Shown here: piece after piece, positions 1-64,000 of the stretch | How positions within the stretch are numbered: the stretch's first letter is position 1 | How the letters are laid out: every line of letters starts with the position of its first letter | Assembly (NCBI RefSeq): GCF_027532945.1 | Contig: NZ_JAPZTZ010000004.1 | Coordinates: 186,001-250,000 of the forward strand | Length of the DNA stretch: 64,000 nt | Direction: 5' to 3' | DNA from: Phreatobacter sp. | Lineage (GTDB): Bacteria > Pseudomonadota > Alphaproteobacteria > Rhizobiales > Phreatobacteraceae | Made by a program: the position numbers and the translations under genes | The notes under the pieces: model-generated | What the model saw: the letters and a program-made list of their open reading frames with translations, nothing else | Databases searched by the model: none | Told to the model about the DNA's origin: nothing

Positions 1-438
1 CTCGGTGAGGAGGGCCTCGTCTCCTACATCAAGACCATCGGCCTCTTCCGCAACAAGGCGAAGAACGTCATCGCCCTGTCACGCCTGCTGATCGAGCGGC
101 ACGGCGGCGACGTCCCGGTGGACCGCGAGGCGCTGGAGCAGCTTCCCGGGGTGGGGCGCAAGACCGCCAATGTCGTGCTCAACATGGCCTTCGGCATTCC
201 CACCATCGCGGTGGACACACATCTGTTCCGCGTCGCCAACCGCACGGGCCTTGCGCCCGGCGCGACGCCGCTCGCCGTCGAGCTTGGCCTTGAGAAGGTG
301 GTGCCGGATGCCTACCGCCTCCATGCCCACCACTGGCTGATCCTGCACGGCCGTTACATCTGCAAGGCGGCGAAGCCGGATTGTCCGCGCTGCGTCATCG
401 CCGACATCTGCCGCTTCGAGCAGAAGACGCCGGCCTGA
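1..438 (+). CDS. nth: Endonuclease III (partial, 5' end outside window)
   Basis: Base-excision-repair DNA glycosylase/AP lyase that removes oxidised pyrimidines. The reading frame is open from base 1, so the N-terminus lies upstream; 145 codons remain. Visible are the helix-hairpin-helix LPGVGRKTA with the catalytic Lys, the downstream catalytic Asp in VDTH, and the C-terminal 4Fe-4S loop with spacing C-x6-C-x2-C-x5-C (CKAAKPDCPRCVIADIC). These are the full set of signature residues of the family. The gene is not obviously in an operon with the transporter 122 bases downstream, which has its own ribosome binding site. Confidence 0.96.
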   Translation, partial: LGEEGLVSYIKTIGLFRNKAKNVIALSRLLIERHGGDVPVDREALEQLPGVGRKTANVVLNMAFGIPTIAVDTHLFRVANRTGLAPGATPLAVELGLEKVVPDAYRLHAHHWLILHGRYICKAAKPDCPRCVIADICRFEQKTPA

Positions 439-560
439 TCGCGCCGGCAGAGGCGGGGCCAAAAGGGCAAGGCACCATCCGTCACACCCGCCTTCCCCTC
501 CGGCCTGCTTTCGCTAAGATCGCCGCGATAAAGGGCCCCGCCGGGGGCCGGGAGGATGAA

Positions 561-1787
561 ATGACCCAATCGACCCGCCTGTCCCGCCGTACCGTCATGG
601 TCGGCGCTGCCGCCGCCTTCGCCGCGCCCGCCATCGTCAAGGCGCAAGGCCAGACCCTCAAGATCGGCTCGCTGCTGCCGCGCTCCGGCTTCTTCGCCCA
701 GGCTGGCCAGTCCATGCATCGCGGCGCGCTCGCCGCGCCTGAGCTCCTCGCCCAGCTCGGCTACCGCGTCGAGATCGTCCATATCGACACGGAATCCAAC
801 GCCGACGTGGCCCGCACCCAGGCCGAGCGCGCCATCAATGAGGGCTGCCACGTCCTCACCGGCGCCTTTGATTCCGGCCACACCCTCGCCATCGCCCAGG
901 TGACCGAGCAGCGGCAGATCCCCTTCGTGGTGAACGTCGCCGCCGCCCCGCAGATCACCGAGCAGGGCTACAAGTTCCTCGTGCGCAACTTCCAGACCGG
1001 CGGCCAGCTCGTCACCAATGGCCTGCGCCTCATCAAGGACGTGATGGATGCGAAGTCCATCAAGTTCGACAAGGCGGTCTTCCTGCACGCCAACGACACG
1101 TTCGGCACCGCCCAGCGCAACGCCATGGACGCCATCTGGCCCCGTGTCGGCCTGCCGATCGAGCTTGTCGACAAGATCGCCTACGATCCGCGCGCCCAGG
1201 ACCTCTCCGTCGAGGTCACCCGGATCCGCTCCCTCAACCCCGACCTCGTCATGTGCGTCACCCGCGCCTCGGACGCCATCAAGATGGTGCGCGACATGGT
1301 GCGCCAGCGCTTCCAGCCGAAGGCCATCATCTCGCCGGGCTCGCCGGGCTTCTACGACGAAGAGTTCTACCAGGCCCTCGGCCCTCTGGCGGATTTCGTG
1401 ATGTTCGGCCTGCCCTGGGCGAACCCCAAGGCGACGATGACCCAGGCCTTCGAGCGCGCCTTCGTCAAGGCCAACCCCAACAACCGCTTTGCCGTCGACA
1501 GCTTCAATGCCGGCTTCACCTTCGAGGGCCTGCTCATCGCGGCAGATGCCTTCAAGCGCGCCGGCACCACCAGCGGCCCGCAGCTCATGGAGGCGGTGCG
1601 CGCCACCAACATCACCGACCACGTGATGATCGGCGGTCCCATCACCTTCGACGCCAAGGGGCAGAACCCCAACATCGGCTCGGCACTGGTGCAGAATATC
1701 AGGCGCACCGCGACCGTCGTCCTGCCGAAGGACGTGGCCCTGGCCGAGCCGGTCCTGCCGCTGCCGGCCTGGCAGGGGCGGAGCTGA
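561..1787 (+). CDS. Branched-chain amino-acid type ABC transporter, periplasmic receptor
   Basis: 408-residue solute receptor of the Leu/Ile/Val-binding (Peripla_BP_6) family, first gene of a five-gene import operon. The N-terminus LSRRTVMVG followed by an Ala-rich stretch and AIVKAQ looks like a Tat signal peptide. The mature part opens with TLKIGSLLPRSG, typical of LivK-like receptors. The start at 561 is chosen because GGAGG lies at 551-555; an in-frame ATG further upstream would overlap the end of nth and has no such site. The ligand cannot be told from the sequence: members of this family also bind amides, urea and aromatic acids. Confidence 0.92.
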   Translation: MTQSTRLSRRTVMVGAAAAFAAPAIVKAQGQTLKIGSLLPRSGFFAQAGQSMHRGALAAPELLAQLGYRVEIVHIDTESNADVARTQAERAINEGCHVLTGAFDSGHTLAIAQVTEQRQIPFVVNVAAAPQITEQGYKFLVRNFQTGGQLVTNGLRLIKDVMDAKSIKFDKAVFLHANDTFGTAQRNAMDAIWPRVGLPIELVDKIAYDPRAQDLSVEVTRIRSLNPDLVMCVTRASDAIKMVRDMVRQRFQPKAIISPGSPGFYDEEFYQALGPLADFVMFGLPWANPKATMTQAFERAFVKANPNNRFAVDSFNAGFTFEGLLIAADAFKRAGTTSGPQLMEAVRATNITDHVMIGGPITFDAKGQNPNIGSALVQNIRRTATVVLPKDVALAEPVLPLPAWQGRS

Positions 1788-1913
1788 GGCGAGGCGTCTA
1801 TACCGCTGAGACGGGGCGTCGCATGGTCGGCGCCCCTTCCGGTACGGATGTTGCTCCCGCTGCGCTGACCGTTTAACTCGCCCTGTCGCATCGCACCGGG
1901 ATCGTCAACGCCC

Positions 1914-2783
1914 ATGCTCTGGTCGCTCTATGCCAACGTCCTCGTCCAGGGCGTCCTGACCGGCCTCGTCTATGGCCTGATGGCGCTCGGGCTCTCCGTC
2001 ATCTTTGGCGTCGTCCGGGTGGTGAATTTCGCCCATGGCGAATTCGCCGTGGTCGGCATGTATGCGGCCTTCATCCTGTTCCGCTCGTTCGGCATCGATC
2101 CCTTCCTGTCGATGCTGCCCATCGCGCTGGCCTTCTTCGTCATCGGTTACGGGCTGCAGCGCACGCTCATCAATCCCTTCGTCTCACGCCCCGAGCATGA
2201 GCAGTTCATCCTGCTGGTCGGCGTGGCGATCATCCTCGTAAACGGCACGCTGATGATCTTCGGGCCCGACGCCCGCAGCGCCAACCTGCCCTATTCGTTC
2301 GACAGCTGGGACATCGGTCCGGTCATCGTCGACAAGGTGCGCGTCTATGCGGCGATCGCGGCGCTGGCCGTCTCCGGTCTGCTCTTCGCCTTCTTCCGCT
2401 TCACGGACACCGGCGTCGCCATCCGCGCCTGCGCCGACAATCTCACCGGCGCCGCCGTGGTCGGCCTCGACGTGAAGAAGCTCTATGCGCTCACCTTTGG
2501 CCTCGGCCTGGCCTGCGTCGGCGCCGCCGGCGCGCTGATGGTGACGCTTACCGATGCGACCCCGATGATCGCGCCGGCCTATACGCTTCTCGCCTTCACC
2601 ATCGTCATCATCGGCGGCATGGGCTCGATGACCGGCGCCATTGTCGGCGGCCTGCTCATCGGAGTCGCCGAGGCGCTGGCCTCTGTCCTCATCGCGCCGT
2701 CGATGAAGACCATGGCCTCCTTCGGCCTTCTCGTCCTGGTGCTGGCGCTGCGCCCGCAGGGCCTCCTGGGGAAGCGCGCATGA
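1914..2783 (+). CDS. livH: Branched-chain amino-acid ABC transporter permease LivH-type
   Basis: 289-residue inner-membrane permease. The N-terminal block GLVYGLMALGLSVIFGVVRV followed by NFAHGEF is the hallmark of LivH proteins, and the protein is strongly hydrophobic throughout. Length agrees with the family. It lies 126 bases after the receptor gene and overlaps the next permease by 4 bases (ATGA), so it is translationally coupled to it. In the gap before it, GGGGCG at about 1814 and CGCCCC at about 1838 form a weak hairpin that could lower expression of the membrane genes relative to the receptor (inference). Confidence 0.93.
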   Translation: MLWSLYANVLVQGVLTGLVYGLMALGLSVIFGVVRVVNFAHGEFAVVGMYAAFILFRSFGIDPFLSMLPIALAFFVIGYGLQRTLINPFVSRPEHEQFILLVGVAIILVNGTLMIFGPDARSANLPYSFDSWDIGPVIVDKVRVYAAIAALAVSGLLFAFFRFTDTGVAIRACADNLTGAAVVGLDVKKLYALTFGLGLACVGAAGALMVTLTDATPMIAPAYTLLAFTIVIIGGMGSMTGAIVGGLLIGVAEALASVLIAPSMKTMASFGLLVLVLALRPQGLLGKRA

Positions 2784-3796
2784 ACCCGCTTGCCTCGCTT
2801 TCGCACCTCGCGGCCGAAGCGCCGCGCCGGGCGCTCCTGCTTCTCGGCCTGATGGTGGCTGTGCTTGCCGTCGCGCCTGTCGTCCTCGACCGCTACCTGC
2901 TCTCGGTCTTCTTCCTGATCTTCTGGTTCGCCACGGTTGGCCAGGCCTGGAACGTGATGATGGGCTTTTGCGGCCAGCTCTCGCTCGGCCACGCGCTCTA
3001 TGTCGGCCTTGGCGGCTATATCGGCGCGCTGCTCTGGGTGAAGTTCGGTATCTCGCCCGCCATCGCCATCCTGCCGGCCATGGCGGTCGCGATGGCCTTC
3101 GGCGCCGCCATCGGCTGGCTCGGCTTCCGCTTCGGCATCGAGGGCGTCTATTTCGCCCTGCTCACCATCGCCTTCGCCGAGGTGACGCGCATCGGCTTCG
3201 ACAACTGGTCCTTCGTCGGCGGTGCGGCGGGCTTCTTCATTCCCGTTTCGCCGGTCGCGAGCCCCGTCAACCTGCGCGGCGGGCCGGTGCTCTTCTACTA
3301 CGTGGCGCTGGCCATGATGGTGGTGGCCTTCGTCGTCTGCGCGCTGCTGCGCCGCTCGAAGCTCGGCCATGCCTGGCTCGCCGTGCGCGAGGATGCGGAA
3401 GCCGCCCGTGCGCTCGGCATCGACGTGTTCCGCGCCAAGATGGCGGCCGTGGTCGTCTCCTCCGCCATGACGGCGGTGGCGGGCGTCGTCTATGCCTTCT
3501 ACCAGAACAACCTCTTCCCCAGTCAGACCTTCGACATCGCCCGCTCCATCGAGATGATCCTCGCCCCGATCATCGGGGGCCTCGGCACCCTGTTCGGGCC
3601 GATCCTCGGCGCCTTCATCCTCACCCCGCTCGGGCAGGTGCTCATCGCCCTCGTCGAGAAGATCGCCGGGCGTGCCATTCCCGGCGTCAATCTTGTCTTC
3701 TATGGCGCGGCGCTGATGGTCATCATCTGGTACGCGCCGAACGGCGTCTGGCCCTGGCTGAAGAAGAAGCTCGGCATCCCGGAGGGCCGGGAATGA
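2780..3796 (+). CDS. livM: Branched-chain amino-acid ABC transporter permease LivM-type
   Basis: 338-residue second permease of the importer. The motif GFCGQLSLGHALYVGLGGY is diagnostic of LivM, and hydrophobic segments run through the whole protein. It overlaps livH by 4 bases at its start and livG by 4 bases at its end. It would form the heterodimeric membrane channel with LivH. Confidence 0.93.
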   Translation: MNPLASLSHLAAEAPRRALLLLGLMVAVLAVAPVVLDRYLLSVFFLIFWFATVGQAWNVMMGFCGQLSLGHALYVGLGGYIGALLWVKFGISPAIAILPAMAVAMAFGAAIGWLGFRFGIEGVYFALLTIAFAEVTRIGFDNWSFVGGAAGFFIPVSPVASPVNLRGGPVLFYYVALAMMVVAFVVCALLRRSKLGHAWLAVREDAEAARALGIDVFRAKMAAVVVSSAMTAVAGVVYAFYQNNLFPSQTFDIARSIEMILAPIIGGLGTLFGPILGAFILTPLGQVLIALVEKIAGRAIPGVNLVFYGAALMVIIWYAPNGVWPWLKKKLGIPEGRE

Positions 3797-4515
3797 GCGT
3801 GCTTCTCGATGTCCGCGGCGTCACCAAGCGCTTCCGCGGCCTCACCGCCGTCGACACCGTGTCCCTCTCGGTCGAGGAGGGCGAGATCTTCGCCGTGATC
3901 GGGCCCAACGGTGCCGGCAAGACCACGCTCTTCAACATGATCGCCGGCGTGATGCCGCCCGATGCCGGCACGATCGCCTTCGCAGGCGAGCGTTCCGATG
4001 GCGTAGCCCCGCACGAACTCTGCCGCCGGGGCCTTGCCCGCACTTTCCAGATCGTCCGGCCCTTCCCCGAACTCACGGTCATGGAGAATGCCACCATCGG
4101 CGCCATGATGCGCGCCCCTGACATGGAGGCGGCGCGGGCGCGGGCCGGCGAGGTGCTGCGCCAGCTGGACCTCTGGGACCGACGCGAGGCGAAAGCCAAG
4201 TCGCTGACCCTTCCCGACCGCAAGCGTCTCGAATGCGCGCGGGCGCTCGCCACCGGCCCGCGGCTCCTCCTCCTCGACGAGGTCATGGCGGGCCTGAGGC
4301 CCACCGAGGTCGACCGCATCGTCGCGATCCTGCGCGAGATCAACCGCTCCGGTGTCACCATCCTGCTCATCGAGCACGTGATGCGCGCCACCATGGCGCT
4401 GGCGGGCCGCATCCACGTGCTGCACCACGGTGCCACCATCGCCGAGGGCTCGCCGGAGGAGGTGACGCGCCACCCCAAGGTGCTCGAGAGCTACCTTGGA
4501 GCGGAGGCGCTCTGA
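3793..4515 (+). CDS. livG: Branched-chain amino-acid ABC transporter ATPase LivG-type
   Basis: 240-residue cytoplasmic ATPase. Walker A is GPNGAGKTT (about residues 37-45) and Walker B LLLLDEV (about 158-164). The ABC signature is not LSGGQ but LTLPDRKRLE (about 138-147); this substitution is a recurring variant among LivG-like ATPases and should not be read as a defect. The start is ATG at 3793, overlapping the livM stop; a longer reading frame upstream is only the alternative frame of livM. It would pair with the LivF-type ATPase next to it. Confidence 0.93.
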   Translation: MSVLLDVRGVTKRFRGLTAVDTVSLSVEEGEIFAVIGPNGAGKTTLFNMIAGVMPPDAGTIAFAGERSDGVAPHELCRRGLARTFQIVRPFPELTVMENATIGAMMRAPDMEAARARAGEVLRQLDLWDRREAKAKSLTLPDRKRLECARALATGPRLLLLDEVMAGLRPTEVDRIVAILREINRSGVTILLIEHVMRATMALAGRIHVLHHGATIAEGSPEEVTRHPKVLESYLGAEAL

Positions 4516-5219
4516 TGCTGTTCGTCCACGACATCGACGTCTTCCACGGCGACGCCCAGGCCCTCGACAAGGTCTCGCTGGAGGTGCCGGAGCGCGCCAT
4601 CGTCGCCATCGTCGGCGCCAACGGCGCCGGCAAGACCTCGCTTATCCGCACCATCGCCGGCATGCACCGGCCCGCTGCCGGCACGATCCGCTTCAAGGAT
4701 CGCGACATCACCGGCCTGCCGAGCCACGAGGTCTGCGACCTCGGCATCGGCCAGGTGGCGGAAGGCCGGCAGGTCTTCCCGACGCTCTCGGTCGCCGAGA
4801 ACCTCGCCATGGGCGCGATGATCCCGCGCGCCCGGCGTCACAAGGCGCGCAACCTCGAGCGCGTCTATGCCATGTTCCCCCGCCTCAAGGAGCGCGCCGG
4901 GCAGGCCGCCGGCACCCTGTCGGGCGGCGAGCAGCAGATGCTCGCCATCGGCCGCTGCCTCATGGGCGAGCCGGAACTCGTCATGTTCGACGAGCCCTCG
5001 CTCGGCCTCGCCCCGACCGTCGTCCAGGACGTGCTGCGCACCATCCGCGACCTGGCCGAGGGCGGCCTCACCTGCGTCCTCGTCGAGCAGAACGTCGCCG
5101 TGTCCCTGCGGCTCGCTGCCCATGGCTACGTGCTGGAGAACGGCCGCATCACGCTGTCGGGCACCGGCGAGGCGCTGCTCGCCGACGACGGCGTCCGCAA
5201 GGCCTATCTCGGGATGTGA
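4515..5219 (+). CDS. livF: Branched-chain amino-acid ABC transporter ATPase LivF-type
   Basis: 234-residue second ATPase and last gene of the operon. It shows Walker A GANGAGKTS, the canonical signature LSGGEQQ and Walker B LVMFDEPSLGLAP, which is the usual LivF form. Its ATG shares one base with the livG stop (TGATG). The gene ends 3 bases before the stop of the convergent thrC, leaving no room for a dedicated terminator. Confidence 0.93.
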   Translation: MLFVHDIDVFHGDAQALDKVSLEVPERAIVAIVGANGAGKTSLIRTIAGMHRPAAGTIRFKDRDITGLPSHEVCDLGIGQVAEGRQVFPTLSVAENLAMGAMIPRARRHKARNLERVYAMFPRLKERAGQAAGTLSGGEQQMLAIGRCLMGEPELVMFDEPSLGLAPTVVQDVLRTIRDLAEGGLTCVLVEQNVAVSLRLAAHGYVLENGRITLSGTGEALLADDGVRKAYLGM

Positions 5220-5222
5220 CCC

Positions 5223-6635
5223 TCACGCCGCGCCGGCTACCGCCGCGCGGGTCTTCTCCAGCACATAGGCCTCCACCGCCTCCTGCGCATTCGGCAGATG
5301 GGCGATGCGCTCCTCGCGCGTCATGAGCTCGCCGAGCCAGGCGGGCAGGGCCGGGCGAACGCCGGAGGCGGCCTCCACCGCGTCCGGGAACTTCGCGGGA
5401 TGGGCAGTGGAGAGCACCACGGTCGGCACGGCCGGATCGGCCGCCACCTTGCGCGCCGCGACGACGCCAACGGCGGTGTGCGGGTCGAGGAGGTAACCGG
5501 CCTCTTCGAGCGTCGCGCGGATCGTGCCGGAGACCTCGGCCTCGTCGGCCCGCGCCGCGGCGAATTCCGAGCGGATGGCGGCCAGCGCCGTCTCGCCGAT
5601 GGAGAAGCTGTTGGACTGGGCGAGGCCCGCCATCATCCGCCGCACCGCGCCGGCATCGCGGCCCTCGGCGTCGAACAGCAGGCGTTCGAAATTCGAGGAG
5701 ACCTGGATGTCCATCGAGGGCGAGGATGTCGGCACGACGCCGGTCACCTCGTAGCGGCCGGTGCGCAGCGTACGCTCCAGGATGTCGTTGACGTTCGTGG
5801 CCACCACGAGCTCGCTCACCGGCAGGCCCATGCGCTTGGCCACATAGCCGGCGAAGACGTCGCCGAAATTGCCGGTCGGCACCACGTAACGGGCAGCGCG
5901 GCCCGGCGCGCCGAGGGCGGCGCCGGCGACGAAGTAATAGACGACCTGCGCGACGATGCGGGCCCAGTTGATCGAATTGACGCCCGACAGGCGCACGCGG
6001 TCGCGGAAGGCATGGTTGTTGAACAGGCCCTTCACGATGGCCTGGCAATCGTCGAACGTGCCCTCGATCGCCACCGCATGGACGTTCGGCGCATCCACCG
6101 TCGTCATCATCCGCCGCTGCACGTCGGAGACGCGCCCTTCGGGGAAGAGGATCACCACGTCGACCTGATCGAGGCCCTTGAAGGCCTCGATAGCGGCACC
6201 GCCGGTATCGCCCGACGTGGCGCCGACGATGGTGGCGCGCTGGCCGCGGGCCTTTAGCACATGGTCCATCAGCCGCCCGAGCAGCTGCATGGCGCAGTCC
6301 TTGAAGGCGAGCGTCGGACCGTGGAACAGCTCGAGCACCCATTCGGAGGGGGAGAGCTGCACCAGCGGCGTCACGGCCGGGTGGCGGAAGCTTGCATAGG
6401 CCTCGTCGATCATGCGCGAGAGGTCGGCCTCGGCGATGGAGCCGGCGACGAAGGGCGCGAGGACGCGGCGGGCGATTTCGGGATAGGACTGGCCGGAGAG
6501 CGCGGCGATGGCCTGCGCGTCCAGCGTCGGCCAGGTCTCCGGCACGTAGAGGCCGCCATCGCGGGCAAGGCCCGCCAGCAGCGCGTCGGGGAAGTTGAGC
6601 ACCGGAGCCTCGCCCCGGGTCGAGATATAGCGCAT
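5223..6635 (-). CDS. thrC: Threonine synthase
   Basis: PLP enzyme converting O-phospho-homoserine to threonine, 470 residues. The N-terminus MRYISTRGEAP is typical of the bacterial enzyme, and the cofactor Lys lies in GPTLAFKD (about K112). Further conserved blocks are GATSGDTGGAAIEA and VPTGNFGDVFAGY. The start at 6635 is preferred over an in-frame ATG at 6707 because family proteins begin MxYxSTRG and a GGAG sequence lies just upstream. It is a single gene here, convergent with livF and divergent from the HAD phosphatase. Confidence 0.96.
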   Translation of the reverse strand: MRYISTRGEAPVLNFPDALLAGLARDGGLYVPETWPTLDAQAIAALSGQSYPEIARRVLAPFVAGSIAEADLSRMIDEAYASFRHPAVTPLVQLSPSEWVLELFHGPTLAFKDCAMQLLGRLMDHVLKARGQRATIVGATSGDTGGAAIEAFKGLDQVDVVILFPEGRVSDVQRRMMTTVDAPNVHAVAIEGTFDDCQAIVKGLFNNHAFRDRVRLSGVNSINWARIVAQVVYYFVAGAALGAPGRAARYVVPTGNFGDVFAGYVAKRMGLPVSELVVATNVNDILERTLRTGRYEVTGVVPTSSPSMDIQVSSNFERLLFDAEGRDAGAVRRMMAGLAQSNSFSIGETALAAIRSEFAAARADEAEVSGTIRATLEEAGYLLDPHTAVGVVAARKVAADPAVPTVVLSTAHPAKFPDAVEAASGVRPALPAWLGELMTREERIAHLPNAQEAVEAYVLEKTRAAVAGAA

Positions 6636-6772
6636 GGCGGGATCTCCGGCGCGCGGCATTGGTCCCGGCGGGATTAGGCCGACAGGCCTGCCAAGGCAAG
6701 CCCGCAAGGCCGCGGCCTCATTGCTGGACCGCCCGTCATGACCGTGTCACAGGGGCAGGCGAGGAGCCTCGC

Positions 6773-7477
6773 ATGACCATTCGCGCCATTCTCTTCGACA
6801 AGGACGGCACCTTCGTCGATTTCGACCGCACCTGGGGGCCGGCCGCCTACCGTGTCATGGAACGCATGGCTGAGGGCGACCGTGCCGGCATCGAGCGCCT
6901 GATGGCGGTCTCCGCGTTCGACGAGGCGGCGATGCGCTTCCACCCCACCTCGCCGCTCGTCGCGGGTTCCTCCGCCGATTACGGCCCGCTCTGGGCGGAG
7001 GCGCTCGGCCGGCCCTTCTCCTCAGCCTTCACCGACGAGATGGATGTGCTCTTCGTCGAGGAAGGGCTCGCCGGTCTCACCCCCATTGGCGAACCTGCGG
7101 CGGTGATGGAAGCCTTGAAGGCGCGCGGCCTCGTGCTCGGCGTCGTCACCAACGATTCCGAGAATGGCGCCCGCAGCCAGACCGCCCGTCTCGGCATCGA
7201 CCACCATTTCGATTTCATCGTCGGCTGGGATTCCGGCCATGGCCGCAAGCCCGCGCCGGGGCAGATCACCGCCTTCCTCGACGCCTGGCGCATGGCGCCG
7301 CACGAGGTCGTCCTCGTCGGCGACAGCCTTCACGACATGCACGCCGCGCGGGCCGCGGGGGTCATTGCGGTCGGCGTCACCTCGGGGCCGCTGGTGCCGG
7401 AGGGTTTCGAACACCATGCCGACGTGGTGCTGCCCTCCTTCATGGAGCTTGAGGCCTGGCTGGACGCGCGCGGCTGA
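6773..7477 (+). CDS. HAD-family hydrolase, phosphoglycolate-phosphatase-like
   Basis: 234-residue haloacid-dehalogenase phosphatase. Motif I is FDKDGT (nucleophile Asp about residue 9), motif II lies in GVVTNDS, and motifs III/IV are GRKPAPG and VGDSLHDM. This arrangement matches phosphoglycolate phosphatase/pyrophosphatase-type HADs, but substrate cannot be assigned. GAGGAG upstream supports the ATG at 6773. It is transcribed divergently from thrC and ends 6 bases before the convergent patatin gene. Confidence 0.88.
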   Translation: MTIRAILFDKDGTFVDFDRTWGPAAYRVMERMAEGDRAGIERLMAVSAFDEAAMRFHPTSPLVAGSSADYGPLWAEALGRPFSSAFTDEMDVLFVEEGLAGLTPIGEPAAVMEALKARGLVLGVVTNDSENGARSQTARLGIDHHFDFIVGWDSGHGRKPAPGQITAFLDAWRMAPHEVVLVGDSLHDMHAARAAGVIAVGVTSGPLVPEGFEHHADVVLPSFMELEAWLDARG

Positions 7478-7483
7478 ACCGCC

Positions 7484-8326
7484 TCACAGGCTCCGCGCGA
7501 AGGCCTCGCCGTCGCGCAGTCCCAGCTCATAGGCCGCCTGGATCGCCGCGCCGTCGGTCACCGCGAAGCGGCTGGTGACGATCGGCACGGAAGGCTGCAC
7601 CACCCTCCGTGTCTCCGTCGCCGCGACCGTCTTGCCCGCGCGCGTCGTCAATACCAGCGCCCGCCCGCCTGACGCCTCCACCGCCGCGATGCGGTCGAGC
7701 GGCGGATTGTCGACGAGCCCGCCATCGAGGGCCGGGCGCCCGTCAATGCGACCGACCGGCATGAAAGGGGGCACTGCGGCCGTTCCCATCAACGCCTCGA
7801 CCAGGGCTTCGGGTGTCTCCACCTGATGCGTGGACACCTGGCCGGCGGTGAGGCCGACATGGCGGCCGGCGCGGGAATGGGCGGCGCCAAGCAGAACCTT
7901 CTCGACCTGATAGGCGCCGATGGCCGCATAAGCCGCGACGATGGCCGGCATCCAGCGCGGCGGATGCGTCACCTGGATGAGGATCTCCGGGGCCGCCCGC
8001 AGCGCCGCGACTTCCAGCGGCCCAAAGACGGTCGCCAGAAGGTCGCGATAGAGGTCGGCGACGACGAAGGGCGAACGGCCCTTGAGGAGCAGGCCCCAGT
8101 CCAGCTCCCGCTCGATGGTGGCGCAGGCGTCGATGACGATGCGGCGGACGCGGTCGCCCTCGCCGATGAGCGAGAAGCAGGCCTGGAAGGCACCAGCCGA
8201 GACACCGACAACCAGCCCCGGCCTCTGCGGGTGGATGGCGGTGAAGGCGTCCCAGAAACCGCCCTGCCAGTAGCAACGGTTCCCGCCGCCCGCGAAGGCG
8301 ACGGCATCGAAGGAATGTCGGCTCAT
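7484..8326 (-). CDS. Patatin-like phospholipase family protein
   Basis: 280-residue lipid acyl hydrolase of the patatin fold. The glycine-rich oxyanion loop is AFAGGGNRCYWQGGF, the nucleophile Ser lies in GVSAGA (about S43), and the Asp of the Ser-Asp dyad lies in ALDGGLVDNPP. No signal peptide is visible, so it is probably cytoplasmic. The start at 8326 is chosen because a longer frame would run into the tRNA-Pro gene and the oxyanion loop normally sits near the N-terminus. The lipid substrate is unknown. Confidence 0.88.
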   Translation of the reverse strand: MSRHSFDAVAFAGGGNRCYWQGGFWDAFTAIHPQRPGLVVGVSAGAFQACFSLIGEGDRVRRIVIDACATIERELDWGLLLKGRSPFVVADLYRDLLATVFGPLEVAALRAAPEILIQVTHPPRWMPAIVAAYAAIGAYQVEKVLLGAAHSRAGRHVGLTAGQVSTHQVETPEALVEALMGTAAVPPFMPVGRIDGRPALDGGLVDNPPLDRIAAVEASGGRALVLTTRAGKTVAATETRRVVQPSVPIVTSRFAVTDGAAIQAAYELGLRDGEAFARSL

Positions 8327-8448
8327 GGCCCTATCCAACCACCGGTCGAAGGCCCCGTCGAGCCATGCCAGCCATCTTGTCGAAAGCCGGCCCGACAGGG
8401 GTTGCGCGGCGCCGGAGGCATCGCTATACACGCGGCCTGTTCGCGAGG

Positions 8449-8525
8449 CGGAGTGTAGCGCAGTCTGGTAGCGCACCACGTTCGGGACGTGGGGGTCGCA
8501 GGTTCAAATCCTGCCACTCCGACCA
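8449..8525 (+). tRNA. tRNA-Pro (anticodon CGG)
   Basis: A 77-base cloverleaf including an encoded CCA end. The acceptor arm CGGAGTG pairs with CACTCCG, the anticodon loop is TTCGGGA (anticodon CGG) and the T loop is TTCAAAT. It reads the proline codon CCG. Confidence 0.97.
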
Positions 8526-8743
8526 GCGGCCTTTCTGGCGCGGTCGGGCCTACGCGAGCACCCTCTGACAAATACACGATCCGCCCGCAGATGGCGCCGC
8601 CCCTTGACTGCACTGCCTGCCGTACAACGTCAGCTTTGCATCAAATAAAATACATTACGTTGCGGCACGTTTAACGCTCTGTTCACTCTGTGGCACTAAT
8701 CCTCGTGCAGCTGCAAAATTTTTGGGCAGTTGGGAGTGATGGC

Positions 8744-9004
8744 ATGGCGAGTCTGCAACAGGGGAACGTCGTCGCTTTGTTCGGCGAGGATCGCGGCCCA
8801 TCGCTCGATCCGGCAAGCCCCATCCTGGTCGTCCGCGCCATGGCGGACGCGACCGCCGCCCTCGGCCGAGCGGCTGCGCTCATCGACTCGGGTGAGCTGG
8901 ACCCGGACAGGAAGCTCGCGCTCATTCGCGGGATCCAGGATCTCGTTGTCCGCAGCTTTGACGTCAACACCCGCTTCATGCAGGCAGCGCGCCTGACCCG
9001 CTAG
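8744..9004 (+). CDS. Small protein of unknown function (86 aa)
   Basis: Not recognised. Reads MASLQQGNVVALFGEDRG then a mainly helical, Ala-rich stretch; no signal peptide, membrane segment or Cys cluster. The start at 8744 has GGGAGTG about 6 bases upstream; an in-frame ATG at 8690 would give 104 residues with no clear ribosome binding site. It follows an AT-rich gap after tRNA-Pro (8526-8743), which could hold its promoter although I find no convincing -35/-10 pair. Confidence 0.6.
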   Translation: MASLQQGNVVALFGEDRGPSLDPASPILVVRAMADATAALGRAAALIDSGELDPDRKLALIRGIQDLVVRSFDVNTRFMQAARLTR

Positions 9005-9028
9005 TCCGCGCTCCTAGGGCGCCTGGGC

Positions 9029-9054
9029 GGAACCCGGCTCCACCGCCCCTCGTT
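9029..9054 (+). promoter_or_regulatory. Putative EcfG (general stress response) promoter
   Basis: GGAAC at 9029-9033 and CGTT at 9051-9054 are separated by 17 bases, which fits the alphaproteobacterial EcfG-type consensus GGAAC-N16/17-CGTT. Transcription would start near 9061, about 20 bases before the ATG of the small membrane protein at 9080. The motif match is read directly; use by EcfG is inference. Confidence 0.6.
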
Positions 9055-9079
9055 TCTCCCGCGATAGCAGGAGAACCCG

Positions 9080-9292
9080 ATGGCCGATAAATCCTCCGAC
9101 CTTGTCGAACCCGACCGCCGCCAGCACCCGCCGCCGTCCTACGATGCGCCGGGGCCGCAGGTGATCAGCACCGACACGGCGCGGTCCGCCGTCACCGGCA
9201 AGCCGGTCCTGTGGGTGCTCATCGCCAGTCTGGGGTCGGCCTTCGCCCTGCTGATGCTCTACTGGGGCTTCTGGTCCGTAAGCCGGCCCTGA
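9080..9292 (+). CDS. Small single-pass membrane protein
   Basis: 70-residue protein of unknown function: a hydrophilic, Pro-rich N-terminus of about 40 residues, then one transmembrane helix (VLWVLIASLGSAFALLMLYW) and a short tail ending SVSRP. GCAGGAG lies about 8 bases before the ATG. Together with the stress-type promoter upstream this resembles the small membrane proteins often found in general-stress regulons (inference). Confidence 0.7.
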   Translation: MADKSSDLVEPDRRQHPPPSYDAPGPQVISTDTARSAVTGKPVLWVLIASLGSAFALLMLYWGFWSVSRP

Positions 9293-9295
9293 ACC

Positions 9296-9484
9296 TCAGG
9301 CGCTCTCGAGCTTGCGCAGGCCCTGGTTCACCGGCGGCGGCAGCACCTTGTACTCCCCGCACCAGTCGCTGCGCGAGACCGACGGCCAGCGCGCCGAGCC
9401 GTCGTCTTTGGCGGTCGGGGGATGGGCGCGGCAGATCCCGCGCGAATCCAGGTAGTTCCGGCAGTTGCCGCACATTTCCGCCAT
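9296..9484 (-). CDS. Small Cys-containing protein, possible metal-binding
   Basis: 62-residue protein of unknown function starting MAEMCGNCRNYLDSRGICR. Cys residues at about 5, 8, 18 and 42 (C-x2-C-x9-C, then DWCGEY) could form a zinc or iron-sulfur site. It is convergent with the small membrane protein (3 bases between stops), and the codon pattern looks coding on this strand. I cannot name a family with certainty. Confidence 0.65.
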   Translation of the reverse strand: MAEMCGNCRNYLDSRGICRAHPPTAKDDGSARWPSVSRSDWCGEYKVLPPPVNQGLRKLESA

Positions 9485-9535
9485 GTCGCGGGGGCTCCGT
9501 GAAGGACCGTCGCCGCGAGCATAGACGACGGCCCC

Positions 9536-10681
9536 TTACCTCAGCGTTTCCATCAGACCTGCAAGCAGACGGGCCCGCGGCAGGATGGAGGAAACCAAAC
9601 CATGTTCCTCCAGCGTGTGGGCGCCGGCGCCGTCAATGCCGAGACCATCGAGCGTCGGCACGCCGAGAGCCGCGGTGAAATTGCCGTCCGAGCCGCCGCC
9701 GGTCATCGGGCAATCCGCGAGATCGAAGCCCACCGCATGGGCGACGGCCTTGGCGCGGTCGAGCAACGCGACGATCGTCTCGGTCTTCGGATAGGCGGGC
9801 CGGTTGATGCCACCCTCAAGCGTCACCGCGACGTCCGGTGTCACCGGCTTGAGGCCGAGGATGCGGGCGACCATCTCCTCGCCGACCTTCGGATCGGGCA
9901 CACGCAGGTCGATCTCCGCCGTGCAGGTTTCCGGCGTGACATTGGCGGCGGTGCCGCCCTTGACGAGGCCAACGGTCGTCGTGATGCCGCGGGCATAGTC
10001 AGTCATGCCCTCGATCGCGAGGATCTGGTGCGCCATCTCGCGGATGGCGCTGCGGCCGTCCTGGTGTCGCGCGCCCGCATGCGCGGGCCGGCCGGTGCAG
10101 GTGATGGTGAAGCGGCCGACGCCCTTGCGGGCGGTGACGATGCGGCCACCGTCGCGGGCAGGCTCGGTCACCAGCACATAGGCGGCCTTGGCGGCCTCCT
10201 CCTCGATCATGGCGCGGGAGGTGGGGCTTCCCACCTCCTCGTCGGGGGTGAAGAGGAAGGTCACCGGCCGCGCCGTCGGGACACCGGCCCGCACCAGCGC
10301 GCGATAACCCGCGACCGCCAGATAGGCGCCGCCCTTCATGTCGTAGAGGCCCGGCCCGAACAGCTTGTCGCCCTCGCGGCGGAAGGGCAGGCGCCCGGTG
10401 AGCGTGCCCTTCGGATGCACCGTGTCGATATGGGTGAGGACGAGGATCGGCTTCTCGTTGGAGGCCTCGGCGCTCGACACCTTGAGGATCCCGCCATAGC
10501 CATCGACGCCGGCCACCCGATCGAACCTGACGGGCAGGCCCTTGAAATCGTCTTCCACGGCGTCCAGCACGGCCTCGACGCCGGCCGGATCGTGGGTCGG
10601 GCTTTCAATCGACACCCAGCGGCGGATGCCCTCGATCACCTCGTCCTCGTGCAGCGGAACGGTCGCGGCCCGAATGCTCAT
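9536..10681 (-). CDS. M20 family metallopeptidase (carboxypeptidase G2-like)
   Basis: 381-residue dinuclear-zinc hydrolase. Ligand motifs in order: THIDTVHP (H84, D86), GLYDMKGG (bridging Asp 114), TPDEEVGS (general-base Glu about 148, zinc Glu 149) and the C-terminal GGGSDGNF. The order and spacing match the glutamate carboxypeptidase/CPDG2 branch of M20. No signal peptide is seen, so it is probably cytoplasmic. It hydrolyses an amide or peptide bond releasing an amino acid such as glutamate, but the substrate is not identifiable. It lies 9 bases after the DUF1499 gene and may be cotranscribed with it. Confidence 0.9.
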   Translation of the reverse strand: MSIRAATVPLHEDEVIEGIRRWVSIESPTHDPAGVEAVLDAVEDDFKGLPVRFDRVAGVDGYGGILKVSSAEASNEKPILVLTHIDTVHPKGTLTGRLPFRREGDKLFGPGLYDMKGGAYLAVAGYRALVRAGVPTARPVTFLFTPDEEVGSPTSRAMIEEEAAKAAYVLVTEPARDGGRIVTARKGVGRFTITCTGRPAHAGARHQDGRSAIREMAHQILAIEGMTDYARGITTTVGLVKGGTAANVTPETCTAEIDLRVPDPKVGEEMVARILGLKPVTPDVAVTLEGGINRPAYPKTETIVALLDRAKAVAHAVGFDLADCPMTGGGSDGNFTAALGVPTLDGLGIDGAGAHTLEEHGLVSSILPRARLLAGLMETLR

Positions 10682-10690
10682 GTCAGTCCC

Positions 10691-11473
10691 TCATCGTTCG
10701 CGTTGGGCGCGCCGCGCCGCAACCCGCATCTCGTCGAGCGCGGCGATGGTCCGCCGCGCATTTTCGCCGAAATCCTGCCGTCCGTACCGCGAGGCCGAGC
10801 GCATGTCGATGCGGGCGCGCCCGTTCACCGAGCGGATGCGGATGACGATGTCGTCGCGAAAGCCGAGCAGCAGCGAGCGCGTCACCATCTCGACCCGCCC
10901 CTCGCGGTCCGGGCCGCGATAGTCGACCTGGTCGAGGACGGTCCAGCGCCGTGATTCCACGAGGTCGTTGACGATCTCGTTGACGCTCTCCGCCGGCAGG
11001 TCGACATCGATGCCGCGGATCTCCGGATAGATCCGCCGCTGCACCGGCGCGAAGGCGGTGGGATAGGCGACGGAATTGGCGTTGGACGGCCGCGCCATGG
11101 CGGCGATGCCGAAGGACGGCGGGTCCGTGATGTCGGTCGTGACATCATTCAGCGCCGGCAACCTCACCCCGATCACCATCAGCGCCGCTGGATAGGCGGA
11201 GACGGCAAGACCCAGCACCACGGCGAGCGTCGCCTGACGGGCACCGCCATAGCCCGTCACCCAGATCACGATGCCGCCGATCACCGCCAGCAGCACGCCG
11301 GTCGCGACGATGGCGAGGCCCAGCGCGAGCCCGACCACCGCCTGGTAGCCGTCCAGCCGGTCGGTGCGCGCGGCAAGGATCGCGACCAGCATCACCGCCA
11401 TGCCGGCAAGCACGAATCTCAGGCCCCAGACGGCAAGGCGGGAGGTCGGTTCCACGAGGGGTTTGCGCGGCAT
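10691..11473 (-). CDS. DUF1499 family membrane protein
   Basis: 260 residues. The N-terminal half has about three hydrophobic segments (LRFVLAGMAVMLVAILAA; AVVGLALGLAIVATGVLLAV; a third near 90-115). The C-terminal half carries the DUF1499 domain, recognisable from ITDPPSFG, YPEIRGIDVDLPAESV and FRDDIVIRI. Function unknown. The start at 11473 (MPRKPLVEP) is preferred to a longer frame that overlaps the end of the protease gene upstream. It is the third gene of the DUF898/M48/DUF1499 set. Confidence 0.82.
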   Translation of the reverse strand: MPRKPLVEPTSRLAVWGLRFVLAGMAVMLVAILAARTDRLDGYQAVVGLALGLAIVATGVLLAVIGGIVIWVTGYGGARQATLAVVLGLAVSAYPAALMVIGVRLPALNDVTTDITDPPSFGIAAMARPSNANSVAYPTAFAPVQRRIYPEIRGIDVDLPAESVNEIVNDLVESRRWTVLDQVDYRGPDREGRVEMVTRSLLLGFRDDIVIRIRSVNGRARIDMRSASRYGRQDFGENARRTIAALDEMRVAARRAQRER

Positions 11474-11490
11474 GCGGGCTGGGTTCCGGC

Positions 11491-12600
11491 TCAGCTGGTC
11501 GTGCTGCAGATAGCACGCAGGGCCTGCCATTGCTCAGGCGACAGGGCGGCAGCGACCACCGGCTTGTTCTCGGCAAGCTTGCGGATCGCCGCCTCGCGCT
11601 CCGGTCCCGCCGGATGGCTGTTGAGCCAGGTGAGGACGCCCGGCATCCCGTCCGCCCCGGCGACGCGGAAGAAGCGGGCGAGGCCGTCGGGATCGCCGCC
11701 GGCCTTGAGCATGAGATCGACCCCGAAGGCGTCGGCCTGCCGCTCGGCATCGCGCGAGAAGGCGCTGGAGAGCAGGGTGCGCGAGGCGATGAGGATGGCC
11801 GTGCCGCCGGCGAAATCGCCGAAGACCGTGCCGAGCAGGAAGGCGAGGCCGCCGGACTGGATCGCCGCCTGCAGGCCGTGGCGATAGCGCACATGGCCGA
11901 TCTCGTGGCCGAGCACGCCCGCCACCTCGTCGGGGCCACGGGCTTTGTCGATCAACCCGCGCATGACGTAGATGTAGCCGCCCGGCAGGGCGAAGGCGTT
12001 GACCATCGGGCTGTCGACCACGACGACGGTGAGCGGCACGTGCAGGCCGGCGGCGCGCTCGTAGCGGCCGACGAGATTGGCGAGCGCGGCGACGCCGGCC
12101 GGTGCCGTGCAGGTCTTGAGGCCGCGCGGTCCGCCGAACTCGGTGCGCACCTGCGGGTCCATGGCGGCGCCGAGCCGCTGCTCCACGGAGGCGGGCACCA
12201 GCGGTGCGATGCGTCCCGCCAGCGCCGGCAGGCCCCAATAGGCGAGGCCGAGGAGGGAGGCGACCGCCGCCAGCGCCCAGAGCACCACCGAGCGCCGCTC
12301 GCGCCGGCCGCTGTCGGAGCCGGTGAGGGAGAGCGTCGCCCGTGCCGAGAGATCCGCGGCGAAGGCGGGATCGGTGACCTCGAGCCGCGGCTCGGCCGTC
12401 GAGCCCGGCTCCGGCACGCGGGTGATGGCGAGGCCGTTGCCGCGGAACCCCTCGATGCGGCGGATGGCGGCATAGGGCCAGCGCGCGACGACGAGGCCCT
12501 CGCCGGAGAAGATCGCGAGCCCTTCAGGATGCAGCGAGACCTCCACCGCTTGCCGCCGGCTGGTGATTCCGTCGTAGTAGTGGGCGGGGATCGAGGGCAT
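11491..12600 (-). CDS. M48 family metalloprotease
   Basis: 369-residue zinc protease. The active site is GHEIGHVRYRH (H232, E233, H236), with a third ligand in FSRDAERQAD (Glu about 286). A membrane segment (about 105-124, VVLWALAAVASLLGLAYWG) separates an N-terminal domain of about 100 residues from the protease domain. M48 enzymes of this build (Ste24/HtpX/BepA relatives) degrade misfolded envelope proteins. Its ATG shares one base with the stop of the upstream DUF898 gene, so the two are coupled. Confidence 0.92.
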   Translation of the reverse strand: MPSIPAHYYDGITSRRQAVEVSLHPEGLAIFSGEGLVVARWPYAAIRRIEGFRGNGLAITRVPEPGSTAEPRLEVTDPAFAADLSARATLSLTGSDSGRRERRSVVLWALAAVASLLGLAYWGLPALAGRIAPLVPASVEQRLGAAMDPQVRTEFGGPRGLKTCTAPAGVAALANLVGRYERAAGLHVPLTVVVVDSPMVNAFALPGGYIYVMRGLIDKARGPDEVAGVLGHEIGHVRYRHGLQAAIQSGGLAFLLGTVFGDFAGGTAILIASRTLLSSAFSRDAERQADAFGVDLMLKAGGDPDGLARFFRVAGADGMPGVLTWLNSHPAGPEREAAIRKLAENKPVVAAALSPEQWQALRAICSTTS

Positions 12601-14030
12601 CAGGTGCTGAACCCGAAATCAACGGCGCTGCCGAGGCTGTCGCCCATGGCCGAGGCATCGACATTGTTGGCGCGGGCATTGTCGAGCGCGGCAAGGTTCA
12701 CCACCGCCAGCGAGGCGAGGCGGGCGCGCTGCAGGCGCAGGTCGATGAGCAGTTGCTTGGCGATCCACATCGTGCCGAACAGGATGAGATAGGCCAGGGC
12801 CACGAGCACGATGCCGATCACCCCGGCGGTGGTCGAGTCGAACCCGTCACCGCCGCGCAGGACCGCCACGGTGGCGATGCCGCCGAACCCGATGGCCGAG
12901 ACGATGCCGAGCAGGATGAGCACGCCGAACAGCGCCACCGCGCCGAGGAGATAGACCCGGTAGGAGGCGCCCACCGTGAAGCCGGATGTGAAGGACGCGC
13001 CTCCGATCCGCGTGCCCTCCATGCGCCAGCGGAAGGTGATGGCCTGGAAGGCGGGGAAGAGCAGGATGGGGACGATGATGGTCAGGAGGCCGATCCCCGT
13101 CAGGGCGGCGATGGCGAGGCCGACCGCCGTCGGGATGCGCGCGCTCGAGCCGTCCAGCCACAGCCACAGCGCGTCCCAGGCCTCCGGCGGCACCGAGGCG
13201 ATGAGGGAGACGACCCCAAGGACCGGCAGGGCGAGGGCCATCAGCCAGAGCAGGATGCCGCGCCGGAACAGCACGAGCGGGCTGCCGGTGAAATCGCCCG
13301 GTACGTCGCCATACCAGGTGTTGCGCATCTTCATGCGCTCCATGGACGCCGTCGCCCAGGGGTAGAACAGGCCAAGGGAGAGCACGACGAGGATCCACAG
13401 GCCGAAGGCCCTGAAGGCATAGGACCAGGCCGAGCCGGTCATGCGCAGGCGCAGGCCGCGGAACGAGGTTCGCGTCAGCCTATAGCGGCGGCCCGCATAG
13501 ACGGCGAACTGGCCGAGCAGGGCATAGGCGAGGAAGACCGTGGCCGAGACCACCATCTCCGCCTGCGGCAGGCCGAGCAGGATGAGGAAGGCCGCGACCT
13601 GGATCGGCAGCACCACGGCGAGGGCGATCAGGAAGCCCTTGAACAGCTCCATGCCCCGGCCGGTATAGGTGATGTCTTCGGCGCCGACGAAGCTGTGGCC
13701 CCAGTAGTAGCGGCGGATCTCGGTGGTGAACCAGAACCGGTAGAGACCGAGCGTGATGACCTGCAGCACGTAGCCGCGCACGAGCAGGCCGAAGAGCTCG
13801 CCACCCTGGCCGGTGAAGACCATGCGCGTCGCCGCCGCCGCGGCGGGCGCTGCGGGGGGAGGGGACCCCACCGGCGGAACCGAGGTCGTCCGTGCCGCGG
13901 ACAGTGAGGCTTCCGCCGCCGCCATGGCGGTCGCGGCCGAGCGCGGTCCCCAGGGCCCCGGGGTTGCGCGCTGCGGCGATGATCCCGACCGGGACGGGTC
14001 CGTGGGACCCGGCGGGGGGGCTTCCGTCAT
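12600..14030 (-). CDS. DUF898 (YjgN-like) family membrane protein
   Basis: 476 residues. After a low-complexity Pro/Ala/Ser N-terminus of about 65 residues comes VFTGQGGELFGLLVRGYV and then RFWFTTEIRRYYWGHSF, both characteristic of DUF898. Roughly eight or more membrane segments follow. Function unknown. The gene leads the DUF898/M48/DUF1499 operon, a pairing with M48 peptidases that I recall from other Proteobacteria. Confidence 0.88.
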   Translation of the reverse strand: MTEAPPPGPTDPSRSGSSPQRATPGPWGPRSAATAMAAAEASLSAARTTSVPPVGSPPPAAPAAAAATRMVFTGQGGELFGLLVRGYVLQVITLGLYRFWFTTEIRRYYWGHSFVGAEDITYTGRGMELFKGFLIALAVVLPIQVAAFLILLGLPQAEMVVSATVFLAYALLGQFAVYAGRRYRLTRTSFRGLRLRMTGSAWSYAFRAFGLWILVVLSLGLFYPWATASMERMKMRNTWYGDVPGDFTGSPLVLFRRGILLWLMALALPVLGVVSLIASVPPEAWDALWLWLDGSSARIPTAVGLAIAALTGIGLLTIIVPILLFPAFQAITFRWRMEGTRIGGASFTSGFTVGASYRVYLLGAVALFGVLILLGIVSAIGFGGIATVAVLRGGDGFDSTTAGVIGIVLVALAYLILFGTMWIAKQLLIDLRLQRARLASLAVVNLAALDNARANNVDASAMGDSLGSAVDFGFST

Positions 14031-14124
14031 TCCATCCTCCGGTCGATGACGGAGGCCATGCTAGCCGCCCCGGCGTTGCAGCGCCACGACGCCGCACGCG
14101 CTTCGCTGTTGCAAACCAGCAGGC

Positions 14125-15750
<1,626 letters not shown>

Positions 15751-15961
15751 GGCGTCCTCCACGACACTTTGTTTGCGGCCGGGCGGGCGGCCGATCGGTG
15801 GCGAAACCTAGTGCAGGAGGCGGAGCGGCGTCCACAGACGCGTCCCTCTGGCCTTCGGCAGTGGCGTGCGGCGCCGACGATCCACACCGGGCGTTGAACG
15901 GCGGCGATCACATCGCTATGGTCCGCCCCGCCTGACGCCGGAGCATGGCTCCCGGCCGCAC

Positions 15962-16035
15962 TGGGTCGTCGTCTAATGGTAGGACTCGGGTTTTTGGTAC
16001 CCGCTATCTAGGTTCGAATCCTAGCGACCCAGCCA
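15962..16035 (+). tRNA. tRNA-Gln (anticodon TTG)
   Basis: A 74-base cloverleaf including encoded CCA. The acceptor arm TGGGTCG pairs with CGACCCA, the anticodon stem CGGGT/ACCCG encloses TTTTGGT (anticodon TTG), and the T loop is TTCGAAT. It reads the glutamine codon CAA. Confidence 0.97.
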
Positions 16036-16145
16036 GGCTTGCCGCAGCGTCTTGCGGGAACAAAACCGCCGTTTCCCTCGTTTCCAGCTCATGATCCCGC
16101 TCGCGCAGGGCTGTCGCCGCGAGCCCCCAAAGCTGGACCCTTCCC

Positions 16146-16487
16146 ATGACCACGTTCCCCTTCACGGGGGCCGCCGCAGGCATCCTGTGCCTCGGGGCTC
16201 TCGTCCTGTTGCCCGCAGCCAGTGCCAGTCCGTTGAGGATCGAGGCCGCGCCCCTTGTTTGCTCGGCCGAGACGCAGCACGCCGCGCTGGTCTCGCGCCG
16301 CGGCGAGCCGGCCTCGGAGCGCGTGCTCCAGCTCGTCGAGGGCAACCTTGCGCTCTTCGCCGTGAATCTCTCGCGGAATGTCCCGCTGTCGGCAGAGGTC
16401 GCCGAGCAGCAGATGGTGCTCATGCGCTCGGTTGCGAGTGAACTGGGCTTTGCCCACGACGCGCCGACCGAGGTCACCGGCGACTGA
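16146..16487 (+). CDS. Exported protein of unknown function (113 aa)
   Basis: A signal peptide is likely (hydrophobic stretch AAAGILCLGALVLLPAASASP). The mature part of about 85 residues is helical with a single Cys and no recognised domain. It lies directly behind tRNA-Gln. No family assigned. Confidence 0.6.
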   Translation: MTTFPFTGAAAGILCLGALVLLPAASASPLRIEAAPLVCSAETQHAALVSRRGEPASERVLQLVEGNLALFAVNLSRNVPLSAEVAEQQMVLMRSVASELGFAHDAPTEVTGD

Positions 16488-16610
16488 GCGGGGCCTGGCA
16501 TCCGCAACGCTGCACCAGCTGCGGCTCCTGGTCATCGCGGCACACGTCAAACGCGAAAAATGCTGTGCACGGTAAGTCTCCTTGCCCAGGCTGCCCTCAC
16601 GTCATGATAC

Positions 16611-17339
16611 ATGACCTCCATGTCGCCATGGGAAAAGCGGACGGTCTTCCTTGTCGCCGGTCTGGTCTTCGGCCTGCTGCTGGCCCTGAAGATCGCCAGC
16701 CCCGACACCTATCACCGCTTCATCCAGGAGGATGGCGCGCTCGAAACGATCCAGGCCGCCGCCTATTTCCTGGCGGCGCTTCTCGCCTGGCGCGTCGCAG
16801 CCACCCGGTCCGGACCGTCCTCGGGCCTCATTCGGTTCGCCTATCTGGCGCTCGCCTGCGGCCTGCTCTTCGTGGCGATCGAGGAGATCAGCTGGGGGCA
16901 GCGGCTGTTCGACATCGCCACCCCCGAATGGTTCCGGCGGCACAGCTCCCAGAACGAGATCAACATCCACAATCTCTACCCGGTGCAGAGGGTGCTCCAT
17001 CCGATCTACATCGCCGTGGGGCTGGTGGGCGGGCTCTCCTGGCTGGCGCGCCCGCTCGGCCTTGCCGACCGGAGCGCCTTCATCAGGGAGGTGGCGACCC
17101 AGTGGTACACCTCCGCCTACTTCCTGATCTGCTCCCTCATCTACATCGGCCTCGAGCTGGCGAAGTCTCTGTCGGACCGCTATGGCATCGCCGTCCTTCG
17201 GCCGGGCGATGTCATTGTCTGGCGTGACCAGGAGGTCGGGGAGACCATGCTGGCAATGGGCTTCCTGATGTTCCTCGCAACCAAGCTGCTGGAGGAGGCG
17301 CGGCTGGCGCGGTCCACCCGGCTTGCCGAGGCCGGGTGA
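16611..17339 (+). CDS. Multi-pass membrane protein with EEISWGQR motif
   Basis: 242 residues with about five to six hydrophobic segments. A conserved-looking block VAIEEISWGQRLF is followed by ATPEWFRRHSSQNEINIHN. This pairing of an acidic/aromatic motif in a helix with a Gln/Asn/His-rich loop is familiar from a group of uncharacterised bacterial membrane proteins, but I cannot name it. Start uncertain: ATGs at 16611 and 16620, neither with a strong ribosome binding site. Confidence 0.7.
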   Translation: MTSMSPWEKRTVFLVAGLVFGLLLALKIASPDTYHRFIQEDGALETIQAAAYFLAALLAWRVAATRSGPSSGLIRFAYLALACGLLFVAIEEISWGQRLFDIATPEWFRRHSSQNEINIHNLYPVQRVLHPIYIAVGLVGGLSWLARPLGLADRSAFIREVATQWYTSAYFLICSLIYIGLELAKSLSDRYGIAVLRPGDVIVWRDQEVGETMLAMGFLMFLATKLLEEARLARSTRLAEAG

Positions 17340-17354
17340 GCCGAAGGGATCGGC

Positions 17355-17723
17355 CTAGCGCACGCAGATCCGGAAGTCCGCGCCGTCCCAGCAGGCTCGG
17401 TCCGTGGTCGACCGGCGCGCCGTGCCCCAGCGCGAATTGATGCCGTCGCGGGTGAGGCCGCGCACCTCGGCGACCCCCGGCTCGATGATCGAGACGCTCA
17501 CCGACAGGATCGGTCCGAACAGCGCGCCCTGGCCGCCGCCGCGCGGCGAAAGGCCGAAGGAGCCGTCGCGTCCGTCGGGCTGGAAATCGCAGATGCGCTC
17601 CAGTGCCACCCGGCCGTTCTGCTCGATCCGGCACTGCGCGTCGCGGGCAGCGGCGGGCAGGGCGGTGGCGGCAAGGAGGAGGGCGGCGAAGGGCAGGGCA
17701 GCGTGGGCAGGCGCACGGGTCAT
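17355..17723 (-). CDS. Secreted protein of unknown function (122 aa)
   Basis: Begins with a signal peptide (PFAALLLAATALPAAARDAQ). The mature region of about 95 residues contains four Cys (in QCRIE, RICDF, ACWDG, ICVR), which would allow two disulfides in the periplasm. No family recognised. It is convergent with the membrane protein upstream, with 15 bases between stops. Confidence 0.65.
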   Translation of the reverse strand: MTRAPAHAALPFAALLLAATALPAAARDAQCRIEQNGRVALERICDFQPDGRDGSFGLSPRGGGQGALFGPILSVSVSIIEPGVAEVRGLTRDGINSRWGTARRSTTDRACWDGADFRICVR

Positions 17724-17792
17724 GGATCGTCTCGGTCGCGGCGGGGATCAGCCACGCGCACTTGCACCGCCGCTGCGGCGAACTCAAGCGGC

Positions 17793-18236
17793 TCACGCCG
17801 CGGCGTGGCGCGCGGTCTTCTGCCAATAGTCGACGATGGCGCCGATCATCGCCCGGTAGCCCTGCAGCGAGGCCGGCTTGCGGAACATGGTGTTGGCGCC
17901 GGCCTCATAGGCCTTGTCCACAGCCTGGCTGGTGCCATCGCCCGAGATGACGATCACCGGGATGTGCCGCGTCAGTTCGTCACCGCGGATCCGCGTCAGG
18001 AACTCGAACCCGTCCATCGCGCCGAGCGACAGGTCGAGGATGATGATGTCGGGATCGTCGGGCAGCGCCGGATTGTCGCCGCGGGCATCGGAGAAATGCA
18101 GGCGGGCGAGCGCCTCCTCCGCCGAGCTGAAAGTCTCGAAGGTGCAGTCCGCCAGGCATTCCTCGAAGAACTGGATCATGAAGCCGATGTCGTGCAGCTC
18201 GTCATCGACGATCATGATGCGGGTCAACTGCCGCAT
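17793..18236 (-). CDS. Orphan single-domain response regulator (Rcp1-like)
   Basis: 147-residue receiver domain without output domain. Acidic pocket D11/D12, phosphoacceptor D68 in IIILDLS, Ser about 98 in VISGD, Lys about 120 in FRKPAS. The tail GYRAMIGAIVDYWQKTA resembles that of the response regulator at 23515-23922 (GYRDLAKNLEGFWYDTA), so the two belong to the same subgroup, which usually works with cytosolic or hybrid kinases. No kinase gene is adjacent; the nearest is at 21324. Confidence 0.9.
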   Translation of the reverse strand: MRQLTRIMIVDDELHDIGFMIQFFEECLADCTFETFSSAEEALARLHFSDARGDNPALPDDPDIIILDLSLGAMDGFEFLTRIRGDELTRHIPVIVISGDGTSQAVDKAYEAGANTMFRKPASLQGYRAMIGAIVDYWQKTARHAAA

Positions 18237-18306
18237 GTGGGTCCCCGTAGCCTGGCAAGGACGAAACAGTCTGTGAAAAACCCTGCGGCGCGGCGGGACC
18301 GAGAAT

Positions 18307-18357
18307 CTTCCCCGCGCGCCGATACAGGCGAGAATAGGGTGACGATGCGCGGGGAAG
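18307..18357. repeat. Perfect 11-bp inverted repeat in divergent promoter region
   Basis: CTTCCCCGCGC (18307-18317) and GCGCGGGGAAG (18347-18357) are exact inverted copies separated by 29 bases. They lie between the orphan response regulator (minus) and the lipoprotein (plus). It could be an operator for a dimeric regulator or a long-stem RNA structure. Confidence 0.5.
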
Positions 18358-18482
18358 CAATCACCACGGTGTTACCATCATGCCGCCGTCGCCCCGGTCG
18401 GCATGCCGCTAGGTGACCTGCCCCATTGCCAAAACGGTGAAACCACATTTCACTGCTGTTGCTGAACGCGCGGGGGTGTCTG

Positions 18483-19004
18483 GTGCTGGTCGAAACGTCA
18501 TCCTGTCGCCCCTTGAGGCCGCTTGCCGCCATGGCCGGCCTCGCCTGCGCCGCCCTGGCGCTGGCCGGCTGCGCATCGACGCCGCCGCCCGTCGCCCAGG
18601 CGCCGGTCCCGCAGGCGACGCGCGCCGCCTATCCCGTCACCGCCCTCATCGGCTCCTGGGGTGTCGCCAGCTATCGCGAGGACCGCGACCGCCCCCGCAC
18701 CGAGGCCATGGCCCGCCAGCATTGCCGGCTGCCCTATGTCATCACCAAGGGGCCCTCGGACGGCGTGATGATGCATGTCGCCGACGATCCCAAGCTCTAC
18801 GAACTGACGCTGAAAGGCACCAGCGACGGCAAGACCTTCCTCGGCTTCGACGCTCCGCCCGGCCACCCCCAGGACCGCGAGATCCTGTCGCTGACCGAGA
18901 CCATCATGGTGATGCGCTTCGTCGCGCCGGACGTCCACGCCCGCTACGGCACCTTCGTCTATGTGCGCTGCCCCGGCGGCGCCCCGGCCACCGCCGCCCG
19001 CTGA
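18483..19004 (+). CDS. Lipoprotein of unknown function
   Basis: About 173 residues, with Arg near the N-terminus (CRPLRPLAAMAG), a hydrophobic core and the lipobox ALAGC, then a Pro-rich linker and a small domain containing LIGSWGVASYRED and DPKLYELTL. The start is taken as GTG 18483 because an in-frame ATG at 18531 would leave a signal without positive charge and an upstream TTG is less likely. Followed 12 bases later by the L,D-transpeptidase gene, suggesting an envelope operon. Function unknown. Confidence 0.7.
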   Translation: MLVETSSCRPLRPLAAMAGLACAALALAGCASTPPPVAQAPVPQATRAAYPVTALIGSWGVASYREDRDRPRTEAMARQHCRLPYVITKGPSDGVMMHVADDPKLYELTLKGTSDGKTFLGFDAPPGHPQDREILSLTETIMVMRFVAPDVHARYGTFVYVRCPGGAPATAAR

Positions 19005-19016
19005 CCGGAGCCTGCC

Positions 19017-19667
19017 ATGACACCCCCCGCCATGACGTCCTCTGCCATGACCCTATCGGCCCTTCTCCGCCGCCTCGCCCTTGCGGTTTCTCTCGCCGTC
19101 CTGCCGGCCGCCGCCTTCGGCCAGGCCGCCTCTCCCGCCGCCATGCGCGAGACCATGTCGATCGGCGACGAGCCGGGCCGTGTCTCCACCGAGGAGGTGA
19201 TCATCACCGAGGGACCCTTCGCCCGGCAGCTCGTCTATTTCCGCTCGAATGAGAGGCCGGGGACCCTGGTCGTCCACACCTCCGAGCGCTTCCTCTATCT
19301 CGTCCTCGGCAACAACCGGGCGCTGCGCTACGGCATCGGCGTCGGCCGCGACGGCTTCACCTGGTCGGGCCTCGTGCAGATCTCGCGCAAGGCGGAATGG
19401 CCGGACTGGACGCCGCCGCCCGAGATGATCCAGCGCCAGCCCTACCTGCCGCGCTTCATGGCCGGCGGTCCCGGCAATCCCATGGGCGCGCGGGCGCTCT
19501 ATCTCGGCTCCACGGTTTACCGCATCCACGGCACCAACCAGCCCGAGACGATCGGCCATGCCGTCTCCTCCGGCTGCTTCCGCCTCGCCAATGGCGACGT
19601 GATCGACCTCTACACCCGCGTGCCTGTCGGCTCGAAGGTCGTCATCCGCCACGCCGCCGCCCTCTGA
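19017..19667 (+). CDS. L,D-transpeptidase (YkuD domain)
   Basis: 216-residue exported cell-wall enzyme forming 3-3 peptidoglycan cross-links or attaching proteins to peptidoglycan. The signal sequence is LALAVSLAVLPAAAFGQA. The catalytic motif reads HGTNQPETIG then HAVSSGCFRL with nucleophile Cys about 187. Two further in-frame ATGs (19032, 19047) could be the real start. It sits between a lipoprotein and a solute receptor on the same strand. Confidence 0.93.
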   Translation: MTPPAMTSSAMTLSALLRRLALAVSLAVLPAAAFGQAASPAAMRETMSIGDEPGRVSTEEVIITEGPFARQLVYFRSNERPGTLVVHTSERFLYLVLGNNRALRYGIGVGRDGFTWSGLVQISRKAEWPDWTPPPEMIQRQPYLPRFMAGGPGNPMGARALYLGSTVYRIHGTNQPETIGHAVSSGCFRLANGDVIDLYTRVPVGSKVVIRHAAAL

Positions 19668-19703
19668 TCGCCTGTCGCCGATCCGCGACGCCCGGAGCCT
19701 GCC

Positions 19704-20741
19704 ATGCCGCTCGCCAGTCCCTTCGCCTCCGTCCGTCGCCTCGCCGGCCTCGTCGCGGCGCTTGTTCTCGGCTGGTCGGCGGCGGCGGATGCCAGCACGC
19801 TCGCCACGGTCAAGCAGCGCGGCAGCCTCACCTGCGGTGTCAGCCAGGGCCTGCCCGGCTTCTCTGACCGGGACGCCTCCGGTGCCTGGTCCGGCTTCGA
19901 CGTCGATTTCTGCCGGGCGGTCGCGGCCGCCGTGCTCGGCGATCCCGCCAAGGTGACCTATGTGCCGCTCTCGGCCAGCGAGCGTTTCGACGCGCTGAAA
20001 GCCGGCCGCATCGATCTCCTGTCGCGCAACTCCACCTGGACGCTGGAGCGCGAGGCGGTGCTCGGCCTGCTCTTTGCCGGCATCACCTTCCACGATGGGC
20101 AGGGCTTCATGGTGCTGCGCCGTCCCGCCATCACCTCGGCCCTCGAACTCGACGGCGTGCCCGTCTGCGTCCAGGAGGGCACCACCAGCGCCGGCAATGT
20201 CGCGGATTTCTTCCGCGCCAATTCCATGCGCCTGACCCTGCGTACCCTGCCGACCGCCGCAGAGGCGCTGCGGGCGCTGGAGGCGGGCCAGTGCGACGTG
20301 CTGACCACCGACCAGTCCGGCCTCTTTGCCGAACGGCTGAAGCTGGCGAAGCCCGGCGAGGCTGTGATCCTGCCGGACGTCATCTCCAAGGAGCCGCTCG
20401 GGCCGGTCGTCCGCAACGACGACCTCGCCTGGTTCAATGCGGTGAAATGGGTCAATTACGCCCTGGTCAATGCCGAGGAGCTCGGCATTTCCACCGCCAC
20501 CGTCGAGGATGCGCTGCGCTCGACCAAGCCGGACGTGCGCCGCTTCGTCGGCGCTGAGGGGGACCTCGGCGCCAAGCTCGGCCTCGACAATGCCTTCGCC
20601 ATCCGTGCCGTCAGGGCCGTCGGAAACTATGCCGAGGTCTATGAGCGCAATGTCGGGGCCGGCTCACGCCTTGCCATCCCGCGCGGGCTCAACCAGCTCT
20701 GGTCCATGGGCGGTATTCTCTACGCGCCGCCGCTGCGGTGA
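19704..20741 (+). CDS. General amino-acid ABC transporter receptor (AapJ/BztA-like)
   Basis: 345-residue periplasmic receptor of the SBP_bac_3 family. After a signal sequence comes TLATVKQRGSLTCGVSQGLPGFS and later WSGFDVDFCRAVAAAVLGD, the pattern of AapJ/BztA receptors of broad-range L-amino-acid importers. No permease or ATPase genes are adjacent, so it is either an orphan receptor or served by a transporter encoded elsewhere. It begins 36 bases after the L,D-transpeptidase gene. Confidence 0.9.
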   Translation: MPLASPFASVRRLAGLVAALVLGWSAAADASTLATVKQRGSLTCGVSQGLPGFSDRDASGAWSGFDVDFCRAVAAAVLGDPAKVTYVPLSASERFDALKAGRIDLLSRNSTWTLEREAVLGLLFAGITFHDGQGFMVLRRPAITSALELDGVPVCVQEGTTSAGNVADFFRANSMRLTLRTLPTAAEALRALEAGQCDVLTTDQSGLFAERLKLAKPGEAVILPDVISKEPLGPVVRNDDLAWFNAVKWVNYALVNAEELGISTATVEDALRSTKPDVRRFVGAEGDLGAKLGLDNAFAIRAVRAVGNYAEVYERNVGAGSRLAIPRGLNQLWSMGGILYAPPLR

Positions 20742-20879
20742 GCCGTCGCGGCCCGGTAGTTTCAGATGAAATTGGTTGAGGCGGCGGCGGGCGCTTTGTA
20801 GAAGCATGTCGCTCATCGAGCGCTGAAGCTGCCGCCATCCTCGTCCGGACGAGCGGCCCAGCTCCGAAGGGAGGCCTTC

Positions 20880-21230
20880 ATGCCGCCTGCCGCCGCCCCG
20901 ACCCCTGCCAGCCCCACCGCCGATGCCGCGAGCCTGACGCGCCGGGCCGGCGAGGCCGCCGACTTCCTGAAGGCGCTCGCCCACCAGAATCGCCTGCTGT
21001 TGCTCTGCCTCCTGTCCGAGCAGGAGCGCACCGTCAGCGAACTCGAGGCGCTGCTCGGCCTGCCGCAACCGACCGTGTCGCAGCAGCTCGCCCGGCTGAG
21101 GGCGGACGGCCTCGTCGCCACCCGCCGCGAGGGCAAGAGCGTCGTCTACAGCCTCGCCAGTGACGATGTCCGGCGGGTCATCGGCGTCGTCCACGACATC
21201 TTCTGCCGCCCGGACCCCGGTATGGCCTGA
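20880..21230 (+). CDS. ArsR-family transcriptional regulator
   Basis: 116-residue winged-helix repressor. The recognition region reads SEQERTVSELEALLGLPQ then PTVSQQLARLRADGLVATRR, the standard ArsR core. A classical CxC metal site is not evident; the only internal Cys is in LLCLLSEQ, plus one near the C-terminus (IFCRPD). It may respond to a non-arsenic or redox signal. No obvious target operon follows: the next gene is a histidine kinase with its own start region. Confidence 0.88.
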   Translation: MPPAAAPTPASPTADAASLTRRAGEAADFLKALAHQNRLLLLCLLSEQERTVSELEALLGLPQPTVSQQLARLRADGLVATRREGKSVVYSLASDDVRRVIGVVHDIFCRPDPGMA

Positions 21231-21323
21231 TCCACGGCCAGCGCTGGCGCTGCGCGCCACTGGTATGTTTCCCGCAGAAGCGGTTTGCGAATCGGCCATG
21301 GAGCCGGCGGGGAGGGAGACAGG

Positions 21324-23552
21324 GTGCGGGAGCTCGGCAAGGAGCGGTCACTGGCGGTCTATCTCGTCGCTTTCGCGGCGGTGATCGTCGTGCCGCTCAT
21401 GCTCCTCTCCCTGGCCGTGTCCTGGCGCTATGCCGAGGCTGAGATCGCCCGGCTCAAGCTCGTCGGCGAGCAGCGCACCGAGGATGTCGCTGCCGAGATC
21501 GAGCGGATGCTTTCCAGCCGCCTCGATATCCTGCGGGTGCTCGCGACCTCCCCCGCCATCGACGCCGGCGACCATGCCGCCTTCGATGCCCAGGCCCGGC
21601 AGTTCACCGAATCCGGCGTTGACATCCGCTTGCGGGCGCTTGACGGCCGCCTCCTCGTCGATACCGGCCTGCCGGCAGGCGAGGCGTTGCCCCATTGGCC
21701 GCTCCTCGAGCCGATGACCGAGGCGATCCGCAGCCGCCAGCCGGTCTTCTCCAACCTCTTCATCAGCCGCGGCACCAGCACCTATGCGGTCGCCATCTTC
21801 GTGCCGGTGGTCCGCGACGGGACGGTGGTGGCGCTCGTCTCCAACACCTTCAGCCCCGACGTCTTCCACCGCGTCATGGTGAGGGCCGGCGTCACCGATC
21901 CCTATTTCGCCTCGCTTTCCGACCTCTCCGGCCTGATCATCGCGCGCTCGGCCAATCACGAGGCCTCTGTTGGCCGCCAACTGCCCTCCTTCGACGCTGC
22001 GGTCGGACGGTCCGGCTCCTGGAATGGCATCAATGCCGACGGGCTGCAGGTCAGGGCCTACTACCAGCGCTCGCCGCTCAGCGGCTGGCTGGTGACCCTG
22101 GGCCTCAGGGAAAGCGCCATCGACGCTGCGCTCTGGCGCACCTTCGGCGGCGTCACGGTGGTGGGCCTGCTGCTCGTCGTCCTGTCGATCGCCCTGGCGG
22201 CCATCCTGGTGCGCCGCCTGTCGCGCGCCGCCAACGCCATGGTCGAGGCCGCCGCCACCATGGAGCGCGGCCAGCTCACCGTCGTGCCGCGCACCGACGT
22301 CGCCGAGGTCAACCGGGTCGGCGAGGCTTTCGGCCGCGCCTCGGTGAAGCTTCACCTGCAGGCCTCTGCGCTCGCCCGCGCCAACCGCGAACTGGAGCGC
22401 CGCATCGAGGAGCGTGGCGCGGCGCTTGAGGCGAGCGAGGAGCGCTATCGCCTGCTTGCCGACAACGCCCGCGACACCATCATCCTGCGCAATGTCGAGG
22501 GGCGCATCTTCTACGCCTCGCCCTCCTGCCAGCGGCTGCTCGGCTACACGCCGCAGGAGATGCTGGCGGTGAACCCCGCCGCGATCATCCATCCCGACGA
22601 CTGGCGCCGCGTCGACGGCGTCAACCGCGCGATAGCCGAAGGACGCGACCTCGGCTTCAGCCTCCACCGCCTGCGCCACAAGGAGGGCCACTGGGTCTGG
22701 ATCCAGGCCGCCTACAGCCGCGTGCCCCAGGCCACGCCGGAGGAGGCCTGCATCATGGTGGTGGTGCGCGACGACACCGAGCGCCAGGAGCAGGAGACGA
22801 AGCTGCGCCAGACCAACGAGTCGCTACGGCAGTTCTCCGCCATCGTCTCCCACGACCTGCAGGCGCCCCTGCGCCACATCAACATGTTCTCCGACATGCT
22901 CGGCGCCCGTGTCGCCGACACCGACGCCGAAGCGGCCGGCTATGCTGCCAAGATCCAGGGCAGCGTTGACCGGATGCAGCGCCTCATCCGCAGCCTCAAT
23001 GCCTATACCCAGGTCGCCTATGCGCTGGAGAAGCGCGACGCGGTCGATCTCGCCGCGGTGGTCAGCGATGCGGTCGCGCTGCTGGATGCCGATATCCAGG
23101 CGGCAGGCGCCACCATCAAGGTGTTCAACCTGCCGACCATCGAGGGCGACCAGGAGCTGCTCGTCCGCCTCTTCCAGAACCTCATCGGCAACGCCGTGAA
23201 ATACCGCGGCGACGAGCCGCCTGTGGTGAAGATCCGCGCCCGGCCGGCCGGCCGCTTCTGGGAGATCGCGGTGGAGGACAATGGCATCGGCATCGATCCG
23301 CTCTATGCCGATCGCATCTTCGAGATTTTCCGCCGCCTGCACCGCGACGAGAGCCGCTATCCCGGCATCGGGCTTGGCCTCGCTCTGTGCCGGCGCATCG
23401 TCGAGAGCCACGGCGGCGAAATCTGGCTCGACAAGGACTGGCCAAAGGGCGCACGATTCCAGCTGACCCTGCCGCGTCGGCAGGTGAAGGCGGAGCGCAG
23501 GACGGGAGGCGATGATGGCAAAACCCAGCCGGTCGATGCTGCTGGTCGATGA
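21324..23552 (+). CDS. Membrane sensor histidine kinase (periplasmic sensor, HAMP, PAS)
   Basis: 742 residues from the GTG at 21324, which has GGGAGG nearby. Order: transmembrane helix (about 10-31), periplasmic Cache-like sensor (about 35-270), second helix (about 274-295), HAMP (about 296-350), coiled linker, PAS (about 373-490, with YRLLADNARDTIILRNVEG), HisKA with H-box VSHDLQAPLRH (His about 510) and HATPase with N-box LIGNAVKYRG, DNGIGIDP and GIGLGLALCRRIVESHGG. The kinase core resembles phytochrome-type kinases that signal to Rcp1-like regulators. It overlaps its partner gene by 38 bases. Confidence 0.93.
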   Translation: MRELGKERSLAVYLVAFAAVIVVPLMLLSLAVSWRYAEAEIARLKLVGEQRTEDVAAEIERMLSSRLDILRVLATSPAIDAGDHAAFDAQARQFTESGVDIRLRALDGRLLVDTGLPAGEALPHWPLLEPMTEAIRSRQPVFSNLFISRGTSTYAVAIFVPVVRDGTVVALVSNTFSPDVFHRVMVRAGVTDPYFASLSDLSGLIIARSANHEASVGRQLPSFDAAVGRSGSWNGINADGLQVRAYYQRSPLSGWLVTLGLRESAIDAALWRTFGGVTVVGLLLVVLSIALAAILVRRLSRAANAMVEAAATMERGQLTVVPRTDVAEVNRVGEAFGRASVKLHLQASALARANRELERRIEERGAALEASEERYRLLADNARDTIILRNVEGRIFYASPSCQRLLGYTPQEMLAVNPAAIIHPDDWRRVDGVNRAIAEGRDLGFSLHRLRHKEGHWVWIQAAYSRVPQATPEEACIMVVVRDDTERQEQETKLRQTNESLRQFSAIVSHDLQAPLRHINMFSDMLGARVADTDAEAAGYAAKIQGSVDRMQRLIRSLNAYTQVAYALEKRDAVDLAAVVSDAVALLDADIQAAGATIKVFNLPTIEGDQELLVRLFQNLIGNAVKYRGDEPPVVKIRARPAGRFWEIAVEDNGIGIDPLYADRIFEIFRRLHRDESRYPGIGLGLALCRRIVESHGGEIWLDKDWPKGARFQLTLPRRQVKAERRTGGDDGKTQPVDAAGR

Positions 23553-23922
23553 CGACCCGAACGAGGTGCTGTTCCTGCGCAACGCCTTCGCGGCGACCGG
23601 CGGCGCCGTCGACATCCGCCACGCCGAGAGCGGCGAACTGGCGCTCGCCGAGATCGCCCGCGACAGCCCCGACCTCGTGCTCCTCGACCTCTCCATGCCT
23701 GGCCTCGATGGCTATGACGTGCTGCGGCGGCTGCGCGCCGATGAGTCGACGCGGACCCTGCCGACGCTGATTTTCTCGAGCTCCGACCGCGACGAGGACA
23801 TTCGCCGGTCCTATCGCGAACATGCCAACGCCTATCTGGTGAAGCCGCGCTCCTCCGACGGCTATCGCGACCTCGCGAAGAATCTCGAGGGTTTCTGGTA
23901 CGACACGGCCCGCCTGCCGTGA
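23515..23922 (+). CDS. Response regulator, single receiver domain (Rcp1-like)
   Basis: 135-residue receiver domain: LLVDDDPNE acidic pocket, phosphoacceptor about D58 in LVLLDLSMPG, conserved Ser in FSSSD and Lys in YLVKPRSS. No output domain. The start at 23515 has GGGAGG 5 bases upstream; an ATG one codon earlier is too close to it. Overlap with the kinase gene indicates a cognate pair. The next gene overlaps its stop by 4 bases. Confidence 0.92.
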   Translation: MAKPSRSMLLVDDDPNEVLFLRNAFAATGGAVDIRHAESGELALAEIARDSPDLVLLDLSMPGLDGYDVLRRLRADESTRTLPTLIFSSSDRDEDIRRSYREHANAYLVKPRSSDGYRDLAKNLEGFWYDTARLP

Positions 23923-24329
23923 GCCGTGCGCTTGCCGCCCTGCTACTGGCCTCACTGGCGCTGGCCGGCTGCGTCACCACCGGCGCACCGGCCTGCCCGC
24001 CGGGAGGGCGCGAGCGGCTGGTGGCGGACCTGCTCTTCGGCCGCAATATCGGCGGGCGGCTCGGCGTCTCCGAGACGGCCTTCGCGGGTTTCGTCGACCG
24101 CGAGGTGACACCGCGCTTTCCCGATGGGCTGACCATCACCGATGCCCGCGGCCAGTACCGCGAGGCCTCCGGCCGGCTGATCCGCGAACCCTCCAAGGTC
24201 ATCACCATCGTGCTGTCAGACGAGGCCCGTGATCTGCCGCGCCTCGCCGAGGTCGCCGGCGCCTATCGCCTTCGCTTTGCGCAGGACTCCGTCGGCATCG
24301 TCACCAGGCGCGCCTGCGTCGCCTTCTGA
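23919..24329 (+). CDS. Lipoprotein of unknown function (DUF3574-like)
   Basis: 136 residues from GTG 23919, overlapping the stop of the response regulator. The N-terminus [18 protein letters not shown] ends in a clear lipobox. The mature part contains [19 protein letters not shown] then [20 protein letters not shown], which resembles the DUF3574 family of small exported proteins (moderate certainty). Cotranscription with the two-component genes is suggested by the overlap. Confidence 0.75.
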
Positions 24330-24390
24330 CGGACTTGTGCGCGCCGGAAGGACGAGGCTAGATCGTGCTCCGCACCTGAGAAGAGCGCCC

Positions 24391-25326
24391 ATGAACGCCC
24401 CGACTGCAGCACCGAAAGCCGTCAACGCACCGCGCCCCGATCCCTCGCCGCTGCCGGCCGATGTCGAGGCCCACAAGGCCCGGGCCCGCGCCTGGTTCGA
24501 GGCGCTGCGCGACGATATCTGCGCCCGCTTCGAGGCCCTGGAGGACGGGCTCGCCGGCTCCGCCGCCCCCGCCGGCCGCTTCACCCGCAAGGCCTGGTCG
24601 CGCACCGACCACAGCGGCGCCGATGGCGGCGGCGGCGTGATGAGCATGATGGCCGGCCGCGTCTTCGAGAAGGTCGGCGTCCATTGCTCGACCGTCCACG
24701 GTGAGTTCGCCCCCGAGTTCCGCGGCCAGATCCCCGGCGCCATGGAGGACCCGCGCTTCTTCGCCACCGGCATCTCGCTCATCGCCCACCCGGTGAACCC
24801 CAACGTGCCGGCCGTGCATATGAACACCCGCCTCGTGGTGACCAGCCGCATGTGGTTCGGCGGCGGCGCCGACCTCACCCCCGTCCTCGATCGGCGGCGG
24901 GTGCAGGAGGATGCCGACAGCATCGCCTTCCACGACGCCATGAAGGGCGCCTGCGAGGGCCATGCGGTCGCCGACTATCCGCGCTTCAAGGCCTGGTGCG
25001 AGGACTATTTCTACCTGCCGCACCGCAAGGAGCCGCGCGGCATCGGCGGCATCTTCTACGACTATCTCGACAGCGGTGACCGCGACGCCGATTTCGCCTT
25101 CACCCAGTCGGTCGGCCGCGCCTTCGCGGCGATCTACCCCGAGCTCGTCCGCCGCAACGTCCAGACGCCCTGGACCGAGGCCGATCGCGAGGAGCAGCTG
25201 ATCCGCCGCGGCCGCTATGTCGAGTTCAACCTGCTGCACGACCGCGGCACGGTCTTCGGCCTGAAGACCGGCGGCAATGTCGAGAGCATTCTGTCGTCGC
25301 TGCCGCCCGTGGTGAAATGGCCCTGA
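24391..25326 (+). CDS. hemF: Oxygen-dependent coproporphyrinogen III oxidase
   Basis: 311-residue heme-biosynthesis enzyme that oxidatively decarboxylates coproporphyrinogen III to protoporphyrinogen IX using O2. Family blocks are [33 protein letters not shown] and [10 protein letters not shown], close to complete. The N-terminus carries an extra Ala/Pro-rich stretch of about 25 residues. Its presence indicates an aerobic lifestyle. Confidence 0.97.
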
Positions 25327-25371
25327 CGGGCCGGGCGGGCAGGGGCCATTGACCCAGTTTCGGAGATCAGC

Positions 25372-27018
25372 ATGACGCGGCGGATGACAGGCGGCGAGGC
25401 CATCGTCGCGGGCCTACTCGCCAACGGGGTGGACACGGTCTTCGGGCTGCCCGGCGCGCAGATGTACCCGCTCTTCGATGCGCTGGCGCAGACGTCCGAC
25501 CGCATCCGCACCGTCGGCGCCCGGCACGAACAGGCCTGCGGCTACATGGCCTTCGGCTATGGCCGCTCGACCGGCCAGCCCGGCGTCTATTCGGTCGTGC
25601 CCGGCCCCGGCGTGCTCAACACCACCGCGGCGCTGGCCACGGGGTGGGGCTGCAACACGCCGATGGTCTGCCTCACCGGCCAGATCCCGACGCCCTTCAT
25701 CGGCAAGCGGCGCGGCCATCTCCACGAGATCGCCGACCAGCTTGGCACGCTGCGCTCCCTCGTCAAATGGGCCGAGCGGATCGAGCGTCCGGCTGATGCC
25801 CCGGCCCTCGTCGCCGAGGCCTTCCGCCAGGCGCAGTCCGGCCGCCCCGGCCCGGTGGCGCTGGAAATGGCCTGGGACGTCATGGCGGGAGCCGAGGACG
25901 TGCCGGAGGCCGCGGCGGCCGTGCTCGAGGCGCCCCTGAAGCCTGACGCCATGGCGGTGTCCCATGCCGTCAGTCTGATCCGCGCCGCGCGCTTCCCACT
26001 CATCATGACCGGCTCCGGCGCGCAGGATGCCGCCGCAGCCATCGGCCTCCTCGCCGAGCGGATCGGCGCGCCGGTGGCCGCCTTCCGCGGCGGCCGCGGC
26101 GTCGTCGACGAGGCGGGACCCTGGGGCCTGTCCTCCTATGCCGCCTTCCGCCTCTGGGAGCAGTGCGATCTGCTCGTCGCCATCGGCACCCGCGCCGAGA
26201 TGCCGACCATGCGCTGGGCCAACATGATGGCGCTGACGACCCGGCTCGACGGCGGCCGCAAGCTCGTGCGTATTGACATCGACCCGGCCGAGATGGACCG
26301 GCTCGAAGCCGATGCGCCGCTCGTCGCCGATGCCGGCGAGGGCGTCGCCGCCCTCATCGCCGCGCTGGAGGGTCACCGCCCGCCGGACAACCGCGCTGCC
26401 ATCGAGACGGCCCGTGCGGAGGCCGCCGCCGCCATCCGCGTTGTGCAGCCGGAGATGGACTATCTCGACGTCATCCGCGAGGTCCTGCCGCCTGAGGGCC
26501 TGCTCGTCGAGGAGCTCTGCCAGGCCGGCTTCACCAGCTATTTCGGCTATCCCGTTCGCCGGCCCCGGACCTATGTATCCTCCGGCTTCCAGGGCACGCT
26601 CGGCTTCGGCTTCCAGACGGCGCTCGGCGTCAAGGTCGCCCATCCCGACCGCCCGGTCGTCTCGATCACCGGCGATGGCGGCTTCCTCTTCGGCGTGCAG
26701 GAGCTTGTCACCGCCGTCCAGTACGGCATCGGCCTCGTCACCGTGGTCTTCAACAACAACGCCTATGGCAATGTCCGCCGCGACCAGGAGACCCGTTACG
26801 GCAACCGCCTGATCGGCGCCGACCTCGTCAATCCAGACTTCCCGGCCCTGGCCCGCGCCTTCGGCCTCGACACCGCCCGTGTCGACAGCCCCGCCGCGCT
26901 GAAGCCGGTCCTGGCGGCGGCGCTCGCCAAGGGCGCGCCGGCCCTGATCGAGGTGGCGGTGGCGCGGGGGACGGAGGCGCCGCCCTGGCCCTTCATCCAC
27001 CCGGTGAAGGCCTATTGA
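25372..27018 (+). CDS. Acetolactate-synthase-like ThDP-dependent enzyme
   Basis: 548-residue thiamine-diphosphate enzyme with the three-domain layout of acetolactate synthase large subunits. The N-terminal Pyr domain has VFGLPGAQMYPLFDAL and catalytic Glu about 53 in ARHEQACGYMAFGYGR. The PP domain has the cofactor motif from GDGGFLFGVQEL (about 434) to NNNAYGNVRRD. A small regulatory subunit gene is absent, so a catabolic role (glyoxylate carboligase-, sulfoacetaldehyde- or benzoylformate-type chemistry) is as likely as valine synthesis. It starts 45 bases after hemF and has GGAG upstream. Confidence 0.85.
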   Translation: MTRRMTGGEAIVAGLLANGVDTVFGLPGAQMYPLFDALAQTSDRIRTVGARHEQACGYMAFGYGRSTGQPGVYSVVPGPGVLNTTAALATGWGCNTPMVCLTGQIPTPFIGKRRGHLHEIADQLGTLRSLVKWAERIERPADAPALVAEAFRQAQSGRPGPVALEMAWDVMAGAEDVPEAAAAVLEAPLKPDAMAVSHAVSLIRAARFPLIMTGSGAQDAAAAIGLLAERIGAPVAAFRGGRGVVDEAGPWGLSSYAAFRLWEQCDLLVAIGTRAEMPTMRWANMMALTTRLDGGRKLVRIDIDPAEMDRLEADAPLVADAGEGVAALIAALEGHRPPDNRAAIETARAEAAAAIRVVQPEMDYLDVIREVLPPEGLLVEELCQAGFTSYFGYPVRRPRTYVSSGFQGTLGFGFQTALGVKVAHPDRPVVSITGDGGFLFGVQELVTAVQYGIGLVTVVFNNNAYGNVRRDQETRYGNRLIGADLVNPDFPALARAFGLDTARVDSPAALKPVLAAALAKGAPALIEVAVARGTEAPPWPFIHPVKAY

Positions 27019-27028
27019 GATCATTCCT

Positions 27029-27050
27029 CTATCGGACCAAAGTCCGATAG
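27029..27050. promoter_or_regulatory. Perfect palindrome upstream of Bug receptor promoter
   Basis: CTATCGGAC (27029-27037) and GTCCGATAG (27042-27050) are perfect inverted copies around CAAA. Outer TTCC (27024-27027) and GGAA (27053-27056) extend the dyad with small offsets. It lies 15 bases upstream of a good -35 box and just after the stop of the ThDP enzyme. Either an operator of a dimeric regulator or a hairpin terminator for the upstream gene (TTTT follows at 27057-27060). Confidence 0.6.
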
Positions 27051-27064
27051 TAGGAATTTTATCA

Positions 27065-27093
27065 TTGACAAGGCGATGCTCTGGCGCTAGTCT
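27065..27093 (+). promoter_or_regulatory. Sigma-70-type promoter
   Basis: TTGACA (27065-27070), a 17-base spacer and TAGTCT (27088-27093) in an AT-rich pocket. The predicted start near 27100 leaves a leader of about 39 bases before the ATG at 27139. Confidence 0.6.
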
Positions 27094-27138
27094 CGCCGTC
27101 GTCGCATGGGGCATGGTCGGGTTTCGGGGGAGGTCATC

Positions 27139-28110
27139 ATGGATCGCAGGACGCTGGATCGTCGGACGTTTCTCGGCACCGCCGCTGCCCTCTCTCTCGC
27201 CGCCCCGGCGCTGCGCGCCCAGTCCGGCCCCTTGCGCTTCATCTTCCCCTTCGCCGCCGGTGGGGCAGGGGACGCGCTGACCCGCATCGTCGCCGACGAG
27301 GTCGGCCGGGCGCTGGGAGAACCGGCCATCGTCGAGGCCCGCCCGGGCGCCGGTGGGCAGATCGGCACCCAGGCCGTCACCAATTCCGCGCCCGACGGCC
27401 GCACGCTGCTCCTCACCCCCATCGCGCCGGTGGTCATCCACCCCATCGTCTTCCCGCAGCTGCCCTATGACCCCGTCCGCGACCTCGCGCCGGTGAGCCT
27501 CGTCACCACTTTCGACTTCGCGCTGGCCATCCATCCCGACACGCCGGCGAAGACGCTGGCCGAACTGGTCGCCTGGCTGAAGCAGGACCCGCGCCGCGCC
27601 ACCTATGGCTCGCCGGGCGTCGGCAACCTGCCGCATTTCTTCGGCGCGCTGCTGGCCGAAAAGATCGGCGTGCCGCTGGTCCACGCGCCCTATCGCGGCT
27701 CGGCCCCGGCGCTCACCGATCTCGTCGGCGGTCAGGTGCCCATGGTCATCACCACCACCTCCGACGTGACGGAGCTGGCCAAGGGCGGCCGCATCCGCAT
27801 CCTCGCGGTCTCGGGGCGCGAGCGCTCGCCCTTCCTGCCCGAGGTGCCGACCTTCACCGAGGCCGGCATCGCCATCGCCGGCAGCGCCTGGTACGGGCTT
27901 TTTGCCAAGGCCGGCTCGCCGCCGGAGATGGTGGGGCGCATCAGCCGCGCCGTGATGGCGGCGATGCGCGATGCGGCGGTGAAGGAGAAGGTGCTGGGCC
28001 TTGCCATGGTGCCCACCGGCTCGACGCCGGAGGAACTCGGGCGGATCCAGAAGCAGGACATCGCTGACTGGACCCCGGCGGTGAAGGCTTCGGGGTTCAG
28101 GCCGACGTGA
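27139..28110 (+). CDS. Tripartite tricarboxylate transporter receptor (Bug family)
   Basis: 323-residue periplasmic receptor of the Bug/TctC type. The Tat-like leader MDRRTLDRRTFLGTAAALS precedes RFIFPFAAGGAGDALTR, the signature of the family, and VEARPGAGGQIGTQAV. These proteins bind carboxylates such as tricarboxylates, terephthalate or nicotinate. No TctA/TctB genes are nearby, which is usual for the many orphan Bug receptors. The start at 27139 follows GGGGGAGG. Promoter and palindrome upstream suggest substrate-dependent control. Confidence 0.9.
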   Translation: MDRRTLDRRTFLGTAAALSLAAPALRAQSGPLRFIFPFAAGGAGDALTRIVADEVGRALGEPAIVEARPGAGGQIGTQAVTNSAPDGRTLLLTPIAPVVIHPIVFPQLPYDPVRDLAPVSLVTTFDFALAIHPDTPAKTLAELVAWLKQDPRRATYGSPGVGNLPHFFGALLAEKIGVPLVHAPYRGSAPALTDLVGGQVPMVITTTSDVTELAKGGRIRILAVSGRERSPFLPEVPTFTEAGIAIAGSAWYGLFAKAGSPPEMVGRISRAVMAAMRDAAVKEKVLGLAMVPTGSTPEELGRIQKQDIADWTPAVKASGFRPT

Positions 28111-28138
28111 GGGGTAACGACGACCTGCACGGCCCAAC

Positions 28139-28210
28139 TGCGTCCTTCGAGGCTCGGCCTGCCGGACGATGCTGACGCATCGCCGGGGGCCTCGCACCTC
28201 AGGATGAGGT
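28139..28210 (+). repeat. REP-like palindromic element, copy 1
   Basis: Begins TGCGTCCTTCGAGGCTCGGC and ends CCTCGCACCTCAGGATGAGG, with an inner dyad (CGATG..CATCG). This type of intergenic repeat is common in Alphaproteobacteria. An inverted, internally shorter copy lies at 28289-28334. The gap 28111-28445 holds these two copies and nothing else I can support. Confidence 0.7.
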
Positions 28211-28288
28211 GGGTTGTGCACTGCGGATGGGCCGTCGGCGTTAGGCGGGCGCGGCCATCTCGGAACCGTTCTGCCACTCACCACGGTC

Positions 28289-28334
28289 CTCGTCCTGAGG
28301 TGCGAGGCCGACAGGCCGAGCCTCGAAGGACGCA
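28289..28334 (-). repeat. REP-like palindromic element, copy 2 (inverted, shortened)
   Basis: Reverse complement of the outer parts of copy 1: CGTCCTGAGGTGCGAGGC, a short linker, then GAGCCTCGAAGGACGCA. The inner section of copy 1 is missing. The two copies can pair into a long stem between the Bug receptor and sulfatase genes. Confidence 0.7.
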
Positions 28335-28445
28335 CTAGCGTTGTGCAGTCCTGACCCCTCCCGGAATGGGCTCTCCTGTCCACTCCCCTTGCCGCCACCG
28401 CCGTCCCGACGCACTGTCCTCGCCCGCCTGCCCCACGAGCCCGCC

Positions 28446-30077
28446 ATGCCGCACGCCGAGAAAAACATCCTCTTCATCATGTGCGACCAGCTGCGGTTCG
28501 ATTACCTCAGCTGCGCCGGCCATCCGCGCCTGAAAACCCCGACCATCGATGCACTGGCGGCGCGCGGCGTGCGCTTCACCCGCACCTATGTCCAGTCGCC
28601 GGTCTGCGGCCCCTCGCGCATGAGCTATTACACCGGCCGCTACATGCGCTCGCACGGCTCCAACTGGAACAACTTCCCCCTGCGCATCGGCGAGCCGACC
28701 CTCGGCCAGCACCTGAAGGCGCTTGGCGTGCGCAACGTCCTCGTCGGCAAGACCCACATGACCGCTGATGACGAGGGCATGGAGCGGCTCGGCATCCCCA
28801 AGGGCTCGGTCATCGGCGTCGAGGCGGCGCAATGCGGCTTCGAGCCCTATGAGCGCGACGACGGCCTGCATCCCTCGCGGCCCGGCGCAGCCCGGCCGGC
28901 CTATGACACCTATCTGGAGAAAAACGGCTTCCCGGCCCGCAACCCCTGGGAAGACCGCGCCAATTCAGGGCTCGGGCCGGACGGCGAGAAGCAGAACGGC
29001 TGGCTCCTCGCCCATGCCGACAAGGAAGCCAATATCCCTGAGGAGCATTCCGAGACGCCCTACATGACCCGCCGGGCCATGGACTTCATCCGCGAGGCCA
29101 AGGAGGACGGCCGCCCCTGGTGCCTCCACCTCTCCTATATCAAGCCGCATTGGCCCTATATCGCGCCGGCGCCCTACCACGACATGTTCGGGGAAGACGA
29201 CGTGAAGCCGGCCATCCGCTCGGATCTCGAGCGGCAGAACCCGCATCCGGTCTATGGCGCTTTCATGGACATGCGGGTCTCCCGCAATTTCGCCCGCGAG
29301 GAGGTCCGCCGCCGCGTCATCCCGGCCTATATGGGCCTCATCCGCCAGATCGACGACCAGCTCGGCGTGCTGTTCAAGTTCCTCGACGACGAGGGCCTCA
29401 CGGACAAGACGATGATCGTCTTCACCTCCGACCATGGCGACTATCTCGGCGACCATTGGCTCGGCGAGAAGGACCTGTTCCACGAGGTCTCGGTGAAGGT
29501 GCCGCTCATCGTCGTCGATCCCTCTCCGGAGGCCGACGCCACGCGTGGCACCACCTGCGATGCGCTCGTTGAGGCCATCGACCTCGCGCCGACCTTCATC
29601 GAACATTTCGGCGGCACGGTGCCGCGCCATGTCGTCGAGGGCCGGTCGCTGAAACCCCTGCTGCGGGGGCAAAAGCCGCTGGACTGGCGGCCCGTCGCCA
29701 TCTCCGAATACGACTATTCCATGCTGGATTCCCGCCGCACCCTCGGCCGCAAGCCCGACGAGTGCCGGCTGTTCATGGTCTTCGACGGCCGGTTCAAATA
29801 TGTCCACGCGCCGGGCTTCCGGTCGATGCTCTGGGACCTGCAGACGGACCCCAACGAATATCGCGACCTCGGCGATGATCCCGAGCACGAGGCCACTCGC
29901 GCGCGGCTGAAGGAGCACCTCCTCGCCTGGGCGCTCACCGACCACAACCGCATCACCATGCCGGATGCGACCATCGAGACCTATGGTCCGGCGCGGCAGC
30001 TGCGCGGTGGCATCCTCATCGGCTACTGGGACGAGGCGGAGGTGGCGGAAGCGCGCAAGGCCTACGGCATCGAGTGA
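28446..30077 (+). CDS. Sulfatase-superfamily hydrolase (sulfatase or phosphonate monoester hydrolase)
   Basis: 543-residue alkaline-phosphatase-superfamily enzyme. Metal ligand D14 lies in FIMCDQLRFDY, and the formylglycine signature is VCGPSRMSYYTGR with Cys 54 as the residue modified to formylglycine. The second metal site is TSDHGDYLGDH. The leading sequence and the SHGSNWN block resemble both arylsulfatases and phosphonate/phosphate diester hydrolases of Rhizobiales. No signal peptide, which favours a cytoplasmic phosphonate monoester hydrolase-like role. The first ATG with sense is at 28446. Confidence 0.87.
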   Translation: MPHAEKNILFIMCDQLRFDYLSCAGHPRLKTPTIDALAARGVRFTRTYVQSPVCGPSRMSYYTGRYMRSHGSNWNNFPLRIGEPTLGQHLKALGVRNVLVGKTHMTADDEGMERLGIPKGSVIGVEAAQCGFEPYERDDGLHPSRPGAARPAYDTYLEKNGFPARNPWEDRANSGLGPDGEKQNGWLLAHADKEANIPEEHSETPYMTRRAMDFIREAKEDGRPWCLHLSYIKPHWPYIAPAPYHDMFGEDDVKPAIRSDLERQNPHPVYGAFMDMRVSRNFAREEVRRRVIPAYMGLIRQIDDQLGVLFKFLDDEGLTDKTMIVFTSDHGDYLGDHWLGEKDLFHEVSVKVPLIVVDPSPEADATRGTTCDALVEAIDLAPTFIEHFGGTVPRHVVEGRSLKPLLRGQKPLDWRPVAISEYDYSMLDSRRTLGRKPDECRLFMVFDGRFKYVHAPGFRSMLWDLQTDPNEYRDLGDDPEHEATRARLKEHLLAWALTDHNRITMPDATIETYGPARQLRGGILIGYWDEAEVAEARKAYGIE

Positions 30078-30160
30078 CGCAGGCACGGCGTCGCCGCTTG
30101 CCAAGCGGGCGGGTCGGGTCTCCTATAAACGCTTCGCTCGCCCCCAAGGACGCGTTCCCC

Positions 30161-31432
30161 GTGAGTCTCGATTTCGCGCCCCACCCGCTCCGCCGTCAGG
30201 TGCTGGACGAACTGCATGCCCGGCCCTTCCAGCTGGTCGAGACGCCGCGTCGGGTGCTGCTCCACGCCTTTTCGACCGCCGAAGTCCCGGTGACCGACGA
30301 GCGCGCGACGCTGGCCGCCTGGTGCAGCGCGACGGGCGCTACCCGGCCTGACGAGGGCGCGAATTTCCACCGCGCCGTCTTCCCCACGTCCCGGCTGCGC
30401 TGGGAGCGGCACAGCGAGTTCTCCACCTATGGCTGGGACGTTCCGGCGCCGGCCGGCGATCCCTTCCACTGGCCGCTGCCGCAGCCGAGCCCGGTTGGCG
30501 GCGCCGTCGCCGCCCCCGGCCCGCTGCTCGTCGCCATCGACCTGGCGCTGGTGCGCGAGAGCGCGCTTGCCGCGGACTGGCAGGCGCTCTTCGATCCCGC
30601 CTCGCTCTGCGTCTCCCACGCCGTAGACGGGGCGGCGACCATCGCCACCGACTTCCGCCAGGATTCGCGCGGCTATACCCGCATCCTCGTCATCGACCAT
30701 GGCCTGACCCCGGCGGTGGCCGGCGCGCTGGTCCAGCGGCTGCTGGAGGTCGAGACCTATCGCTGCTTCGCCCTGCTCGGCCTGCCCGAGGCGCAGCGCG
30801 TCGGGCCGATCATCGGCCGCATCGAGCGCGAGCTTCTCTCCGTCGCCCAGCGCATGAAGACGGCGACCGGCCTCGAGAGCAATGCCGCCCTGCTCGACAC
30901 GCTGGTGGCGCAGGCCGCCGAACTTGAGGCCGAGGCGGCGCTGTCGAGCTTCCGCTTCGGCGCCACACGCGCCTATGAGGCGCTGGTGCGCTCGCGCCTC
31001 GGCGTCATCGGCGAGACGCCGCTGGAGGGGCACTCGACCTGGGCGGCCTTCCTCGACCGCCGCTTCGCGCCGGCCATGCGCACCTGCCAGACGGCCTCCG
31101 ACCGCCAGGCCGAGCTGTCGCTGAAGCTCGCCCGCGCCGCGAACCTGTTGCGCACCCGCGTCGACATCGCCCTTGAGCAGCAGAACCGCACGCTGCTCGA
31201 GACCATGTCCGAGCGGGGGAGGCTGCAATTGCGCCTGCAGCAGACGGTGGAGGGCCTCTCCATCGCCGCCGTCTCCTATTACGTGCTCGGCCTGCTCGGC
31301 TACCTGTTCAAGGGCGGCAAGGATTCCGGCGTCCTGCCCTTCGAGCCGACGGTGGCGACCGCCGCCGTCCTGCCCTTCGTGGTGCTGGTCATGGCCCTCG
31401 TGGTCCGGCGCATCCGCACCCGCGAGGACTGA
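30161..31432 (+). CDS. DUF3422 family protein
   Basis: 423 residues from GTG 30161, which has AAGGA about 8 bases upstream; a longer frame from 30074 is possible. The block FAPHPLRRQVLDELHARPF and later RVLLHAFST are the DUF3422 signature. The C-terminal part contains a coiled segment and two membrane helices (SYYVLGLLGYLFKGG; VATAAVLPFVVLVMALVV). Probably an inner-membrane protein; function unknown. Confidence 0.85.
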   Translation: MSLDFAPHPLRRQVLDELHARPFQLVETPRRVLLHAFSTAEVPVTDERATLAAWCSATGATRPDEGANFHRAVFPTSRLRWERHSEFSTYGWDVPAPAGDPFHWPLPQPSPVGGAVAAPGPLLVAIDLALVRESALAADWQALFDPASLCVSHAVDGAATIATDFRQDSRGYTRILVIDHGLTPAVAGALVQRLLEVETYRCFALLGLPEAQRVGPIIGRIERELLSVAQRMKTATGLESNAALLDTLVAQAAELEAEAALSSFRFGATRAYEALVRSRLGVIGETPLEGHSTWAAFLDRRFAPAMRTCQTASDRQAELSLKLARAANLLRTRVDIALEQQNRTLLETMSERGRLQLRLQQTVEGLSIAAVSYYVLGLLGYLFKGGKDSGVLPFEPTVATAAVLPFVVLVMALVVRRIRTRED

Positions 31433-31519
31433 CGGCATGGCAGGCCCCTGCGCCGCCGCCGTTCTCGCCGTCATGCAGGCGCGCTAGAGCTGGCCCCCCG
31501 CATTCTGAGGAGAGCCCCC

Positions 31520-32500
31520 ATGGACATCGTGAAGCTCGGCCGCACCGGCCTCGACGTCTCGCGCCTTTGCCTCGGCTGCATGACCTATGGCGCCCCCGAC
31601 CAGGGCGCCCATCCCTGGTCGATGGGCGAGGCCGAGAGCCGCCCCTTCATCAAGCGGGCGCTCGACCTCGGCATCAATTTCTTCGACACGGCCAATATCT
31701 ATTCGCTCGGTTCCTCGGAGGAGATCGTCGGCAAGGCGCTGAAGGATATGGCGAAGCGCGACGACATCGTCATCGCCACCAAGGTCTTCAACCGCATGCG
31801 CCCGGGTCCGAACGGCGCCGGCCTGTCGCGCAAGGCGATCATGACCGAGATCGACCATTCGCTGCGCCGCCTCGGCACCGACTATGTCGACCTCTACCAG
31901 ATCCACCGCTTCGACTACGACACGCCCATCGAGGAGACGCTGGAAGCGCTCCACGATGTCGTGAAGGCCGGCAAGGCCCGCTATATCGGCGCTTCCTCGA
32001 TGAGCGCCTGGCGCTTCATGAAGATGCTGAAGACCTCGGAGGCGAATGGCTGGACGCGCTTCGCCACCGTGCAGAATTACGTGAACCTGCTCTACCGCGA
32101 GGAGGAGCGCGAGATGCTTCCCCTCTGCCGCGAGGAGGGCATCGGCGTCATCCCCTGGAGCCCGCTCGCCCGCGGCCGCCTCACCCGCGACTGGGATTCG
32201 TCCAGCGCCCGCGCCGAGACCGACGATTTCGGCAAGACGCTCTATGCGGCGACGGCGGAGGCCGACCGCAAGGTGGTCGAGGCGGTGGCGGCGGTGGCCA
32301 AGGCCCGCGGCATCCCGCGGGCGCAGGTTGCGCTCGCCTGGGTGCTGCAGAAGCCGGGCATCACCGCGCCGATCGTCGGCGCCAGCAAGATGGGCCATCT
32401 GGACGATGCGGTGGCGGCGCTCACGGTGAAGCTGACGGCGGAGGAGATTGCCGCGCTGGAGGCGCCTTACGTCCCGCACGCGGTGGTGGGGTTCAAGTAA
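31520..32500 (+). CDS. Aldo/keto reductase
   Basis: 326-residue NADPH-dependent oxidoreductase of the AKR fold (YajO/voltage-gated-K-channel beta-like branch). The tetrad is visible: D56 and Y61 in FFDTANIY, K88 in IATKVFN, H129 in YQIHRFD. The nucleotide-binding C-terminus has PIVGASKMGHLDDAVAAL. Substrate unknown. Preceded by GAGGAGAG. Confidence 0.92.
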   Translation: MDIVKLGRTGLDVSRLCLGCMTYGAPDQGAHPWSMGEAESRPFIKRALDLGINFFDTANIYSLGSSEEIVGKALKDMAKRDDIVIATKVFNRMRPGPNGAGLSRKAIMTEIDHSLRRLGTDYVDLYQIHRFDYDTPIEETLEALHDVVKAGKARYIGASSMSAWRFMKMLKTSEANGWTRFATVQNYVNLLYREEEREMLPLCREEGIGVIPWSPLARGRLTRDWDSSSARAETDDFGKTLYAATAEADRKVVEAVAAVAKARGIPRAQVALAWVLQKPGITAPIVGASKMGHLDDAVAALTVKLTAEEIAALEAPYVPHAVVGFK

Positions 32501-32532
32501 GCGGGGCAAGGGACGCTAAGGGCGTCTGTCCA

Positions 32533-32556
32533 CCTCTCCCCGCTTGCGGGGAGAGG
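32533..32556. terminator. Strong hairpin between convergent genes (REP-like family B)
   Basis: CCTCTCCCCGC (32533-32543), loop TT, GCGGGGAGAGG (32546-32556): 11 perfect pairs, followed by GGGTGAGGG. It lies between the stops of the aldo/keto reductase and the NIPSNAP gene. The same sequence family recurs twice at 57083-57240. Probably works as a bidirectional terminator despite lacking a T-run. Confidence 0.6.
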
Positions 32557-32588
32557 GAAGGGTGAGGGGCCCTCGGAAAACTCCGCCC

Positions 32589-32903
32589 TCACCGGATCGG
32601 CGAGAACCGCGTCGGCCGCAAAAACCTGACGTGCTGGACCTCGACCAGCCCCTTCACCTTGGCGAGATAGGCCTGCCAGCGCGGGTCGGCCATCATCCGG
32701 TCGCGGCGGGCAAGGCGATCATCGAGGCTGTCGTAGGACCACCAGGCGACGACGTGGTTGAGCTCCGCCGTCTCCGAGGTGAAATAGCCGTGGAACGTGC
32801 CGAGCAGCTCCTGCTGGATCGGCAGGCCGTGCTCCTCGTAGAGACCGACGAATTCGGCGAGATGGCCGGCCTTGATGCGGTAGTCGCGCTCCTCGACGAT
32901 CAT
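32589..32903 (-). CDS. NIPSNAP family protein
   Basis: 104-residue ferredoxin-fold dimeric alpha-beta barrel protein. It starts MIVEERDYRIKAGHLAEFV and contains ELNHVVAWWSYDSLDDRLARR, both typical of NIPSNAP proteins in catabolic clusters. The start at 32903 was chosen because family members begin at this strand. It is 4 bases after the cupin gene and would be the last gene of a three-gene unit. Confidence 0.85.
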   Translation of the reverse strand: MIVEERDYRIKAGHLAEFVGLYEEHGLPIQQELLGTFHGYFTSETAELNHVVAWWSYDSLDDRLARRDRMMADPRWQAYLAKVKGLVEVQHVRFLRPTRFSPIR

Positions 32904-32907
32904 TTCG

Positions 32908-33420
32908 TCACCCCTTCGGATTATGCGACGGATCGGCCCAGCCGAAGACCGTCCGCTTCTCGATCTCGGCGACATCGGCGGGGCGCGGGAAGGGCTCCGG
33001 CGCCGGCTCGCCGGGTTTGCGCTCCCGACCGATGGCGGCGAAGAAGTCCTCCAGCCCGCCCGGCATGAGGAACCAGACGAAGCTCATCGGCTCCGGCCCC
33101 GGATTGACGAAGCCATGCTTGCGGTCGCGACCGATGAAGACGGTGGAGCCCGCCTCCATCGGAATGTCCTCGCCGTCGATGCGGGCGAAGCCGCGGCCGC
33201 TCGTCAGATGGATGACCTCCTCATGGCGGTCATGGGTGTGCTCGCGGATATGGCAGCCCGGCGCCACGGTCTGCGTGCCCATGGCGAAGCGGTTCTCGGT
33301 CTTCACCGTCTTCGGATTGAGGATGCAGCGCACGAAGCCATTGGCCGGCACCGGCTGCCAGTAGGACGGGCTCTCCTCCGGTCCGAAGACCTTCACCTCG
33401 GCTTGTGGCTGGTCGCTCAT
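32908..33420 (-). CDS. Cupin-domain protein
   Basis: 170-residue single-domain cupin. Motif 1 is IREHTHDRHEEVIHLTSGRG with His/His/Glu metal ligands; motif 2 is RKHGFVNPGPEPM. Cupins of this size can be metal-dependent dioxygenases, isomerases or sensors; no choice is possible here. It begins 3 bases after the stop of the flavoprotein gene, so the two are coupled. Confidence 0.87.
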   Translation of the reverse strand: MSDQPQAEVKVFGPEESPSYWQPVPANGFVRCILNPKTVKTENRFAMGTQTVAPGCHIREHTHDRHEEVIHLTSGRGFARIDGEDIPMEAGSTVFIGRDRKHGFVNPGPEPMSFVWFLMPGGLEDFFAAIGRERKPGEPAPEPFPRPADVAEIEKRTVFGWADPSHNPKG

Positions 33421-33423
33421 GGA

Positions 33424-34752
33424 TCAGATCTCCTGGGCGTCCAGCCGCCGGTAGAGCGGCAGGGCGAAGGGCGCGATGCGCCGGATGATCGGCTGGAAGG
33501 GCTGCGGTGTCGGCTCGGAGAAGGGCAGCCCCAGCTCGCTCTCCGGCACGCCCTGGGTGACCTTCGCAAGCTCGCGGCCGAGCGACACGGAGAGCGCCAC
33601 GGCGCGGCCGTTGCAGCCCGCCCAGGCATAGCCATTGGGCCCGAGCCGGTGGAAGCGCGGGAAGCCGGCGACCTGGGGCTTGAGCAGGTTGTCCGGCGTC
33701 ATGCCGACATAGCCGGACCAGACGAAGTCGAACTCGATGTCGCCGATCTGCGGCCAGAGCTTTTTCAGCCGTTCGCCGATCATACCGCGCAGGTTGTCGC
33801 CATTGGCGCCCGGCACCATGGCGGCGCCGCCGGTGACGAGCCGGTTGCGGGCGTCCCAGCGGGCGAAATAGAGCTCGCGATGGGTGTCCGACATGGCCTG
33901 CCGGTCGGGGATGATGGTCTTGGCGACATTGTCGCTGATCGGCCGGGTCGCCATCTGCCAGGACAGGACCGGGATCACCTCATGGGCGATGTCGCGGTTG
34001 AGGCTGTCGGAGAACTCCCCCGTATAGGCATTGGTGGCAAGGACCAGCGCCTTGGCCGTCACCTGGCCCTTCTCGGTCGTCACCACCCAGTCATCGCCGA
34101 CGCGCGCATAGGATTTGACCGGTGAGCGCGAGCGGATCACCGCGCCGAGCCTCAAGGCCACTTGCGCGAGGCCGCGGGAGAGGGCGAGCGGATTGATGTG
34201 ACCGCCAGTCGGATTCCAGAAGCCGCCGAACCAGGCCTCCGAGCCGAGCATCCGCGCCGTCGCCTCGCGGTCGAGCAGCTCGACCGGCGCGCCGAGCGCC
34301 GACCATTCCTTCACCCGCTTCTCCGCGATCTTCAAGCGGCCCGGCGAATGGACCGGCTGCACCCAGCCGGCCTGCTCGGCCTCGGCGGGGATGTCGTGTT
34401 TGCGCACGAGGTCGAAAAGATATTGCGCGGCGTCGCGCAGCACGAGGTTGAACCGCTCGCCCGCCTCGCCATGGCGGGCGGTCATGCCGGACGGGTCATG
34501 GCCGGCCAGCGTCGGGATCACCTGGCCGTTGTTGCGGCCCGAGGCGCCCCAGCCCGGCTCCACCGCCTCCACGACCGTGACGGCAACGCCCATCTCGCGC
34601 AGGTGGATCGCGGTCGAGAGCCCCGTGAAGCCGGCGCCGATGACGACGACGTCGGTCGTCTCTTCGCCGGTCAGCGGCTGCAGCACCGGGCCGGGCGGCG
34701 CCGTCGCGACCCACAGGGACGGGGGCCATGGGGCCGATGCGGTGGAAGGCAT
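33424..34752 (-). CDS. FAD-dependent amine/amino-acid oxidoreductase (DAO fold, PuuB-like)
   Basis: 442-residue flavoprotein. The ADP-binding motif is VVVIGAGFTGLSTAIHL and then VEAVEPGWGASGRNNGQV, the form seen in gamma-glutamylputrescine oxidase and related secondary-amine oxidases. The start at 34752 has GGAGAG upstream; an ATG six codons earlier lacks one. It heads the flavoprotein/cupin/NIPSNAP operon and is divergent from the VOC and peptide-transporter genes. It probably oxidises an imported amine or N-modified amino acid (inference). Confidence 0.88.
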   Translation of the reverse strand: MPSTASAPWPPSLWVATAPPGPVLQPLTGEETTDVVVIGAGFTGLSTAIHLREMGVAVTVVEAVEPGWGASGRNNGQVIPTLAGHDPSGMTARHGEAGERFNLVLRDAAQYLFDLVRKHDIPAEAEQAGWVQPVHSPGRLKIAEKRVKEWSALGAPVELLDREATARMLGSEAWFGGFWNPTGGHINPLALSRGLAQVALRLGAVIRSRSPVKSYARVGDDWVVTTEKGQVTAKALVLATNAYTGEFSDSLNRDIAHEVIPVLSWQMATRPISDNVAKTIIPDRQAMSDTHRELYFARWDARNRLVTGGAAMVPGANGDNLRGMIGERLKKLWPQIGDIEFDFVWSGYVGMTPDNLLKPQVAGFPRFHRLGPNGYAWAGCNGRAVALSVSLGRELAKVTQGVPESELGLPFSEPTPQPFQPIIRRIAPFALPLYRRLDAQEI

Positions 34753-35091
34753 GGAGGTCTCTCCGGACATGTGTCACGATCCATGAAAGCGGTCCGGGAG
34801 GGCAGCGGCAAGCGCCGCTGCGGCAGACGGGCCGGGCGGTGGGTGAAAACCACCACTCGTTTCTGGAAGGAAGCCCCGAAAGTAGAATTATTTTGTCATT
34901 TGTACGCCTATATAGAGAACAAAACTACTATTTGTCCGACTTATAATCGGTCATAACAGGCAAATTCTTCTCTCCAGCTATGCGTGCAGAGCAGCAGAGG
35001 CCCGGCAATTCTGCCACCCTCGGCGCGTTGCGCGCGGGCGTCCGATCGGATGAAGTGCGGGCCAGCTGAACTGAAGAAGAAGGCTCAAGCC
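34753..35091. promoter_or_regulatory. Divergent AT-rich regulatory region
   Basis: 339 bases between the divergent amine-oxidase and VOC genes. 34880-34975 is strikingly AT-rich for this genome. It contains a perfect TATAAT at 34942-34947 overlapped by an imperfect dyad (CCGA, 7 bases, TCGG at 34936-34950). No matching -35 box was found, so an activator-dependent promoter is possible. Confidence 0.5.
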
Positions 35092-35940
35092 ATGCCGCTC
35101 AAGCACATCCTGGGTGCGGACCACGTCGTCGTCACCGTCCGCGATCTCGACGCCTCGGCGCGGGGCTGGGGGCTGCTGGGCTTCACCGTCTCGCCGCGCG
35201 GCACCCATTCGCCGCATCTGGGCACCGGCAACTACACGATCATGTTCGGCGACGATTACCTCGAGCTGCTCGGCGTCCTCGCCGAGACCGACCAGAACAA
35301 GCCGACCCGCGACTTCCTTTCGAAGCGCGAGGGCATCGAGCGCACCGCCTTCACCACGGACGATGCCGCCGGCGGCGCCGCCGAGCTGAAGGCCCGCGGC
35401 CTCGAGCCGCTCGGCCCGGTCCATTTCGGCCGCCCCGTCGATCTGCCCGGCGGCGGCACGGGCGAAGCCAAGTTCAACGTCTTCCGCTGGCCGCTCGACC
35501 AGAATCCCGGCGGCATGCGCATCTTCGCCTGCCAGCACCTGACCCGCGAGACCGTCTGGATCCCGGAGCTGCAGAGCCACGCCAACGGCGCCCGCCGCAT
35601 TGCCCGCATCGAGATCCTCTCGGCCGATCCGGAAGCCGCCGCCAGGAAGATGGCCGGCCTCATCGATGAGCCGGCGACCAAGACGCCGGACGGCTGGCGC
35701 GTGCCCTCGGGCGGCAAGCGCGCCGACTTCCTCTTCTATGATGCCGCCGGCTTCGCTTCGCTCTATCCCGCCGCCGTGCGCGAGGGCGCGGCCGGTGAGG
35801 GGGCGGTGGCCATCGTCATCGCCTCGGATGATCTCGCCAAGGCCAAGGCTGCCTCCGCCGGCATCGCCCATGGCGAGGAGACGGTGAGCGTGCCGGCCGC
35901 CCGCGCCAACGGCGTCGTCATCAGCTTCATCCCCCACTGA
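35092..35940 (+). CDS. VOC-family (glyoxalase-like domain) protein
   Basis: 282 residues with two glyoxalase/bleomycin-resistance-type repeats. The N-terminal one starts LGADHVVVTVRDLDASARGW and carries DDYLELLGVL; a second half begins near IARIEILSADPEAAARKM. Metal ligands His in ADHVV and Glu in YLELLG are visible. Such proteins isomerise, hydrolyse or cleave small substrates. First gene of the rightward unit containing the peptide-type transporter. Confidence 0.83.
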   Translation: MPLKHILGADHVVVTVRDLDASARGWGLLGFTVSPRGTHSPHLGTGNYTIMFGDDYLELLGVLAETDQNKPTRDFLSKREGIERTAFTTDDAAGGAAELKARGLEPLGPVHFGRPVDLPGGGTGEAKFNVFRWPLDQNPGGMRIFACQHLTRETVWIPELQSHANGARRIARIEILSADPEAAARKMAGLIDEPATKTPDGWRVPSGGKRADFLFYDAAGFASLYPAAVREGAAGEGAVAIVIASDDLAKAKAASAGIAHGEETVSVPAARANGVVISFIPH

Positions 35941-36032
35941 GCGCGGCGGGCCCCCGCCCGCCCCCGGCGATTGACGGTTATTCCGCAGTCGCCCATCGTG
36001 AATTGAGCCGCCCCTTTCGCCAGGAGATCCCC

Positions 36033-37631
36033 ATGGACCTGACCCGTCGCGCAGCGCTGATGACCTCCGCCGCGATCGCCGCCAACGTGATCGATCCGTT
36101 CAAGGCCTTCGCCCAGCAGACGCCGCGCAAGGGCGGCGTCTTCGTCGTTCATTACGGCGCCGAGCAGCGCCAGCTGAACCCCAGCATCCAGGCTTCCACC
36201 GGCGTCTACATCGTCAGTGGCAAGATCCAGGAACCGCTGGTCGATCTCGACGCCGCCGGGAATCCGGTCGGCGTTCTCGCCGAGAGCTGGGAGGCCGCGC
36301 CCGACGGCAAGACCATCACCTTCAAGCTGCGTCGCAACGTGACCTGGCATGACGGCAAGCCCTTCACCTCGGCGGACGTGCAGTTCACCGCCATGGAGAT
36401 GTGGAAGAAGGTGCTCAACTACGGCACCACGCTGCAGCTCTTCCTGACCGCCGTCGACACGCCCGATCCGCACACGGCGATCTTCCGCTACGAGCGGCCG
36501 ATGCCGCTGAACCTGCTGCTGCGTGCGCTGCCCGACCTCGGCTACATCTCTGCCAAGCATATCTACGAGGGCAGCGATGTCCGCCAGAACCCGCGCAACC
36601 TCGCGCCCCTCGGCACCGGTCCCTTCAAGTTCGTGTCCTACGAGCGTGGCCAGCACATCATCGCCGATCGCCATGACGGCTACTGGAAGGGCCCGGCCAA
36701 CCTCGACCGCATCATCTGGCGCGTCATTACCGACCGTGCCGCCGCGGCCGCCCAGATGGAGGCGGGACAGCTGCACTATTCGCCGTTCTCGGGCCTGACC
36801 ATTTCGGACATGGCGCGCCTCGGCAAGGATCGGCGCTTCGTCGTCTCCACCAAGGGCAACGAGGGCAATGCCCGCACCAACACGCTGGAGTTCAACTTCC
36901 GCCGGAAGGAACTCGCCGACATCAAGGTGCGCCAGGCCATCGCCCACGCCATCAACGTGCCCTTCTTCATCGAGAACTTCCTCGGCGACTTCGCCAAGCT
37001 CGGCACCGGCCCGATCCCCTCGGTCTCGACCGATTTCTATCCGGGCGCCAACACCCCGCAGTTCCCCTTTGACAAGGCCAAGGCGATCCGTCTGCTCGAC
37101 GAGGCAGGCCTGCGCCCCGGCGCGGGTGGCACCCGTCTGTCGCTGCGCCTCCTGCCCGCCCCCTGGGGCGAGGACATCTCTCTCTGGGCGACCTTCATCC
37201 AGCAGTCGCTCGGCGAGGTGGGCATCCGCGTCGAGATCGTCCGCACCGATGGCGGCGGCTTCCTCAAGTCGGTCTATGCCGACCATGCCTTCGATCTCGC
37301 CACCGGCTGGCACCAGTACCGCAACGACCCCGCCGTCTCGACGACCGTGTGGTATCGCTCGGGACAGCCGGTCGGCGCGCCCTGGACCAACCAGTGGGGC
37401 GTCACCGACGCGACCCTCGACAAGATCATCGACGATGCCGCGACCGAGGTCGACGCTGCCAAGCGCAAGGCGCTCTATGGCGACTTCGTCCGCCGTGCCA
37501 ATGGCGAGCTCATGCTCTGGATGCCGATCGAGCAGATCTTCGTCACGGTGATCACCGCGAGGGCGCGCAACCACTCCAACACGCCGCGCTGGGGCTCTTC
37601 GTCCTGGCACGATCTTTGGTTGGCGGAGTGA
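36033..37631 (+). CDS. Peptide/nickel-type ABC transporter receptor (SBP_bac_5)
   Basis: 532-residue periplasmic receptor. The Tat-like leader MDLTRRAALMTSAAIAAN precedes PRKGGVFVVHYG, and family blocks LNPSIQAS, LAESWEAAPDGKTITFKLR and WHDGKPFTSADV identify the DppA/OppA class. GGAG lies upstream of the ATG at 36033. These importers also carry opines, glutathione and other amines, which would fit the oxidase operon opposite. Confidence 0.93.
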   Translation: MDLTRRAALMTSAAIAANVIDPFKAFAQQTPRKGGVFVVHYGAEQRQLNPSIQASTGVYIVSGKIQEPLVDLDAAGNPVGVLAESWEAAPDGKTITFKLRRNVTWHDGKPFTSADVQFTAMEMWKKVLNYGTTLQLFLTAVDTPDPHTAIFRYERPMPLNLLLRALPDLGYISAKHIYEGSDVRQNPRNLAPLGTGPFKFVSYERGQHIIADRHDGYWKGPANLDRIIWRVITDRAAAAAQMEAGQLHYSPFSGLTISDMARLGKDRRFVVSTKGNEGNARTNTLEFNFRRKELADIKVRQAIAHAINVPFFIENFLGDFAKLGTGPIPSVSTDFYPGANTPQFPFDKAKAIRLLDEAGLRPGAGGTRLSLRLLPAPWGEDISLWATFIQQSLGEVGIRVEIVRTDGGGFLKSVYADHAFDLATGWHQYRNDPAVSTTVWYRSGQPVGAPWTNQWGVTDATLDKIIDDAATEVDAAKRKALYGDFVRRANGELMLWMPIEQIFVTVITARARNHSNTPRWGSSSWHDLWLAE

Positions 37632-37660
37632 GCCCGCAGCACCAGCCCCTGGCCTGATCC

Positions 37661-38638
37661 ATGCGCATCCTGACCCTTGCGGGGCGGCGTCTCGCCGCCT
37701 CCATTCCCACCCTGCTGCTGATCCTGGTCGGCGTCTTCCTGCTGTTGCAGTTCGCGCCCGGCGACACCGTCGACGCGATGATGGCGCAGATGGGCGGCGG
37801 CGACGCGCGGACGGCGGCGGAGCTGCGCCGCTTCTACGGGCTGGATCTCTCCGTCTCGGCCCAGCTCGGGAACTATCTGTGGCGGCTGGTGCGCTTCGAC
37901 CTCGGCTTCTCCGCCATCTACGGCAAGCCGGTGGCGACCGTCATTGCCGAGCGCCTGCCGGCGACCATCCTCCTGATGACCGCTTCGCTCTCCTTCGCCT
38001 TCTTTTTCGGCCTCATCCTCGGCGTCATCGCGGCGCGCGGCGTCAACAAGTGGCCGGATACGCTGATCTCCACCGTCGGCCTCATCTTCTACGCCACGCC
38101 CTCCTTCTGGTTCGGGCTGATGGCGATCGTCGTCTTCTCGATTTACCTGCAATGGCTGCCCGCCGGCGGCCTCACCGACATCACCTCGACAGCGACCGGC
38201 ATCTGGGCCGTGCTCGACACGGCGCGCCACCTCGTCCTGCCGACCCTGACGCTCGGCCTCATCTTCCTTGCCATCTACCTGCGCATCATGCGCGCCTCGA
38301 TGCTGGAGGTGCTGAACCTCGACTTCGTCCGCACCGCCCGCTCCAAGGGCCTCGACGAGACGCGGATCATCACCCGCCACGTGCTGCGCAACGCGCTCCT
38401 GCCCATGGTGACGCTGATCGGCCTGCAGGCCGGCACCATGCTCGGCGGCTCGGTGGTGGTGGAGAGCGTCTTCTCGCTGCCCGGTCTTGGGCGCCTTGCC
38501 TATGAGAGCGTCGTCCAACGCGACCTCAATACCCTGCTCGGCATCGTCTTTGTGTCGGCGCTGCTGGTCATCACCGTGAACTTCATCGTCGACCTCATCT
38601 ATGCGCGCCTCGATCCGCGCATCACCACGGGAGCCTGA
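37661..38638 (+). CDS. Peptide-type ABC transporter permease (DppB-like)
   Basis: 325-residue permease with about six membrane segments. The N-terminus RRLAASIPTLLLILVGVFLL with FAPGDTVD and the loop RIMRASMLEVLNLDFVRTAR then SKGLDETRIITRHVLRNALL are diagnostic of DppB/OppB. It begins 29 bases after the receptor gene. Confidence 0.94.
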   Translation: MRILTLAGRRLAASIPTLLLILVGVFLLLQFAPGDTVDAMMAQMGGGDARTAAELRRFYGLDLSVSAQLGNYLWRLVRFDLGFSAIYGKPVATVIAERLPATILLMTASLSFAFFFGLILGVIAARGVNKWPDTLISTVGLIFYATPSFWFGLMAIVVFSIYLQWLPAGGLTDITSTATGIWAVLDTARHLVLPTLTLGLIFLAIYLRIMRASMLEVLNLDFVRTARSKGLDETRIITRHVLRNALLPMVTLIGLQAGTMLGGSVVVESVFSLPGLGRLAYESVVQRDLNTLLGIVFVSALLVITVNFIVDLIYARLDPRITTGA

Positions 38639-38641
38639 GCC

Positions 38642-39472
38642 GTGGAGGTCGTTCGCGCCTATTTCCGCTCGCCGCCCGCCGTCATCGGCCTCATCCTGCT
38701 GCTGATCGTCATCGCCATGGCGGTGAGCGCCGGCTGGCTCTATCCGCGCGATCCGCTGGCGCTGGCCGGCCGCCCGCTGGTCTGGCCCTTCGCCAATCCG
38801 CGCTTTCCCCTCGGCACCGACAATTCGGGCCGCGACATCGCCGCCCAGATCTTCCACGGCGCCCGCATCTCGCTGCTCATCGGCGGCGTTGCCACCATCA
38901 TCGCGGTGGCCATCGGCATCGTCATCGGCGCTGTCGCCGGCTATTACGGCGGCTGGGTCGACACGGTGTTGATGCGCGTCACCGAGGCCTTCCAGACCCT
39001 GCCGAACTTCCTGCTGCTGCTGGTCCTCGTCGCCGTCTTCGGCTCGACCATCGGCACGGTGATCGTCGCGGTTGGCGTCGTCTCATGGCCGGCCCCTGCG
39101 CGGCTCACCCGCGCCGAGTTCCTGTCGCTCCGCAACCGCGAATTCGTCCAGGCCGGCCGCACCCTCGGCCTCAAGGACCTCAAGCTGATCTTTGGCGAGA
39201 TCCTGCCGAACGCCCTGCCGCCGGTCATCGTTTATGCGAGCGTCGTCATGGCGCTGTCGATCCTCCTGGAGAGCGCGCTCGCCTTCCTCCGCCTCTCCGA
39301 TCCCAACGTCGCCTCCTGGGGCAACCTGATCGGCCTTGGCCGCGACGTGCTGCGCGTCCAGTGGTACGTCTCGGCCATTCCAGGCATCGCCATCCTGCTC
39401 ACCGTCCTCGCCGTCTCGCTGGTCGGCCAGGGTCTCAACGACGCGCTCAACCCGCGCCTGAAGGGACGCTGA
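38642..39472 (+). CDS. Peptide-type ABC transporter permease (DppC-like)
   Basis: 276 residues, GTG start three bases after the DppB-like gene. Shows PLGTDNSGRDIAAQIFHGAR and FLSLRNREFVQAGRTLGLKD, the DppC/OppC signatures; five to six membrane segments. Forms the heterodimeric channel with the preceding permease. Confidence 0.94.
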   Translation: MEVVRAYFRSPPAVIGLILLLIVIAMAVSAGWLYPRDPLALAGRPLVWPFANPRFPLGTDNSGRDIAAQIFHGARISLLIGGVATIIAVAIGIVIGAVAGYYGGWVDTVLMRVTEAFQTLPNFLLLLVLVAVFGSTIGTVIVAVGVVSWPAPARLTRAEFLSLRNREFVQAGRTLGLKDLKLIFGEILPNALPPVIVYASVVMALSILLESALAFLRLSDPNVASWGNLIGLGRDVLRVQWYVSAIPGIAILLTVLAVSLVGQGLNDALNPRLKGR

Positions 39473-39475
39473 CCC

Positions 39476-41104
39476 GTGGCCGCATCCCCCGTCCTCACCG
39501 TCGAGGCCCTGAGCGTTCGCCTGCCCAAGGGCGCCGACCGTCCCCACGCCATGAAGGACGTGTCCTTCGCCATCGCCTCCGGCGAGATCCTCTGCGTCGT
39601 CGGTGAAAGCGGCTCGGGCAAGTCCATGACCGCCAATGCGGTGATGCGCCTCCTGCCCGGCGGCGTCGACATCGATGGCGGCGCGGTGCTCTTCGACGGC
39701 CGCGACCTGACCAGGCTCACAGACGCCGAGATGCGCGCCGTGCGCGGCGCCGGCATCGCCATGATCTTCCAGGAACCGATGACGGCGCTGAACCCGCTGC
39801 GCGCCATCGGCGACCAGATCGGCGAGATGTTCGGCATCCATACCGGGTTGTCGAAATCCGAGATTGCCGCCCGCGTCCTCGCCCTGCTCGAAGAGGTGCG
39901 CATCCCCGATCCGAAGCTCGCGGCGAGGGCCTATCCGCACGAGCTCTCCGGTGGCCAGCGCCAGCGCGCCATGATCGCCATGGCGCTCGCTCTCGACCCG
40001 AAGGTGCTCATCGCCGATGAGCCGACCACTGCCCTCGATGTGACGACGCAGGCGCAGATTCTGAGCCTCATCAAGGACCTCCAGCGGCGCAAGGGCACGG
40101 CGGTGCTGTTCATCACCCATGATTTCGGCGTGGTGGCCGAGATCGCCGACCGGGTCGCGGTCATGCAGCACGGCCTGGTGGTCGAGCAGGGCCCGGCGGA
40201 CGAGGTGCTGAACAACCCGCAGCACGCCTATACCAAGCAGCTCATCGCCGCCGTGCCGCCGCTGAAAGCGCCGCCGCCGCGCCCCATCGGCACCGAGCCG
40301 ATCCTCACCATCGACCACGTGTCGAAGACCTTCCGCACCGGCGGTTTCCTCGGCCGCGGCGTGCGCGTCACCCATGCGGTGAAGGACGTGACGCTGACCC
40401 TGCCGAAGGGCGCGACCCTCGGCATCGTCGGCGAGAGCGGCTCGGGGAAGTCGACGCTGGCGCGCTGCATCATCCGCCTCATCGATCCGGATACGGGGTC
40501 GCTGGTGCTGAACGGCCGCGACCTCGCCTCGCTCAGCCGCGAGGAGATGCGGCAGGAGACGCGCCACATCCAGATGGTCTTCCAGGACCCCTTCGCCTCG
40601 CTCAACCCGCGCCGCAAGGCTGGCGAACTGGTGGCGCAGGGCCCCATCGTCCACGGCATGGACCGCAAGGCGGCCCTCGCCAGGGCCAAGGAGCTGTTCG
40701 GCCTCGTCGGCCTCGACCCCGCCTCGACCGACCGCTACCCGCACGAGTTTTCCGGCGGCCAGCGCCAGCGCATCGGCCTTGCCCGCGCGCTCGCCCTGGA
40801 GCCCGAGGTGCTGGTGGCGGATGAGGCGGTCTCCGCGCTGGACGTCTCGGTGCAGGCGCAGGTGCTGCGGCTGCTGGCGGACCTGCGCGAGCGGCTGGGC
40901 CTCTCCATCGTCTTCATCACCCACGACCTCCGCGTCGCCGCCCAGGTCTGCGACCTCGTGGCGGTGATGAAGAGCGGCGAGGTGGTGGAGGCGGGACCCA
41001 TCGGTGAGGTTTTCGGCGCGCCGCAGCACCCCTATACCCAGGCGCTGCTCGCCTCGATCCCGGGCAGAGAATTCGGCCTGCGCCGCGATGCGGTGGTGGC
41101 CTGA
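39476..41104 (+). CDS. Fused dual ATPase of peptide-type ABC transporter (DppD-DppF)
   Basis: 542 residues from GTG 39476 with two complete nucleotide-binding domains in one chain. First: Walker A GESGSGKSM (about 43), signature LSGGQRQRA, Walker B VLIADEPTTALD. Second: Walker A GESGSGKST (about 319), signature FSGGQRQRI, Walker B VLVADEAVSALD. Each is followed by an oligopeptide C-terminal segment (HAYTKQLI; HPYTQALL). Equivalent to YejF/GsiA-like fused ATPases. Confidence 0.95.
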   Translation: MAASPVLTVEALSVRLPKGADRPHAMKDVSFAIASGEILCVVGESGSGKSMTANAVMRLLPGGVDIDGGAVLFDGRDLTRLTDAEMRAVRGAGIAMIFQEPMTALNPLRAIGDQIGEMFGIHTGLSKSEIAARVLALLEEVRIPDPKLAARAYPHELSGGQRQRAMIAMALALDPKVLIADEPTTALDVTTQAQILSLIKDLQRRKGTAVLFITHDFGVVAEIADRVAVMQHGLVVEQGPADEVLNNPQHAYTKQLIAAVPPLKAPPPRPIGTEPILTIDHVSKTFRTGGFLGRGVRVTHAVKDVTLTLPKGATLGIVGESGSGKSTLARCIIRLIDPDTGSLVLNGRDLASLSREEMRQETRHIQMVFQDPFASLNPRRKAGELVAQGPIVHGMDRKAALARAKELFGLVGLDPASTDRYPHEFSGGQRQRIGLARALALEPEVLVADEAVSALDVSVQAQVLRLLADLRERLGLSIVFITHDLRVAAQVCDLVAVMKSGEVVEAGPIGEVFGAPQHPYTQALLASIPGREFGLRRDAVVA

Positions 41105-41204
41105 AGCGCGGCAGCCTTGCGCCGCCCCGCCGGTCGGGCGACTTTGCAAGCCCCGCGCCTCCTCCTAAGGTCGCCAACCCTGAAGCGCCACGAGCGGACC
41201 GTCC

Positions 41205-42521
41205 ATGGTCGACATCGCCACGCGGGTCTACAACCACACCTGGAAGCTGGACCCCATCGTCCGGTCCCTGCTGGATTCGGACTATTACAAGTTCTCGATG
41301 CAGCAGCTCATCCGCCGCTTCCATCCCGAGGTGACGGCGACCTTTGCGCTGACCAACCGCACCACCACCGTGCGCCTCGCCGACATCGTCGACGAGGGCG
41401 AGCTGCGCGCCCAGCTCGACCATGCCCGCGATCTGCGCTTCACGCCGAAGGAACTGATCTGGCTCGCCGGCAACACCTTCTATGGCCGCGAGCGCATTTT
41501 CGGGCCGGACTATCTCGCCTTCCTCAAGGACTTCCGCCTGCCGGACTATCACCTGGAGAAGCGCGACGGGCAGTACGAGCTGACCTTTGCCGGGCGCTGG
41601 GCCGAGACCACCATGTGGGAGGTCCAGGCGCTTGCCATCACCAACGAGCTGCGCGCCCGCGCCACCATGCGCCAGCTATCCAAGCTCGAGCTCGACATCC
41701 TCTATGCCAATGCCAAGGCCAAGGCCTGGGAGAAGATCAAGCGCCTGCGCCGGCTGAAGGACGAGGTCGGCGTCCTCAAGATCTCGGATTTCGGCACCCG
41801 CCGCCGCCACGGCTTCCTCTGGCACAAGTGGATGATGGAGGCGATGGCCGACGGCCTCGGCCCCGACGTCTTCACCGGCACCTCCAACATGAAGCTCGCC
41901 ATGGACCTCGGCCTCGAGGCCATCGGCACCAACGCCCATGAGCTGCCGATGGTCTATGGCGCGCTGGCCAAGACCGACGCCGACCTGCTGAAGGCGCCCT
42001 ACCGGGTGCTGGAGGACTGGGCGCGCATCTACGACCAGAACATGCGGATCATCCTGCCCGACTGCTACGGCACGGCGCATTTCCTCGCCCATGCGCCGGA
42101 CTGGGTCGCCGACTGGACGGGCGCCCGCCCCGATTCCAAGGACCCGATCGAGGGCACCGAGGAGCTGATCGCCTGGTGGCGCGAGAAGGGCCGCGACCCC
42201 GCCAAGAAGCTGGTCATCCTCTCCGACGGCATGGACATCGATTCCATCGAGGAGACGGCGCGCCGTTTCAAGGGGCGCGTGCGCATCGGCTATGGCTGGG
42301 GCACCAACCTCACCAACGATTTCAAGGGCTGCGTGCCCAATGGCGACCCGGATGCCCTGGCGCCGATCTCGGTGGTCTGCAAGGTCATCAAGGCCAATGG
42401 CCGCCCGGCGGTGAAGCTCTCCGACAATCCGCTGAAATCGACCGGCCCGAAATCGGAGATCGAGCGCTATCGCCGCGTCTTCGGCACGGTGGGCATGAAG
42501 GCCCATCAGGTTCTCGTCTGA
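41205..42521 (+). CDS. pncB: Nicotinate phosphoribosyltransferase
   Basis: 438-residue NAD-salvage enzyme joining nicotinate and PRPP. The N-terminus [21 protein letters not shown] is the PncB hallmark; later [12 protein letters not shown] and [15 protein letters not shown] carry the phosphoribosyl-binding region, and the C-terminus has [10 protein letters not shown]. Length and blocks match bacterial PncB with a slight extension. Single gene. Confidence 0.96.
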
Positions 42522-42561
42522 GCCCGGTTCTCGTCTGATCCCTCTCGCCCCGGAGTTCCCC

Positions 42562-43362
42562 ATGCACGACCTCACCGGCAAGGTCGCCTTCATCTCCGGC
42601 GCCGGCTCCGTCGGCGAGGGCTGGGGCAACGGCAAGGCCACCGCCGTGCTGCTCGCCCGCCAGGGCGCGACCATCTACGGCACGGACATTTCGCTGGCGG
42701 CCGCCGAGGAAACGCGAGCGCTCATAGCGGCGGAGGGCGGCACGGCCCATGCGGCAGCCGTCGACATGACGAAAGCCAAGGAGGTCGAGGCGGCGGTCGC
42801 CGATTGCCTCGCCCGCTTCGGCCGCATCGACATCCTCGTCAACAATGTCGGCGGCTCGGCGCCGGGCGATCCCGTGGCGATGAGCGAGGAGGTCTGGGAC
42901 GCCCAGCTCGACCTGAACCTGAAGACCGCTTTCCTCGCCTGCAAGCATGTCATCCCGGTCATGGAGCGGCAGGGCGGCGGCGCCATCGTCAATCTGTCGT
43001 CGATTGCCGGCGTGCGCGTCCTGCCCGACCGGCCGCATGTCGCCTATACGACGACCAAGCTCGGCATTCTCGGCTTCTCGCGCTCCATCGCCGTGACCTA
43101 TGCGAAGCAGCAGATCCGCTGCAACACGGTCATCCCCGGCCTGATGCACACGCCGCTGGTCGAGACGCGGCTGGCGAAGACCATCGCCGGCGGCGATGTC
43201 GCGGCGCTCATCGCCTCGCGCAATGCGCAGGTGCCCACGGGAAAGATGGGCGATGCCTGGGACGTGGCGCAGGCCGTGCTGTTCCTCGTCTCCGACGAGG
43301 CGCGCTACGTGACTGCCGCCGAGATCGCCGTGGACGGCGGGCTGTCGGCGGCGAGCCGGTAG
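42562..43362 (+). CDS. SDR-family oxidoreductase
   Basis: 266-residue short-chain dehydrogenase/reductase. The cofactor loop is SGAGSVGEGWGNGKATA, two to three residues longer than the classical TGxxxGIG. Then NNVGG, catalytic Ser about 146/147 in NLSSIAG, Tyr 162 and Lys 166 in YTTTKLG. Substrate unknown. It follows pncB by 40 bases with GGAG upstream; cotranscription is possible but the functional link is unclear. Confidence 0.9.
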   Translation: MHDLTGKVAFISGAGSVGEGWGNGKATAVLLARQGATIYGTDISLAAAEETRALIAAEGGTAHAAAVDMTKAKEVEAAVADCLARFGRIDILVNNVGGSAPGDPVAMSEEVWDAQLDLNLKTAFLACKHVIPVMERQGGGAIVNLSSIAGVRVLPDRPHVAYTTTKLGILGFSRSIAVTYAKQQIRCNTVIPGLMHTPLVETRLAKTIAGGDVAALIASRNAQVPTGKMGDAWDVAQAVLFLVSDEARYVTAAEIAVDGGLSAASR

Positions 43363-43433
43363 AGGCTTGCGGCAGAGCCGCCGGTCAATACATCAGGTCT
43401 TATCGATGCTATCCTCCCCCGCGAGGTCATTCG

Positions 43434-44006
43434 ATGAACGTGATGGTCACACAGGGAGCCGAAGGTCTGCCGCGACGGGCGTTCACCGTCGAGGATGCTT
43501 TCCGCATGCTGGAGACCGGCATTCTGCAGGACGATGAGAGGGTCGAGCTGATCGAGGGAGAGTTCGTCCCGATGAACGCGAAGAACCGCATCCATCAGCG
43601 CCTCCAGGACGACCTCATCATGCTGATCGCCCGCCGCCTGCCGGCGGGGTTCCGCGTCGGCACCGAGCCGACACTCCAGCTCTCCGAGACGACGTTCCTC
43701 GCGCCCGACCTCGTCATCTACCGCGACTTTTCCGGCCCCCGCTTGACGCCGTCCGACGTGCTGCTGGTGGTCGAGGTCGCCGACACCAGCCTCGCCTTCG
43801 ACCTCGGGCGCAAGGCCGAGCTGATGGCCGCTCATGGCGTCGCCGACTACTGGGTGGTGGACGCGCATAAGCTGGCCGTCACCATCCATCGCGAACCGCG
43901 CGCCGACGGCTATGGCGCGATCCGCCGCCTTGGCGCGACGGACCCGGTCGAGCCGGCCCATCCCGATCTCGTCGGCCTCACCTTTCGCCTCGCCGACCTC
44001 GGCTGA
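43434..44006 (+). CDS. Uma2-family (PF05685) putative restriction-endonuclease-like protein
   Basis: 190 residues. The fold is recognised from VELIEGEFVPM, FLAPDLVIYRD, LLVVEVADTSLAFD with K in GRKAELMAAHGVADYWVVD; D/E-x-K residues form a PD-(D/E)XK-like site. This family is expanded in cyanobacteria and sporadic in Proteobacteria; function is unproven. Its stop is 3 bases from the convergent abmA-like gene. Confidence 0.85.
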   Translation: MNVMVTQGAEGLPRRAFTVEDAFRMLETGILQDDERVELIEGEFVPMNAKNRIHQRLQDDLIMLIARRLPAGFRVGTEPTLQLSETTFLAPDLVIYRDFSGPRLTPSDVLLVVEVADTSLAFDLGRKAELMAAHGVADYWVVDAHKLAVTIHREPRADGYGAIRRLGATDPVEPAHPDLVGLTFRLADLG

Positions 44007-44009
44007 GCC

Positions 44010-46343
44010 TTACTCCGCCGCCGCTTGCCGCGCAAAACTCCCCCGCGCGTGACGCTTCGGCTTCGCCGCCAGTTTCAGCGCCTCGAAATCCGCCCGGTCC
44101 TTCACCGCATTGCGCAGCGCCTGGTCCTTGCCCGGCAGGTATTGCGGCGGCTGGTGGATATCGACGCCGTACCAGGCCGCCGCCTTCAGCATGAAGGAGG
44201 GATCGGCAAGATGCGGGCGGCCAAGCGCCACGAGGTCGGAGCGGCCGGCGGCGAGGATGGTGTTCATCTGGTCGGCCGAGGTGATGTTGCCGACGCACAT
44301 GGTCTTGACGTCAGCCTCGTTGCGGATGGCATCGGAGAAGGGCGTCTGGAACATGCGGCCATAGACCGGCCGGCTCTTCGGCGTGGTCTGGCCGGTGGAG
44401 ACGTCGACGAGGTCGACGCCGGCCTCGGCGAAGGCCCGGGCGATGGCGATGGCCTCGTCCTCGGTGATGCCGCCCTCGGCCCAGTCGGTGGCGGAGATGC
44501 GCACCGACATGGGCTTCTCCGCCGGCCAGGCCGCGCGCATCGCCGCGAAGACGCGGAGCGGGAAGCGCAGGCGGTTATCGAGGCTGCCGCCATAGGCGTC
44601 GGTGCGCTGGTTGGTCAGCGGCGACAGGAAGGAGGCGAGCAGGTAGCCGTGGGCGCAGTGCAGCTCCAGCATGTCGAAGCCGCAGCGCGCCGCGCGCTGC
44701 GTCGCCGCCACGAACTCGGCGGTGATGCGGGCCATGCCGGCCTCGTCCAGCTCCGCCGGCACCTGGCTGTCGGGATAGTAGGGCAGGGGGGAGGCGGAGA
44801 CGATCGGCCAGGCACCGTCAGTCAGTGGCCGGTCCATGCCCTCCCACATCAGCTTCGACGCGCCCTTGCGGCCGGCATGGCCGAGCTGGAGGCAGAGCTT
44901 CGCCTGCGAGTTCTGATGGGCGAAGGCGACGATGCGCGTCCAGGCCGCCTCCTGTCCATCGGACCAGAGGCCCGCACAGCCCGGGGTGATGCGGGCGTCC
45001 GGGGCGACGCAGACCATCTCGGTATAGACGAGGCCGGCGCCGCCGATGGCGCGGGCGCCGTAATGGACCACGTGCCAGTCGGTCGGCATGCCCTCCACCG
45101 CCGAATACATGCACATGGGCGAGACGACCGCGCGGTTCGCCACCGTGAGGCCGCGCAGGGTGAGCGGCTGGAACAGCGGCGGCCGGGGCTTCGCGAGATC
45201 CGCATCGGGCACGCTCTCCGCGAACATCCGGTCGGTCTCGGCGACGAAATCCGGCGCGCGCAGCTTCAGGTTCTCGTAGGTGATCGCCTTGGAACGGGTC
45301 ATCAGGCCGAAGGCGAACTGGCGCGGATCCATGTCCCAGAAGCGGTCGACATGCTCGAACCAGACGAGCGAGACATCCGCTGCGTGCTGGGTGCGCTCCA
45401 CCTCCTCGCGGCGGTCGGTCTCGTAGGAGGCGAGCGCCTCCGCCACGGTACCCTTGGCGCGGAAGGCATCGAACAGCGCGATGGAATCCTCCATGGCGAG
45501 CTTGGTGCCGGCGCCGATCGAGAAATGCGCCGTGCCCTTGGCATCGCCCATGAGGACGACATTGTCCTTCACCCAGCGCTTCGAACGGATCATCGGGAAT
45601 TGCCGCCAGAGCGAGCGGTTGGTGATGAGTGGATGGCCGGCGAGCTCCTCGGCGAAGACGCCCTCGAGGAAGCGGGCCGAGGCCTCCTCGTCCATGCGGT
45701 CGAGGCCGGCACGGGCGAAGGTGTCGGGATCGGTCTCGATGACCCAGGTCGAGCGGCCCGCCTCGTACTGGTAGGTATGGGCGATGAAGATGCCGAACGC
45801 GGTCTCGCGGAAGAAGAAGGTGAAGGCGTCGAGCTCGCGGGTGGAGCCCAGCCAGGTGAACTTGTTGGGGCGCAGGTCCACCTCGGGCTGGAAATGGTCG
45901 CGGTTGGCCTCGCGGATGCGGGAGTTGATGCCGTCGGCGGCGACAACGAGGTCGTAAGTCCCGAAGGTCTCCGGGCTCGGGTCGATCTCGGTCTGGAACT
46001 TCATCTCGACGCCGAGCTGGCGGGCGCGGTTCTGCAACAGGATGAGCAGGGTCTGGCGCGAGCAGCCGCAGAAGCCGTTGCCGCCGATGCGGTGCACCGT
46101 GTCCTTGAAGCGGACCTCGATGTCGTCCCAATAGGCGAAGTTCTCGGTGATGGCGCGGTAGCTCTCCGCGTCATAGCGCTCGAAAATGTCGAGGGTCGCG
46201 TCGGAAAAGACGACGCCGAAGCCGAACGTGTCGTCCGGGCGGTTGCGCTCGAAGACGGTGATCTCCGCCGCCGGCTGCCATTTCTTCATCAGGATGGCGA
46301 AATAGAGCCCGCCCGGTCCGCCGCCGATCACCGCGATGCGCAT
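44010..46343 (-). CDS. abmA: 2-Aminobenzoyl-CoA monooxygenase/reductase-type fused flavoprotein
   Basis: 777 residues with two enzyme domains. About 1-370: FAD monooxygenase ([14 protein letters not shown], later [20 protein letters not shown]). About 385-770: Old Yellow Enzyme-like FMN reductase ([34 protein letters not shown]). This fusion is the anthraniloyl-CoA monooxygenase/reductase of Azoarcus evansii and is often annotated as salicylyl-CoA 5-hydroxylase. It hydroxylates and reduces the ring of the CoA thioester without ring cleavage. The start at 46343 has GGGAG at a proper distance; the ATG two codons earlier sits on it. Divergent from the beta-oxidation genes. Confidence 0.9.
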
Positions 46344-46385
46344 GGCCATCTCCCTTGTCGCTGCGCCCGAAGGCGCGCGTCATGC

Positions 46386-46410
46386 AAAATAGTTTAGGCT
46401 TAAAATAATT
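46386..46410. promoter_or_regulatory. MarR-box copy 1
   Basis: 25-base AT-rich near-palindrome with core TTTAGGCTTAAAAT, 42 bases upstream of the abmA start. Shares its layout with copies at 46441-46465 and 58548-58572; the consensus core TTTTAAGCTTAAAA is perfectly palindromic. Confidence 0.7.
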
Positions 46411-46440
46411 GGCGGCAAGGCGCGGAAAGGCTCTTGCTCC

Positions 46441-46465
46441 AAAATATTTGAAGCTTAAAACATTC
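46441..46465. promoter_or_regulatory. MarR-box copy 2
   Basis: AAAATATTTGAAGCTTAAAA followed by CATTC, 55 bases after copy 1 (start to start, about five helical turns) and 16 bases before the ATG of the SDR gene. Bound protein here would block the rightward operon. Confidence 0.7.
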
Positions 46466-46481
46466 AGGCGAGGAGGCCACG

Positions 46482-47264
46482 ATGCCGACGGACCCCGCCG
46501 CCCTTTCCTCTGCGCTGTCGCCCCTCTCGGGCCGGCGCGCCCTCGTCACCGGGGGTGGACGCGGCATCGGCCGGGCCATCGCGGCGGCGCTGACGGGCCA
46601 GGGCGCCGAGGTCATCGTGCTCGGCCGCAGCCACGCCCCTCTCGCTGAGGCGGTCGCTGCAGGTCACGCCGCCCGTGCCATCGCCTGCGACGTCACCGAC
46701 CGTCCCGCCTTTGCGGAAGCGCTGCGCGGCGCAGGCGATCTCGACATCTTCATCAGCAATGCCGGCCATGCCGAGACCGCGCCGCTGAAGCGCATGGACG
46801 GCGCGCTCTTCGACCGCATGATCGCGCTGAACCTCACCGCCGTCTTCGACGGTATCCACGCCGTTCTCCCCGGCATGGTGGCGCGGGGCCAGGGGCGCAT
46901 CGTCTCGGTCGCCTCCACCGCCGGCCTCACCGGCTACCCTTACGTCTCCGCCTATTGCGCGGCGAAGCACGGCGTCGTCGGCCTGACGCGGGCGCTGGCC
47001 AAAGAGGTCGCGACCTCCGGCGTCACCGTCAATTGCGTCTGCCCCGGCTTCACCGAGACCGACCTCGTGGCCGGCTCCATCGAGACGATCGTTTCGAAGA
47101 CCGGCCGCAGCCCCGAGGCCGCGCTCGCCGACCTGACAAAAACCATGCCCATCGGCCGCCTGATCAAGCCGGAAGAGGTGGCAGCCGCCGTCCTCTGGCT
47201 CGTCTCGGATGCGGCCGCCGCCGTCACCGGCCTCGCTTTGCCGGTCGCTGGCGGAGAGATCTGA
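46482..47264 (+). CDS. SDR-family 3-hydroxyacyl-CoA dehydrogenase-like oxidoreductase
   Basis: 260-residue short-chain dehydrogenase with classical TGGGRGIG (23-30), ISNAG, catalytic Ser about 145, Tyr 158 and Lys 162 (AYCAAKHG). First gene of the rightward catabolic unit, with AGGAGG at 46470-46475. In the anthraniloyl-CoA pathway a beta-hydroxyacyl-CoA dehydrogenase step is needed; this protein is the natural candidate (inference from context). Confidence 0.9.
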
Positions 47265-47275
47265 GGAAACGACCC

Positions 47276-48118
47276 ATGCAAGCCCCCGCCCACCGCATCC
47301 CGCACCGACAGGCCCTGGCCGACTGGCAGGCGACGCATTTCCTCTGGGAGGTGAAAGGCAAGGTCGCGACCATCACGCTGAACCGCCCCGAGAAGAAGAA
47401 CCCGCTGACCTTCGAGAGCTATGCCGAGCTCGGCGACCTGTTCCGGGCGCTGGCCTTCGATACCTCCATCAAGGCGGTGGTGGTGACGGGTGCTGGCGGC
47501 AATTTCTGCGCCGGCGGCGACGTCTTCGAGATCATCGAGCCGCTCACCGGCCGCGACATGCCGGGCCTCCTGCAGTTCACCCGCATGACCGGCGAATTGG
47601 TGAAGGCGATGCGCGCCTGCCCGCAGCCGATCATTTCGGCAATAGACGGCATCTGCGTCGGCGCCGGCGCGATCATCGCCATGGCCTCGGACCTGCGCGT
47701 CGGCACGGCCAAGACCAAGGTCGCTTTCCTGTTCAACAAGGTCGGCCTTGCCGGCTGCGACATGGGCGCCTGCGCCATCCTGCCCCGCATCATCGGCCAG
47801 GGCCGCGCCTCGGAGCTGCTCTATACCGGCCGGATGATGGGCGGCGAGGAAGGCCACGCCTGGGGCTTCTTCAACCGCCTCGCGGCCTCCGATGCGGTGC
47901 TCGCCGAGGCCACCGCGCTGGCCGGCGAGATCGCCGATGGCCCGACCTTTGCGAATTCCATCACCAAGCGCATGCTGCACATGGAATGGACCATGTCGGT
48001 GGACGAGGCGATCGAGGCCGAGGCCATGGCTCAGGCGATCTGCATGGACACCAAGGACTTCCGCCGCGCCTTCGAGGCCTTCGCGGCGAAGACCAAGCCT
48101 GTTTTCGAGGGGGATTGA
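47276..48118 (+). CDS. Enoyl-CoA hydratase/isomerase family protein
   Basis: 280-residue crotonase-fold protein. The CoA/oxyanion motifs are [15 protein letters not shown] and [15 protein letters not shown], then [13 protein letters not shown] and [19 protein letters not shown]. Ends 1 base before the acyl-CoA dehydrogenase ATG. It would hydrate or open the alicyclic CoA ester made by the AbmA-type enzyme. Confidence 0.93.
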
Positions 48119-48119
48119 G

Positions 48120-49316
48120 ATGCTCCCCGCTGACCTCCTGTCGCTGCCCTTCTTCGAGGACCGCCACCGCGACTATGCCGCGCGGCTCGCGGACTGGGCC
48201 GGGCGCACCGTGCCGGGCCTCGTCGACCACCATGATGTCGACGGCTCCTGCCGCCGCCTCGTCGCCGCCATGGGCGCGGCGGGCTGGCTCAAGGCCTGCG
48301 TGCCCGGTGAGCAGGGCGGCCTGTACCCCGCCCTCGACGTGCGCACCCTCTGCATCACCCGCGCCACGCTCGGCTATGTCGAGGGCCTCGCCGATTTCGC
48401 CTTCGCGATGCAGGGCCTCGGCACCGGCGTCGTCTCGCTCTTCGGCACGCCGGAGCAGAAGGCGCTGTGCTGCCCGCCGGTGCGCGACGGCAAGGCGATC
48501 GCCGCCTTCGCCCTTTCCGAGCCCGATGCCGGCTCGGACGTCGCCGCCATGGCGACCACCGCCACACGGACGGCCGACGGCGGCTGGCGGCTCGACGGCA
48601 CCAAGACCTGGATCTCCAATGGCGGCATCGCCGACCGCTACGTGGTCTTCGCCCGCACCGGCGAGGCGCCCGGCGCCCGCGGCATCTCGGCCTTCATCGT
48701 TCCCGCCGACGCGCCCGGCCTCATCATCGCCGAGCGCATCGACGTCATCGCCCCGCATCCGCTCGCGACCCTCGTCTTCGAGGACTGCCACTTGCCCGCC
48801 GATGCGCTGATCGGCAAGGCCGGCGGCGGCTTCGCCATGGCCATGGCGAACCTCGACATCTTCCGCCCCACCGTCGCCGCAGCCGCCCTCGGCATGGGCT
48901 ACCGGGCCCTCGACGAGGCGACGCGCCGGGCGAAGTCCCGCATCATGTTCGGCGCCCCGCTCGCCGACCTGCAGCTCACCCAGGCCTCGCTCGCCGACAG
49001 TGTCGCCGAGCTCGAGGCCGCGGCCCTGCTGGTCTTCCGCGCCGCCTGGGCGAAGGACCAGGGCAAGCCCCGCATCACCAAGGAGGCGGCCATCGCCAAG
49101 ATGGTCGCCACCGAAAATGCCCAGAAGGTCATCGACCGGGCGATCCAGGTCTTCGGCGGCCTGGGCGTCAAGAAGGGCGAAAAGGTGGAGGAACTGTATC
49201 GGGAGATCCGCGCCCTGCGCATCTACGAGGGGGCGACCGAAGTCCAGAAGGTCGTCATCGCCAGGGCTCATCTCGCCGAGGCCGAGGCCGCGGCTTTCCC
49301 CAAGGCAGCCGAATAG
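48120..49316 (+). CDS. Acyl-CoA dehydrogenase
   Basis: 398-residue FAD enzyme. Blocks: [32 protein letters not shown], and near the C-terminus [13 protein letters not shown] and [18 protein letters not shown] with the usual catalytic Glu region (about 370). It introduces a double bond next to the thioester and is coupled to the hydratase upstream (1 base gap). Confidence 0.94.
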
Positions 49317-49326
49317 GGAGCGTCCG

Positions 49327-51003
49327 ATGACGGGATCGGTGGTGAAGCTCAGGCCGGATACGACATCCGCCCATGTCGACAGCTTCGCGGCGCGCGGCCT
49401 GCCGCCGGCCGAGTTCCAGCCGGCCTTCCTCTTCGACCGGCCCGAACTCGCCTATCCCGAGCGGCTCAACTGCGTCACCGAATTCGTCGACCGCCACGTG
49501 GTGGAGGGCAGGGGGGCGCGCACCGCCATCCTGAGCCCCGACGGCACGAACTGGACCTATCAGGACCTCGCCGCCGAGATCGACCGCATCGCCAATGTGC
49601 TGACCGGCCCCCTCGGCCTCGTGCCCGGCAACCGCGTGCTGCTGCGCGCGCCGAACAACCCGACCATGGTCGCGGCCTATCTCGCGGTCATCAAGGCCGG
49701 CGGCATTGTGGTGGCCACCATGCCGCTCCTGCGCGCCAAGGAACTCGGCCAGATCGTCGACAAGGCGGAGATCGCCCTGGCCCTCTGCGACGACCGGTTG
49801 ATGGACGAGCTGACCAAGACCGCTGGCACCTCGCGGTTCCTGAAGCGCATCGTCGGCTTCACCGAGCTGAAGGCGCTCGCGAGCGCGGCGCCTGCCACCT
49901 TTGCCGCCGTCGACACGGCGCGCGACGATGTCTGCCTGTTCGGCTTCACCTCGGGCACCACCGGCGAGCCGAAATGCACCATGCATTTCCACCGCGACCT
50001 GCTCGCCATCTGCGACGCCTATGCGCGCAACGTGCTGAGACCGGCGCCCGACGATCGCTTCATCGGCTCGCCGCCGCTCGCCTTCACCTTCGGCCTCGGC
50101 GGCCTCGTGCTCTTCCCCTTCCGCGTCGGCGCTTCTACCGTCCTCCTGGAGAAGGCCTCGCCCGGCGATCTCCTCCCCGCCATCGCGACCTACAAGCCGA
50201 CCATCTGCTTCACCGCGCCCACCGCCTATCGCGCCATGATCCCGCAGCTGCGCGACCACGACTGGCGCTCGCTGAAGAAATGCGTTTCGGCCGGCGAGGC
50301 TCTCCCGAAGGCGACCTTCGATGCCTGGGAGGAGGCCACCGGCCTCAAGCTCATGGACGGCATCGGCGCGACCGAGATGCTGCACATCTTCATCTCCGCG
50401 CCCGAGGAGGCCATCCGCCCCGGCGCGACGGGCAAGCCCGTGCCGGGCTACGAGGCCAAGGTCATCGGCGCCGACGGCGAGGACCTTCCCCCCGGCAAGC
50501 CCGGCCGCCTTGCCGTACGCGGCCCGACCGGCTGCCGCTACCTCGCCGACGAGCGCCAGCGCCGCTACGTCGTCGATGGCTGGAACGTCACCGGCGACAC
50601 CTATGTCCGCGATGAGGACGGCTATTTCTGGTACCAGGCGCGCAACGACGACATGATCGTCTCCGCCGGCTACAACATTGCCGGCCCCGAGGTGGAGGCA
50701 GCGCTCCTCGCCCATCCGACCGTCGCCGAGGCCGGCGTCGTCGGCCAGCCCGATCCCGAGCGCGGCATGATCGTCAAGGCCTATGTCGTGCCGAAGCCCG
50801 ACGTGACGGTGACCCCGGCCCTTGTCGTCGAACTCCAGAGCTTCGTGAAGAACGAGATCGCGCCCTACAAGTACCCGCGCGAGATCGCCTTCGTCCCCAG
50901 CTTGCCGCGCACCGAGACCGGCAAGCTCCAGCGCTTTGCGCTCCGCGAGCGCGCCGCCCGCGAGGCCGGCGAGGTCTCAGGCCTCCCCAAGGCTGCGGAA
51001 TAA
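49327..51003 (+). CDS. abmG: Benzoate/2-aminobenzoate-type CoA ligase
   Basis: 558-residue AMP-forming aryl-CoA ligase. The start region AHVDSFAARGLPPAEFQPAF is characteristic of 2-aminobenzoate-CoA ligases. The AMP loop is TSGTTGEPK (208-216), followed by CTMHFHRDL; later GATEMLHIF, TGDTYVRDEDGYFWYQARND and the catalytic Lys in TGKLQRFALRE. It would activate the imported aromatic acid. GGGAG lies before the ATG at 49327. The symbol rests on this resemblance and context. Confidence 0.88.
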   Translation: MTGSVVKLRPDTTSAHVDSFAARGLPPAEFQPAFLFDRPELAYPERLNCVTEFVDRHVVEGRGARTAILSPDGTNWTYQDLAAEIDRIANVLTGPLGLVPGNRVLLRAPNNPTMVAAYLAVIKAGGIVVATMPLLRAKELGQIVDKAEIALALCDDRLMDELTKTAGTSRFLKRIVGFTELKALASAAPATFAAVDTARDDVCLFGFTSGTTGEPKCTMHFHRDLLAICDAYARNVLRPAPDDRFIGSPPLAFTFGLGGLVLFPFRVGASTVLLEKASPGDLLPAIATYKPTICFTAPTAYRAMIPQLRDHDWRSLKKCVSAGEALPKATFDAWEEATGLKLMDGIGATEMLHIFISAPEEAIRPGATGKPVPGYEAKVIGADGEDLPPGKPGRLAVRGPTGCRYLADERQRRYVVDGWNVTGDTYVRDEDGYFWYQARNDDMIVSAGYNIAGPEVEAALLAHPTVAEAGVVGQPDPERGMIVKAYVVPKPDVTVTPALVVELQSFVKNEIAPYKYPREIAFVPSLPRTETGKLQRFALRERAAREAGEVSGLPKAAE

Positions 51004-51033
51004 GGCTGCCGCACAGGTAGCCGGAGAGAGATC

Positions 51034-51480
51034 ATGAGCCAGACCCTGAAGCCCGTCATTCCCCTGAGCCTCCCCGACGAGGAGGTCCGCCCCATCACCC
51101 TCAACCCGCAGGGCTGGCCGGTGCCGCGCGGCTATGCCAACGGCATGAGCGCCAAGGGCCGCCTCGTCGTCACCGGCGGCGTCGTCGGCTGGGACATCAT
51201 GGGGAACTTTCCCGCCGAGTTCGTCGCCCAGGCGCGCCAGTGCTTCGAGAACATCCGCGCCATCCTCGCCGAGGGCGGCGCCGAGCCGCACCATGTCGTG
51301 CGCCTCACCTGGTACGTGACCGATGTCGAGGAATACCAGGCGAACCTCAAGGGCCTCGGCCGCGCCTATCGCGACGTCTTCGGCCAGCACTATCCGGCCA
51401 TGGCCGTGGTGCAGGTGGTGCGGCTGGTGGAGAGGGCGGCGAAGATCGAGATCGAGGCGACGGCGGTCGTGGCGGAGTAG
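51034..51480 (+). CDS. RidA-family protein lacking the substrate-binding Arg
   Basis: 148-residue trimeric-fold protein of the YjgF/RidA family, last gene of the rightward catabolic unit. The strand that in RidA reads PAR-x-x-V-E-V here reads YPAMAVVQV, so the conserved Arg that holds the substrate carboxylate is Met 123. The C-terminal KIEIEATAVVAE is kept. RidA-like proteins hydrolyse enamines/imines to ketones and ammonia; loss of the Arg fits a CoA-ester substrate without free carboxylate, or another function. Confidence 0.9.
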   Translation: MSQTLKPVIPLSLPDEEVRPITLNPQGWPVPRGYANGMSAKGRLVVTGGVVGWDIMGNFPAEFVAQARQCFENIRAILAEGGAEPHHVVRLTWYVTDVEEYQANLKGLGRAYRDVFGQHYPAMAVVQVVRLVERAAKIEIEATAVVAE

Positions 51481-51500
51481 GGCAACGGCCCGACCCCATC

Positions 51501-51591
51501 CGTCATGCCCGGCCTTGTCCCGGGCATCCACGACTTGATTTGAGGCGGCGGTGGTCAAGCGTGGATGGCCGGGACAAGCCCGGCCATGACG
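51501..51591. terminator. Long inverted repeat between convergent RidA genes
   Basis: Left arm CGTCATGCCCGGCCTTGTCC (from 51501) continuing to CCACGACTTG at about 51536; right arm CAAGCGTGGATGGCCGGGAC (from about 51556) continuing to GGCCATGACG at 51591. Near-perfect 36-base arms around a 19-base loop. It belongs to a repeat type widespread in Alphaproteobacteria and probably terminates both convergent transcripts. Confidence 0.7.
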
Positions 51592-51614
51592 CGGGGGTGT
51601 CCGGCTCTCGCGCC

Positions 51615-52076
51615 TCAGTCGTGGATCCGGATCACCGCTTCGATCTCCACGGTAATCCCCATGGGCAGCGAGCCCATGCCCACCGCAGAGCGGGCGTGGC
51701 GGCCGCGGTCGCCGAGCACCGCCACCATCAGGTCGGAGAAGCCATTGATGACGCGCGGATGGTCGCCGAAATCCGGCGTGCCATTGACCATGCCCAGCAC
51801 TTTCAGGAACTCGACCTTGGACAGGTCGCCGCCGGCCGCCGCCTTGGCCGAGGCGAGGATCTGCAGGCCCACCAGCTTAGCGTGCTCATAGGCCGCCTCG
51901 ACGGTTACATCGCCGCCGACCTTGCCGGTATGCAGCGAGCCATCCGCTTTGCGCGGTCCCTGGCCCGCCAGATAGGCGATGTTGCCGTCTCGCTTGAAGG
52001 GCACGTAATTGCCGGCCGGCGTCGGCGTCGGCGGCAGGGTGAGGCCCAACTGGGCGAGCTTGTCTTCCGGGGTCAT
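51615..52076 (-). CDS. RidA-family protein retaining the substrate-binding Arg
   Basis: 153-residue second RidA-type protein. The diagnostic strand reads RHARSAVGMGSL with Arg 129, then ITVEIEAVIRIHD, so an imine/enamine deaminase on a free carboxylate is plausible. The start at 52076 (MTPEDKLAQLG) fits the family. It lies 10 bases after the PLP enzyme gene, suggesting that it removes reactive imine/enamine products of that enzyme (inference). Confidence 0.88.
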   Translation of the reverse strand: MTPEDKLAQLGLTLPPTPTPAGNYVPFKRDGNIAYLAGQGPRKADGSLHTGKVGGDVTVEAAYEHAKLVGLQILASAKAAAGGDLSKVEFLKVLGMVNGTPDFGDHPRVINGFSDLMVAVLGDRGRHARSAVGMGSLPMGITVEIEAVIRIHD

Positions 52077-52086
52077 GGACCTGTCC

Positions 52087-53169
52087 TCACCTGAGCTTGC
52101 CACGGGCGGCGACGGGCAGAATACCGACGATCTCCTCGCCGCGCACCATCACCACCTCGTCGACCATGTTGACGACGACGCAGACATGGTTCGGCACGAC
52201 GCGCACGATGTCGCCGACCTTCGGTCGCTCGTTGCATTTCGACAGGTCGAGGAAGCCGTGCTCCTCGGCGAACTTGGCGATGCGCGCTTCCGGGTGCTCG
52301 AGGATCAGGCCGTAGCCGTCGAGCCCGCCGCCGGGATCGGCGGTCAGGGTCTTCGAACCGGCATCGAGGATGCCGCGATCGGCGCCAGCGCGGCTGACCA
52401 CGGTCGAATAGACGGTCAGCGCGCAGTCATCGAGGCTGGCGACGCCGACCTCGACCTGCATCCGGTCATTGTAGATATAGGTGCCCGGCCGGTGCTCGGT
52501 CGCGCCCTTCAGCTTGCCGATATTCTTCATGTTCGGCGAGCCGCCGGTGGAGATGATCTCGGCGTCGAGGCCCTCCAGCCGGATACCGGCCAGCGCCGTG
52601 TCGAGGAACTTCTGCGCCTCCGGCCAGCCGTCCTCGGTCGGGTACATCATGAAGCCCTTGAAGGCGAGGCCGGGAGAGGCCGCGACGAGCTTGGCAAGTT
52701 CGATGGCTTCGCCCGGCGTCTCGACGCCGGCCCGCTTGCGGCCCGTGTCGCATTCGATGACGACGCCGAGCGGGCGGCCCGCCACCGCCGCGGCCTTCGG
52801 CAGGTCGCCGATCACCGCGGCATTGTCGGCGGCCACCGTGACGCTGATCGTCTCCAGCAGCCGGCCGAGCCGGTTCATCTTCTCCTCGCCGAGGAGGTTG
52901 TAGCTGATGAGGATGTCGTCGAGGCCGGCGGCGGCCATCACCTCGGCCTCGCCGATCTTCTGGCAGGTGATGCCCTTGGCGCCGGCCGCGACCTGCAGCT
53001 TTGCCAGTTCCGGGCTCTTGTGTGTCTTGATGTGAGGGCGATTGGCCAGCCCCTGGGCGTCGCACTGCGCCTGCACCCGCGCGATGTTCGCCTCCACCCT
53101 GTCCATGTCGATGACGACGGCGGGGGTCCCGTATTCGCGGGCGATTGTTTCGGCGAGAGGGGTGGCCAT
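52087..53169 (-). CDS. D-threonine aldolase / D-serine dehydratase-like PLP enzyme (alanine racemase fold)
   Basis: 360-residue fold-type III PLP enzyme. N-terminal barrel: TPAVVIDMDRVEANI and the cofactor Lys in RPHIKTHKSPEL (K48). C-terminal metal site of the DSD1/DTA group: VVPNHVCVVVN with H328 and C330 as zinc/manganese ligands. Substrate is a D-hydroxy-amino acid, cleaved to glycine plus aldehyde or deaminated. It lies between the RidA gene and livF, 28 bases from the latter, in the same transcriptional direction. Confidence 0.88.
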   Translation of the reverse strand: MATPLAETIAREYGTPAVVIDMDRVEANIARVQAQCDAQGLANRPHIKTHKSPELAKLQVAAGAKGITCQKIGEAEVMAAAGLDDILISYNLLGEEKMNRLGRLLETISVTVAADNAAVIGDLPKAAAVAGRPLGVVIECDTGRKRAGVETPGEAIELAKLVAASPGLAFKGFMMYPTEDGWPEAQKFLDTALAGIRLEGLDAEIISTGGSPNMKNIGKLKGATEHRPGTYIYNDRMQVEVGVASLDDCALTVYSTVVSRAGADRGILDAGSKTLTADPGGGLDGYGLILEHPEARIAKFAEEHGFLDLSKCNERPKVGDIVRVVPNHVCVVVNMVDEVVMVRGEEIVGILPVAARGKLR

Positions 53170-53197
53170 GGCGGCTCCGATCAAGGCGTGCACGGGG

Positions 53198-53899
53198 TCA
53201 GACGTGCAGATAGCGATCCTTCAGGTCGGGACTAGCGAGGAAATCGCCGCTCGTCCCTTCCCAGACGATCCGGCCCTTCTCCAGGATCAGGTGCCGGTCG
53301 GCCAGTTTGACCAGAGCGTCCACGTTCTTGTCGATCACCAGGATCGATTGGCCGTCCTGCTTGAGGCGCGCGAGACAGGCCCAGATCTCCGCGCGGATGA
53401 CGGGGGCAAGCCCTTCCGTCGCCTCGTCGAGGACGAGGAGCTTCGGATTGGTCATCAGCGCCCGGCCGATGGCGAGCATCTGCTGCTCGCCGCCCGAGAG
53501 CTGCGTGCCCATGTTGCGCCTTCGCTCCTTCAGCCGCGGGAAGAAGGCGTAGACGCGCTCCAGCGTCCAGGCCTGCTCGCGCTTGCCCCGGTTGGCGGCG
53601 GTGGCGACGAGGTTTTCCTCGACGTCGAGATTGGGGAAGATCTGCCGGCCCTCGGGGACGAGGCCAAGGCCGGCCTGCGCCACCTTGAACGGCGGCTGGC
53701 CGGCCAGCGCCACGCCCTCGACCTCCACCGCGCCCGCGGCGGGCCGGATGAGGCCGAAGATCGACTTGATCGTCGTCGTCTTGCCCATGCCGTTGCGGCC
53801 GAGCAGGGTCACGACCTCGCCGGCTTTGACGCTCAGCGAGACGCCGAACAGCACTTGCACGTCGCCGTAGCCGGCCTCGAGATTGGAGACGCTCAGCAT
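53198..53899 (-). CDS. livF: Branched-chain type ABC transporter ATPase LivF (second system)
   Basis: 233-residue ATPase with Walker A GRNGMGKTT, signature LSGGEQQ and Walker B LLVLDEATEGLAP. Belongs to the transporter spanning 53198-58428. One base separates its start from the stop of the MarR gene. Confidence 0.93.
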   Translation of the reverse strand: MLSVSNLEAGYGDVQVLFGVSLSVKAGEVVTLLGRNGMGKTTTIKSIFGLIRPAAGAVEVEGVALAGQPPFKVAQAGLGLVPEGRQIFPNLDVEENLVATAANRGKREQAWTLERVYAFFPRLKERRRNMGTQLSGGEQQMLAIGRALMTNPKLLVLDEATEGLAPVIRAEIWACLARLKQDGQSILVIDKNVDALVKLADRHLILEKGRIVWEGTSGDFLASPDLKDRYLHV

Positions 53900-53900
53900 C

Positions 53901-54419
53901 TCAGTCCTCCGCCTCCTCGCGCGCCGCGGACGCCCGGGCGACGCCGGCCTTGGTCTTGGCGAGCAGGCCCATCATCACGTCGCGCTCGGTCGGGTCGAGA
54001 CCGGCGAGCAATTCGCGCACCCAGGCGCCATGCTCGCGCGCCATGCGGGCGAACTGCTCGTGGCCCTCGGGCGTCATGACGATGCGCTGGGCGCGCCCGT
54101 CGCTGACGTCGCGGCGGCGTTCGACGAAGCCCTGTTCGGCGATGCGGGCGACAAGGCCGGTGACATTGCCGTTGGTGACCATCATGCGCTTGGAAATCTC
54201 GCCGAGCGTCATGCCCTCCGGCGACTTGTCGAGCTGCGCCAGCAGGTCGAAGCGCGGCAGGGTGATCTGGAACCGCTCGGCCAAGCGGCGGCGGATCTCC
54301 CGCTCGATCATCGTCGTGCAGGTGAGGAGGCGCAGCCAGAGCCTGAGCTCGGGGCGCGAATCCCGGGGCTGGTGGGCGAGGCGCGTCTCGGCGTCGATGG
54401 CGATGTCGGGCTCGCTCAC
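53901..54419 (-). CDS. MarR-family transcriptional regulator
   Basis: 172-residue winged-helix regulator from a GTG start. The DNA-binding region reads MTLGEISKRMMVTNGNVTGL then IAEQGFVERRRDVSDGRAQR, typical of MarR, with RFDLLAQLDKSPEG upstream. It is embedded in the transporter operon: its start overlaps the livG stop by 4 bases and livF follows after 1 base. It is the best candidate to bind the three 25-bp boxes, probably released by an aromatic acid or its CoA ester (inference). Confidence 0.9.
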   Translation of the reverse strand: MSEPDIAIDAETRLAHQPRDSRPELRLWLRLLTCTTMIEREIRRRLAERFQITLPRFDLLAQLDKSPEGMTLGEISKRMMVTNGNVTGLVARIAEQGFVERRRDVSDGRAQRIVMTPEGHEQFARMAREHGAWVRELLAGLDPTERDVMMGLLAKTKAGVARASAAREEAED

Positions 54420-55171
54420 GCGAAGTCCTCCTCGCCGAGATAGGCCTCGCGCACGGCGGGGTCGGCGCGAACGGCCTCAGGCGTTCCGGAGGCGATGACC
54501 CTGCCATAGACCAGCACCGAGATGCGGTCGGCGAGGCGGAAGACCGCGTGCATGTCGTGCTCGACCAGCACCATGGGATAGCGGCCCTTGAGCGCCATCA
54601 GCACCTCGACCATGCCCTCGGTCTCCTCGCGGCCCATGCCGGCCATGGGCTCGTCGAGGAGCAGGATCTTCGGCGAGGAGACCAGCGCCATGGCGATTTC
54701 CAGCTGGCGCTTTTCGCCGTGGGACAGGCTCGCCGCAACCATGCCGGCGCGGGGCGCGAGGCCGACCTGCGCGAGCGCGTCCATGGCGACGCGGTTCAGG
54801 TGAGATTCGGACGAGGCCCGGCGGAAGAAGTGGAAGGACGAGCCGTCATGGGCCTGGGCGGCGGTCGCGACATTCTCCAGAGCCGTGAAGCCGGGCAGGA
54901 CCTGGGTGATCTGGAAGGAGCGGGTGAGGCCGCGCAGCGCCCGCTGGTGGATCGGCAGGCGCGTGATGTCTTCGCCGCAGAAGGAGATGGTGCCGGCATC
55001 GAGCGCCACCTCGCCGGTGATCTCGCCGATCAGCGTCGTCTTGCCGGCGCCGTTAGGGCCGATGATGGCGTGGAGCTCGCCGGGCATGACGTCGAGGCTG
55101 ACGCCATCGGTGACCTTGAGGGCGCCGTAGCTCTTGTGCAGGCCGGAGAGGGAGAGGACGGGGGTGCTCAT
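54416..55171 (-). CDS. livG: Branched-chain type ABC transporter ATPase LivG (second system)
   Basis: 251-residue ATPase: Walker A GPNGAGKTT, signature LSHGEKRQLE (LivG form), Walker B ILLLDEPMAGMG. Its start shares one base with the livM stop and its end overlaps the MarR gene by 4 bases. Confidence 0.93.
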   Translation of the reverse strand: MSTPVLSLSGLHKSYGALKVTDGVSLDVMPGELHAIIGPNGAGKTTLIGEITGEVALDAGTISFCGEDITRLPIHQRALRGLTRSFQITQVLPGFTALENVATAAQAHDGSSFHFFRRASSESHLNRVAMDALAQVGLAPRAGMVAASLSHGEKRQLEIAMALVSSPKILLLDEPMAGMGREETEGMVEVLMALKGRYPMVLVEHDMHAVFRLADRISVLVYGRVIASGTPEAVRADPAVREAYLGEEDFA

Positions 55172-56139
55172 CACCGGTCTCCCCGCGTCAGGAGCTTCAC
55201 GATGCCGCCGCGGGCGAAGATGGCGACGAGGATCACCATGGGCCCGAAGATCACCTTCCAGTGCTGGGTGATCTGGGCGAGCCATTCCTCGACCAGCGTC
55301 ACGCCGATGCCGCCAATGATCGGGCCGATCAGCGTGCCCATGCCGCCGAGCACCACCATGGCGATGAACTCGCCCGAGCGCTGCCAGGTCATGTAGGCGG
55401 GGGCGACGAACATGCCGAGATTGGCGAAGAGCGCGCCGGCCAGCGCGCAGATCGCACCCGCCAGGACATAGGCGGCGAGGCGGTAGAGGAAGGGATCGAA
55501 GCCGAGCGCCCGCATCCGCCGCTCGTTCTCCTTGGCCCCCCGCAGCACCCGGCCGAAGCGCGAGGCGACGATGGCCTTGAGCAAGAGGAAACAGGCGAGC
55601 AGGGTGCCGAGCACGACGAAATAGAAGGTCGTGTCATTGGCGAGAAGCCGCGAGCCGAAGACCTCGGAACGGTGGAACATCCTGAGGCCATCGTCGCCGC
55701 CGTAAGCCGAGAGGCTGGTGGCGGTGAACAGCGCCATCTGCCCGAAGGCCAGCGTGATCATGATGAAATAGACACCGCGGGTCTTCAGCGAGATGGCGCC
55801 GGTGACGAGGGCGAAGAGCGCGCCGGCGAGGATCGCCACGGGAAAGGCGATGGAGGCATCGACAATGTCGTGGGTGAAGAGGATCGCCACCGCATAGGCA
55901 CCGATGCCGAGGAAGGCCGCGTGGCCGAAGGAGACCAGCGCCCCATAGCCGAGGATCAGGTCGAGGGAGAGCGCGGCGATCGCCATGATCATGGCGCGGG
56001 TGACGAGGCCAAGGATGAAGCGCTCGCCCCAGATCAGCGGCACGATGGCGAGCAGCGCGAAGACGAGGACGGGGAGCCAGATCCGTCGCCAGAGCGGCGG
56101 GGCGGCGGGCATCACGGGGGGGACGGGGGTCTCGGCCAT
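55171..56139 (-). CDS. livM: Branched-chain type ABC transporter permease LivM (second system)
   Basis: 322-residue permease. The LivM motif LILGYGALVSFGHAAFLGIG is present, with TRGVYFIMITLAFGQM and GALFANLGMFVAPAYMTW. Starts 3 bases after the livH stop. Confidence 0.93.
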   Translation of the reverse strand: MAETPVPPVMPAAPPLWRRIWLPVLVFALLAIVPLIWGERFILGLVTRAMIMAIAALSLDLILGYGALVSFGHAAFLGIGAYAVAILFTHDIVDASIAFPVAILAGALFALVTGAISLKTRGVYFIMITLAFGQMALFTATSLSAYGGDDGLRMFHRSEVFGSRLLANDTTFYFVVLGTLLACFLLLKAIVASRFGRVLRGAKENERRMRALGFDPFLYRLAAYVLAGAICALAGALFANLGMFVAPAYMTWQRSGEFIAMVVLGGMGTLIGPIIGGIGVTLVEEWLAQITQHWKVIFGPMVILVAIFARGGIVKLLTRGDR

Positions 56140-56142
56140 CGG

Positions 56143-57066
56143 TCAGCCCTTGGCCGGGAAGAGGCCGGTCGGCCGGAAGAACAGCACGGCGGCCATGAGG
56201 ATGTAGATGGACATGGAGGCGATCGCCGGGCCGATGGTCCGCGCGTCGGAGGGCGACAGGCCGCCGAGGCGCAAGAGGTCCACCGAGAAGGAGCGCAGCA
56301 GCGTGTCGACGAGGCCGACCAGCAGCGCGCCGACGAAGGCGCCGCGGATGGAGCCGATGCCGCCGATGACGATGACGACGAAGGCGAGGATCAGGAGATT
56401 GTCGCCCATGCCCGGCTCGACCGAGAGGACCGGCGCAGCCATGGCGCCGGCAAAACCCGCCAGCATGGCGCCGAAGCCGAAGACGATCATGAAGAGGCGG
56501 CGGATATCGATGCCGAGCGCCGAGACCATCGGCGCATTGGTGGCCCCGGCGCGGATCAGCATGCCGACCCGCGTCTTGGTGACAACGAGCCAGAGCCCGA
56601 CCGCAACCGCGAGGCCCGAACCGATGATGGCGAGCCGCCAGACCGGATAGAGCACGCCGTCGGCAATGCGGATCGTGCCGGAGAGCGCCTGCGGCATCGG
56701 CACCTGCAGCGGCGCTGCGCCCCAGATGATTTTCACGCCCTCGTTGAGGAAGAGGATGAGGCCGAAGGTCGCCAGCACCTGTTCGAGATGGTCGCGGTCA
56801 TAGAGGTGCCGCATCACGACGACCTCCAGCACCAGGCCGACGAGCAGGGCCGTGGCGAGCGCCAGGATCAGGCCCAGCACGAAGCTGCCCGTCAGCGGCA
56901 CGAACATGGCGGCGAGATAGGCGCCGAGCATGTACTGGACGCCGTGGGCGAGGTTGATGAAGTCCATCACGCCGAAGACCAGGGTGAGGCCGGCGGCGAT
57001 CAGGAACAGCAGCACGCCGAGCTGCAGCCCGTTCAGCGTCTGGATGATGAGGAGCGTGGAGGACAT
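56143..57066 (-). CDS. livH: Branched-chain type ABC transporter permease LivH (second system)
   Basis: 307-residue permease. LivH motif GLQLGVLLFLIAAGLTLVFG followed by VMDFINLAHG. The start at 57066 (MSSTLLIIQTL) is chosen because the longer frame would be made from the repeat element upstream. Separated from its receptor gene by 189 bases holding two palindromic elements. Confidence 0.92.
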   Translation of the reverse strand: MSSTLLIIQTLNGLQLGVLLFLIAAGLTLVFGVMDFINLAHGVQYMLGAYLAAMFVPLTGSFVLGLILALATALLVGLVLEVVVMRHLYDRDHLEQVLATFGLILFLNEGVKIIWGAAPLQVPMPQALSGTIRIADGVLYPVWRLAIIGSGLAVAVGLWLVVTKTRVGMLIRAGATNAPMVSALGIDIRRLFMIVFGFGAMLAGFAGAMAAPVLSVEPGMGDNLLILAFVVIVIGGIGSIRGAFVGALLVGLVDTLLRSFSVDLLRLGGLSPSDARTIGPAIASMSIYILMAAVLFFRPTGLFPAKG

Positions 57067-57082
57067 CGCAGGCCGATCGGAA

Positions 57083-57131
57083 ACCCTCTCCCCTCGTGGG
57101 AGAGGGTGGCGCCAGAGGCGCCGGGTGAGGG
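57083..57131. repeat. REP-like family B element, copy A
   Basis: Hairpin ACCCTCTCCC/GGGAGAGGGT (57083-57092, 57098-57107) followed by hairpin GGCGCC-AGA-GGCGCC (57108-57122) and GGGTGAGGG. Inverted relative to copy B at 57192-57240. Confidence 0.75.
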
Positions 57132-57191
57132 CGGGCAACAGGATGCCGGCCGCGGAAGCGGTGGCGATGGGTATCGGTGAGGACCAAGCGG

Positions 57192-57240
57192 CCTCACCCG
57201 GCAGCTGACGCTGCCACCCTCTCCCACGCGGGGAGAGGGT
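57192..57240. repeat. REP-like family B element, copy B (inverted)
   Basis: CCTCACCC, hairpin GGCAGC-TGAC-GCTGCC, then hairpin ACCCTCTCCC/GGGAGAGGGT (57216-57225, 57231-57240). It starts only 15 bases past the stop of the receptor gene on the minus strand, placing the structure at the 3' end of that coding region. Confidence 0.75.
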
Positions 57241-57255
57241 GGTGTCGCGAGTGGC

Positions 57256-58428
57256 TTACCAGCGCATCTGGCACTGGGCGGCGTAGACGTCCGTGTAGTT
57301 CTCGAAGATGCGCTCGACGATCTCCGTCTGGAACTTGCCATCGGCGCGCTTGGCGGCGCGGACGGTGTAGAAGTCCTGGATCGGATAATGGTTGTTGGCG
57401 AAGCGGAAGCGGCCGCGCAGCGACACGAAGTCGGCCTTGCGCAGGGCGGTGCGCACCGCGTCGCGGTTCGACAGGTTGCCATTGGTGGCGCGCACCGCGC
57501 TGTCGATCAGCATGGCGGCGTCATAGGCCTGCATGGCGTAGGAGCCCGGCACCGAGCCGAAGGCCGCCTCGTAATCCGCGACGAACTTCTTGTTCTGCGG
57601 ATTGTCCATGTTCGGCGCCCAGGTCATGCCGGCGATCATGCCGACAGCGGCGTCCTGCTGGGCCGGCAGCGTCGATTCATCGACGGTGAAGGCGGAGAGG
57701 AACGGCACGCGCTGGGTGAGGCCGGCCTGCGAATACTGGCGGACGAGGTTCACGCCCATGCCGCCCGGCATGAAGGTGAACATGGCATTGGCGCCCGACG
57801 AGCCGATGCGGGCGAGCTCGGAGGAGAAGTCCAGCGTGTTGAGCGGGACATAGACCTCGTCGACGACCTGGCCGCGGAAGTGGCGCTTGAACCCGGCCAT
57901 GGCGTCGCGCCCGGCCTGGTAGTTCGGCGTCATCAGGAAGACCCTCTGCATGCCCTGGCGCTGGGCATAGGCGCCGAGCACCTCGTGCACCTGGTCATTC
58001 TGGTAGGAGGTGACGAAGAAGTTCTCGTGGCAGCCGCGGCCGGCATAGACGGACGGGCCGGCATTGGCGCTGATGAGGAAGGCGCGCTGCGAGGTCACCA
58101 CCGGCTGGTGGATGGCCTGGAGCACGTTGGAGAAGATCGGTCCGACCACGAAGTCGACACGGTCACGGTCGACGAGGGCCTGGACGCGCTGGACGGCCAC
58201 GTCCGGCTTCAGCTCGTCGTCGACGACGATGACCTGAACCTCGCGCCCGCCCATGCGCCCACCGAGATGGCGGACGGCGAGCTGCAGGCCGTCGCGCGCC
58301 TGCTGACCGAGGACGGCACCGGGACCTGACAATGTCTGGATCACGCCGATACGGATCGGCTCCTGGGCCTGCGCGGGTGCCGACAGCGCGGCCGCTCCCA
58401 ACGCCAGAGAGAGAAGGATGCGCTTCAT
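57256..58428 (-). CDS. Branched-chain type ABC transporter receptor (second system; aromatic-acid candidate)
   Basis: 390-residue periplasmic receptor: signal peptide MKRILLSLALGAAALSAPAQ, mature start PIRIGVIQTLSGPGAVLGQQ, then QVIVVDDELKPDVAVQR. GGGAGG sits before the ATG at 58428. It resembles receptors co-encoded with aromatic catabolism, and the neighbouring genes suggest a benzoate-type ligand such as anthranilate (inference). Upstream lies a MarR box at 58548-58572. Confidence 0.92.
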   Translation of the reverse strand: MKRILLSLALGAAALSAPAQAQEPIRIGVIQTLSGPGAVLGQQARDGLQLAVRHLGGRMGGREVQVIVVDDELKPDVAVQRVQALVDRDRVDFVVGPIFSNVLQAIHQPVVTSQRAFLISANAGPSVYAGRGCHENFFVTSYQNDQVHEVLGAYAQRQGMQRVFLMTPNYQAGRDAMAGFKRHFRGQVVDEVYVPLNTLDFSSELARIGSSGANAMFTFMPGGMGVNLVRQYSQAGLTQRVPFLSAFTVDESTLPAQQDAAVGMIAGMTWAPNMDNPQNKKFVADYEAAFGSVPGSYAMQAYDAAMLIDSAVRATNGNLSNRDAVRTALRKADFVSLRGRFRFANNHYPIQDFYTVRAAKRADGKFQTEIVERIFENYTDVYAAQCQMRW

Positions 58429-58507
58429 CGAAAACCTCCCACCCCGAGCGACGCTCGGGTCGACGACCGCTCCCGGGCTTGTCCGTGGTCGCGGCCAATG
58501 CGAAGGC

Positions 58508-58535
58508 ATTATCGCCGTGGAATTTTCGCGAACAA
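58508..58535 (-). promoter_or_regulatory. Possible promoter of the second transporter operon
   Basis: On the minus strand TTGTTC (58530-58535) and GATAAT (58508-58513) are spaced by 16 bases, about 80 bases before the receptor ATG and just downstream of the MarR box. A modest match only. Confidence 0.35.
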
Positions 58536-58547
58536 CCCCACCTGCGA

Positions 58548-58572
58548 AAAATATTTTAAGTGTAAAATAAAT
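58548..58572. promoter_or_regulatory. MarR-box copy 3
   Basis: AAAATATTTTAAGTGTAAAA followed by TAAAT: same 25-base layout as the boxes at 46386 and 46441. It lies 119 bases upstream of the receptor gene (minus) and 15 bases before the tag ATG (plus). Confidence 0.7.
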
Positions 58573-58587
58573 CGGCAGGAGGTCCGG

Positions 58588-59184
58588 ATGTTGCTCACCG
58601 ATCATGCAGACGGCAAGCCGCGGTGCTGGTGGCCGGGCTACGATCCGCTCTATGTCGCCTATCACGACACCGATTGGGGCGTGCCCGAGCGCGACGACCG
58701 CGCCCTGTTCGAGAAGCTCATTCTCGATGGATTCCAAGCCGGTTTGTCGTGGATCACGATCCTCCGCAAGCGCGAGCACTTCCGCAAGGTCTTCGACGGC
58801 TTCCGCCCGGAGGTGGTCGCCAGCTACGGCCCGGAGAAGATCGAGGCGCTGATGGCGGACCCCGGAATCGTGCGCAATCGCGCCAAGATCGAGGGCACTG
58901 TGAAGTCCGCCGGCCTCTATTGCGACATGATGGCGCGCGGCGAGGGGTTCTCGGATTATCTGTGGACCTATGTCGATGGCCGGCCGCTCCAGCCCGACCA
59001 TCTGGACCGCTCAGCGATCCCCACGCAGACGCCGGTGGCGGAGGCGATCTCCAAGGACCTGAAGCGCCGCGGCTTCACCTTTGTCGGGCCGACCATTGTG
59101 TACGCCTTCATGCAGGCGGTGGGCATGACCAACGACCACGTGGTCGGCTGCTTCCGCCACGAGGAGGTCAAGGCGCTGGGGTGA
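58588..59184 (+). CDS. tag: DNA-3-methyladenine glycosylase I
   Basis: 198-residue repair enzyme excising 3-methyladenine. The N-terminal PRCWWPGYDPLYVAYHDTDW then GVPERDD supplies C13 and H26 of the structural zinc site; H184 and C188 in NDHVVGC complete it, with the same 4-residue spacing as in E. coli Tag. AGGAGG at 58577-58582 supports the ATG at 58588; a longer frame would run through the MarR box. Confidence 0.95.
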   Translation: MLLTDHADGKPRCWWPGYDPLYVAYHDTDWGVPERDDRALFEKLILDGFQAGLSWITILRKREHFRKVFDGFRPEVVASYGPEKIEALMADPGIVRNRAKIEGTVKSAGLYCDMMARGEGFSDYLWTYVDGRPLQPDHLDRSAIPTQTPVAEAISKDLKRRGFTFVGPTIVYAFMQAVGMTNDHVVGCFRHEEVKALG

Positions 59185-59196
59185 GGGGCTCCGCCC

Positions 59197-60207
59197 TCAC
59201 TCCCCCCTGAGGCACACCCTTGCGATCTCGGCCACGCGGTTGCGCTCGGCCGTGCTCATCTGGCCCCCGAGCGCCTGGCTCCACAGACGGTCGCGCTTCA
59301 GCCCGTCCACCGTGCAGTCGCAGGCATCCTGGCAGAGGTCGCGGTCCTGACCGTTCGCCGTGCAGCTCTGCACGCAGGCGGCGATGAAGGGCCGTACCTG
59401 CGGGTCGAAGGCCGCCTGTCGCGGCTGGACCGCGGCGGGGAACAGCCAGACCAATGCGGACAACAGGCCGATGAAGACGGGCTGGTGGATGAGGTAGATC
59501 GGCAACGAGTGCCGCCCCATCCAGCCGAGCAGGCGCGCCGGAGCCGTGGTCTCCTGAATGGCCGCGAGCCGCGCCTCGCCGCCCCGTGCCAGCACTAGCC
59601 GCGCCAGCACCATGCCAAGGAGCACGCAGCCGAACCAGGGGAACAGCGGCACGAAGTCCCCCGAATTGATCGGGCGGTCGCTGAGGCCGAGCCACAGCGT
59701 CAGGTCGGCGTCGAGAAGCGGATGGCGGATGAGCGCCGGCAGCGCGAAGGCGGTGATCGCCGCGCCCGCCACGGCCAGCAGCGGCAGTGCGAGGAAGGGC
59801 AGGGCGAGGACGCTCGCCACGGCGATATGGTGAAGGATGCCGAAGAACACATAGGCGTCCGGCGTGAAGGCATAGGTCCCTGCCGTGACCAGCGCTGCGC
59901 CGCCCGCGACGAAGGCGAGCCGGCTGAGGAAGCCGGCGCGATCAAGGCCATCGCGGGTGGCGAGGACGAGGCTCACCCCGACCAGGGCGAGGAATGAACC
60001 GGCGATGATGTGGGCGAACCATTTCCAGCCCTGATGCGCCACCACGTCGGTGGTGATGAGGCGGAAGAAGGAGAGGTCCCAGGCGAAGTGGTAGATGAAC
60101 ATGGCGAGGAGGGCGACGCCGCGCGCCATGTCGACAGCGGCGATGCGCGGTGGCCGCGGCCGGTCGATGATGGGCTCCGGCAGGCGGACCGGCTCGGCTA
60201 TCGTCAT
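59197..60207 (-). CDS. DUF1624/HGSNAT-type acyltransferase-like membrane protein
   Basis: 336 residues, about eight membrane helices. The N-terminal block IAAVDMARGVALLAMFIYHF is typical of the heparan-alpha-glucosaminide acetyltransferase-like family, with FGCVLLGMVLARL and GRHSLPIYLIHQPVFIG towards the end. The C-terminal tail after the last helix is Cys-rich (FIAACVQSC, DLCQDACDC), six Cys in about 30 residues. It probably transfers an acyl group to an envelope sugar; substrate unknown. Confidence 0.85.
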   Translation of the reverse strand: MTIAEPVRLPEPIIDRPRPPRIAAVDMARGVALLAMFIYHFAWDLSFFRLITTDVVAHQGWKWFAHIIAGSFLALVGVSLVLATRDGLDRAGFLSRLAFVAGGAALVTAGTYAFTPDAYVFFGILHHIAVASVLALPFLALPLLAVAGAAITAFALPALIRHPLLDADLTLWLGLSDRPINSGDFVPLFPWFGCVLLGMVLARLVLARGGEARLAAIQETTAPARLLGWMGRHSLPIYLIHQPVFIGLLSALVWLFPAAVQPRQAAFDPQVRPFIAACVQSCTANGQDRDLCQDACDCTVDGLKRDRLWSQALGGQMSTAERNRVAEIARVCLRGE

Positions 60208-60245
60208 GGGGAATCCTCGGCACGCGCGGCGGGCGCGATGGGTTG

Positions 60246-60270
60246 AACCCGGTTAGCCCGAAGCCGTTCC
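60246..60270 (-). promoter_or_regulatory. Weak EcfG-like promoter candidate
   Basis: On the minus strand GGAAC (60266-60270) and GGTT (60246-60249) are 16 bases apart, about 40 bases before the start of the acyltransferase-like gene. The -10 element deviates from CGTT at its first base. Confidence 0.3.
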
Positions 60271-60346
60271 CCCGTCCATGGCCGCAGCCGCCATGGGGAT
60301 GTCCCGACCGTCTTGCCGCCCTGCCGCGAAGCAGGCAGGAAGAACC

Positions 60347-60970
60347 ATGACCTCCCGCTCAACCTCCCCCCGCAGCAAGCCGCCGCGCGCCTGGCAGCGC
60401 ATGCTCTCCGGCCGCCGCCTCGACCTGCTCGATCCCTCGCCGCTCGACGTCGAGATCGAGGATATCGCCCATGGCCTCGCCCGTGTCGCCCGCTGGAACG
60501 GCCAGACGACCGGCGCCCACGGTTTCTCGGTGGCGCAGCATTCGCTGCTGGTGGAGGACATCGCCTGTCGGATGAAGCCGGGGCTGGAGCGCCGCTGGCG
60601 CCTCGCCGTGCTGCTGCACGACGCGCCGGAATATGTGATCGGCGACATGATCTCGCCGTTCAAGGGCGTCATCGGCGGCGACTACAAGGCGGTGGAGAAG
60701 CGGCTCATGGCGGCGATCCACATCCGCTTCGGCCTGCCGGCCGAGGTCCCGGCCGAGATCGCTGCGCTCACCAAGAAGGCCGACCACGTCTCCGCCTTCC
60801 TCGAGGCGACGCAGCTTGCCGGCTTCGGCGTCGAGGAGGCCTCGACCCTGTTCGGCCGGCCGACGGGCCTCTATGGCGGGCCACGTGGCGTTCCGCCGGT
60901 CCTCGTGCCGATGGACGCGGAGACGGCCAAGGCCGCCTTCCTCGACCGCTTCGCCCTGCTGTCGCCCTGA
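60347..60970 (+). CDS. HD-domain hydrolase (YfbR-like nucleotidase family)
   Basis: 207-residue metal-dependent phosphohydrolase. HD ligands: H65 in VAQHSLLVE, H91-D92 in AVLLHDAPEY, a distal Asp in KKADHVSAF. The layout (QHSLLV, LLHDAPEYVIGD, ISPFKG) matches YfbR-like proteins that dephosphorylate deoxynucleoside monophosphates. GCAGGAAG precedes the ATG at 60347. Confidence 0.87.
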   Translation: MTSRSTSPRSKPPRAWQRMLSGRRLDLLDPSPLDVEIEDIAHGLARVARWNGQTTGAHGFSVAQHSLLVEDIACRMKPGLERRWRLAVLLHDAPEYVIGDMISPFKGVIGGDYKAVEKRLMAAIHIRFGLPAEVPAEIAALTKKADHVSAFLEATQLAGFGVEEASTLFGRPTGLYGGPRGVPPVLVPMDAETAKAAFLDRFALLSP

Positions 60971-61064
60971 ACGCCGGCCTGCGTCATCCTGCGGCGCGCG
61001 CCGTCGCATCATCACTGCAACAATCGCGAGCCATTGTCTGGCCGTTTCACGGGAGATTCGCTCC

Positions 61065-61589
61065 ATGCACGTCCATGTCTGCTCGCTCTCCCGCCTCGCC
61101 GAGACCGTGGAGGCGACCGGTGCGCGGCACGTCGTGACTCTCATCAACCAGGGGACAGTGGTCGAGCGGCCGCGCAGCGTCGCGGCGGAGGACCACCTTT
61201 TCCTCGGCATGAACGACATCGTCACGCCGATGGACGGCTACATCGCCCCGGCCGAGGCCCATGTCGAACGCCTTCTCGGCTTCGTCGACGGCTGGTGGCG
61301 TACCCACGGCGCGGCGAGCCCGCTGGTGGTCCATTGCTGGGCCGGCATCAGCCGATCGACCGCCGCCGCCTACATCACCGCCTGCGCCATCGATCCGGAA
61401 GCGGACGAGGAGGCGCTCGCCGACGAGATCCGCCGGCTGAGCCCCAGCGCCACGCCGAACCTGCGCCTCGTCACCATCGCTGACGCCATGCTGGGCCGGA
61501 ATGGCCGCATGGCCACCGCCATCCAGCGCATTGGCCGCGGCGCCGATGCCTTCGAGGGCGTGCCTTTCGCGCTGCGGTTGGGACGTTGA
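61065..61589 (+). CDS. Tyrosine-phosphatase-superfamily protein (CX5R)
   Basis: 174 residues. The P-loop VHCWAGISRST carries nucleophile C91 and Arg 97; an upstream acidic region FLGMNDIVTPMDGY could supply the general acid. Such short cytoplasmic proteins are often annotated as protein-tyrosine-phosphatase-like. GGGAG before the ATG at 61065. Substrate unknown. Confidence 0.85.
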   Translation: MHVHVCSLSRLAETVEATGARHVVTLINQGTVVERPRSVAAEDHLFLGMNDIVTPMDGYIAPAEAHVERLLGFVDGWWRTHGAASPLVVHCWAGISRSTAAAYITACAIDPEADEEALADEIRRLSPSATPNLRLVTIADAMLGRNGRMATAIQRIGRGADAFEGVPFALRLGR

Positions 61590-61606
61590 GAATATACCGA
61601 CGAACG

Positions 61607-61616
61607 ACTGTACAGT
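61607..61616. promoter_or_regulatory. Palindrome upstream of TetR gene, possible operator
   Basis: ACTGTACAGT is a perfect 10-base palindrome within an AT-rich gap, 28 bases before the TetR start. TetR proteins commonly bind such sites to repress their own gene. Confidence 0.4.
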
Positions 61617-61644
61617 TTAGGGGATTGTGGCTAGGTGGTGGGCC

Positions 61645-62241
61645 ATGCCGACCATATACGCCATTGCCCCGATGGAAGGCGCCGCGCTTCGCGGGGCAAT
61701 CCTCGATGCGGCGGACCAGGTCTTCGTCCGCCATGGCTTCCGTGGCGCCGCCATGGAGGACATCGCCCGCGTCGCCGGCGTGTCGCCAGACAGCCTCTAC
61801 AGTCAGTTTTCCTCGAAGGAAGCCATCTTCGCTGCCGCCGTGGAGCGCACCCTCGACGCCTTCCGCGAACGGGTGGCCGGCCTCCTGCGCCGCCACGGCG
61901 TGGCTGTCGAGACGCGGGTGCTGGACGCCTTCTGCACGGCGCACACCACCACCATCGGATCGGCAATCATGGGCGACATCATTGCCGCCTGCGAAGCTCT
62001 CGTTGCCCCGCTGATCAGGGCCTTCGAACGGGACCTTGCCGCCGAGGTGGCCGAAACGCTCGCCATCGCCGGCATCCCGGCCCGCTGGTCGGCCGAAGGC
62101 CTGAGCGCCGACGACCTAGCGGGCCATCTCATCATCCTCTCCGTGGGCATCACCCACAAGGCGGCCGACCCCGTCGACTACCGCGCCCGGATGGCCAGCG
62201 CGATCCGCCTCGTGTGCCGCACGCCCAAGTTGGTCCGCTGA
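61645..62241 (+). CDS. TetR/AcrR-family transcriptional regulator
   Basis: 198 residues. N-terminal helix-turn-helix: ILDAADQVFVRHGFRGAAME and then DIARVAGVSPDSLYSQFSSK. The C-terminal ligand-binding half is unassigned. ATG at 61645 is preferred to a GTG six codons earlier. The target is unknown; the DUF2339 gene 143 bases downstream or its own promoter are candidates. Confidence 0.9.
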   Translation: MPTIYAIAPMEGAALRGAILDAADQVFVRHGFRGAAMEDIARVAGVSPDSLYSQFSSKEAIFAAAVERTLDAFRERVAGLLRRHGVAVETRVLDAFCTAHTTTIGSAIMGDIIAACEALVAPLIRAFERDLAAEVAETLAIAGIPARWSAEGLSADDLAGHLIILSVGITHKAADPVDYRARMASAIRLVCRTPKLVR

Positions 62242-62384
62242 CCGCAGCCCGTCCTAAGGGATTGGCAAGGGACTGACGTCACATTCGGCCCGGCGGACGC
62301 CACAGGCCGGAAACCATCATGGCCCACACCGCTCCGCACGGCCGCGATCCGCGGCCACCATGCTGACCGACGGGGCATCACCCG

Positions 62385-64000
62385 ATGGATTTCGTTTTCG
62401 CCATCCTTCTCGGCATCGCTGCCGTTCTTGCCCTGCCGATCCTGACCATCGTCGCCTTCATCCGCAGCGGTGACGCCAAGCGGCGTCTCGATCTCGCGGA
62501 GATGCGGATACGGCAGGTCGAGACCGAGCTGACCCTGGTGCGCGCCGCGCTCGACGCCGCCCCGCGCCAGGCTCCTGCCGGAGAGGCGGCCGTGACCGCG
62601 CCGGTTCCCGTTCCAGCCCCGTCCGTCGCCGATATGGCCCCGCTCGAAGCAGTTCCTCCATTGGCGGCCGAGCCGGTGGGGCTGCCCGAGACCGTCGCTG
62701 CCCGCCGCAGCGTGCCTGCCGTCGCGGCCGGCGCCCCGCTGGAGGCCATCGATCCTCTTCCGCCGCCGCCCCCGACGGCCCCGCCGCCGCCCTCCAACCT
62801 CGGCGGCTTCGAGGAGACCATCGGTTCGCGCTGGGCGGTCTGGGTCGGCGCCGTCGCCCTCGGCCTCGGTGGCCTCTTTCTTGTTCGCTATTCCATCGAG
62901 GCAGGGCTCATCGGCCCGGGCCTGCGCATCGCCTTCGGCCTGATCTTCTCGCTGGCGCTGCTCGCCGGCGGCGAGTGGCTGCGCCGCAGCGACAAGGGCC
63001 TGCCGACCCTGCCGCTCGCCGACATTCCGGCGGCGCTGACGGGGGCCGGCGCCGTCGCCGCTTTCGGCACGATCTACGCAGCCCATGCGCTCTACGACTT
63101 CATCGGCCCAGCCTTCACCTTCGTCGCGCTGGCGGCCGTCGGCATGGGCACGCTGGTCCTTGCCGGCCTGCATGGACCGCTGCTTGGCGGTATCGGCCTC
63201 GTCGCCGCCTTCGCCGCGCCTTTCCTCGTCGCCTCGGCCAATCCGAACCCGTACATCTTCCCGATCTATGCGGCGATCATCACTGCCGCCTGCTTCACTC
63301 TCGCCTGGATCCGCGACTGGCCCTGGCTGCGCGGTGCCGCCACCTGTCTTGCGGTGTTCCTCGGCACCATCACCATGATCGGCACCGGGGGCGGGGCCTA
63401 TCCGAGCCTCATCCAGGCGCTGGCCGGCATCGTCACCGCCGCATTGCTGGTGGTCCCGGGCATCCGCTTCGCGCCGCCGCGCGAGCGCGGCATGGACGGG
63501 CAGGCCACCGCCATTCTCGCCGCCTTCGCCCTGCTCGGCATGTTCGCGGTCATGGAAAGCCGGCAGGACCTCCTGGCGGTCGCGCTCTACCTCGTCCTGT
63601 CGCTGGGCGTCCTCGCCATCGTCTGGCGGGCGCCGTCCGTGGTGCTGGCCGTGCCGGCGACCGGCGTGCTCGCGCTCCTCGTCCTGCTTGGCTGGGTCAC
63701 CGGCGTGAAGCCCTCCACCATGCTCGATCCGCTCGGCGTCCCGCCGACCTATCCCGAGGTCCTCGCCCGTATCGGTTGGGCTGGCCTCGCCTTCGGCCTC
63801 GTCTTCGGCATCGGCCCTGCGGCCATCGCGGTGATGCGTCGCCAGCGCGAGGCGGTGACCGTCCTCATCCTCGCCGCGACCTCGGTCGCCATGCCGCTGG
63901 CGCTCCTCGCCATTGTCTATGGCAAGGTCGAGGGCTTCGTCATCTCGCCGCGCTTTGCCGCCATCGCCATGGTCCTCGCCGCGAGCTTCGCAGTCGCGAC
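62385..64000 (+). CDS. DUF2339 family membrane protein (partial, 3' end outside window)
   Basis: At least 538 codons, open to the window end. N-terminal membrane anchor (FVFAILLGIAAVLALPILTI), coiled segment (RRLDLAEMRIRQVETEL), Pro/Ala-rich linker of about 70 residues, then IGSRWAVWVGAVALGLGGLF and FLVRYSIEAGLIGPG, the DUF2339 signature, followed by many hydrophobic helices. Function unknown; family members usually exceed 850 residues, so a substantial part is missing. Confidence 0.88.
   Translation, partial: MDFVFAILLGIAAVLALPILTIVAFIRSGDAKRRLDLAEMRIRQVETELTLVRAALDAAPRQAPAGEAAVTAPVPVPAPSVADMAPLEAVPPLAAEPVGLPETVAARRSVPAVAAGAPLEAIDPLPPPPPTAPPPPSNLGGFEETIGSRWAVWVGAVALGLGGLFLVRYSIEAGLIGPGLRIAFGLIFSLALLAGGEWLRRSDKGLPTLPLADIPAALTGAGAVAAFGTIYAAHALYDFIGPAFTFVALAAVGMGTLVLAGLHGPLLGGIGLVAAFAAPFLVASANPNPYIFPIYAAIITAACFTLAWIRDWPWLRGAATCLAVFLGTITMIGTGGGAYPSLIQALAGIVTAALLVVPGIRFAPPRERGMDGQATAILAAFALLGMFAVMESRQDLLAVALYLVLSLGVLAIVWRAPSVVLAVPATGVLALLVLLGWVTGVKPSTMLDPLGVPPTYPEVLARIGWAGLAFGLVFGIGPAAIAVMRRQREAVTVLILAATSVAMPLALLAIVYGKVEGFVISPRFAAIAMVLAASFAVA

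Follow-up and report, generated by a model that had tools for sequence, protein, structure and literature searches.

A very probable MarR operator shared by the two ends of an island for anthranilate breakdown in Phreatobacter

Three AT-rich inverted repeats at the two ends of a catabolic island in Phreatobacter are very probably, as judged from comparative sequence analysis, operators of a single MarR-family repressor (53901-54419) that would be released by a ligand and, through box 3, would also control its own operon (Table 1; coordinates refer to the window, the whole stretch of 64,000 nucleotides that we analyzed). A shared MarR operator linking the two island ends had been proposed from the sequence of the window, and genome comparison supported it well, through specificity, conservation in the genus, transfer of a matrix to other genera and co-occurrence; from these we infer binding, repression, promoters, operon extents and ligand.

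Table 1. Boxes, putative promoter elements and genes of the island.
Feature	Coordinates	Strand	Description	Evidence
Box 1	46388..46409	.	22-bp AT-rich dyad AATAGTTTAGGCTTAAAATAAT, upstream of abmA	8/11 dyad pairs; 10/12 genus genomes
Box 2	46443..46464	.	22-bp dyad AATATTTGAAGCTTAAAACATT, 17 bp before SDR start codon	9/11 dyad pairs; 10/12 genus genomes
Box 3	58550..58571	.	22-bp dyad AATATTTTAAGTGTAAAATAAA, between receptor gene and tag	7/11 dyad pairs; 12/12 genus genomes
Putative -35-like element of abmA	46413..46418	-	TTGCCG	CAAG (+ strand) conserved, 10-genome alignment
Putative -35-like element of SDR operon	46434..46439	+	TTGCTC	CTTGC conserved in 10/10 aligned genomes
Second candidate promoter of receptor operon	58508..58535	-	TTGTTC-N16-GATAAT	Largely conserved, 12 aligned genomes
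abmA	44010..46349	-	abmA-like fused flavoprotein	PF01494 + PF00724; NF006101 1123.7 bits, cut-off 1078
SDR	46482..47264	+	SDR oxidoreductase, first gene of box-2 operon	PF00106/PF13561
Hydratase	47276..48118	+	Enoyl-CoA hydratase	PF00378 E 9.7e-43
Dehydrogenase	48120..49316	+	Acyl-CoA dehydrogenase	PF00441, PF02770
CoA ligase	49327..51003	+	AMP-binding ligase, likely 2-aminobenzoate-CoA ligase (from context)	PF00501 E 1.1e-71
RidA 1	51034..51480	+	RidA family	PF01042
RidA 2	51615..52103	-	RidA/YjgF family, last in box-3 operon here	PF14588, PF01042
"Aldolase"	52087..53193	-	Alanine racemase-fold/D-serine dehydratase-like protein	PF14031 + PF01168
livF	53198..53899	-	livF-like ABC ATPase	PF00005; UrtE/LivF models best, under cut-off
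MarR	53901..54419	-	MarR-family regulator, proposed to bind all three boxes	PF12802/PF01047; co-occurrence with boxes and abmA
livG	54416..55171	-	livG-like ABC ATPase	PF00005 + PF12399, scanned from longer start 55285
livM	55171..56139	-	livM-like permease	PF02653
livH	56143..57066	-	livH-like permease	PF02653
Receptor	57256..58428	-	Periplasmic receptor of transporter, first gene of box-3 operon	PF13458
tag	58588..59184	+	3-methyladenine DNA glycosylase, divergent neighbor of box 3, probably not the conserved target	PF03352

All three boxes were present where they had been predicted (46386-46410, 46441-46465 and 58548-58572). The layout proposed for them, AAAATA-N-TTT-N-A-N-G-N-N-TAAAA, carried one surplus T, fitting only at two to three mismatches and missing box 1; by eye, the layout common to all three is AAAATA-N-TT-N-A-R-G-N-N-TAAAA. 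Box 3 is the poorest palindrome of the three because only seven of its pairs match. The perfect palindrome AATATTTTAAGCTTAAAATATT, searched with three mismatches, matched boxes 1 and 2 and missed box 3, and TTNAAGCTTNAA, searched exactly, had a single match in the whole genome, which was box 2. The GC content of the window is 68.7%, and boxes 1 and 2 were its sole 22-mers with both GC ≤30% and ≥8/11 dyad pairs; 100 shuffles of the window yielded no match to the proposed layout or the perfect-palindrome pattern. Cooperative binding of boxes 1 and 2 on one face of the helix, also proposed, is not supported by their spacing, in that 55 bp corresponds to 5.24 turns (at 10.5 bp per turn), about 86 degrees off one face. 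Elsewhere the spacing is 54 bp in one genome of the genus and 69 bp (6.57 turns) for pairs in several relatives.

Two checks named in the original prediction, a genome-wide scan and a comparison of related genomes, came out in its favor: the pattern did not match many unrelated promoters in its own genome or in 12 genomes of the genus, and boxes recurred at the same gene borders. With up to three mismatches, a 21-base pattern derived from the three boxes found in the 4.13-Mb genome only those boxes and one other site (C30:37122, three mismatches), and its reversed control had no match there; the earlier literal layout had one site elsewhere and two matches for its control. Across the genus, 32 boxes lay at the island versus four sites elsewhere. 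The reversed control at three mismatches gave two forward and eight reverse matches in these 12 genomes, and therefore a few chance matches are normal at this stringency.

To extend the comparison, a matrix trained only on the boxes of the genus was tried on 60 non-genus stretches around the MarR gene, with a score of ≥20 counted as a site. Sites were found in 52 of these stretches, 102 altogether, and were absent from the other eight. All but three of the 102 fell in the start zones of pathway genes (the 400 bp that precede a start and the first 30 bp of the gene), which make up 18% of the sequence. Of 19 further boxes, hand-picked from a pattern listing of MarR-positive genomes, 15 were at pathway genes, namely receptor/liv, abmA, CoA ligase or tryptophan-dioxygenase/kynureninase genes. 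A new observation is that some genomes also carry the box ahead of tryptophan 2,3-dioxygenase/kynureninase genes, whose products turn tryptophan into anthranilate; tryptophan 2,3-dioxygenase itself was not found in the window species. No box was present in the two Azospirillum-type loci scanned, though their MarRs (two aligned) have the same recognition helix.

We also searched 397 genomes of the order (Hyphomicrobiales), using cut-offs of E 1e-25 for MarR and E 1e-140 for abmA. A MarR relative occurred in 117 genomes; 113 had both genes, nine abmA only, four MarR only and 271 neither. The strict box pattern was found in 61 of the 117 MarR-positive genomes (and absent in 56) versus 30 of the 280 MarR-negative ones (Fisher 8e-18). 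Outside the genus the corresponding counts were 50/106 and 29/279, with 11/106 and 38/279 for the reversed pattern. A more sensitive search detected a divergent MarR in two of those 29 MarR-negative genomes, and the rest are unexplained or chance. The strict pattern was also found in 25 of the 271 genomes that lack both genes; 10 of the 25 have a match to the reversed control too, and 12 do not exceed 1.6 Mb. Because the box pairs with abmA as well as with MarR, the binder cannot be identified from genome counts by themselves, and single-gene genomes were too few to tell the two apart.

The protein itself has a MarR domain by sequence (PF12802 E 9.7e-13 and PF01047 E 1.8e-12, both above cut-off). 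Its AF2 model (mean pLDDT 85.2) has the MarR fold, and Foldseek matched it to MftR–DNA at E 1e-9 and then to many MarR entries. M-V-T-N-G-N of the recognition helix is near-invariant across 12 MarRs, and an inverted-repeat operator at its own or a divergent promoter, as expected of the family, is found at sequence level in the 22-bp dyads at three gene borders. Box 3 heads a gene run that includes marR, a position that the earlier reading of the window had left unremarked, and autoregulation is therefore likely. As for the neighboring genes, the name abmA is one we take from that earlier reading and from what is known of the pathway; among curated models, its product fits salicylyl-CoA 5-hydroxylase best. 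In-frame stops in some abmA relatives were considered, and in the two inspected were read as the natural gene end (a single stop at codon 777 in L148, no inner stop seen in L137). The protein labeled "aldolase" scored 193 bits against the BhcC model, whose cut-off is 690.

We propose that a MarR dimer would occupy each 22-bp inverted repeat, with a half-site of about AATATTTTAAG. Box 1 would cover the spacer and -10 of the abmA promoter, and box 2 those of the SDR-operon promoter. Because these two boxes lie on the likely spacer/-10 of two divergent promoters, bound MarR would block RNA polymerase and so repress both abmA and the SDR-hydratase-dehydrogenase-CoA ligase-RidA operon. Box 3 would head a receptor-livHMG-MarR-livF-aldolase-RidA operon, and from that position would bring the uptake genes and MarR under the same control and so close a feedback loop. 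In the presence of substrate, MarR would be released by anthranilate or, with greater likelihood, by the CoA thioester of that compound. We infer both the sign of regulation at box 3 and the ligand; the mechanism itself is an ordinary one.

Box 3 invites two other readings. It may stand 14 bp upstream of the receptor's -35, in the candidate promoter TTGTTC-N16-GATAAT, which is a non-classic position for a repressor, and the promoter-like elements downstream of the box are largely kept in the 12 genus genomes, as would suit a MarR acting as an activator at box 3 and as a repressor at boxes 1 and 2. We nevertheless consider such activation unlikely, because in six of 10 relatives the receptor-side box comes immediately after TTCACA (L145, L151, L175 and L178) or TTGACA (L156 and L183), so that it would overlap a promoter there, as expected for repression if the leader is long. 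The box might instead be an operator of the DNA-repair gene tag, whose start codon lies 16 bp beyond it (compare the 17 bp between box 2 and the SDR gene) in an arrangement maintained in the genus. Outside the genus, however, the box keeps to the receptor gene, with 29 receptor-side sites at 130-245 bp (132 bp for box 3) and no tag match listed in those stretches. We therefore reject tag as the main target of box 3 and hold it very improbable that the box serves tag rather than the transporter, although tag may be co-regulated as a by-product.

Two non-genus genomes (G182 and G309) have abmA and a box, 199 bp before abmA in G309, and no MarR relative at E 1e-20, as would be expected if a different, unlinked regulator bound the boxes and the MarR gene were a bystander in the cluster. 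Both are drafts (about 750 and 320 contigs), however, and no annotated gene of the island other than MarR is of a regulator type, 30 matrix sites in other genera lie ≤400 bp from a MarR start, and the dyad suits a MarR dimer; we hold an unlinked binder to be extremely unlikely. Nor is there any real prospect that the boxes are common promoter elements whose likeness lies in AT-rich composition alone. Their high AT content and probable overlap with promoters would suit that reading, but 10 permuted-column matrices of the same composition averaged 1.0 site against the 102 of the real matrix, which largely contradicts it, and the genome holds just one other pattern site.

Regulation by MarR at all three boxes has both parallels and contrasts among known systems. 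KynR is of the Lrp/AsnC type. This kynurenine-responsive regulator governs tryptophan-to-anthranilate conversion, a likeness to the present case; it belongs to another protein family, whereas the window protein matches MarR-type models, and our Pfam and NCBIfam scans listed MarR-type and other winged-helix models and no AsnC model. MftR and PecS (PDB 8ylg and 8yli; Foldseek ranks 1 and 11), both solved with operator DNA by the titles of their entries, share 25-26% identity with the window MarR. CouR of Rhodococcus jostii, a MarR-family protein responding to p-coumaroyl-CoA, is similar in that it serves an aromatic CoA pathway and binds as a dimer to an inverted repeat at catabolic promoters, among them a divergent one and its own (PMC4737184). 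Its box, cATTGA-N5-TCAATg, which by eye the island boxes do not match, overlaps the -35, whereas the dyad here (about AATATTTTAAGCTTAAAATATT) would overlap the spacer and -10 (PMC4737184). A CouR-type aromatic CoA-thioester effector is suggested here solely by the island's CoA ligase. IadR/MarR_73, from auxin degradation in Variovorax, is likewise a MarR, with a 24-bp site and a pathway leading to anthranilate, but its ligand is IAA and its locus iad, whereas the island genes here act downstream of anthranilate (PMC9613470). In the literature searched, from which subscription journals were mostly absent, no title or opening of an abstract described this regulon, and four operator strings used as queries returned no paper whose title concerned it.

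For the MarR subfamily, a relative of which is present in 117 of the 397 genomes of the order, these results define an operator, name a set of targets and point to a likely class of ligand; they also put it forward as a candidate for sensing anthranilate or 2-aminobenzoyl-CoA, and predict joint induction of tryptophan and anthranilate breakdown in some of these bacteria. A broader proposal, which we regard as evenly poised, is that in many Hyphomicrobiales genomes one MarR runs the route from tryptophan through kynurenine, anthranilate and 2-aminobenzoyl-CoA to central metabolism, together with the transporter, by sensing a mid-route intermediate (2-aminobenzoyl-CoA or anthranilate). If true, amino-acid breakdown would be tied to aromatic breakdown, with the window species holding the lower half only.

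The original prediction had named three AT-rich near-palindromes (boxes 1–3) as operators of the MarR protein encoded in the island, the anthranilate-pathway cluster that extends from abmA to the receptor gene. All three were confirmed at their positions when the sequence was read (table), although the layout written for them carried one T too many. Treated as 22-bp dyads, boxes 1, 2 and 3 have 8, 9 and 7 matching pairs out of 11, and their geometry lends no support to the proposed cooperative binding of boxes 1 and 2 on one helix face. Scanning the whole 4.13-Mb genome with a 21-base pattern derived from the boxes (up to three mismatches) recovered only the boxes and one three-mismatch site on another contig, few unrelated matches indeed, and the reversed control pattern (the search pattern turned round, as a chance control) had none in the same genome. 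Because of the gene order on the minus strand, MarR is itself a member of the run beginning beside box 3. The name abmA is taken from the original prediction and from general knowledge of the pathway; the best curated model for its protein was salicylyl-CoA 5-hydroxylase.

Coordinates of features (window positions, or positions within the named locus of another genome; box positions are starts)
Feature	Position	Strand	Remark
abmA	44010-46349	-	
Box 1	46386		AAAATAGTTTAGGCTTAAAATAATT
Box 2	46441		AAAATATTTGAAGCTTAAAACATTC
SDR, enoyl-CoA hydratase, acyl-CoA dehydrogenase, AMP-binding ligase, RidA		+	in this order
RidA, alanine-racemase-fold protein, livF, MarR, livG, livM, livH, receptor		-	in this order, after RidA (+)
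Alanine-racemase-fold / D-serine-dehydratase-like protein	52087-53193	-	
MarR	53901-54419	-	
Receptor leader	58430-58535	-	
Box 3	58548		AAAATATTTTAAGTGTAAAATAAAT
tag			divergent from receptor
Box	L180:4488		adjoins FAD oxidoreductase
Box	L190:4271		adjoins solute-binding protein family 5
Box	L181:14340		adjoins acyl-CoA dehydrogenase
Box	L182:4160		adjoins MatE

The boxes recur in the same intergenic regions across Phreatobacter, a member of Hyphomicrobiales. Box 3 was matched by pattern in all 12 genus genomes and boxes 1 and 2 in 10; in the remaining two (G004 and G007) the abmA contig stops short of the box location. With a threshold of E 1e-30, a MarR relative was found in 11 of the 12. 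Altogether the pattern matched 32 boxes in the island and 4 sites outside it. The latter are at chance level, since the reversed control matched twice on the forward strand and 8 times on the reverse across these genomes. The alanine-racemase-fold protein is likewise retained among the genes that follow box 3 in the aligned genus genomes (83–97% identity outside the window), although it has no evident part in anthranilate breakdown.

Alignments of 10 genomes (boxes 1 and 2) and 12 genomes (box 3) placed a conserved TTGC or TTGT element before each of boxes 1 and 2 at −35 distance, for which reason these boxes would overlap putative promoters. On the receptor side, a largely conserved TTGTTC-N16-GATAAT pair 14 bp beyond box 3 may be a second candidate receptor promoter, besides the box-overlapping one. 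The receptor box immediately follows TTCACA or TTGACA in 6 of 10 relatives examined outside the genus. The receptor leader contains well-conserved stretches, GGACAAGC and AATGCC (minus strand), in most of the 12 genomes.

A matrix built exclusively from ten genus boxes transferred well to other genera. It was applied to 60 stretches, each surrounding a MarR relative and drawn from the 65 non-genus matches down to E = 4.2e-38. Of these stretches, 52 held a site scoring at least 20, and 99 of the 102 sites fell near pathway-gene starts, between 400 bp upstream and 30 bp inside the gene; such zones make up 18% of the sequence. Control matrices with permuted columns, ten in number and all symmetric, averaged 1.0 site. 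In these stretches the box centre lies 26–187 bp from the abmA start (at most 91 bp in 31 of 38), −9 to 229 bp from SDR, 10–118 bp from the CoA ligase, 39–235 bp from MarR and 130–245 bp from the receptor, the last distance being 132 bp for box 3 in the window. A looser pass (score 8) over 74 stretches, the 60 plus 14 other loci, gave 147 sites, overlapping and single, versus 10.4 in Markov controls. Two loci, titled Azospirillum tabaci (L024) and Roseomonas genomospecies 6 (L031), encode a MarR with the same recognition helix adjoining a CoA ligase. Scanning two Azospirillum-type MarR loci (L024 and L026) revealed no such box; by eye, this group has a different dyad, TTGCTTGTGCACCAAGCA, upstream.

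Which protein binds the boxes was addressed in 397 genomes of the order with a strict pattern allowing one mismatch. It matched in 61 of the 117 MarR-positive genomes and in 30 of the 280 that are MarR-negative (Fisher, 8e-18). With the genus left out, the counts were 50 of 106 versus 29 of 279, compared with 11 of 106 versus 38 of 279 for the reversed pattern; in 2 of those 29 MarR-negative genomes with a box, a more divergent MarR is present. The island's MarR travels with abmA, as 113 genomes have both, 9 abmA alone, 4 MarR alone and 271 neither. The strict pattern occurs in 59 of the 113 genomes with both and 25 of the 271 with neither, and genome counts alone cannot tell MarR from abmA as the partner of the box. 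MarR is nevertheless the likely, predicted binder because of the dyad shape, the boxes adjoining MarR in many genera and its near-invariant recognition helix. Its model has a MarR fold (pLDDT 85.2); MftR with DNA ranked first in Foldseek, and the closest solved chain by sequence is 3boq (E = 1.2e-32).

In some genomes boxes also stand at genes of tryptophan breakdown. From the matches listed in MarR-positive genomes we hand-picked 19 boxes, non-randomly, some less than 20 kb from MarR and others on other contigs. Eighteen stretches containing these boxes were retrieved, plus two around MarR genes. Fifteen lie at receptor/liv operons, abmA, CoA ligase or tryptophan 2,3-dioxygenase/kynureninase genes, and four (L180, L181, L182 and L190) at genes without a clear pathway link. 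In two genomes (G365 and G300) the box separates a tryptophan 2,3-dioxygenase from a divergent kynureninase-like gene; the family matches are PF03301 (E = 4e-68) for the dioxygenase of G365, and Aminotran_5 (E = 1.7e-10) and KYNU_C (E = 2.5e-6) for the kynureninase-like gene of G300. Four genomes of a single genus (loci L213, L216, L217 and L218) have a box upstream of a three-gene run. A family scan of L217 identified its members as an alpha/beta hydrolase (NCBIfam hormone-sensitive lipase) and, both above cut-off, tryptophan 2,3-dioxygenase (TIGR03036) and kynureninase (TIGR01814).

Tryptophan 2,3-dioxygenase occurs in 79 of 117 MarR-positive versus 10 of 280 MarR-negative genomes; in 22 of those 79 it is no more than 20 kb away from MarR. 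It lies inside the island in 4 of 12 genus genomes, whereas the window genome had no match. G009, a genus genome, has RidA, the dioxygenase and a class-V aminotransferase (PF00266, E = 1.8e-7) in that order; as the last had no NCBIfam match, we only infer that it is a kynureninase. A similar pair was seen by eye in G006 and G011. In the genus, this arrangement within the abm island, dioxygenase and then kynureninase-like class-V aminotransferase, is recorded at loci L084 (9478-11726), L090 and L091. Among the best 30 dioxygenase loci, 9 of 26 MarR-positive versus 0 of 4 MarR-negative ones had a site scoring at least 18 (at least 20 in 7 of the 26); of these nine, that in L203 is MarR's own box and that in L220 was already known.

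MarR regulators of aromatic pathways are well known as a kind, as passages on CouR (PMC4737184) and IadR (PMC9613470) illustrate; in the literature searched we found no description of the particular regulon or operator represented by boxes 1–3. The boxes at dioxygenase/kynureninase genes fit a putative regulon for the route from tryptophan through anthranilate to 2-aminobenzoyl-CoA and are the best argument for anthranilate or its CoA ester as the putative signal.
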